Below are positions 1-28,489 of a DNA stretch of 28,489 bases, in pieces. The translations under genes and the position numbers were made by a program. Source of the stretch: a virus. The notes below the pieces were generated by a model. It was not told where the DNA came from and made no database searches. It saw only the letters and a program-made list of their open reading frames with translations. Every line of letters begins with the position of its first letter. Within the stretch, counting starts at the first letter, position 1. Location of the stretch: IMG/VR virus record IMGVR_UViG_3300032287_000815, positions 1 to 28,489 of that record. The stretch is one strand, 5' to 3'.

Positions 1-83
1 GATCTCTCGCTTGCTACGAACATCGCTTCTTGGATGATCTCTGGTAGTAAGTCGTTTAGTGTTGTGGTTGTTGAACCTGCCAT
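1..83 (-). CDS. Major capsid protein, N-terminal fragment
   Basis: This is the first 27 codons of a gene that runs off the left end of the window. The start is ATG at 83-81, preceded by a strong AAGGAGA ribosome binding site at about 91-97. The peptide begins MAGSTTTTLNDLLPEIIQEA and continues with MFVASER. Starts of this kind (Thr-rich leader, then LPEI.QEAMF.ASER) are typical of phage major capsid proteins. The position directly after portal and scaffold fits the usual portal-scaffold-capsid order. Only the N terminus is visible, so the fold family cannot be shown; the call rests on context and the leader. Confidence 0.7.
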   Translation of the reverse strand, partial: MAGSTTTTLNDLLPEIIQEAMFVASER

Positions 84-105
84 AATATATTCTCCTTAAT
101 GAATT

Positions 106-777
106 TTAGGCTAATCCTGCTGTCTTGCGATAGTCAGCATAGATTTTTCTGTGCTCAGGATTTTTCATATCCAGTTTACTAATGTCTAACTTCTTAGTAG
201 TGTTTGCTGTGACATTGCTTTTAGTATTAGTTGTGGCAGGTGCTGCCGACACAAAATGCGGATTGCTTTGCAGCCATGACTGAACAAAACTATCCACACT
301 TACGGGTTTACCGCTGTCATCATAGCGAACAGAACCCTTTTCATCTAATACTTCAACTTCACCTTCTGGACTAAGTCTAACTTGATTACGAATCAATGCT
401 TTAACTTGTTCCGGATTAACCGCACGATAACGAGCGGCTGCATCTACTATAGGAGTTTCAACTTTGAAACTTTCTATTACTCTATCCCTCTTTTGAATTT
501 CTGCGTCCTTCTTGGCTGCTAATTCTTGTATAACACGATCAAACTCTCCACGCTTTAGTTGTTGCTCTTGTTGAATCTTTTGATGCTGACTAACAATTTC
601 TCGTAGTTGCTCTGGATCACCAAGTTCTTCATACTTGCTTGAGTATTTCTTTTCTAGTTGACTTTTGGTCTTTGCTAGAATAGCATTTACTTCTGCTTGC
701 GTAAAAGTCTTTTCTGTTGCCTGAGTTTCATTGGAAGGCTCAGTTCCTTCATTGTTGCCAATATTTTGTTCGGTCAT
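106..777 (-). CDS. Capsid scaffolding protein
   Basis: A 223-residue, highly charged protein lying between portal and capsid genes, the usual place for a scaffold. The N-terminal 30 residues are acidic and Thr/Glu-rich. Residues about 35-100 are Gln/Lys/Glu-rich with heptad-like spacing and should form a coiled coil. A middle part (about 110-165) contains the NPEQVKALI region, and the basic C terminus (NPEHRKIYADYRKTAG) would suit contact with the shell. Length and composition match DUF4355-like phage scaffold proteins. The scaffold would assemble inside the prohead and leave before or during packaging. No protease motif is seen. A hairpin-poor 76-bp gap separates it from portal. Confidence 0.7.
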   Translation of the reverse strand: MTEQNIGNNEGTEPSNETQATEKTFTQAEVNAILAKTKSQLEKKYSSKYEELGDPEQLREIVSQHQKIQQEQQLKRGEFDRVIQELAAKKDAEIQKRDRVIESFKVETPIVDAAARYRAVNPEQVKALIRNQVRLSPEGEVEVLDEKGSVRYDDSGKPVSVDSFVQSWLQSNPHFVSAAPATTNTKSNVTANTTKKLDISKLDMKNPEHRKIYADYRKTAGLA

Positions 778-853
778 TGTATCCGCGCCTCTTTCTAGAG
801 TTAAAGTTTTGAGAATAATTTCTCGTATTGTATTTATATAAATTTATTCAAAT

Positions 854-2425
854 TTATTCAGCAATTGGCTCCCAAGCCTTACACCAGTATGTGGCTCTAA
901 CAGGAGCATTGTTAAATCTAGTGCATAAGCCTTCTAAATAATAACCACAGTTTTTGCAGTTTTCACTGCCTGTTGCGAGATCATATGCTTCTGGTAAGTC
1001 TGGACTAATTGGCTTGCCATCAGGATAAACATAGCGTATTTCTTCTTCATCTGGTGGTGCTACGCCTTCTTGTTCAGCATATTCTTCATCAAGTTCGTGC
1101 TCTGTGCTTTCAATGTCAATGGTTTCCATTACAGCATTTTCAATCAATGCTCGTTTAACTGGATCTTGAACAATTTCACTAGCAGTCTTAAGTTGGCTTA
1201 GTTCATTGTCTGTATTGTGTAGTGCAAAGTTATCTGGATATTCTATTTCACCATCCCAAGTTGCACCCATGTATGTGTAAATGATAGTCCAAATTTGTTC
1301 TTCGGCTAATTGTAAGTTATCAGCAATGCTTGACAAACGTGCATTTAATAATTGGAATTCTGTTTCAATGGCAATACCTGACATTTCACGAGTTTCTGTT
1401 ACGCGAACTGCGCCAACATTACCCATTGAATCAATCATCTTTTTACGATTGTTAATACTGTTGTAAATCTTATCAATCTGTCCACCTTCAAACTGTAAAA
1501 CATATGGCTTTAAGTTTGCATCAAGGTTTTCTTCCATTGTAATAACTTGACCAGCAGCCGCACCTTGTGCGTTTGTGCCTGCTGTGGCTACTAATGAAGG
1601 GTGAGTATCTAAACGAATTGAATCATAGACTTCTGCTAGTTCATTGTAAATCATACGCTGTTGATCAGCAATGTCATCAATCAAACTATTACCTAATCCA
1701 CGAACAGGACTGCGTTCAGCATAAGCACAGACAAATGGTAGATAGCCTAGGCCGTTAGGTTCTACTTCCATGTCCAGGACACGTTCTTGTTGTGTATCAG
1801 CACGATAAGTTGTAATTGTTTCTGTGGTCCATTCTTTGACAATGGTTTCAGTGCCATTGACTTCTTCAACATACTTGATATAATCTAATTGATAACCACC
1901 ATTAGGTTGTCTTGCCCAACGCCAGTCTGTAACTGCAAGTGGATTATACATTGACAAGTAAGGTCTGGCACCTAAGGCTTGTTCATCTGCCATGGTAATC
2001 GCACCTACATCAGGCTTGGCTACGCAGATCCACATGTGACCAAATACTGATGTCCATGTTGCTACATCTTTCATAAACGCATCTAAACTGCGTCCATCTA
2101 AGTCTGCATCTTCTAGGATGTCTTCTATAGTAAAGTTATTTTCTAAACTGCCAAACTCTCTATGAGGCTTTTCTCTAAACAAGAAACTGATATACAATGA
2201 AATAAGACTTTTACATTGATTATCTAATGGACAGTTGTTTAGTCTTGCACTATATTCTGCATCGCTTTCTAATGCGTAACGCTGTAAGTAAGCGCCTTCA
2301 CGATAGGCTTGTCCGCCTGTATAACTATCTAATAAGAACTTCCAGCGTAGTTGATTACGGCTGTAAGTTGTATTTCCACTTGTTGCCTGTAAATAGGCAT
2401 TTTGAAATGTCTGTAATTCTGCCAT
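854..2425 (-). CDS. Portal protein (DUF4055-like) with C-terminal Cys4 motif
   Basis: A 523-residue protein directly downstream of large terminase, the canonical portal position. The portal forms the dodecameric ring at one capsid vertex through which DNA is pumped. The body (about 1-450) has features of the DUF4055-type portal family: an early NQLRWKFLLDSYTGG segment, LISLYISFLFREKP, and a long helical stem region around 250-380 (DDIADQQRMIYNELAEVYDS; SGIAIETEFQLLNARLSSIA). Residues 450-485 are acidic. The last 35 residues are unusual: C490-x2-C493-x7-C501-x13-C515, ending YWCKAWEP. This resembles the cluster-binding pattern of high-potential iron-sulfur proteins and of short Cys4 tails seen on some phage structural proteins. 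Portal is confident; a metal or Fe-S centre is inference. Confidence 0.85.
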   Translation of the reverse strand: MAELQTFQNAYLQATSGNTTYSRNQLRWKFLLDSYTGGQAYREGAYLQRYALESDAEYSARLNNCPLDNQCKSLISLYISFLFREKPHREFGSLENNFTIEDILEDADLDGRSLDAFMKDVATWTSVFGHMWICVAKPDVGAITMADEQALGARPYLSMYNPLAVTDWRWARQPNGGYQLDYIKYVEEVNGTETIVKEWTTETITTYRADTQQERVLDMEVEPNGLGYLPFVCAYAERSPVRGLGNSLIDDIADQQRMIYNELAEVYDSIRLDTHPSLVATAGTNAQGAAAGQVITMEENLDANLKPYVLQFEGGQIDKIYNSINNRKKMIDSMGNVGAVRVTETREMSGIAIETEFQLLNARLSSIADNLQLAEEQIWTIIYTYMGATWDGEIEYPDNFALHNTDNELSQLKTASEIVQDPVKRALIENAVMETIDIESTEHELDEEYAEQEGVAPPDEEEIRYVYPDGKPISPDLPEAYDLATGSENCKNCGYYLEGLCTRFNNAPVRATYWCKAWEPIAE

Positions 2426-2453
2426 TGTTTAGGCTCCAATATAAGTAATGTAT

Positions 2454-3683
2454 TTATGCCAAAGCGTGACCGAATCTTTTCGGCGCAATTGGCTCGTGCT
2501 CTTTGTTGATAGGGAATAAGAACTGTATAGCGTAGGTCAACGCATCAAACATGTGGTCAAATCCACTATCCTTGTCTGGAATCTGTGTTCCTTCTTTATA
2601 ACAAAACTGTTGCAAACTTTTAATAGTATGTTTGCACTTTGGATCTACATAGAATCTAGTTGTGTTATTGTCGCGCAAAAAGAACAAACTATTTGCCGCA
2701 TTGATCCTATCTTTGACCTGCGGGTGTTGTCTATGATATCTAACGGTAAATCCAGCATTTTCTAATAGTTTAATGTCAGTGTTTCCATTTGCACTTGTTT
2801 TGCGTTGAACGCCTGCTGGATCTGGAAATATCTGTATAGGATTTCTAGGATATCTATTACGGATCTCATCAATTAGTTCATTAGTATTACTACTATAGAG
2901 AACAATTTCATCTATACAATGTAATCCATCTCGGGTGCGTCGCATTACTGTGCATGACATTGGATTAACGTTGAAGTCAGTGCCTAAGATCAATGTTTCT
3001 GTTGGGCTTATAGGATCTGCAGGCTTAATGTTATGTGTGCCAAATGCGTAAGCAATGATACCTGAGAAGTTTTCAAAAGTAGCAAGAAACTCTTGACTGA
3101 ATGTTCTAGCATCTAAGTCTTCACGGGCTTGAGCAACTTCTTCTTCAGGAACATTGCCACCATCAATTGTTGTAAATTGAAAACTCATCCAGTTGCTTAA
3201 TCTAGTATAATTGTCATACAAATCTTTGAACCAGTTCATACCTTTTGGTGTGCCTAAGAATAGCGCATGTCCACCTGTGTCTGCTAATGTTGGGCGTAAT
3301 ACTTCATACCACGCTTCTTTGTCAATGTCTGCTGCCTCATCCAAACAGATAAAATTTAATCCTACTCCACGTAAACTGTCATAATTGTCAGCACCACGCA
3401 AACTTATTTCACTGCCATTAACTAGTTCTAATGTTAAGTCTTGCTCATTGACTTTCTTTACCCAGTTTAGATTAATAAGTTTCTTTTTAATTTTCTTCCA
3501 CAAAATCTGTTTAGCCATGCGATAGGTTGGCGCAACATACCAAACACGCTGATCTGGCTTTGAGGCATATTTGGCAAGTTCTCGTAGTGCTAGATGTGTC
3601 TTACCAAATCTACGACCGCAGACTGCTACGCGAAAACGCATAGGACAATCTGCAATCATGCGTTGTGCTTTACTTAAAGCCAT
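2454..3683 (-). CDS. terL: Terminase large subunit
   Basis: A 409-residue DNA-packaging motor with both expected domains. The N-terminal ATPase has Walker A GRRFGKT at residues 23-29, the adenine-side YVAPTYRMA segment at about 49-57, Walker B FICLDEA at 111-117 with catalytic Glu116, and coupling motif FLGTPKG at 142-148. The C-terminal RNase H-like nuclease has acidic residues in GTDFN (Asp236), IFPDPA (Asp288) and DHMFDALTYA (Asp377/Asp380). The length is at the short end for the family but no motif is missing. The start ATG overlaps the stop of the methyltransferase gene by one base (TAATG), so translation is probably coupled. It works with the small subunit encoded two genes upstream. 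Confidence 0.95.
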   Translation of the reverse strand: MALSKAQRMIADCPMRFRVAVCGRRFGKTHLALRELAKYASKPDQRVWYVAPTYRMAKQILWKKIKKKLINLNWVKKVNEQDLTLELVNGSEISLRGADNYDSLRGVGLNFICLDEAADIDKEAWYEVLRPTLADTGGHALFLGTPKGMNWFKDLYDNYTRLSNWMSFQFTTIDGGNVPEEEVAQAREDLDARTFSQEFLATFENFSGIIAYAFGTHNIKPADPISPTETLILGTDFNVNPMSCTVMRRTRDGLHCIDEIVLYSSNTNELIDEIRNRYPRNPIQIFPDPAGVQRKTSANGNTDIKLLENAGFTVRYHRQHPQVKDRINAANSLFFLRDNNTTRFYVDPKCKHTIKSLQQFCYKEGTQIPDKDSGFDHMFDALTYAIQFLFPINKEHEPIAPKRFGHALA

Positions 3684-4513
3684 TAGACAAATAGTTCCTT
3701 AAACGCTGTTTCTTCTTTGTTCCACGCTTCAATGCGAGTCTTGGCTATTTCTACATACTTTGGATCAAGTTCTATGCCCACATACTCACAGTCTAATTCC
3801 ACTGCGGCACAGCCTGTTGATCCTGATCCGTTGAATGGATCTAATACACGACCCCCTGGAGGTGTAACTAACTTAATCAAATACTTCATCAACGCTATTG
3901 GTTTGACTGTGGGATGATTATTGCCAACATTACCTGTTCTAGCATCTAATCCAACTGCGTATCTTTTACCTGAATCATCAAAAGCACCTTGTTGCTTGCC
4001 AAACATTGCAGGAGGTATTTCATGTCCAATATGTCTTTCTTTAGAACTAACTTTGGGATTATAGAAATACTTTTGATATGGTTGTTCTATATCACCTAAA
4101 ACATTACTGGGATATCTTCCATTTACAGTAGTATCTGTAATGTTTAGATAAGTTTTACCTGCTTTCTTAGCCATACATATAGGTTCGTGTTGTGGCTTTA
4201 AGTGTGTAGTGCTTTTAGGAAATCCATTACTTTGTAACCACATTATTTGATCACGGATCTCAAAGCCTGCTTGCTCTAGAGTAATAGCAAGATGATGATA
4301 TGTTCTGGCTGCACTAAACGCTAATATATGTCCTCCAGGCTTTAACACTCTTAAACACTCTTGATATGTTTCTAGTGCTCCTGTGTTTGCATCCCAACTT
4401 TTACCTAAAAAGTCAATGCCGTAGGGCGGATCTGTGACAACGCTGTCAAAGTGATTATCGGGGAATGCCTTAAGGACATCTATATTATTACCTTGTAAAA
4501 CTTGATATTTCAT
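3683..4513 (-). CDS. DNA adenine/cytosine-N4 methyltransferase, beta class
   Basis: A 276-residue S-adenosylmethionine-dependent DNA methyltransferase of the N6-adenine/N4-cytosine type (PF01555-like). Catalytic motif IV DPPYG is at residues 28-32. HPTVKP at 200-205 and the SAM-binding motif I DPFNGSGST at 225-233, followed by GIELD at 246-250, lie near the C terminus. The order motif IV then motif I marks the beta class. No restriction enzyme is next to it, so it looks like an orphan enzyme, probably for protection against host restriction or for marking phage DNA. The recognition site cannot be read from sequence. It sits between small and large terminase genes, overlapping both (ATGA upstream, TAATG downstream), so it is made together with the packaging machinery. 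Confidence 0.92.
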   Translation of the reverse strand: MKYQVLQGNNIDVLKAFPDNHFDSVVTDPPYGIDFLGKSWDANTGALETYQECLRVLKPGGHILAFSAARTYHHLAITLEQAGFEIRDQIMWLQSNGFPKSTTHLKPQHEPICMAKKAGKTYLNITDTTVNGRYPSNVLGDIEQPYQKYFYNPKVSSKERHIGHEIPPAMFGKQQGAFDDSGKRYAVGLDARTGNVGNNHPTVKPIALMKYLIKLVTPPGGRVLDPFNGSGSTGCAAVELDCEYVGIELDPKYVEIAKTRIEAWNKEETAFKELFV

Positions 4514-4941
4514 TCTTTAATCGTTTCATATTCTTCACGCATGTCATCCAGTTGTTCTTCACTGGGTTTATCATCTTCATCATCAGTAAACGGCAATATT
4601 TTTGAATTATCTGTGCTCATACCATTGTCGCTCATGCCCAGCATGTTCTTTGCTAAGAAGATTTGAACTGCGGCATTTAAGTTAACACAAGCATTTTTCA
4701 GCATTGCTCTGCGTAGTGAAATCTTCAGGTTTTCTCTACCTTTTACTAAATTATCCGTGAAGTTGTATCTTAATGTATCTTCTTTAATACCAAACCAGTT
4801 AGCAATATCTCTGTCAGTGCAGCCTATTGCTGCCAAATCTTCAACTTCTTCAGGAGGCACTACAACATTGTTGCGGCCCACTAACTTGCCTTCAACAATC
4901 TTTGATCCCCATTTGCTGTCTGGTTTTGGTCCTGGCTTCAC
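4510..4941 (-). CDS. terS: Terminase small subunit
   Basis: A 143-residue protein with an N-terminal basic segment (KPGPKPDSKWGSK), a helix-turn-helix at about residues 33-58 (EDLAAIGCTDRDIANWFGIK), and a middle helical region (GRENLKISLRRAMLKNA, then VQIFLAKNMLGMSD) that is the usual signature of phage small terminases, where the LRRA and AKNxLGxxD segments form the oligomerisation core. The tail (about 118-143) is very acidic. The protein recognises the packaging site and loads the large subunit. Its stop overlaps the methyltransferase start (ATGA), and its start overlaps the stop of the preceding small gene. Length is normal for the family. Confidence 0.85.
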   Translation of the reverse strand: MKPGPKPDSKWGSKIVEGKLVGRNNVVVPPEEVEDLAAIGCTDRDIANWFGIKEDTLRYNFTDNLVKGRENLKISLRRAMLKNACVNLNAAVQIFLAKNMLGMSDNGMSTDNSKILPFTDDEDDKPSEEQLDDMREEYETIKE

Positions 4942-5153
4942 AATATATCCCTTAATCTTTTTAATTCTTCGTGTGTTAAGAACATTTCAAAACTGTGATC
5001 ATAAATGCTTTGACTAGTAAACTTTATGTGCCAACATTTTGTTGCTTCAACCCAAGTTTTATTAAGTCTTAGTTTATAATCTTCGTTGTTGATTATATCC
5101 CACGATTCTTTTGGTGCTCCTTGACTATACACCATAAACTGGCCTTGTCTCAT
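4938..5153 (-). CDS. Small phage protein, unknown
   Basis: A 71-residue protein with an AAGGATTAAAT ribosome binding site just upstream of its ATG. The stop overlaps the small terminase start by four bases (ATGA), so it is part of the packaging operon. It contains several aromatic residues (WDIINNED, TWVEATKCWHIKF) and a short C-terminal helix (THEELKRLRDIL). No membrane segment, signal peptide or known motif is seen. I do not recognise the family. Confidence 0.7.
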   Translation of the reverse strand: MRQGQFMVYSQGAPKESWDIINNEDYKLRLNKTWVEATKCWHIKFTSQSIYDHSFEMFLTHEELKRLRDIL

Positions 5154-5167
5154 ATTTAATCCTTTTT

Positions 5168-5431
5168 TTATAAAATCTTTTTAACTGTGAACTCATCAGT
5201 AAAGAATAATTCATTTAATTTCTTTGCTAAGTTCTCTGCTGGATTGACTGTGGTATAAGTTGTTTTGTTATACTTCTTAAACTCACCCTGTGCATTCCAA
5301 TATTTGTGTTTGACATTTATGGGCTGATCTTGATATAACACAGTATACAAACTTTCAGCATTTAATATTTCAATGCCATGAAAATCATCTATTTGAGTTG
5401 ATAATATAGTTGTTGCTGGTGGACGGGCCAT
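5168..5431 (-). CDS. Small phage protein, unknown
   Basis: An 87-residue protein between two other short genes upstream of small terminase. The ATG follows the stop of the previous gene by one base (TAATATG), which implies coupled translation. It is Lys- and Thr-rich with a mixed alpha/beta look (YTVLYQDQPINVKHKYW; AENLAKKLNELF). No motif was recognised. Its conserved place in the operon says only that it is co-expressed with packaging genes. Confidence 0.65.
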   Translation of the reverse strand: MARPPATTILSTQIDDFHGIEILNAESLYTVLYQDQPINVKHKYWNAQGEFKKYNKTTYTTVNPAENLAKKLNELFFTDEFTVKKIL

Positions 5432-5432
5432 A

Positions 5433-5642
5433 TTATACCCTTGTTACCAATGTTGTTAGTTCTGGCATGGCTAGTTTTGCTAACAACCAATTTTGTTCCT
5501 CCCAGTATATTGTGTAATATTCAAAATTAAAATCAAAGCGCATATATCTGGCAAATCTCTTTGAGACTTCTTTTAAGTTATGTTCAGTGTCTTCATCCAT
5601 TTCAGCAAATCTATACTGACTTATACGAGTTTCTACAATCAT
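5433..5642 (-). CDS. Small phage protein, unknown
   Basis: A 69-residue protein whose ATG overlaps the stop of the HNH-like gene (ATGA). It is rich in aromatic and charged residues (RYMRFDFNFEYYTIYWEEQNW) and carries no known motif, Cys pair or membrane segment. It is part of the same coupled operon. Function unknown. Confidence 0.65.
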   Translation of the reverse strand: MIVETRISQYRFAEMDEDTEHNLKEVSKRFARYMRFDFNFEYYTIYWEEQNWLLAKLAMPELTTLVTRV

Positions 5643-5980
5643 ACTAGTTTATCCGGTCTATTTGTTTCTTTTATTTCAAAATGGTGGGGATTTAAGCAGT
5701 CCTGTCGCTGACATTGCATTGTTACTCTATATGGTGTAACATCTTCTTGATTCACTGACATCCAAACTAAACGTCGTGCCTGCGTCATTTGCTGTTTGCC
5801 ATTGTTTTTCCAAGCACCCATAAGTGCTCCTGTAGGGCTCATTGAACCCTGCCATATCCAGCAATCACTGACTTTGTCAGTTTTTTTAATCTTTGACCAT
5901 AATCTATGATCATCCCAACCCCAAGGTCCATATTCAACATAACCTGGCTGTGTTTTATACCACTGTGGACATTTAGACAT
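5639..5980 (-). CDS. Degenerate HNH / His-Me finger endonuclease-like protein
   Basis: A 113-residue protein of the zinc-binding-loop His-Me finger type (I-PpoI-like). The start ATG at 5980 is preferred over a TTG at 5998 because GAGGAAG lies about 11 bases upstream. Family landmarks are C40-WIWQG, a basic RRLVW strand at 69-73, C90, and C95-LNPHHF at 95-101. In active members the RRLVW strand starts AHR and the next block reads DHxC. Here these are A68-R69-R and T87-M88-Q-C90, so the usual catalytic His is replaced by Met, while the metal-type Asn97 and the Cys/His zinc ligands remain. HNH proteins beside terminase are common and can assist end formation. This one may bind DNA without cutting it. 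Confidence 0.65.
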   Translation of the reverse strand: MSKCPQWYKTQPGYVEYGPWGWDDHRLWSKIKKTDKVSDCWIWQGSMSPTGALMGAWKNNGKQQMTQARRLVWMSVNQEDVTPYRVTMQCQRQDCLNPHHFEIKETNRPDKLV

Positions 5981-6287
5981 TGTCTTGTTCTTCCTCAAGT
6001 CGTTGTTGATATAATGCCAGTAATTCTGGATTAGTGCTTAACAAGTGCAGTATACCAGCAGCCATAGCATCTACTTGTTGTTCTGTGAGATGTAAGTTCA
6101 TAGTCAATTCAATTAAATGCACCCATTCATGTGTTAATGTTTGTAGCATAACACTGGCAGGTAAATTGGGATCAATAATAATTGTATTAGTAGTGGGATC
6201 GCATTGACCTAGATCTCCATTAAGTTCTCTGGGTTCTGCGGCTCTTATTTTCCAAAGTTGTGACATAAATTCTAAGTCCATTTCCAT
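5973..6287 (-). CDS. Small HExxH metallopeptidase-like protein
   Basis: A 104-residue protein with a zincin motif HEWVH at residues 54-58 inside the helix TLTHEWVHLIELTMNL. A downstream acidic segment (TEQQVDAMA, about 68-76) could supply the third zinc ligand, as in gluzincins and the ImmA/IrrE- or SprT-like minimal peptidases found in phages. The preceding strand NTIIIDPNLP is the usual edge strand of that fold. There is no signal peptide, so it is cytoplasmic. The first gene of the packaging operon, it has an AGGAAC ribosome binding site at about 6295-6300. Substrate unknown: it could cleave a repressor, a host protein or a head protein. Confidence 0.6.
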   Translation of the reverse strand: MEMDLEFMSQLWKIRAAEPRELNGDLGQCDPTTNTIIIDPNLPASVMLQTLTHEWVHLIELTMNLHLTEQQVDAMAAGILHLLSTNPELLALYQQRLEEEQDNV

Positions 6288-6360
6288 TTGCTTTGTTCCT
6301 GTATTTTATTTATCTTTTTTTTCTAAGAATATTTACTTAATAACTTTTTGATTACTACAA

Positions 6361-6838
6361 GAGTTAAAAGTCCTAAAGGACTTAAAACTCATCAATCACT
6401 ACGCTTGCGCTTCGTTCATTGATTTCGTTTTGCAACAAGTTTTTTTTATTTGCTATCTGTCAAAGAGCAATCATTGATTTAAGAAGAAAACAACTATCAA
6501 TATTGATTATATCACAGATAGTTGGGCCGTAAGAGCGGCTAATGTAGTGCGAGATTAAAAAAAATCTGGGCACCAAATAGTGTCTTACTGCCTTCTATCG
6601 CAATCAATATTGATAGCGGTTCTCAAAGGTTATACTTACAATGTATTACTACACGGGAGACGATTGACTATGTAACTCCCCACAATATCACTTGTGTGCT
6701 CCGGCATTCCACTTTTTATCGCAGTAAGTATAAGAACTGCGTAGTGTTCTGTTCTTTAGCCGTCATATCATAACAGAAATTTGACCGATTCTTTATGGGA
6801 TGGTTACACCCTGTGCCTAAGTTTGTTTGCCTATATTT
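6361..6838 (-). ncRNA. Candidate large structured non-coding RNA region
   Basis: The stretch 6288-6838 holds no convincing coding gene; the longest ATG-started frames are about 16-23 codons without good ribosome binding sites. It is dense in inverted repeats: a 15-bp perfect pair at 6494-6508/6602-6616, a 10-bp pair at 6630-6639/6724-6733, an 8-bp pair at 6584-6591/6721-6728 that competes with the previous one, GGGAG/CTCCC at 6655-6659/6676-6680, a hairpin at 6547-6573, GCCG/CGGC near 6525-6540, and a 30-base hairpin at 6361-6390 with a 2x2 internal loop. An extended -10 (TG-T-TATGAT) at 6767-6775 could start a minus-strand RNA. Size is similar to known ornate phage RNAs (ROOL, GOLLD) but I cannot see their signatures. 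Strand is inferred from the neighbours. Confidence 0.35.
6491..6524 (-). promoter_or_regulatory. Possible extended -10 promoter inside an inverted repeat
   Basis: On the minus strand an extended -10 (TG-A-TATAAT, 6506-6514) lies between 8-bp perfect inverted arms (6491-6498 and 6517-6524). No good -35 is seen. It could drive the HExxH-to-capsid operon starting at 6287, about 220 bases downstream, or be part of the RNA structure. Confidence 0.35.
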
Positions 6839-7303
6839 TTATTTAGTATCTTGATAAACTTTTCTTACTTGAGCCTTGTATTGTTCTCGGCGTTGGATAT
6901 CACCACCTTGAACTCTTTTTACATTATGGTGCTGTAATCGTTTTGCACGACTAATGCTGTCATTAATAAACTTTAAGTTTTGTTGACTAAGACTTTTCTT
7001 TTCACGAACTACACGACGTTCAATGTGCGCTAATTTACTAATATCGCTGGCATCAAAGTAATCCCAAATCGCCATTTTTCTCAAATCCATAAAGAACTTT
7101 ACATCATCTGGACTGGGATGAGTCATTAGCAGTTCTTCATTTAGATTGCTTTTGAATAAGAAGTCTGTGACTCTCTGTTTGTGTTTGCGTTCTTTTTTAC
7201 TGTCTGTTTTAGTAATACCCCAAGCCATACCCATAGTTCCCTGTGGGCGTTGCTCTGCTGCCTTACGCCAAGCAGGATCTTGAAATCTAGTCCATACATT
7301 CAT
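6839..7303 (-). CDS. Basic phage protein, unknown
   Basis: A 154-residue, strongly basic protein, last gene of a three-gene coupled set (its ATG overlaps the stop of the 120-residue gene). It begins MNVWTRFQDPAWRKAAEQRP and has Lys/Arg-rich segments (KKERKHKQR at about 36-44, HIERRVVREKKS, and a basic C terminus KRVQGGDIQRREQYKAQVRK). The charge suggests nucleic-acid contact, but no named domain is visible. No terminator follows; transcription would run into the structured non-coding region at 6361-6838. Confidence 0.7.
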   Translation of the reverse strand: MNVWTRFQDPAWRKAAEQRPQGTMGMAWGITKTDSKKERKHKQRVTDFLFKSNLNEELLMTHPSPDDVKFFMDLRKMAIWDYFDASDISKLAHIERRVVREKKSLSQQNLKFINDSISRAKRLQHHNVKRVQGGDIQRREQYKAQVRKVYQDTK

Positions 7304-7662
7304 TCTAAGACCTCTGCCAATCTATCTATAACTTCTTGTTGGTCTTCTGTGGTATATACTATTTTAACTTTACTGTCTGCGTTGATTAAGCGCTCACTGA
7401 CATTCCAGTGCTTGACCCAACGTGTTGCAATCTCGCCATCTTTGGTTTTGTATTTTAGGTTATCTACGATAATACCAAAGTTCTTATCTTGTAAATCTAT
7501 AATGTCCTGCCAAAAGACATAGTTTTTATTACTGGGATCTACATAAGTGTGGACTATCTCGCCTTTTGAGTTAGCCATAGTTATAACGGTCATAGTGCCG
7601 CCATATTTTGATTCTTGTTCTATTGTTTGTAAAACTACAAACGGTCCTTGTGCTTGCTTCAT
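7300..7662 (-). CDS. Phage protein, unknown
   Basis: A 120-residue soluble protein, the middle gene of the three-gene set controlled by the promoter at 8059-8088. Both ends overlap neighbours by four bases (ATGA-type). Sequence features include an N-terminal beta-rich part (GPFVVLQTIEQESKYGGTMT, TMANSKGEIVHTYVDP) and a C-terminal acidic helix (EDQQEVIDRLAEVLE). The pattern of strands with GEIVHTYVD is reminiscent of small OB-like folds, but that is only an impression. No family recognised. Confidence 0.7.
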   Translation of the reverse strand: MKQAQGPFVVLQTIEQESKYGGTMTVITMANSKGEIVHTYVDPSNKNYVFWQDIIDLQDKNFGIIVDNLKYKTKDGEIATRWVKHWNVSERLINADSKVKIVYTTEDQQEVIDRLAEVLE

Positions 7663-8027
7663 ACAGTCTCCTTAATACCATTATTCATAAACTTTACCAA
7701 CGGATCAATCTTAAAGTATAACTTTGTTATTGGTAAACCTAGGGGAGATTTTAATACCCGACCATTTATACTCAATGTTTCCCAAAATGTATTATCATTA
7801 CAGGGAGTAATAGGTGCTCTGGTATTTGTTTGTTGATATTCAGTGATTTGTTCTGGCGTTGTATTGCGCTTAATGGTAATCTTATCGCCTTGAACAGCAA
7901 CGACTTCGCCCATGTAATCTTCGCAGACTCCAACTGCCAATGTTGTATATAGATTAACGGCTAATGCTCCTACGATTGGCTCTATGTCCAATTCTAATTC
8001 ATCTACTATTGGTAATATGTTTGTCAT
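7659..8027 (-). CDS. Phage protein, unknown; first gene of a three-gene operon
   Basis: A 122-residue acidic-to-neutral protein. ATG at 8027 is preceded by AAAGGAGACC, an excellent ribosome binding site, and by a sigma70-type promoter with a palindrome on its -10 element (8051-8088). The N terminus is acidic (IVDELELDIEPIV), the middle contains a strand-rich portion (YMGEVVAVQGDKITIKRN), and the C terminus reads KLYFKIDPLVKFMNN. This C-terminal motif recurs in an open but start-less frame just upstream (8146-8271), suggesting an old partial duplication. Function unknown; the separate promoter suggests regulation apart from the late genes. Confidence 0.75.
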   Translation of the reverse strand: MTNILPIVDELELDIEPIVGALAVNLYTTLAVGVCEDYMGEVVAVQGDKITIKRNTTPEQITEYQQTNTRAPITPCNDNTFWETLSINGRVLKSPLGLPITKLYFKIDPLVKFMNNGIKETV

Positions 8028-8050
8028 TTAGGTCTCCTTTGTTATTTGCC

Positions 8051-8088
8051 TATGCTATATTATAGCATAAAGTATTTATCTAAGTCAA
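8051..8088 (-). promoter_or_regulatory. Promoter with palindromic operator for the 8027-6839 operon
   Basis: On the minus strand, -35 TTGACT (8083-8088) and -10 TATAAT (8059-8064) are 18 bp apart. The -10 is the centre of a perfect 9-bp-arm palindrome at 8051-8069 (TATGCTATA, one base, TATAGCATA). A protein bound there would block RNA polymerase directly. The start codon lies about 30 bases downstream. Confidence 0.7.
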
Positions 8089-8110
8089 ATCTTTTTGTAT
8101 AGTTATATCC

Positions 8111-8141
8111 AAAAAAAAGCCCCAAATATTTGAGGCTTTTT
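8111..8141. terminator. Bidirectional intrinsic terminator
   Basis: A hairpin with arms AAAAAGCC and GGCTTTTT around a short AT loop, plus A- and T-runs that give a U-tract on either strand (eight Us on the minus strand). It ends the operon of the lipoprotein gene and insulates the next promoter at 8059-8088. Confidence 0.8.
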
Positions 8142-8145
8142 AGTG

Positions 8146-8271
8146 CTAGGTCTTTGCGACTTCGCTGTAGTAGGACTTGTCTAAGGGCATACTTTGGCAA
8201 ATAACATTTAGGAAAGGATCAACTATTTTAAAGAAGATTTTGCCTACTACACAACTATTTATCTCAGTTCT
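8146..8271 (-). pseudogene. Start-less open frame resembling the end of the downstream protein
   Basis: A minus-strand frame of 41 residues ending in TAG at 8146-8148 lies between the 58-residue gene and the terminator. It has no ATG, GTG or TTG near its beginning. It contains GKIFFKIVDPFLNVI, which aligns with KLYFKIDPLVKFMN at the C terminus of the 122-residue protein at 7659-8027; the DNA is also recognisably similar there. The simplest reading is a decayed partial duplicate of that gene. A gene with a rare start codon or a frameshifted tail of the 58-residue gene is possible, but no slip site is visible. The same stretch has 8-bp inverted arms (GTAGTAGG/CCTACTAC), so it may also be a structured 3' UTR. 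Confidence 0.35.
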
Positions 8272-8435
8272 TCAAGTTTCTTTTGTTTATTAAGTATTTC
8301 TTGTTGCAGTTCTGTTCGTTGTTCTTCTGCGGTCATTTCAGCGCGAATAACACGTATAGCCTGTGCAACTTCTTCGCCGGTGAATTGGCTATAAATGTCA
8401 CGCATTTGGTTGAGGCAGTCTTGCTGTCTAGTCAT
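8259..8435 (-). CDS. Small helical protein, third gene of the lipoprotein operon
   Basis: A 58-residue gene whose ATG (8435) overlaps the stop of the 167-residue gene (ATGA), implying translational coupling. The protein begins MTRQQDCLNQMRDIY and then runs as a charged helix (AEMTAEEQRTELQQ, NKQKKLEELR) likely to form a coiled coil. Cys7 is the only cysteine. It has no membrane segment. No family recognised; the coupling suggests a partner of the protein encoded just upstream. Confidence 0.65.
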   Translation of the reverse strand: MTRQQDCLNQMRDIYSQFTGEEVAQAIRVIRAEMTAEEQRTELQQEILNKQKKLEELR

Positions 8436-8935
8436 TGGTCTTCACTTAAAATGGTAAACAAGTATTCTGGGTTTTTACGCAGATATTCTCGTTTGAACTC
8501 AGCACAAACTTCTGCGAGTAGTTTAATGTCTGCTTCATAGATATGTTTTCTATGATCACCATAATTACTGTCTTCAATATCTTGCAATAAATCTTTTAGA
8601 CATTGGTATTCATACAATGATAGATAACAACTTGAATATTGTTTTCTAGCATAACTGCTAAAATGGCTGGCTAGGATAGATCGTTGTGCTGCCTTTGTAG
8701 GTGCCATCATATTCCAACCAGTGCCACCTGTGCCCACACTTGAATCCCAAAGACCTTTTTCGTTTATATCAGTGAGATTTCTAAGTTCATCAATGTTGAC
8801 GTTATCAATTAAAAGAACGGCAAGTTCTTTAGCAATGTTATAATTCCAACCGTGCTCTGCAAAATGAAAGTAGTCAAAGTCAATAGTTGGAATGGCACCA
8901 ATTGCTTGTTCAAAGTCTTTGGTAAGATTGGGCAT
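8432..8935 (-). CDS. Cytoplasmic protein of the lipoprotein operon, unknown
   Basis: A 167-residue protein. The ATG at 8935 (MPNLTKDFEQ) is chosen over an upstream in-frame ATG at 8986 because AGGAAAC sits eight bases before it and it follows the lipoprotein stop by one base (TAAAATG). It contains DYFHFAEHGWNYNIAKELAVLLIDN (about 20-45), a Gly-rich turn VGTGGTGWNM, and a C-terminal helical part with aromatic residues (SSCYLSLYEYQCLKDLL; EYLRKNPEYLF). There is no signal peptide or membrane segment, so it should be cytosolic. No known domain is recognised. Co-transcription with a lipoprotein suggests a two-compartment system, but this is inference. Confidence 0.75.
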   Translation of the reverse strand: MPNLTKDFEQAIGAIPTIDFDYFHFAEHGWNYNIAKELAVLLIDNVNIDELRNLTDINEKGLWDSSVGTGGTGWNMMAPTKAAQRSILASHFSSYARKQYSSCYLSLYEYQCLKDLLQDIEDSNYGDHRKHIYEADIKLLAEVCAEFKREYLRKNPEYLFTILSEDQ

Positions 8936-8936
8936 T

Positions 8937-9197
8937 TTAGTTTCCTGAGCAATAAACGATTCTAACTGCGTCATAGTCGCTGACATACTTGGCTAACTCG
9001 CCTTGACCTTTTCTGTGATAGTGCATTTGAACTGCCATGCGGCTAGTGTTCACCGCGGTGGTGTCCCAACGATGTTTGTCCATACATTGTTGTTCTGCTG
9101 AACTTACAACTGGAGTTGACTTTTTTGGTGTTTCATCGCCACCGCAGGCAACAATAGCAACGCCAATAACCAAACCTGCTAAAACTAATTTAATCAT
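8937..9197 (-). CDS. Phage-encoded lipoprotein
   Basis: An 86-residue protein with a classic lipoprotein signal: basic start MIKL, hydrophobic core to residue 17, and lipobox I15-V16-A17-C18. The residue after the lipidated Cys is Gly, not Asp, so export to the inner face of the outer membrane is expected in a Gram-negative host. A Thr/Pro/Ser linker (23-34) follows, then a small mature domain with two Cys (38 and 83) that could form one disulfide. RBS AGAGGAC lies before ATG. It is the first gene of an operon with its own near-consensus promoter and palindromic operator. Such solitary lipoproteins in phages often block receptors or DNA entry (for example T5 Llp). An Rz1-like spanin is less likely: it is not Pro-rich and has no Rz partner. 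Confidence 0.8.
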   Translation of the reverse strand: MIKLVLAGLVIGVAIVACGGDETPKKSTPVVSSAEQQCMDKHRWDTTAVNTSRMAVQMHYHRKGQGELAKYVSDYDAVRIVYCSGN

Positions 9198-9235
9198 AAT
9201 GTCCTCTGTGTGTGTGTTAAAGTGTTATGTTCTAC

Positions 9236-9278
9236 GCTGAACATAGTGTATTATACTATGTTCAGCAATTTAAGTCAA
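9236..9278 (-). promoter_or_regulatory. Promoter and palindromic operator for the lipoprotein operon
   Basis: Minus strand: -35 TTGACT (9273-9278), 17-bp spacer, -10 TATAAT (9250-9255). A perfect 12-bp-arm palindrome (GCTGAACATAGT, 7-base spacer) spans 9236-9266 and is centred on the -10. The -35 begins directly after the stop codon of the upstream gene. The same operator recurs at 10355-10385. Confidence 0.8.
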
Positions 9279-9279
9279 T

Positions 9280-9717
9280 TTACGCGGCTAAAGCAAGATC
9301 CGCATAATCATTGTAATCTAACCAAGTAGACCAATCTTCGCAGTCTATTTTAGAACGGACTTGAATTTTACTATATTGGTCATAGTCGTTAATCCAAGAT
9401 TTTTTGGAATAGTCTGGATCTTGTTCGCAGTTAAAGAGAACAGCCTTGATTTTTGGTAAATCTTTTGCTGGGTCCATACTGTAATATGTAAGACCAAGAC
9501 TGGCTTCTCCATAGAGACCTAATGAATCGGTATCACTGAATTGGATACCATCTACCATTACCATTTGAACTGGTAGCATTCGGGCTTTGGCTAACTTTGC
9601 CATTACCAAAGCACAATCTTGTGTGCCTCCAAGACCTCTAAAAAATACTTGTAATTCAATTTTTTGTGCTTCTTTTTTAACACCCCAAGTGTGTCCTAAA
9701 TTAAATAGATTTGCCAT
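9280..9717 (-). CDS. Phage protein under its own consensus promoter, unknown
   Basis: A 145-residue soluble protein with RBS AGGAG eight bases before ATG. It starts MANLFNLGHTWGVKKEAQKI and has a beta-rich character (IELQVFFRGLGGTQDC; PVQMVMVDGIQFSDTDSLGL) with an acidic C-terminal half containing many Asp, Tyr and Trp (DPDYSKKSWINDYDQYSK; CEDWSTWLDYNDYADLALAA). No known motif. It is transcribed from a perfect consensus promoter (9781-9809) that carries its own palindrome near the start site, so high but regulated expression is expected. Acidic, aromatic composition resembles DNA-mimic proteins only loosely; function unknown. Confidence 0.75.
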   Translation of the reverse strand: MANLFNLGHTWGVKKEAQKIELQVFFRGLGGTQDCALVMAKLAKARMLPVQMVMVDGIQFSDTDSLGLYGEASLGLTYYSMDPAKDLPKIKAVLFNCEQDPDYSKKSWINDYDQYSKIQVRSKIDCEDWSTWLDYNDYADLALAA

Positions 9718-9746
9718 TTTGTAATCTCCTGATTAAAGTTAAGTAA

Positions 9747-9809
9747 TACAGGACAGCACCTTACTGCCCTGTATGTATCTATTATACTACCAAAGTTATT
9801 TTGTGTCAA
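9747..9809 (-). promoter_or_regulatory. Perfect-consensus sigma70 promoter with downstream palindrome
   Basis: Minus strand: TTGACA (9804-9809), exactly 17 bp, TATAAT (9781-9786), a full match to the sigma70 consensus. Just downstream, over the expected transcript start and leader, lies an inverted repeat at 9747-9756/9764-9773 (TACAGGGCAG against CTGTCCTGTA, one mismatch, 7-base spacer). This palindrome differs in sequence from the lipoprotein operator but has the same 7-base spacer. Confidence 0.85.
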
Positions 9810-10259
9810 TTAAACGAACAAGCCTGCTTTTTTGGCTTTAGCCACTGCGTCTTTGCCAGTAAATACGAATTGGCTAATATCCAATTTGCTTACAGGAAGA
9901 CCAAGTTCGTGTTGAATGTTCATCTCAACGGTGCAGGCTTCTAACAAACCATTAAAGCCTTCCCAAGCGGCTTCTTTAACTTGGGCAATACTGGCAACAC
10001 CAGTGCGAACCAAATTCAATCCAACATAACAGGCTTTTTCAATACGGTCTCTATCAGCCTGCTCATATGCTTTCATAAAGTCATCACCATCAAGGGTGCT
10101 AACAATATTTTCCATATACTTCATATATGATTCTTGATCTTCTTTGATCATAGCAACATATATTGGACGCATAGCAGACCAAGCGTCGCTATGTTCTTTT
10201 TTTGGACCTGTTGCTTTAAGAGCATCAATCTCTGCTTTGCGTTGTTTTGCCTGTCCCAT
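9810..10259 (-). CDS. MGQAKQRKAEI-type protein, unknown
   Basis: A 149-residue mainly helical protein with RBS AGGAG before ATG. The N terminus MGQAKQRKAEIDALKA is a recurring leader in otherwise diverse bacterial and phage hypothetical proteins. The rest is amphipathic helix (YVAMIKEDQESYMKYMENIV; DRIEKACYVGLNLVRTG; KEAAWEGFNGLLEACTVEMN) ending in TGKDAVAKAKKAGLFV. No membrane segment or catalytic motif is visible. Two promoters lie upstream, one of them bearing the same operator as the lipoprotein operon, so the two are probably co-regulated. Confidence 0.75.
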   Translation of the reverse strand: MGQAKQRKAEIDALKATGPKKEHSDAWSAMRPIYVAMIKEDQESYMKYMENIVSTLDGDDFMKAYEQADRDRIEKACYVGLNLVRTGVASIAQVKEAAWEGFNGLLEACTVEMNIQHELGLPVSKLDISQFVFTGKDAVAKAKKAGLFV

Positions 10260-10292
10260 TTGTAAACTCCTGTTTAGTGTATGTAAGTGTAT

Positions 10293-10321
10293 ATTATAGC
10301 ACCAAAATCATTTAATGTCAA
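10293..10321 (-). promoter_or_regulatory. Proximal sigma70 promoter of the 149-residue gene
   Basis: Minus strand TTGACA (10316-10321), 17 bp, TATAAT (10293-10298), a perfect consensus. The leader downstream contains the direct repeat TACACT-TACA-TACACT but no clear palindrome, so this promoter may be constitutive. Confidence 0.8.
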
Positions 10322-10354
10322 TTAATGCTATTTGCCTTATGAACAGCGTTTTCT

Positions 10355-10397
10355 GCTGAACATAGTGTATTATACTATGTCCAGCATTTTGTGTCAA
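10355..10397 (-). promoter_or_regulatory. Distal promoter with second copy of the lipoprotein operator
   Basis: Minus strand TTGACA (10392-10397), 17 bp, TATAAT (10369-10374), perfect consensus. The palindrome at 10355-10366/10374-10385 is the same as at 9236-9266 except for one base in one arm. It lies about 110 bases upstream of the 149-residue gene, behind which the proximal promoter is placed in tandem. Confidence 0.8.
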
Positions 10398-10404
10398 TTA
10401 ACTG

Positions 10405-10593
10405 TTATTTTGCAACAACTTGACGGAAGTGCTCAAGTTCTTCAACAACGGTGTTAAACGACAAACTGTCATCAACATCGTAATAACAAGCAAGTCTATG
10501 CAACTCTTTGATCATGATCTCAACTTTAATGCTGGGATGTGCTCTAGCAAAGTCGTTGGTGAAAAAAGTTTTTTGTTTAGTAATAGTAGTCAT
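10405..10593 (-). CDS. Small phage protein, unknown
   Basis: A 62-residue protein. ATG at 10593 (MTTITKQKTFFTND) is preferred over an in-frame ATG at 10635 because the latter would leave almost no leader after the promoter at 10654-10682 and has no ribosome binding site; GAGAG-type purines precede the chosen start. The protein has NDFARAHPSIKVEIMIKELHRLACYYD and ends VVEELEHFRQVVAK, probably two helices. No family recognised. It lies behind two tandem promoters and shares its 5' leader with the small genes at 11.0-11.7 kb. Confidence 0.65.
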   Translation of the reverse strand: MTTITKQKTFFTNDFARAHPSIKVEIMIKELHRLACYYDVDDSLSFNTVVEELEHFRQVVAK

Positions 10594-10653
10594 CTCTAAC
10601 TCTCTTTCTGTGTGTGTAAAAATTTGTTGTTGCACTATTGCTTCAACACTTGT

Positions 10654-10696
10654 AGTATAACATATTTGCCAATTTGTGCCGATTATTTTGTGTCAA
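10654..10696 (-). promoter_or_regulatory. Promoter with tandem -35-like elements
   Basis: Minus strand -10 TATACT (10654-10659) with -35 TCGGCA (10677-10682) at 17 bp. A second element, TTGACACAAA (TTGACA at 10691-10696), lies exactly 14 bp further upstream. The transcribed leader matches the leader of the gene at 11477-11647, so this is a fourth member of that promoter-leader family. Confidence 0.6.
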
Positions 10697-10782
10697 TTTA
10701 TTTTTGCATGTTGTCGTTGTGCCACAACTTACAAATTTAACAAACTTGACACAAATTGTCTTTTCTGCTTGCTACAGTATCT

Positions 10783-10826
10783 ATTATACACTCACCAACC
10801 ATTTTGTGCCAATTTATTTGTGTCAA
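10783..10826 (-). promoter_or_regulatory. Promoter with the same tandem -35-like layout
   Basis: Minus strand -10 TATAAT (10783-10788), 18 bp, -35 TTGGCA (10807-10812), and TTGACACAAA with TTGACA at 10821-10826, again 14 bp upstream. It faces the gene at 10405-10593 from about 190 bases away. The stretch 10594-10959 holds only these two promoters, an AT-rich leader and the terminator at 10908-10937. Confidence 0.65.
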
Positions 10827-10907
10827 TTTTTGACTTAATCAAAGGGTTATTTTGTGGTTTTTTAACAACAAGCACACTAGTAGTAAAAAGTATTACATTT
10901 TGACCAC

Positions 10908-10937
10908 AAAAAAAGTGCTACATTTTGTAGCACTTTT
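10908..10937. terminator. Bidirectional intrinsic terminator after the 37-residue gene
   Basis: A perfect 11-bp stem (AAAAGTGCTAC at 10911-10921, GTAGCACTTTT at 10927-10937) with a five-base loop; the minus-strand transcript ends in seven Us. It closes the block of three leader-cassette genes. The stem contains GTGCTACA/TGTAGCAC, also found in the palindromes of those leaders. Confidence 0.85.
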
Positions 10938-10959
10938 GAGCACATTTTTAAGTTAGCGT

Positions 10960-11073
10960 TTATTTTCCCGTTTGTAGTTTAATAAGTGCTGTAAGTTTAG
11001 CAATTAACTCGGGTGTTAGCACCCAGTTATTTTGTTTTGCTAACTGATCAACTTGCTGTTTAATATTTTGCAT
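10960..11073 (-). CDS. 37-residue small protein with leader cassette
   Basis: A very short gene starting MQNIKQQVDQLAKQ and ending LTALIKLQTGK. ATG at 11073 has AGGGAC eight bases upstream, placed after the conserved leader (copy 1). The protein is a probable amphipathic helix pair (Gln/Lys/Leu-rich, one Trp). An intrinsic terminator follows 22 bases after the stop. A GGGTG/CACCC hairpin lies within the coding sequence. The promoter, RBS and terminator make it convincing despite its size; function unknown. Confidence 0.65.
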   Translation of the reverse strand: MQNIKQQVDQLAKQNNWVLTPELIAKLTALIKLQTGK

Positions 11074-11102
11074 TTTTAAGTCCCTATGTGTTATGTTGTA
11101 AG

Positions 11103-11151
11103 CACTATGCTACAACAAATACATTGTAGCATAGTGGCCATTTACGGTCTA
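11103..11151 (-). promoter_or_regulatory. Promoter-leader cassette, copy 1
   Basis: Minus strand -35 TAGACC (11146-11151), 17 bp, -10 TACAAT (11123-11128). The -10 lies in a perfect 13-bp-arm palindrome (CACTATGCTACAA, 8-base spacer) at 11103-11136. The cassette is shared with copies 2 and 3 almost base for base, including the flanking AAATAGA and AAATGGCC. Confidence 0.65.
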
Positions 11152-11152
11152 T

Positions 11153-11386
11153 TTAATTTACTACAGTATAGTAGTCGGTGTCCATAAGAAGCCAATACAA
11201 GTTTTCCGTAGGACCTGTGTCCTTGGGATAGTCCTGCGGCATTTGGTCCATTAAATTAAACCAATGTTGGTCGCTACAACGACCAAATGCCAGTTGGCAT
11301 TTTTTGCTCCAAGTTAGCCAGGATTTTGGCACATTATAAATTTGACCGCTATCCAGGTCTTTAATATTAACAACTACTTTTTGCAT
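11153..11386 (-). CDS. Small phage protein, unknown
   Basis: A 77-residue protein. ATG at 11386 (MQKVVVNIKDLDSG) is chosen because AAGGAAC lies eight bases upstream; the in-frame ATG 39 bases earlier falls inside the conserved leader and lacks a ribosome binding site. Sequence features: a short beta start (KVVVNIKDL), W-rich middle (SWLTWSKKCQLAFGRC; DQHWFNLMDQ) and C-terminal NLYWLLMDTDYYTVVN. Two Cys are seven residues apart, but no zinc motif is apparent. It has its own promoter-leader cassette (copy 2). Function unknown. Confidence 0.7.
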   Translation of the reverse strand: MQKVVVNIKDLDSGQIYNVPKSWLTWSKKCQLAFGRCSDQHWFNLMDQMPQDYPKDTGPTENLYWLLMDTDYYTVVN

Positions 11387-11411
11387 TTTAAGTTCCTTTG
11401 TATAAATGCTG

Positions 11412-11472
11412 TTTGTTGTAAGCACTATTGCTACAACAAATACATTGTAGCATAGTGGCCATTTAAGGTCTA
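11412..11472 (-). promoter_or_regulatory. Promoter-leader cassette, copy 2
   Basis: Minus strand -35 TAGACC (11467-11472), 17 bp, -10 TACAAT (11444-11449), identical core to copy 1. Downstream of the start, a 9-bp-arm inverted repeat (TTTGTTGTA/TACAACAAA) spans 11412-11440. The palindrome seen on the -10 in copy 1 is present with one inserted A. Confidence 0.65.
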
Positions 11473-11476
11473 TTTG

Positions 11477-11647
11477 TTATTTTACTACTGTAAGTGTAGT
11501 TGTTAATTTGTTAAGTTGGCGTTGGTAATGCTTTAACCAACTAATACAAATTTGTTTTGCTTGCTCATCAGTTGCTACTGCTATAGCCCCAGTTAAGTTT
11601 TTAATAACTTCATTTAACATTGTAATTTGACCTTGTTTGGTGATCAT
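11477..11647 (-). CDS. Small helical protein, unknown
   Basis: A 56-residue protein beginning MITKQGQITMLNEV. ATG at 11647 is preferred over an ATG 12 bases upstream because GGGA lies before it. The body is predicted helix (NEVIKNLTGAIAVAT; EQAKQICISWLKHYQRQLNK) with a polar Thr-rich C terminus. No known domain. It has promoter-leader cassette copy 3 and lies directly after the terminator at 11775-11807, so it is the first gene of the cassette block. Confidence 0.65.
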   Translation of the reverse strand: MITKQGQITMLNEVIKNLTGAIAVATDEQAKQICISWLKHYQRQLNKLTTTLTVVK

Positions 11648-11670
11648 AATATATCCCATTTGTGTTATGC

Positions 11671-11725
11671 TGTAGCACTATTGCTACAACACAAGTAGTT
11701 TAACATAGAGGCCATTTAAGATCTA
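11671..11725 (-). promoter_or_regulatory. Promoter-leader cassette, copy 3 (divergent)
   Basis: Minus strand -35-like TAGATC (11720-11725), 17 bp, -10 TAAACT (11697-11702). Leader palindrome TGTAGC-AATAGT-GCTACA at 11671-11688. Sequence between -35 and -10 matches copies 1 and 2, while the -10 and leader match the promoter at 10654-10659 better, so it links the two subgroups. Confidence 0.55.
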
Positions 11726-11774
11726 TTTGTTTAACTACGACTAAAGTATTATGACCTATGCGAAAGTAGTAGGC

Positions 11775-11807
11775 GAAAAAAAGCCCCAAGTATTTCTACC
11801 CGGGGCT
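11775..11807 (-). terminator. Intrinsic terminator after the 250-residue gene
   Basis: Minus-strand hairpin AGCCCC (11802-11807) / GGGGCT (11782-11787) followed by at least seven Us. It marks the end of the late tail transcription unit. Confidence 0.8.
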
Positions 11808-11829
11808 ATCAGTTATCGTAACAGTAAGA

Positions 11830-12582
11830 CTACTCTGTAGCCTCATTTTTATTTAATACTGCTGACCTAATTAAATATTCATCTTCTGTGATATATCTAT
11901 ATCCTGGTGTGTTGCGTTTAAGATGATATGACAGCCCGCAAAAAGTCATGCCCATGTCCGCGGCTGCTTGTGTAACGCTGAGATAAACTCCTTTTGGTGT
12001 AGTCAAAAACTTGCTGTTTTTTCTTATAACAAATTTTGTGCCATCACGTTTTTCATAGACTTTTCTTTTTCTTGGTTCAGCATGAACATTAATATCTTTG
12101 GGTCGTCCTCGGGGATTTAGATCGCGTAAATCAATGCCATTGACTAGAAACTTACCTTGTTCGTTGATCATTTCAATATAACTAATTTGATCAATGACTT
12201 TGCCTGGAGTTTCTATTTGTGTATATGGTTTTAATGGCAGTCTTGGCTGTGCATATTGATTGGTCCAATACTGAACTGCTCCATGTGCCATTTGCAGTTC
12301 TATCCAATCTTTAGTTTTTTCTCTGGGAATAAGTGGATAACCAACTGCTTGCACCCATAAATTAGTTTTCTTATCTCGGTAAATGACTGCATCACTGGCA
12401 ATCAAATCATTGGGTATCAGAGTCCAAGCCGCTGCCGCAGTTATATTATTTGGTTCATAGCCATTTATTGAAGAATATCTTCTTGCTGGATCTTGCTTCC
12501 ACTGCATGTATACACTTAACGCAAGATCAGGGGCAATGGGACTTATCCCATTGCCTGACCATTTTTTTCTTTCATTGCTCAT
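11830..12582 (-). CDS. Putative DNA-binding protein with NUMOD-like C terminus
   Basis: A 250-residue protein. The C-terminal part (about 193-240) reads TTPKGVYLSVTQAAADMGMT, then LSYHLKRNTPGYRYITEDEY. This is the form of the NUMOD-type helix-turn-helix repeat found beside homing-endonuclease domains and alone in many phage proteins. Just before it lies RGRPKD, an AT-hook-like motif, and a basic stretch (EPRKRKVYEKRDG). The N-terminal 160 residues (YEPNNITAAAAWTLIPNDL; RDKKTNLWVQAVGYPLIPREK) are not recognised, and no GIY-YIG or HNH nuclease motif is visible. The start codon is embedded in a hairpin (CATATC/GATATG at about 12581-12600) with only a weak ribosome binding site, so translation may be controlled. 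A terminator follows. Confidence 0.6.
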   Translation of the reverse strand: MSNERKKWSGNGISPIAPDLALSVYMQWKQDPARRYSSINGYEPNNITAAAAWTLIPNDLIASDAVIYRDKKTNLWVQAVGYPLIPREKTKDWIELQMAHGAVQYWTNQYAQPRLPLKPYTQIETPGKVIDQISYIEMINEQGKFLVNGIDLRDLNPRGRPKDINVHAEPRKRKVYEKRDGTKFVIRKNSKFLTTPKGVYLSVTQAAADMGMTFCGLSYHLKRNTPGYRYITEDEYLIRSAVLNKNEATE

Positions 12583-12612
12583 ATCCGTATTTAGATATGA
12601 TTTTCAGTTTAA

Positions 12613-12888
12613 TTATTTTACAATCAAGTAACCAATAAAACCAAGCACAGCAGTAATGATGGTTCCAAATGTGGCAATTAACTGCACTTGCTTACTGGAA
12701 TTTTGACGCTCCAATAATAACTTGATCTCGCTAAATCCTGCTTGAGTTTGACTTTTAAGGTCTGAGATAGTTGCTTCAATCTTGGCGATTCGGTTTTCCA
12801 CATTGTCTAACCTTTCTTCAAGTGCTTTATATCTTAGTTCGCAGAGTTGAATATGTCCCTTCAATGAGGTTTCCTTAAAGTTGTCCAT
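12613..12888 (-). CDS. Coiled-coil protein with C-terminal membrane segment (XhlA/holin-like)
   Basis: A 91-residue protein. Residues about 10-65 form a clear coiled coil (LEERLDNVENRIAKIEA; IKLLLERQ) and residues 70-89 are one hydrophobic transmembrane segment (LIATFGTIITAVLGFIGYLI) ending in Lys. This layout matches XhlA-type haemolysin/holin accessory proteins and other small phage membrane-anchored coiled coils. It sits at the end of the tail module, a common place for lysis or membrane genes, but no endolysin is visible nearby. ATG lies two bases after the stop of the 50-residue gene. Holin function is not proved; a membrane-tethered tail or exclusion protein is also possible. Confidence 0.65.
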   Translation of the reverse strand: MDNFKETSLKGHIQLCELRYKALEERLDNVENRIAKIEATISDLKSQTQAGFSEIKLLLERQNSSKQVQLIATFGTIITAVLGFIGYLIVK

Positions 12889-12889
12889 A

Positions 12890-13042
12890 TTACTTTTTCT
12901 TTTTAACTTTGATCGTGCCTTCGCTGATCTTAATTGCTACCATTTGTTTAACGGCTTGTTTTTTAGTTGGATAGACTTTTCCGGATTCACCGTATTGATA
13001 TCCTTTACCACCTCGTGGTCCTCGTGCTTTATGAATTGGCAT
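12890..13042 (-). CDS. 50-residue basic protein with GKVYPTKKQA motif
   Basis: A short, very basic protein beginning MPIHKARGPRGGKGYQYG, with a middle ESGKVYPTKKQAVKQMVAI and a Lys-rich end. Small proteins and C-terminal tails with the pattern YxxGxSGKxYPTKxxAxxQ recur in phage head and tail operons, so the family is real though its role is unclear to me. ATG at 13042 overlaps the end of the preceding 23-codon gene (TAATATG). The next gene follows without a gap. Charge suggests binding to DNA, RNA or an acidic structural protein. Confidence 0.7.
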   Translation of the reverse strand: MPIHKARGPRGGKGYQYGESGKVYPTKKQAVKQMVAIKISEGTIKVKKKK

Positions 13043-13043
13043 A

Positions 13044-13115
13044 TTATTTTCTCCCTGGTCTTGGCTTCTTGCGATTAGTTTTGGTTCTCATTCCTCTTGT
13101 TGGTAAATTTCTCAT
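13044..13115 (-). CDS. 23-residue basic peptide
   Basis: A tiny frame (MRNLPTRGMRTKTNRKKPRP, then GRK) just after the long fibre gene. ATG at 13115 has ATAGGAGC upstream, a good ribosome binding site, and the stop is two bases before the next ATG. Eleven of 23 residues are Lys, Arg or Asn-type polar. Tight packing favours a translated peptide, but at this length it may simply be a leader coupling translation to the next gene. Confidence 0.45.
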   Translation of the reverse strand: MRNLPTRGMRTKTNRKKPRPGRK

Positions 13116-13127
13116 TGTATGCTCCTA

Positions 13128-15629
13128 TTATAAATCGCTGATATGTGTAGCACCAGCATAGTTGCCGATAACTGTGATTAAGAACATTGCTCTATGTTCG
13201 CCTGTAGTTGGTATAGCGTGTGATGCTATTACATTTGTTGAAATTCTACTATTGATAACATGAACCGTGGCTGAACTTGCTGTTAAGTTATTAGCCATAA
13301 CTGTATATTGAGCACCATTAGTTGCACTGGCTGTTAAGTTAGTAACATCAATAACACTGGTTGGACTACCTGTGCCTTCATTGATAGTTAGTTCAATATA
13401 GTTAGTAACGGTTGCCGCAGGAGTGTAAGTATCACCTTCTGTGATACTGGCTGTGGTAATATTAGTTCTTTGATTTTGATTACAGATACTACCTGTGGAT
13501 GATAATGTTAGATAATTTGTGCCAGAACTATTTTGAAATGTATAAGCATCACTGTTAAATGTAGTTGCTGTTGTGCTTGTGCTAATACGAGTAGTTAATG
13601 CACCTAATACACCACCTGAACTATTGGCTCTAGTATCTAATGTTAGTGTGCTGCCGCCTGCTGTTGCCGAAAAGTCTTCTGTGGCTGTGGCAGTAACTCT
13701 AGCAGTTAAGTTTGAAGTTGCTGTATCAGCACCATAACTATTAGCACCGCTGGTTTTAGTTCCCCAGATAGCCATTTGTCCAGCAATGTCACCCGTTTTA
13801 ATTTGTTGTCTGCGACCTGGAATACCACTTTGACGATTACCAACAATGTTAAATGAGTTAGTGGCTAACAATGTATAATTGTCAGGACCTGTGACAATGT
13901 TTATTTGGCTGCCGCTTGAACCAGCAAGTTGGCTAACTGATACTGTATATGTTCCAACACCACCAGTTGTTCCACTGTTTTGTGCTGTAATTCTTGTTAG
14001 TTGGCTTATACCTGAGCCATACACTTGTTGACCCACTGATAATATACCACTTACTACCGCTGTTACAGTTAAAGTTGTTCCTGCACTACCTGAGCCATTG
14101 TCAATATAACCTGTGACATTGGCAGTATCTTGTTCAGTAACACCAGCAATAGTTAAGTTATTATTTGGAAATGCTGACGCTGTGCTGCCGTGTCCTTGAT
14201 ATCTTGTATTACCATCTGCACTGGTTAAAACAACACCGTTTTGAGCATCACCAAAACCCATGTTTGCTCTACCAGGAATAGGAACTGTTACATTTCCTCC
14301 AGGAGTGCTTACTGTATTTGATGCGTTTGGTGCTGCTCCCCAACTGTTATTCAACCAAGCGGCTGTGCTAGATAAACCAGTGGCTGTGCTGGTATGTAAT
14401 TTAATTCCTGGAGGCTGACTTTGGAATGCCATTCTAGCACCGCCATTCTTTGTGCCTTTGCCAGTGAAACTTCCTGGACTACCTGCACTAAACAATGTTT
14501 GACTTGCACTAACTGTATAAGTTCCAGTGCCACCAGTGCCTGTGCCATAACCATTAATCCATGTTCCTGCTGTGATACCTGTGGCATCTAATAATAAACC
14601 TGGATGCACATTAGTGCCCGATGTAACTGTTAGCGTGGTTCCACTAATATAACCACTAAAACTTGCTGTATCATTGGACCAGGCTTCGCTGGCTAAGAAT
14701 AATATTGTATTCGGTGACCAACCTGAACCAGTTTCACTGGTAAAGTCTGCACCATTATATCCACCTACACGAATACCCGCATAACTACTACCATTGTTAG
14801 GAACAAAACTTGAACCAGTGCTTGAAGGTAAACCTTTTTTACTTTCTAACCAAATACTTGGAACACCGTTTGTGCCTGCTACACCGCCTGGACGATTTTG
14901 TCCATATTCGCGAAGATGAATACCAGCAAGTTGGTTATTAGTAGAATTATCTACATAAACACTATCTGATCTTAATCCAAGTCCGCTGATAATAATACTA
15001 TTAATAGCACCCGTGCTGTCTACACTGGCACCGCCCAATGCTGCCGTTTTATTAACTGATAATCCACCATTTGAACCAATTACTGAGCCAGCAACAGTTT
15101 GGCTACCTGTAGTTGAACTGGCATAACTTGCGCTAGTAGTTGTTGATGCTGTAACTGTATAAGTTCCATTATATCCTGTAGGAGTTAATCCAATAACAGT
15201 GATACTACTACCTATAGGGAAAAAGTTAATGCCAGTGTCAGCAAATGTAATAGTTGCTGTGCTACCAGTGCCACTGGCACCTGTTGTAACTACTGTGCGT
15301 CCTACTTTGGCATTACTGGTCATTGTAGTGCTGCCAGTGCCATTAGGTCCTAATATAAGATTACCATTACTGGCTGTTGTAACACTAAGAGCACCAGTTG
15401 AATCTGTAATGCTACCACCTTGAACATCTAAAGTGCCAGCAAGTGTTACATTTGCTCCACTCATTGTGATTGCTGTTGCACTACTTGATTTAATAATATT
15501 ACTAGTAACAGTTAAATCACCTACTACAGTAACGTCATTGTTGCTGAGTGTAATTGCTGTTGTGCCATCATCTGCGGCAATTAGTGGTGCTTCTATACCA
15601 ATTCGTGCCTTAAAATTCTTATTTGCCAT
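13128..15629 (-). CDS. Tail fibre / receptor-binding protein with Gly/Ser/Thr-rich modules
   Basis: An 833-residue protein very rich in Thr, Ser, Gly and Asn, typical of trimeric beta-structured fibres. The N terminus ([15 protein letters not shown]) would attach to the tail; [14 protein letters not shown] and following repeats are the usual shaft style. Two or three copies of a module of type GTTLTVTxxxxGxLxxGxxxxGxGI, ending in [11 protein letters not shown], occur at about residues 110-185, 320-385 and 555-625. The same module is also found in the tip protein at 17449-21885. The C-terminal 100 residues ([19 protein letters not shown] onward) look like a compact tip. It likely contacts the host surface. 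No chaperone or peptidase motif was seen. Confidence 0.8.
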
Positions 15630-15647
15630 AATTCATTATCCTTATGA

Positions 15648-16883
15648 TTAAACCACTATTGCGGTTCTTGTTACTTTATAAACGGTAACTGCGTTTACAG
15701 GTGTTGTTAGCAGTCTAACATTTCCACCACTGATATCTACGTTAAATGTTGCTAAATTTACATTAGTCATTACATCTGCATAAGTTGTTTGGCTAGCAGT
15801 TGTGCCATTATGCACTACCAGCATTTCTACACTTTGATAATCTGTGCCACTGGTTATGCTGATTAGATATTTTGCTGTTCTATATGTGCTACCACTAAAA
15901 CTATCTAAAATTTGATCCGCTGTGGTCGCTGAAGTTGTCAGCGTTAGTGTATCTAATAAAGCACGGCTGTCAATGTTCACTGAACCAAATGTCACAGCAT
16001 CTGTTGTGGCTACACTTTGTCCAATACTTACTGTGGCTGTGTTAGCATCAGTGTATGCTACTGTAACGCCAGTGCCATTGGCAAATTTAACTGTGTCAGT
16101 GGTTGAATCACTGCCTACTAAATTTAAGTTTGCACCACCAGTTGTTGAACTAATATTTTGAGTATAAGTCGTATCAGTGTTTATACTAGTATTGGTAATA
16201 ACACCTGTATTACTATCATAACTAATACCTGTGCCTGCACTCAAACTCTGTCTAGCCAATGCTTGACTAAAATATTTGTTAGTTGAGCCTTCTGTTAAAT
16301 TGTCTGTGGTCTTAGTGGCTAATCTGGTGTCAAAGTCGGTGTTGGCGCGAGCAGTTGTATAATAGAGATTAGTTCCTTCACTGAGATTGGTTGTTGACTT
16401 AGTAGCAAGACGAGTATCAAAATCAGTATTAGCCCTAGCAGTTGTATAATATAAGTTTGTGCCTTCTGCGAGATTTGTAGTGGTTTTTGTAGCAAAGCGT
16501 GTATCAAAATCGTTGTTAGCACGAGTGCTAGTATAATATAAATTGGTTCCTTCATTTATTTTCGTAGTCGTTGGTGTGTCCCAAGTGAATACGCCTGTTG
16601 AACTGCTATAACTTAATATAGATGTATCATCTGTGGTTAAACTTATTGCTGATCGTGCTCTAGCATTGGTAAAGAATAAATTTGTTGTGCCTTCAATGAG
16701 TTGGTCAGTGTTGGTAACGCCAACTTCTGTGACAGTGATATCATTGGTAGTTGTTGTAACATCTACTGTAGTATTAGGAACAGTTACAGCAATTGTCTGT
16801 CCCTCAGGTGTTGTTACTGTAATACCACCAGAGGTAGTTACTTCAATAACATTTTGATTTGTTGTAACGGAGATATTACTCAT
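15648..16883 (-). CDS. Tail fibre protein with 29-residue repeats and shared C-terminal domain
   Basis: A 411-residue Thr/Ser/Asn-rich fibre. Residues 1-60 are low-complexity Thr/Val. Three tandem 29-residue units at 113-141, 142-170 and 171-199 have the pattern TNLYYTTARANTDFDTRLAT plus a linker ending EG; partial copies flank them (TTNLFFTNARAR near 67; TNKYFSQALAR at 201). This repeat is widespread in fibres of aquatic phages. Residues 235-310 form a shaft region. The last 95 residues are homologous to the C terminus of the J-like tip protein (DS-F/W-S, AKY, and E-M/L-L-V/I-V motifs), so the two proteins share a terminal domain. RBS AAGGAG precedes ATG. Confidence 0.8.
   Translation of the reverse strand: MSNISVTTNQNVIEVTTSGGITVTTPEGQTIAVTVPNTTVDVTTTTNDITVTEVGVTNTDQLIEGTTNLFFTNARARSAISLTTDDTSILSYSSSTGVFTWDTPTTTKINEGTNLYYTSTRANNDFDTRFATKTTTNLAEGTNLYYTTARANTDFDTRLATKSTTNLSEGTNLYYTTARANTDFDTRLATKTTDNLTEGSTNKYFSQALARQSLSAGTGISYDSNTGVITNTSINTDTTYTQNISSTTGGANLNLVGSDSTTDTVKFANGTGVTVAYTDANTATVSIGQSVATTDAVTFGSVNIDSRALLDTLTLTTSATTADQILDSFSGSTYRTAKYLISITSGTDYQSVEMLVVHNGTTASQTTYADVMTNVNLATFNVDISGGNVRLLTTPVNAVTVYKVTRTAIVV
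16287..16547 (-). repeat. Three tandem 87-bp coding repeats
   Basis: In-frame DNA repeats encoding residues 113-199 of the fibre protein. Units two and three give almost the same protein sequence but differ at many third positions, so the protein repeat is kept by selection rather than being a very recent duplication. Confidence 0.8.
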
Positions 16884-16892
16884 AATAACTCC

Positions 16893-17396
16893 TTATGATA
16901 TTGTTAGTGCGGTATAGCCTGCGCTTAAAATAGGATTGCCAATGTCAACATCTGGTTCGTAGCATTGTATGAATGCCCAACGATGACTGTTGACTTGTGA
17001 GGGCGTTGTGTTAGTAGTCCAAGTTACACCTACAATAGTGATTGGAACATTTTTTCTAGCATCAGGAATAATAGCACCTGTGTATAATCCGCCAGGGATA
17101 GTAATATTAACTAGACCTGTGGCAGCATCTACAACATTAATTGTGGTTGTGTCTACTGCTAAATCTTGTTTGGCAAAGTAGCCGATAACTAAACTACTTG
17201 AAAAGTTTGGCACGCCATTACGGTCATAGGTAACTGGATTTACTACCAATGTTTGAGCGTCCAAGCCCCAAGTCCAACCTGTGATATTTTGATTGAAATT
17301 GTATTGGTATGTGCGTTTTGTTGAAGGGAAGATCTGTTCAACTTGTATGTTGTCCGGACCTCCAAGATAATCTGCGAATGATAATACACCTGACAT
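16893..17396 (-). CDS. Baseplate/fibre-associated protein, unknown
   Basis: A 167-residue protein between the tip protein and the fibres, with a strong AGGAG ribosome binding site. It starts MSGVLSFADYLGGPDNIQVE and appears to be all-beta (RTYQYNFNQNITGWTWGLDA; NVVDAATGLVNITIPGGLY; NVPITIVGVTWTT). It could be an immunoglobulin-like or jelly-roll adaptor holding the fibres on the tail tip. No known family is recognised. It is translated after a strong hairpin at 17418-17443. Confidence 0.7.
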   Translation of the reverse strand: MSGVLSFADYLGGPDNIQVEQIFPSTKRTYQYNFNQNITGWTWGLDAQTLVVNPVTYDRNGVPNFSSSLVIGYFAKQDLAVDTTTINVVDAATGLVNITIPGGLYTGAIIPDARKNVPITIVGVTWTTNTTPSQVNSHRWAFIQCYEPDVDIGNPILSAGYTALTIS

Positions 17397-17417
17397 ATTG
17401 TTCTCCTGAGGGAATAA

Positions 17418-17443
17418 GATATGGAATCTGCGGACTCCATATC
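17418..17443 (-). other. Strong intergenic hairpin between tip and adaptor genes
   Basis: Minus-strand stem of 11 pairs (8 perfect, GATATGGA/TCCATATC, then one G-U and two more) with a CGCA tetraloop. No U-run follows, so it is not a classic terminator. It may be an RNA-processing or mRNA-stabilising element that sets different levels for tip and fibre proteins. Confidence 0.6.
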
Positions 17444-17448
17444 ATTAT

Positions 17449-20400
17449 TTATGTTGCTTTTGCGAACAAGATTCTTTGCCCAGTAATACGAGTAACACCA
17501 CCTGATATACCTGGTGGAAATAATGCGTATGCTTGTAATTGTATTACGCCAGGATCATATACACTATCTTCTATAACCTGCAACATTATTTGGCTGCCAT
17601 CATTGAATAAATCACCGTATACAGTCATATAAGGAGTGCCTGATCCTGCTACAATGAGAAGTTCTATAATTTGATATCTAGTTGTATCTGTGGTATTTTC
17701 AACATTTAGTATATACTTGGCACTCTTATAATCAGTTCTACTCCAAGAATCAATTGTGTGATAAACACCAGGATCCCAATAACTGTTATTATACTTGGCC
17801 CAAATTGCTGAAGTGATGATATTTTTGTTTTCAATGTCTGGTCCAGGAGTAGTTGTAGTAGTAATTTGAGTTAAATCGCCTGTAACAGTTAGGTCATTAC
17901 CTACTACTAAATTAGTTTCAATGTCAACACTATTGCTAATATCCCAAAGGTCATCATTTTCATACCAAGTAATCATAGCATCTGTGCTACCGCGTTCTAC
18001 TTTAATGAATACATTTTCAGTGCCAGTGCCATCACTGTTCAATATTAAGTTTGTTCCTCTAACTGCTAAATCATTACCGATAGTAGTAGTGCCAGTAGCC
18101 GCACCGATATTAGTTGCTGTTGATGCGCCACCTATGTTTACAGTAGTAGCAGTGGTGTTTAATAAATTAAATGTTGTTTGTGTGGTTGTAATATCACCAC
18201 CATTTACTGCCAAGTCCTTATTAACAACTGCATCCCAACCAATAGTTGTTGTGCCGCTGGCAGTTGAACCAATGTTAGTTGTTGTGCTTGCACCACCTAT
18301 GTTTAATGTTGTTGCTGTAGAATTTAACAAATTGAATGTTGTTTGTGTAGTAGTTAAACTACCACCATTAACTGCCAAGTTGCCTGTGACTCTAGCATTA
18401 GCATCAAACCACGCATCACTGACTGCTCTTAAATCACCATTTACATCTAAAGTATAACTTGGTGTTGAATCATTGACACCTAACTTGCCTGAATTGAACC
18501 ATTGATCTGTGGCATTGAACTGTAGTCTATTAGCACCGCCATAATTAAAACTCAATAAATCATCGCCACCATTGTTAGTAACGATGAAACTGCGTTCATT
18601 GTTAGTCATAGCAAACTGTGTTATGCTATCTGTGCCATTGTCAATGTGTAGTTCATAACTTGGGCTAGTATTGTTAATACCAACTCTGTTATTTGTAGCA
18701 TCTACAAACAATACACCATTATTCACAGTTAGATTATTTGGAATAACAGTATTACCAGCGTTGTCTAACAGCGTTAGTTCATTGACTACTGTGCCATTAC
18801 CACCAAACCAAGGCACACCTGTGCCTGGACTTGCACCATTATATTGACGAACATAAATTTGTCCACCGCTGTTAGTCAATCCAGCATTGTCACCTGTGGC
18901 AATTTCTAAATAACCTAGGTCATCGCCCGTTGATCCAGCACCAATGAACCAAGGATCATCAACTGTGCTTTTGCCACGAATACCATACATACTATTGGCA
19001 CCATCAGTTTGTGTCGGGAAGGTTATCATTGGCTGTGCCACACCTTGACCAACTACAATACCACCAAATGTTGCTGAATCATCTATTTCTAATATGCTGT
19101 TATTAATCCATTTGCTGGTTGTAGCATCATAATATAATGTCTGTCCTTCATTAGGGTTAGTAATATCAACATCGGTTAAATCATTTAGACTACCACCACC
19201 AGTTGGGCTTGGAGTGTATCTAAAATTACCATCTTTGTTTGTAGTTGTCGGTGTGCTAAATTTACCAAAGCGTTTCTTAATGCCCATACGTGCTTTGATA
19301 AACCAACGACGATATGTTTGTGTATTAGCAGGAACTTCTGTAATTGTAATTGTAACAGTTTCACCATTGGTAAATGTTGGCACATTACCTTCTGGAGTAT
19401 ATTTTTTAAGATAAACATAATCGCTGTCTAATGGCAAATCATATAATGTGTCAGTGCCCTGTGTTGCTATAGTTGTGTTAACAGTATAAGTGCCTAGACC
19501 GCCTGTGACAGTATAAGTGCCTGCGGCTTGGACATCAAAGGCACGATCCAATGTAACTGTATTTGTTCCAGCGTTAATGGCTGTAATATGACTGCCACTT
19601 GCGCCTAAACCTGTGCCCATTAAATTATTGCCTATTTTCAATCCTGTGACATTGTTTAATACCACAGTATTAGTTCTAATTACTCCGCCACTTGAATATG
19701 TTTTACTCACAGGATTGTTTGTTAGTTGATTTACAACTTCCACACCACCTAAGTCAAAATAATCTCCAGCATTAATTGCACCGTAAGGAGTGGCTGTAAC
19801 AGTCATAATATTACCAGCAACACCACTGTAAGTGCCAGGAGTTGAATTATTGTCAATCCAACCTGTGATATCCATTGGATCCCAACCTTCGGTGTAATAC
19901 AATTCTATTTCATCATATGGACCACCTGTGGTAGGGATTTGAATCTGTAGTTGGAAATTAGGAATTGCAACATTGGTATCAATTTCAGTGATGAACACTA
20001 CAGGAGGTTCAGGTAAATTTGGACTTGATCCGTATACACCAATACCAATATTTGCTGAAGTTGTAAATTCTGTTAGTTGTTCTACAGTATAAACATCAGG
20101 ATTGTATTCTAAGGCTTGAATATTAGCAATCAATCCACCATCTTCAGTTTCTTGTTCTTTGACACGCATTACTCTAAAGTATTTTGGTGCCCAATCATAC
20201 AATTCACTGTAAACACTGACAACATCTCCTGCTTGTGCTTGTATGCCATAATGAGTTGCAGTAAATTCAATGACTAAATCATCACGGCTTTGACGCAGTT
20301 CAAGTTGACCCAATATGTCTGCCTGCATACTATTATTACACAAGTCTAAACTTAGGCGTAATTGATTGTCGGGCTCGTTGGGATTGCGTTCATCTGCGCT

Positions 20401-21885
20401 TATTTCATTTCTAGCATAGGCCTTTTGATCTTTGTTGTTTTTGTCATAGAATTCTGCTTCAACATTGTTATATAAATCATCTAAGCGAGTAGAACTAATT
20501 GAAATACCACTGATAATATTATCATCACTGAATGACAACATAGTTGCTGGCAATGTATAGAAAGTTGTTGATGTAATGCTACCACTAGTTGAAGTTGTAT
20601 AACGACCTTTCTGTCCAGCAGTTTCTCCTGCAGTTGGCGTAAGTTGTGCTGAAATAGTGCCAATCAATGTGCCACTACTATTATATAGTTTTTGTCCTGC
20701 TTCAATGCGACCTGATGGAAAGTTAGTAACTGTTAATGTTGATCCCGTTCTGCTTGCTGTAAAATAAGTTGCTGTCTGTCCAATTTCACCGGCGGTAACC
20801 GCTTTCTTAATAATTGGGCTCCAATATCCTGTGGCTACATTATAACTTAGCCAAGCACCAGCATTTTGCATAATAGTGTCAATGTTGTCTTTGACAGGAC
20901 GACTTGTATCTATAACACCATTGATGCTGTAACGAGTTGTTACTTGTTCTGTTAGGCCTGCTTTATTAGTATAGTTAATATCTTCATCACAGAAATTCTT
21001 CCAGGCAGTTTTTGCTGATGTGTCAATGTAACTTAGATCAATACCAGCACCATAACGTTGGCTAGTCATGTAATCTAACCATACATCTGCAGGATTGCTA
21101 ACACTATTGTTAAGTCTAAATGTTACATTAGGTAAGCCAGTAAAGCCTTTTTCACCATTGTATCTAACTCTAACGATGGCGTAAACAAGACCCTTCATTT
21201 CATTTCTACTTGTCCATGATCCATCACCATTGGGATTTGCTGGACTACTTCCCCAATAGTTGTAAGCATTGGCTTTGTTGCCAGCGTTTGTAGGAAAGAT
21301 TTGATCAGCGGCTGTGCTACCGCCTGCGTATATACGCATTTCAACATAGCGATTTTTGTCTACAATAAAGTTAGTATCAATAAAATCTTCTACACTGGGA
21401 TCTGGATCATTGACATTTTTGCGACCATCTTTGGCAATGTGTGTTTCTGTAGTTCCAGTTAGATAAGTTAAACGTAGATCATTCCAATATACATCATCAA
21501 CAGTATAAACTGCTGATTCATCATTGCAAGTTTCACTTAAAACAATACAGTAATACATTACATCATTGACTTTATTTTCTAAAGATATTAATTTAGCATC
21601 TGTGATAACGCCATTGATGTATGCGTTACCATATACTACTGGAATCTTATTGTTGGTTGCTGGTGGAATTTGAACACGACCACCTTGTGCCATTGCGGAA
21701 TTTACTCCTTTGTTAGGATTACCATTGATAATTCTTGATGTAATAAAGGCAGCACCTGTGGCTACAATACTGGCAACTAAAGCACCACCTAAGGATAGAC
21801 CTACTCCAGCAATGGTTACTGCTGCTCCCCCTAAACTTAATAATGTTCCTGCTACATACGCACCTATGGCGGAAAATGCTGGCAT
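17449..21885 (-). CDS. Tail tip attachment / host-specificity protein (gpJ-like)
   Basis: At 1478 residues the second-largest class of tail protein expected here. Residues 5-50 are hydrophobic and Gly/Ala-rich (GVGLSLGGALVASIVATGAA), similar to the segment seen in lambda gpI/gpK-J junction proteins, followed by IPVVYGNAYINGVI. Residues 60-640 match the gpJ hub: NGEKGFTGLPNVTF, LDYMTSQRYGAGID, VKDNIDTIMQNAGAWLSYN, and NSMQADILGQLELRQSRDD. A Gly/Thr module (about 755-815) and fibre-like blocks follow, including two near-identical units LAVNGG..TTTQTTFNLLN..ATT.NIGGAST. The last 110 residues resemble the C terminus of the 411-residue fibre. The N-terminal hub would close the tail tube, and the C terminus would touch the receptor. 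Confidence 0.88.
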   Translation of the reverse strand: MPAFSAIGAYVAGTLLSLGGAAVTIAGVGLSLGGALVASIVATGAAFITSRIINGNPNKGVNSAMAQGGRVQIPPATNNKIPVVYGNAYINGVITDAKLISLENKVNDVMYYCIVLSETCNDESAVYTVDDVYWNDLRLTYLTGTTETHIAKDGRKNVNDPDPSVEDFIDTNFIVDKNRYVEMRIYAGGSTAADQIFPTNAGNKANAYNYWGSSPANPNGDGSWTSRNEMKGLVYAIVRVRYNGEKGFTGLPNVTFRLNNSVSNPADVWLDYMTSQRYGAGIDLSYIDTSAKTAWKNFCDEDINYTNKAGLTEQVTTRYSINGVIDTSRPVKDNIDTIMQNAGAWLSYNVATGYWSPIIKKAVTAGEIGQTATYFTASRTGSTLTVTNFPSGRIEAGQKLYNSSGTLIGTISAQLTPTAGETAGQKGRYTTSTSGSITSTTFYTLPATMLSFSDDNIISGISISSTRLDDLYNNVEAEFYDKNNKDQKAYARNEISADERNPNEPDNQLRLSLDLCNNSMQADILGQLELRQSRDDLVIEFTATHYGIQAQAGDVVSVYSELYDWAPKYFRVMRVKEQETEDGGLIANIQALEYNPDVYTVEQLTEFTTSANIGIGVYGSSPNLPEPPVVFITEIDTNVAIPNFQLQIQIPTTGGPYDEIELYYTEGWDPMDITGWIDNNSTPGTYSGVAGNIMTVTATPYGAINAGDYFDLGGVEVVNQLTNNPVSKTYSSGGVIRTNTVVLNNVTGLKIGNNLMGTGLGASGSHITAINAGTNTVTLDRAFDVQAAGTYTVTGGLGTYTVNTTIATQGTDTLYDLPLDSDYVYLKKYTPEGNVPTFTNGETVTITITEVPANTQTYRRWFIKARMGIKKRFGKFSTPTTTNKDGNFRYTPSPTGGGSLNDLTDVDITNPNEGQTLYYDATTSKWINNSILEIDDSATFGGIVVGQGVAQPMITFPTQTDGANSMYGIRGKSTVDDPWFIGAGSTGDDLGYLEIATGDNAGLTNSGGQIYVRQYNGASPGTGVPWFGGNGTVVNELTLLDNAGNTVIPNNLTVNNGVLFVDATNNRVGINNTSPSYELHIDNGTDSITQFAMTNNERSFIVTNNGGDDLLSFNYGGANRLQFNATDQWFNSGKLGVNDSTPSYTLDVNGDLRAVSDAWFDANARVTGNLAVNGGSLTTTQTTFNLLNSTATTLNIGGASTTTNIGSTASGTTTIGWDAVVNKDLAVNGGDITTTQTTFNLLNTTATTVNIGGASTATNIGAATGTTTIGNDLAVRGTNLILNSDGTGTENVFIKVERGSTDAMITWYENDDLWDISNSVDIETNLVVGNDLTVTGDLTQITTTTTPGPDIENKNIITSAIWAKYNNSYWDPGVYHTIDSWSRTDYKSAKYILNVENTTDTTRYQIIELLIVAGSGTPYMTVYGDLFNDGSQIMLQVIEDSVYDPGVIQLQAYALFPPGISGGVTRITGQRILFAKAT

Positions 21886-21896
21886 ATCAAACTCCT

Positions 21897-22355
21897 TTAA
21901 TCTCTAATGTAAAGTTTCTCAGTGAGCCTGAAACCACGGCTTTCTAAATCATAGTCTGTTGTTGAAGTCATTCTGGTTGTAAAATAACCTTGTATCTCAT
22001 CTTTACTTAACAACAAATCTCCTTGTTCGCAGAACTTGATAAACAAGCGACCTGCTCCTAGTGTCTTTCTATATTCTTCACGAACATACCAAACCATTTC
22101 ACGTAGACTGACTTTATCAGGCATCCACATGTTTTGTTCTTTAACAGCAACTAATAATCCCACTGCTACTTCTTCATTGAAATATAACCAAATATAACCT
22201 TGATGTAAAACTGCATAAGCAATTTTCTTTATATGATTGACATCTATATGATTGATGTGTTTGTTATAACTAGTAGATGATAAAAATTCAATTAATAAGT
22301 CTGTGACAGTATTTAAGTCTGCTCTTGTCGCTAATCTTATCATATCTATGCTCAC
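21897..22355 (-). CDS. GNAT-like acetyltransferase in the tail operon
   Basis: A 152-residue protein with the N-terminal pattern of GNAT N-acetyltransferases (IRLATRADLNTVTDLLIEF), a central strand (YIWLYFNEEVAVGLLVAV), then REMVWYVREEYRKTLGAGRL. The K-T-L-G-A-G stretch fits the acetyl-CoA pyrophosphate loop (Q/R-x-x-G-x-G/A, with Lys first). The C terminus (LESRGFRLTEKLYIRD) is also typical. Proteins of this type recur between minor tail genes of siphophages, but their substrate is not known to me. The gene probably starts with GTG at 22355, overlapping the previous stop; ATG at 22343 is an alternative. Confidence 0.65.
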   Translation of the reverse strand: MSIDMIRLATRADLNTVTDLLIEFLSSTSYNKHINHIDVNHIKKIAYAVLHQGYIWLYFNEEVAVGLLVAVKEQNMWMPDKVSLREMVWYVREEYRKTLGAGRLFIKFCEQGDLLLSKDEIQGYFTTRMTSTTDYDLESRGFRLTEKLYIRD

Positions 22356-23287
22356 ATGTTAAATTCTGCATTGGCATCTGTGACATTTCTACCACTGCCA
22401 CCACCGCCATTACCGCCACCATTAATTGAACTGGCTGCTGATGCTCGGTAAGGCTTACCAAAGTCAAAACTTGCATTAAACAATATTTCAACTCTGTTCA
22501 TACTTGGATCTGTATAATACCAATCTAGACTCAGTCCTGAACCATTGGTCAATGTTAAACTTGTGCCACCTTCTGTGTTACTTAACTTGAAAGTTGATGA
22601 TGTTACAGGTGCTATTACATAATATGTATTGCCTTGTGTCAATCCAAGTTGCGTTGTATCATAATAAGTTATTTGATCCCCTGCACTAAGTCCATGACTT
22701 GCACTTGTTAACACATTACTGGATATGGCTGTAATAGTTTTGAATGTGATAGGCAATTCACTCCAATAAGTTTGATAGTCTTGTTTGTTTGTTCTACGTC
22801 CACTGACTTTGTTTTCAAGCACACCCATAATGCTTGAAGCAATAATTGTGATAGTATGATTAATACTGGGTTCTGCATTAGAAACATTTAGATCTTCTTG
22901 AACACTAAAATTACTAATGACACCGGTAAATCTTCTGTATATTTCACCTGTGATAATCTCCTGTGTTCTGTAATCAAAGAAAGCACGATAAATGTTAACT
23001 TCACCGCCTTTGATCTGTGTGCCTAAGGTGGCAGCAATATATTCAGGAGGAATAGCACTTAGGCTTACTTGTATTTCGTCGTTGGCATTACTAAGATTAC
23101 TTTGAATGTCACTGACTGATAAAAAACCTGCCAATGCTTGATAGGTATGATTGCCTGTGCCATTGTCATGAACTATGGGCTTATAGCAATTACTGATGTA
23201 ATATGTTGTGCCATCAAGTGTTAAGTCAATTAAAACACCGTGTTCAATACTGCGTTCATTGTCTACTGCTGTGATAGTTGTTGTCAT
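22352..23287 (-). CDS. Minor tail protein, gpL/DUF2163-like hub component
   Basis: A 311-residue protein placed two genes after the tape measure. The N-terminal half (MTTTITAVDNERSIEHGVLI; LTLDGTTYYISNCYKPI; TYQALAGFLSVSDIQ; PPEYIAATLGTQIKGGEVNI; YRRFTGVISNFSVQED) matches the layout of minor tail/hub proteins of the gpL or DUF2163 sort. Residues about 195-255 are an inserted beta module (SSNVLTSASHGLSAGDQITY) common in phage tails. The C terminus is Gly-rich (NGGGNGGGGSGRNV). Lambda gpL carries an Fe-S cluster in its C terminus; no such Cys set is seen here. It overlaps the upstream gene by four bases. Confidence 0.65.
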   Translation of the reverse strand: MTTTITAVDNERSIEHGVLIDLTLDGTTYYISNCYKPIVHDNGTGNHTYQALAGFLSVSDIQSNLSNANDEIQVSLSAIPPEYIAATLGTQIKGGEVNIYRAFFDYRTQEIITGEIYRRFTGVISNFSVQEDLNVSNAEPSINHTITIIASSIMGVLENKVSGRRTNKQDYQTYWSELPITFKTITAISSNVLTSASHGLSAGDQITYYDTTQLGLTQGNTYYVIAPVTSSTFKLSNTEGGTSLTLTNGSGLSLDWYYTDPSMNRVEILFNASFDFGKPYRASAASSINGGGNGGGGSGRNVTDANAEFNM

Positions 23288-24291
23288 TGTATTTGCTCAA
23301 TCAATTCAAAATCACCTGTAAGTTCTACAAGTTGTCCAGGCAGATATCTAATCTGCGGAAGTTTTGCCACTATTACATTGAATACAGCGGCTCTGGCACC
23401 AACACGAACATCTGTGTTTGTAGATATTGTGCCAATAAATCCTCGGTTCAATGGAACGCAGGCTGTGGGAGTTGATGTTGGACCAGTGCCATTAAATGTT
23501 ATTGATCCAGCAGTCATTGCTGTAGTTGAAGTAACACTGATATTTGGATTAGTTGTAGAATTATTGATATTATCAATATAAGTTATACCACCAAATGCTC
23601 CAGTGCCACTGGTCTTAGATATAATCTGTCCTACGCTTAAATTTGCAAATGAACTTAGACCTGTGATAAAAGTTCTTGTTGCTGTGCTAGTAAATCCTAC
23701 ATTACTACCTGGACCACTGGCATTAGGAGCATTGGTTAACAAATATACACCAGCGGGCTGTATAGTTCCTGTAACACCTGTGACTGCTGTTGGAATAACA
23801 ACATCTGCTGTAGAAATATAAGGATAATAAAATCCTGTAGGTCTAAGATAATCACCCTTTTTAACCAAATACAAACCAGCAGTTATAGTTGTTGAATTTG
23901 AATTAGTTAAAACAATTTTAGCACCTGAAGTATCACTGGTTGCTTGATAACTATCTATATTATTATTGTTTAATGCTCCGGTGCCTTCAGCATTACCTTG
24001 ATATGCAATCATCCAACTATTGCCTTGATTAGCCAAACCTGTTGTTGGACTAATATTATTCAAATAAAATCCATGTGGTGCGTATCTATCATTGTCAAAT
24101 ATTGGTTCTAATACGCTTCTGTATTCGGCGGCAGTCCATACAGGTTTAGGAGTAACTGTAAATCTAAATGGATTTGCCCAGTTGCGGCTAACAGTAGATA
24201 TCCTACCACTGCGACTCAGTGTTTGTGCCACTAACTTACTGCGGTTAACTTCTATGTTAACTGCTGTGTCTATAATTTGTTGCATTGTCAT
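23284..24291 (-). CDS. Minor tail protein downstream of tape measure
   Basis: A 335-residue protein whose start overlaps the tape-measure stop by one base. The N-terminal region (QTLSRSGRISTVSRNWANPF; FTVTPKPVWTAAEYRSVLEP; APHGFYLNN) and C-terminal region (AVFNVIVAKLPQIRYLPGQL) look like a distal-tail or gpM-type protein, with a long Thr/Ser/Asn-rich beta insertion between them (about 120-285). Position and shape suggest the ring that joins the tail tube to the tip. The family cannot be fixed from sequence alone. Confidence 0.65.
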   Translation of the reverse strand: MTMQQIIDTAVNIEVNRSKLVAQTLSRSGRISTVSRNWANPFRFTVTPKPVWTAAEYRSVLEPIFDNDRYAPHGFYLNNISPTTGLANQGNSWMIAYQGNAEGTGALNNNNIDSYQATSDTSGAKIVLTNSNSTTITAGLYLVKKGDYLRPTGFYYPYISTADVVIPTAVTGVTGTIQPAGVYLLTNAPNASGPGSNVGFTSTATRTFITGLSSFANLSVGQIISKTSGTGAFGGITYIDNINNSTTNPNISVTSTTAMTAGSITFNGTGPTSTPTACVPLNRGFIGTISTNTDVRVGARAAVFNVIVAKLPQIRYLPGQLVELTGDFELIEQIQ

Positions 24292-26654
24292 TATCTACGA
24301 CTCCTTATTGGAAGACTTCTTCTTCCCTGTTCTGCTACATTGTGAATAAACTCTGGATCACGGGCTATCATACTACGGAAACTACTGGCATCAACTGCTT
24401 GGATACTATAAGTTACATTGGTAACTGTTGTTTCACCACCACCGAATAGTTTATCATTCGGAACAATCACGCCTGCTGATTTTGGCAAGAATAATTCTGG
24501 ACCGCGTTCACCAACCAGTGTAGGACCATCAATAGGTCCGCCAATGGCTGCTCCGCCATATGTTCCGCCTAGAACTGAGCCTCCTGCTAATTGGCTGCCT
24601 CCACCGAAGATTCCACCAAACATACCTAAAAATCCACTTAATATCTTTTTGGCTTGTATTCTAGCAAAGTCTGCAATAATACTATTAGCAAGATCCTTAA
24701 ATGATAGTTTACCAGTTTGAACCATCTTAACAAAAGCATCTTCAAATCCTTTAGTAAATGTTTCAAAATAAGTTTTGCTTTGTTCAGCGGCATTGTTTGC
24801 ACTATCTTTATAGTTGGCAAATGCTTCATCCCAACCTGCCTGCCAAGTTCTGCTTGCTTCTACATTGGCAATTTGTGCTTCTGTAATATTTTTATAACCT
24901 TGAGCAATAGCATCTAAACCATCTGCAAGTTGTTTGGCTTGTTCTGCTGTTAGACCATCACCATTATCTTCAAATGTATTGGCAAATGCACGACTGGCTT
25001 CTAATGCTGCCTTGCGATTTGTTTCACCAATGTCCATCATTTGTTTTTGTAAATCGCCTTTGCCTATTTTACTGCCAGCAAATGCTACATCTTGTCCTTG
25101 ACTGATAATAGATAAACGAGCACTAGCCAATGCTTCTTGTATCTTTGCTTGTTGCTCCATGGCTTTAGTAAGATTTTGAATATCTTGCAAGCGAGCCTTT
25201 TCAATCATTCTAAGACCTTGACTGTTTTCAATGGCTGCTGTAATTCTGGCAGCATCTACAGTTGCGGCTTCTTGTATTTTCTTAATCTGTTGATCATATA
25301 CACCAGCAAGTCCTGCTTCATCTTTGCTTAACAATGCTTTGGCTTGACGCAGTTCTTCAATCTTATCTGCGGATCTTTTGAATACTGCTTCTTGTGCTTT
25401 GACAACTTCAGCATAGTCTTCACTCTTACCAATCAACATATTTTCAATGTTGATAGTATCTATAATCTCTGCACTTTGTTTCTTAAATGCTACAATATTT
25501 TGTTGTATTTCTAGTCTGCGTTTGGCAAGAGCATCTGTGACTTCACGAGTTGTGTCTGCTTCTTTTTTATTTGCATCACCACCTGCTGGTGCTTCTGGTG
25601 TTGTGCCACTAAGTCCAAATATACCTGCTACTGCACCAGCAATAGAACCTACTAATATACCAACACCACGCAATGCTTTCATTAATGCACTTGATCCGCC
25701 AAAAACTTGAGCACCTGTCATTGCGGCACCTTCTGCGGCTGCTCCAAATCCAGCAAACCAAGTTCTTAGTTGTGTAATAGCAGGTCCTATGGCAGCAAAG
25801 CCACGAGCAATAGTTCCAAATAATCTAACTATGATTGCTACTACACCGCCACCAAAGACTGCTAACAATGTTACACCAACAATCTTTAGAATAGTCACTA
25901 ACTTTTCAATGTCTTTACCACCATTGCTGATTCTATCTACTAGATCAATAACAGGACCTAACACAGTTAAGAAAGCAATACGCATAGCATTCAAACTACT
26001 TGCAAGTTTGTCATTTAAGTCTGCGGCTTTTTGTATTGAGGCAGCATACTTGTCATTGCTATTACCAATTTCATCTAACTTGGTTCTAAGTTCTCTTGGA
26101 TCAACAGTTTTGAAACTCTTTCCAAATAAATCCATTTTAACAGCGGCTTCACGACTTTTGTTGCCAACATTATCAAAACCATCAATGGCAGCATTTAACA
26201 GTTCTTGCTCACTCATTGTCTTGAGATCACTTAAACTAATGCCAAGTTCAGCAAATGTATTCTGTGCTTTTAGACTGCCCTGTGCGGCTTCATCAATACT
26301 GCGAGTAAACTGTGTAATACCCTGAGCCATTTGTGCTGGCTCACCACCTGCTTGTCCTAGTGCTTGTTGGAAACTTAGCAATTGTCCAATAGCAATACCT
26401 GTAGCGTTACTTAGGTCACTGAGTTCATCAGCAAACTGTAATGCACCTCTACCTGCGGCACCAAATGTTAGACCTGCTAGTAATGTTTTTAATCCTAGAA
26501 TCTTTTTGCTAAAGGTATCAAATGTTCCTCCAGCACGAGTTAAATTCTTTTCAGTGTTTGATGCAAACTTTTGCGTGGCACTATCAGCGGCATTTAGATC
26601 CGCTATATATTTTTTGTTATCTACTTCTATTGCTACGCGAATAGTGCTAGCCAT
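24291..26654 (-). CDS. Tail tape measure protein (gpH-like)
   Basis: A 787-residue helical protein, the length ruler of the tail tube. The N-terminal domain (MASTIRVAIEVDNKKYIADL; GAAGRGALQFADELSDLSNA) is typical of tape measures. Hydrophobic stretches at about 243-290 (ILKIVGVTLLAVFGGGVVAI) and 327-348 may enter the host membrane. A long charged helical region follows (about 360-640). The C-terminal part (FKDLANSIIADFARIQAKKI; Gly-rich; GPTLVGERGPELFLPKSAGV) is the lambda-type tape-measure C terminus. At the usual 1.5 angstrom per residue it would set a tail of roughly 115-120 nm. Its position after the frameshifted chaperone pair confirms the call. Confidence 0.92.
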   Translation of the reverse strand: MASTIRVAIEVDNKKYIADLNAADSATQKFASNTEKNLTRAGGTFDTFSKKILGLKTLLAGLTFGAAGRGALQFADELSDLSNATGIAIGQLLSFQQALGQAGGEPAQMAQGITQFTRSIDEAAQGSLKAQNTFAELGISLSDLKTMSEQELLNAAIDGFDNVGNKSREAAVKMDLFGKSFKTVDPRELRTKLDEIGNSNDKYAASIQKAADLNDKLASSLNAMRIAFLTVLGPVIDLVDRISNGGKDIEKLVTILKIVGVTLLAVFGGGVVAIIVRLFGTIARGFAAIGPAITQLRTWFAGFGAAAEGAAMTGAQVFGGSSALMKALRGVGILVGSIAGAVAGIFGLSGTTPEAPAGGDANKKEADTTREVTDALAKRRLEIQQNIVAFKKQSAEIIDTINIENMLIGKSEDYAEVVKAQEAVFKRSADKIEELRQAKALLSKDEAGLAGVYDQQIKKIQEAATVDAARITAAIENSQGLRMIEKARLQDIQNLTKAMEQQAKIQEALASARLSIISQGQDVAFAGSKIGKGDLQKQMMDIGETNRKAALEASRAFANTFEDNGDGLTAEQAKQLADGLDAIAQGYKNITEAQIANVEASRTWQAGWDEAFANYKDSANNAAEQSKTYFETFTKGFEDAFVKMVQTGKLSFKDLANSIIADFARIQAKKILSGFLGMFGGIFGGGSQLAGGSVLGGTYGGAAIGGPIDGPTLVGERGPELFLPKSAGVIVPNDKLFGGGETTVTNVTYSIQAVDASSFRSMIARDPEFIHNVAEQGRRSLPIRSRR

Positions 26655-26655
26655 A

Positions 26656-26943
26656 TTAAAGTCCTTTCAATCTACGATCCACTTCTTTTTGGATCTCTTG
26701 TTCTGTTGGAGCGATGATACCTTTACCTTCTGTCTGTGGACTGTAGTTATCTTCCAGTCTTTGAGCATAAGGATAGTCAGCAACTACAGTATTACCTTGT
26801 AAGCGAGTATTTCTACGAGCATTACCGCTACGTTTTGGAGTATTCTTTTGCATTTCCTTTTCAGCAAACTCGGGCAAATCATCTAAAGCATGTTTTGCTT
26901 CAGCCATTTGACGATTAAACTGCGTTAGATTTACTTTTATCAC
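26656..26943 (-). CDS. HK97 gp10-like tail/neck protein
   Basis: A 95-residue basic protein starting with GTG at 26943, preceded by GGAG nine bases upstream, and overlapping the chaperone extension by 29 bases. It reads FNRQMAEAKHALDDLPEFAE then TPKRSGNARRNTRLQ, then VADYPYAQRLEDNYS. The TPxRTGxxRxxT..., xxYAxxLExG pattern is that of HK97 gp10-family head-tail or tail-completion proteins. Its place just before the tape measure rather than before the major tail protein is less usual. Function is inferred from pattern only. Confidence 0.65.
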   Translation of the reverse strand: MIKVNLTQFNRQMAEAKHALDDLPEFAEKEMQKNTPKRSGNARRNTRLQGNTVVADYPYAQRLEDNYSPQTEGKGIIAPTEQEIQKEVDRRLKGL

Positions 26944-27190
26944 GAACTCTCTCCATCATTTTAACCAAGTCTTCTTGTTTATAGTTAGGAACAGCGGGCT
27001 TGTCACCATTCATTGCTCGCTCTTGAACTGCATTTCTATATCCTATGGCAGTATCAGCAATAAACACATCAAAAGTATTAGCACGATTCATAACTTCACT
27101 GGGAAGTATTCCGTATCTTTCGCTTAATGTGTCTATTAGCATAATCATACTAAGTTCAATACTGCCTTCTGGTATCTCCTCCTGGGTTAC
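26915..27190 (-). CDS. Tail assembly chaperone, frameshifted extension (gpT-like)
   Basis: This frame is reached by a -1 shift at the end of the 100-residue chaperone. It adds 91 residues: VTQEEIPEGSIELS, then the region beginning MIMLIDTLSERYG, and ends with a basic Lys/Ser tail. Fusion gives a protein of about 191 residues, equivalent to lambda gpGT, which binds the tape measure and recruits the tail tube protein. An internal ATG at 27148 exists but has no well-spaced ribosome binding site, supporting frameshifting as the route. The segment LPSEVMNRANTFDVFIADTA is typical of such extensions. Confidence 0.85.
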   Translation of the reverse strand, partial: VTQEEIPEGSIELSMIMLIDTLSERYGILPSEVMNRANTFDVFIADTAIGYRNAVQERAMNGDKPAVPNYKQEDLVKMMERVRDKSKSNAV

Positions 27191-27489
27191 TTTCCCAAGC
27201 GTTCTACCACTGCTCCTATCACTGAAATCATTACGTCATTAGGCAATGCTTCACCTTCTTTGATTGCTTTATTTCCATGTTCATCAAGAACTAATTCATT
27301 GACCATGCGTATCATTTCGCCATAGTTATCACTGCCCAATGTTGCCATTTTAATGAATTGTTCAATTGGTTGTCTGTCCATGATCCAAAACTCTAGACTG
27401 TCATTATACTTTTCCTGGATCTCAGGTGTGTCTAGGGTGATTTTAATTAGTTGTGGCTTGCTAGCCAATTGTGTTAGATTTAACGCCAT
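27187..27489 (-). CDS. Tail assembly chaperone (gpG-like)
   Basis: A 100-residue protein directly upstream of the frameshift site. It begins MALNLTQLASKPQLIKITLD, has LEFWIMDRQPIEQFIKMATL and NELVLDEHGNKAIKEGEALP, and ends AVVERLGK. Size, charge and position between the major tail protein and tape measure match lambda gpG. It acts only during assembly and is absent from the virion. Most ribosomes should stop at TAA (27187-27189); a minority shift and make the longer fusion. Confidence 0.88.
   Translation of the reverse strand: MALNLTQLASKPQLIKITLDTPEIQEKYNDSLEFWIMDRQPIEQFIKMATLGSDNYGEMIRMVNELVLDEHGNKAIKEGEALPNDVMISVIGAVVERLGK
27190..27196 (-). promoter_or_regulatory. Programmed -1 ribosomal frameshift site G GGA AAG
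   Basis: On the minus strand the zero-frame codons TTG GGA AAG TAA contain the heptamer G GGA AAG, the same slippery sequence as lambda G-T, immediately before the stop. A -1 slip leads straight into the frame of the chaperone extension. AGGAGGAG lies about eight bases downstream and may slow the ribosome or base-pair in an RNA structure. Confidence 0.92.
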
Positions 27490-27492
27490 ATC

Positions 27493-27666
27493 TTATTTTC
27501 CTTCATATCGTTGTTTCAAATAATGTATTGTAGTCAATACAAATCTCAATCTTACTTCTGCTTGCTCTAAGTCTTTTCTAGCACAGCGTATCTCACTTAG
27601 TGACTTTGCTGTTTCTGCTTCAAGACTTTGATATATCTCCATATCTGTTTTATCATCAAATATCAT
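27493..27666 (-). CDS. 57-residue coiled-coil protein
   Basis: A short gene between the major tail protein and the chaperone. Two adjacent ATGs occur; the second (27666) is chosen because AGGAG is five bases before it. The peptide is charged helix (YQSLEAETAKSLSEIR; ARKDLEQAEVRLRFVLTT) with one Cys. It lies after the terminator at 27708-27728 and its stop is three bases before the chaperone ATG, so it is the first gene after that terminator. Function unknown; perhaps a small tail-assembly factor. Confidence 0.65.
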   Translation of the reverse strand: MIFDDKTDMEIYQSLEAETAKSLSEIRCARKDLEQAEVRLRFVLTTIHYLKQRYEGK

Positions 27667-27707
27667 CATATCTCCTTGCTGTGTTATTTAGCATTTTTAA
27701 GCCAATG

Positions 27708-27728
27708 AAAAAGCACCCTGAGGTGCTT
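27708..27728 (-). terminator. Intrinsic terminator after the major tail protein
   Basis: Minus-strand hairpin AAGCACC-TCAG-GGTGCTT followed by a U-run (five Ts). A terminator here is common in siphophages; partial read-through lets the abundant tail tube protein be made in excess over chaperone and tape measure. Confidence 0.8.
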
Positions 27729-27751
27729 AATCACTTCCCATCCCTGAGAAA

Positions 27752-28219
27752 TTAAACTACTGTATAGTCGCCTGTAACAGTGATAGTGCATGGACTTACC
27801 CATACTGGGCTATCTGCACTAACAGTTGGAGCCAAGCCAGTAATATAACCTGTGCCGGTTAAATTCTTGCCTGCACCACCTGTGCTTGTATCACCAAGAT
27901 ACAATGCAAATGATACTAGTTTTTTGTCTTTGCTCAAACCAAAGATACCTTTGTTGATAGCAACATTACTGCTTGCGCCATCTCCAAAGAAACTAGTTTG
28001 ATCAAGAACAATATTAATATCAATACTGTTGGTTGCTGTTGTTGGAACTTGTAGTTTTGAACCTTGGTCCAATTGTGTCCATGTGAATACATCGTTGCTG
28101 TTATTAACTGTAATGTTTTGCATTGCAGGTATAACTAAGGCACTTGTATCACCACTTACGCGAATGTCTAGAGTTGCTTCAACTCCGGCTACGCCTGGTG
28201 CTGGAAATATGTAAGCCAT
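27752..28219 (-). CDS. Major tail (tube) protein
   Basis: A 155-residue beta-rich protein starting MAYIFPAPGVAGVEATLDIR. It has strands such as SIDINIVLDQTSFFG, VSFALYLGD and TITVTGDYTVV, Thr/Ser/Gly-rich loops and no Cys except near residue 145. Size, composition and location upstream of the chaperone pair, with a dedicated terminator, are those of a siphophage tail tube subunit. Copies would stack as rings around the tape measure. Confidence 0.8.
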   Translation of the reverse strand: MAYIFPAPGVAGVEATLDIRVSGDTSALVIPAMQNITVNNSNDVFTWTQLDQGSKLQVPTTATNSIDINIVLDQTSFFGDGASSNVAINKGIFGLSKDKKLVSFALYLGDTSTGGAGKNLTGTGYITGLAPTVSADSPVWVSPCTITVTGDYTVV

Positions 28220-28231
28220 ATTATTTTTTCC

Positions 28232-28489
28232 TTATGCTAAATTTGCGAATCTATATTCGCCTTCATAGACAACTCTGTCATTGTCTATGCTGACTGTATA
28301 GTCAAACAAGCGTGTATAAACGCCTGTGATAGTAGTGATATCTTTAGCACTACTGAGAATTGTCAATGCTGAATCTAAGTCTGCGTTTCTATTTTTTGCA
28401 TCAACTGTTAAAAACCATCTTACAATGGTAATTCTTTGGTTGATTTGCAAACTACCCAATGTAGGCAGTAAGGTGTCTTCTTCTGTATA
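28232..28489 (-). CDS. Neck/tail-completion protein, C-terminal fragment
   Basis: The frame is open to the right edge of the window: 85 codons are visible, ahead of the 75 residues that follow the first possible start (TTG at 28459). The real start is therefore probably outside. Visible sequence includes TLLPTLGSLQINQRITIV, a helix with NADLDSALTILSSAKDI, and VSIDNDRVVYEGEYRFANLA. Its position immediately before the major tail protein suggests a tail terminator or head-tail joining protein. No motif proves this. Confidence 0.5.
   Translation of the reverse strand, partial: YTEEDTLLPTLGSLQINQRITIVRWFLTVDAKNRNADLDSALTILSSAKDITTITGVYTRLFDYTVSIDNDRVVYEGEYRFANLA

Follow-up and report, generated by a model that had tools for sequence, protein, structure and literature searches.

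The locus considered here raises the question of why several very small and unrelated genes of one phage should each stand behind nearly the same promoter and leader, and what the repeated element does for them. The window analysed (the whole stretch of DNA, 28,489 bases) is an IMG/VR virus record whose recognised core genes, encoding terminase, portal, tape measure, and other tail and structural proteins, all lie on the minus strand. Relatives of its TerL protein are encoded in 41 loci, many of them 75-95% identical, and among named phages the closest TerL proteins (47-49%) come from Pelagibacter phages and from DSL-LC06, a related named genome of 29.8 kb. One 32.6-kb contig among the relatives has TerL close to both ends, which suggests a genome size near 30 kb. 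A near-DNA search against annotated phages gave no match, and no comparable cassette array was found in DSL-LC06 or in Pelagibacter phage HTVC026P (TerL 47-49%). The phage is tailed, with a genome of roughly 30 kb, and carries the cassette array in an accessory island that has the tail/holin genes on one side and terminase on the other. The flanking core is largely 80-98% identical in close relatives, and the island genes are mostly unique; in the close relative L050 the island is only about 1.1 kb. As a separate observation on this genome, a DNA methyltransferase gene (3683-4513) lies between the small and large terminase genes and is present in only 5 TerL relatives (L007, L008, L011, L028, L039), as a mobile or optional gene within the packaging module.

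A preliminary description had reported four promoter-leader cassettes before small genes, and all four are present on the minus strand where it had placed them. Unit C (11477..11728) has a promoter with the -35 box TAGATC (11725-11720), 17 nt, and the -10 box TAAACT (11702-11697), followed by a 5' hairpin at 11691-11668 (UGUUGUAGC-AAUAGU-GCUACAGCA; -14.7 kcal/mol, z -3.1), a linker with the ribosome-binding site, and a gene of 55 amino acids (56 codons including the stop) at 11644-11477. Unit B (11153..11475) has TAGACC (11472-11467), 17 nt, and TACAAT (11449-11444) with TG ahead of the -10 box, then a 5' hairpin at 11438-11414, a ribosome-binding site and a 77-residue gene at 11386-11153. Unit A (10960..11154) repeats this order with TAGACC (11151-11146), 17 nt, TACAAT (11128-11123), a 5' hairpin at 11117-11094, a ribosome-binding site and a 37-residue gene at 11073-10960. 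In unit D (10405..10690), TCGGCA (10682-10677), 17 nt, and TATACT (10659-10654) precede an imperfect 5' hairpin at 10648-10625, which keeps the loop AAUAGU and is weak by energy alone (-6.8, z -0.8), and a 62-residue gene at 10593-10405. The hairpin starts exactly 6 nt past the -10 box in all four. The promoter boxes are thus as first described, except that the -10 box of unit C is weak, with 4 of 6 consensus bases.

Repetition of the element is far beyond chance. An nhmmer profile of the four cassettes, which matches its own members by construction, recovers each at E 1e-22 to 1e-18, and when 81 bases of one copy alone served as the DNA query, the remaining three copies in the record were recovered at E 9e-25, 3e-14 and 9e-5. 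Outside the window, the best match of the profile is in a relative (1e-13), and weaker copies occur only in relatives (L041 twice and L029, with marginal matches in L019 and L010). A generic promoter scan at a loose cut-off gave 32 promoters against 31.6 in shuffles, so that the TAGACC cassettes are distinguished by repetition and leader structure and not by promoter score. The exact leader pattern GTTGTAGCAATAGTGCTWACARCA had no match in viral contigs, and an Rfam search matched no family.

The four cassettes are one sequence subfamily of a broader set of units, and here the preliminary description was incomplete, having missed further same-family promoters in the window, matching 11/12 or 12/12 consensus bases, at 10397, 10321, 9809, 9278 and 8088, also before small genes. 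The unit of a 149-residue gene (9810..10397, minus strand; gene 10259-9810) has two 12/12 promoters, at 10397-10369 and 10321-10293. It is followed by minus-strand units for a 145-residue gene (9280..9809; 12/12 promoter 9809-9781, gene 9717-9280), an 86-residue gene (8937..9278; 11/12 promoter 9278-9250, gene 9197-8937) and a 122-residue gene (7659..8088; 11/12 promoter 8088-8059, gene 8027-7659), the last without a hairpin. Hairpins at the predicted transcription start (+1) are clear in the 9809 unit (9774-9746, minus strand, 13 pairs, z -4.1) and the 9278 unit (9244-9227, minus strand, AUGUUC-AGCGUA-GAACAU), and weaker at 10397. A further 11/12 promoter upstream of unit D (10812-10783) is followed by about 100 bases in which no gene is obvious (10690-10812), and may be what remains of a lost cassette. 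Intrinsic-terminator-like sites were found on the minus strand at 10911..10937, where a 12-pair stem and T run close unit A, and at 11782..11807, dividing the cassettes from an upstream operon (gene 12582-11830 and structural genes). None was found at the intergenic positions between C, B and A, or after D.

What kind of promoter this is can be read from the clade. With a threshold of at least 11 of 12 sigma70 consensus bases, which six promoters in the window reach, 39 of 47 promoters in the phage clade lie in accessory islands on the coding strand, against about 3.6 expected. Their consensus, TTGACAcaAATT-N-TATAATacatac, is near-consensus sigma70, with TAGACC/TACAAT in the flagged copies. 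The pattern TTGACAYAAAWT-N(9-13)-TAYAATACATAC was matched in 49 viral stretches, including several on 77-233 kb contigs that look unrelated to the clade, and in only 2 stretches among 84,980 prokaryote genomes. No prophage was found with TerL in these same genomes, and with the two promoter matches being stray ones no host was found. An extended early-type promoter, TTGACACAAATTGG...TATAATACATAC, is likewise common to the 30-kb clade and to apparently unrelated uncultured viruses of 77-233 kb (L130-L178), and is nearly absent from prokaryote genomes. A near-consensus sigma70 promoter common even to unrelated large viruses points to host RNA polymerase. At those promoters in the other, larger viruses, the leaders are short and hairpins at +1 are few and weak (3 of 35). 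The same promoter thus occurs almost without the hairpin, which identifies the hairpin as a separate, added element, and the idea that it is a mere part of the promoter was rejected.

The position of the hairpin is fixed relative to the promoter, with +1 predicted from the spacing to the -10 box. Among stems of at least 7 pairs, the 5' base peaks 6-8 nt past the -10 box (13, 23 and 16 stems, against 5-6 in shuffles; 23 against 5.6 at offset 7 alone) and the distribution is flat further off, and these counts overstate the number of independent events, the related sequences being not fully independent. The peak falls at the predicted +1, so that the stem-loop would form the very 5' end of the predicted transcript. 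By folding energies, a 5'-terminal hairpin is present in 21 of 39 units, compared with 4.1 in shuffles; when the list is widened to 51 units, the numbers with and without one at the cut-off used are 29 and 22, so the hairpin is not obligatory. Past it comes an unpaired linker, for example AACACACACAGAGGA, and then the start codon.

Covariation was evaluated in the subfamily with an AAUARY loop, using eight sequences chosen by hand. Because these were also centred by hand on the loop, the proportion of cells that are paired (88.9%, against 51% when shuffled) leans towards structure, and the double changes are the stronger part: 28 double-change cells compared with 10.4, at 8 of the 9 stem pairs. 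The covariation score is 0.98, against 0.25 for shuffled sequences and at most 0.32 for slid structures. Stem sequences vary freely with compensation, and G-U pairs are tolerated. It could be supposed that A, B and C are only one promoter copied locally in tandem, with a hairpin that has no function, and the A and B promoters, which adjoin one another and are 97% identical, would suit such an origin. However, in many phages hairpins of differing sequence are found at this same offset, more often than shuffles predict, and mere duplication is disfavoured because the stems covary; as a full explanation it is highly improbable.

The same inverted repeats might instead be DNA operators, at which a phage repressor or activator bound over the -10 box and +1 would switch the small genes jointly, and the preliminary description had likewise suggested control by one regulator. 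Some units, namely A, B, 9278, 10397 and relatives, do have long dyads spanning the -10 box: a perfect 13-bp CACTATGCTACAA..TTGTAGCATAGTG in unit A (11136-11103) that is imperfect in B, and a GCTGAACATAG..CTATGTTCAGC dyad in the 9278 unit (9266-9236) and the 10397 unit, where it is near-perfect at the first promoter of the 149-residue gene (10385-10355). Complementarity of at least 6 nt between spacer and leader is also found in 8 of 29 units, compared with 2.6 by permutation (p about 0.001). Within one genome, however, the dyad sequences differ from unit to unit, and most units, C, D and 9809 among them, have no dyad although the RNA hairpin persists; the freely changing, compensated stems with their G-U pairs also count against an operator. 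Of those window proteins that were scanned, none was recognised as a regulator. Joint control through operators is improbable, and the proposal of a single regulator is left unsupported, there being no operator sequence common to the units and the near-consensus sigma70 promoter pointing to the host enzyme.

The loops give a different kind of evidence. AAUAGU, AAUAAC or AAUAAU is kept while stems vary, and GCARU occurs as an apical motif in 16 of 34 cases, where shuffles give 5.4, an excess that pure protection of the message end does not need. The hairpin could then be a cis-acting RNA signal, acting in put-like antitermination or in translational control, with its apical loop GC-ARU(N)-GC addressed to RNA polymerase or an RNA-binding protein; the lack of a terminator between C, B and A means that read-through from each unit is possible. 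On the other hand, loops are not uniform (AAAA in L029:2951, GAAAYRGUUYG types, AGCGUA), terminator-like sites do stand at 10937-10911 and 11807-11782, and HK022 put consists of two adjacent stem-loops, unlike the single 5' hairpin per leader seen in folds here. A signal of this type is unlikely. A bolder proposal holds that the hairpins are a phage-specific class of RNA elements, variable in the stem but recognised by the apical GC-ARU loop, through which a trans-acting factor (RNA polymerase itself, or an RNA-binding protein of host or phage origin) would single out phage messages, and that phages use it as a universal socket for exchanging unrelated accessory genes; this is speculative and rather unlikely.

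The units have been reassorted with respect to the genes that they drive. Leaders (UTRs) that are 78-95% identical are followed by 30 codons at the random level (0.46-0.52, against 0.51), and conversely homologous genes (0.61-0.83) have UTRs at 0.45-0.53 identity; in these alignments the breakpoint between leader and gene falls at the start codon. The leader of the 9809 unit is 95% identical to one in L053 that drives an unrelated gene, and a third gene stands behind the same leader in L182. Two leaders were used to scan 2.9 million viral contigs. For ACAGGGCAGTAAGGTGCTGT, the scan recovered one contig that was already known and a new one in addition to the window copy; it always directly follows a -10 box, and the three genes behind it are unrelated. 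For ATGTTCAGCGNAGAACATAAC, five stretches outside the window were recovered, of which two were known and three new, and the genes behind this leader belong to at least 4 unrelated families. The 9278 hairpin has an identical copy before at least three other gene families. Within the window itself, the proteins of the four cassettes have no match to one another, and the earlier view that the control region has been multiplied while the coding cargo differs is borne out, as is that of a plug-in site, by this exchange of leaders and genes. The concern that relatives might lack the leaders or the small genes did not hold across the clade, since a search of related phages showed that other small genes there follow leaders of this kind; single close relatives, such as L050, are without the TGTTGTAGC version.

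Relatives of two of the cassette genes also stand behind hairpin cassettes. For the 55-residue gene of unit C, L029 has a homologue with 78% identity that immediately follows a related cassette, and for the 62-residue gene of unit D it has one (33%) at 4039-3887, encoded on the opposite strand and preceded by a hairpin cassette that is likewise inverted. Part of the L029 island (3454-4100) is inverted, with the 62-residue gene homologue and its hairpin leader opposing the other genes. Homologous small genes, including that of unit C, diverge mostly at third positions and are accordingly coding. The 77-residue gene of unit B had no homologue in the loci searched; as neither A nor B has a homologue, their coding status is read from the open reading frame and ribosome-binding site only. 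A protein search with the 55-residue gene gave no confirmed relatives, and PHROGs, Pfam and PADLOC gave only weak sub-threshold matches and no usable family for the window's cassette genes; for those of relatives, Pfam gave only weak matches. The host-interaction role that the preliminary description suggested for the small genes is accordingly a putative one. Two larger cassette genes, in the L055:12321 and L052:12041 units, contain a GxxGxGKS motif and by sequence look like P-loop/AAA ATPases, the former having only a weak Pfam match.

Together with the cassette anatomy, the fixed hairpin position, the stem covariation and the leader/gene reassortment, all seen in sequence comparisons, these findings favour (at a probability of about 0.6) a modular, mostly monocistronic cassette composed of a host-polymerase promoter, a 5'-terminal mRNA-stabilising hairpin, an unstructured linker with the ribosome-binding site, and an exchangeable gene. 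The free reshuffling of genes and promoter-leader units from one phage to another gives the unit the look of a plug-in expression cassette. Host RNA polymerase would read the strong sigma70-type promoter, probably early, and in more than half of units the message would begin within the hairpin, whose first base is the predicted +1. The 5'-terminal hairpin may then hinder 5'-end-dependent decay by the RppH/RNase E pathway, and the A/C-rich unpaired linker would leave the ribosome site free. A 5' hairpin is known to stabilise bla mRNA and to impede RppH (reviewed in PMC3997798), and T4 gene 32 mRNA is stabilised by a 5' hairpin according to work cited in PMC8948821. A newly acquired gene could in this way be kept highly expressed and independent of its neighbours, and the near-identical leaders may provide homology for gene swaps or cassette duplication. 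What emerges is a concrete and testable picture in which a phage would express newly acquired genes of unknown function at once, through a standard socket (promoter, 5' hairpin and ribosome site) whose exchange point is the start codon. With the leader signature, accessory and possibly host-takeover genes that lack a recognisable protein family could be found in uncultured phages, and the natural leader variants offer material for testing 5'-hairpin control of mRNA lifetime.

A literature search of incomplete coverage found no described phage array of this kind, and the nearest known systems each share a part of it. The start-associated sequences of cluster K mycobacteriophages (SAS), to which the preliminary description likened the cassettes, are a 13-bp GGGATAGGAGCCC motif at the start codon, and the extended form (ESAS) consists of 17-bp imperfect repeats in which departures in general give no support to pairing at the RNA level (Pope et al. 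2011, PMC3203893). Like these, the element here is a repeated control element with inverted repeats ahead of some small non-structural genes and is kept across related phages. Unlike them, it includes the promoter, and its repeat lies at +1 and covaries as an RNA hairpin; the SAS 13-mer has no match in the window with up to 2 mismatches, and the likeness stands as an analogy only. Phage morons are accessory genes with their own promoter and terminator, such as P22 pid, which has a weak promoter and a 174-nt leader (PMC8835761). The island genes resemble morons as accessory reading frames without homologues, predicted to be independently transcribed and placed beside structural operons: near-consensus promoters, strongly enriched in islands, stand ahead of single genes, and presence among close relatives is patchy, the island genes being mostly unique. 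In contrast to morons, they form arrays whose units have a conserved promoter-leader module in common and often no terminator of their own; in the window, not every gene has one. Stabiliser hairpins at the 5' terminus of mRNA are established for ompA, papA and T4 gene 32, with a stem-loop at or near the extreme 5' end and then an unpaired leader containing the ribosome-binding site, as here. Those are leaders of single genes, whereas the hairpin of this phage is repeated, exchangeable, and tied to a promoter and to changing cargo, and its stabilising role is a putative one. By analogy, then, the cassettes resemble morons and 5' stabiliser hairpins combined in their probable working, and SAS/ESAS in their layout.
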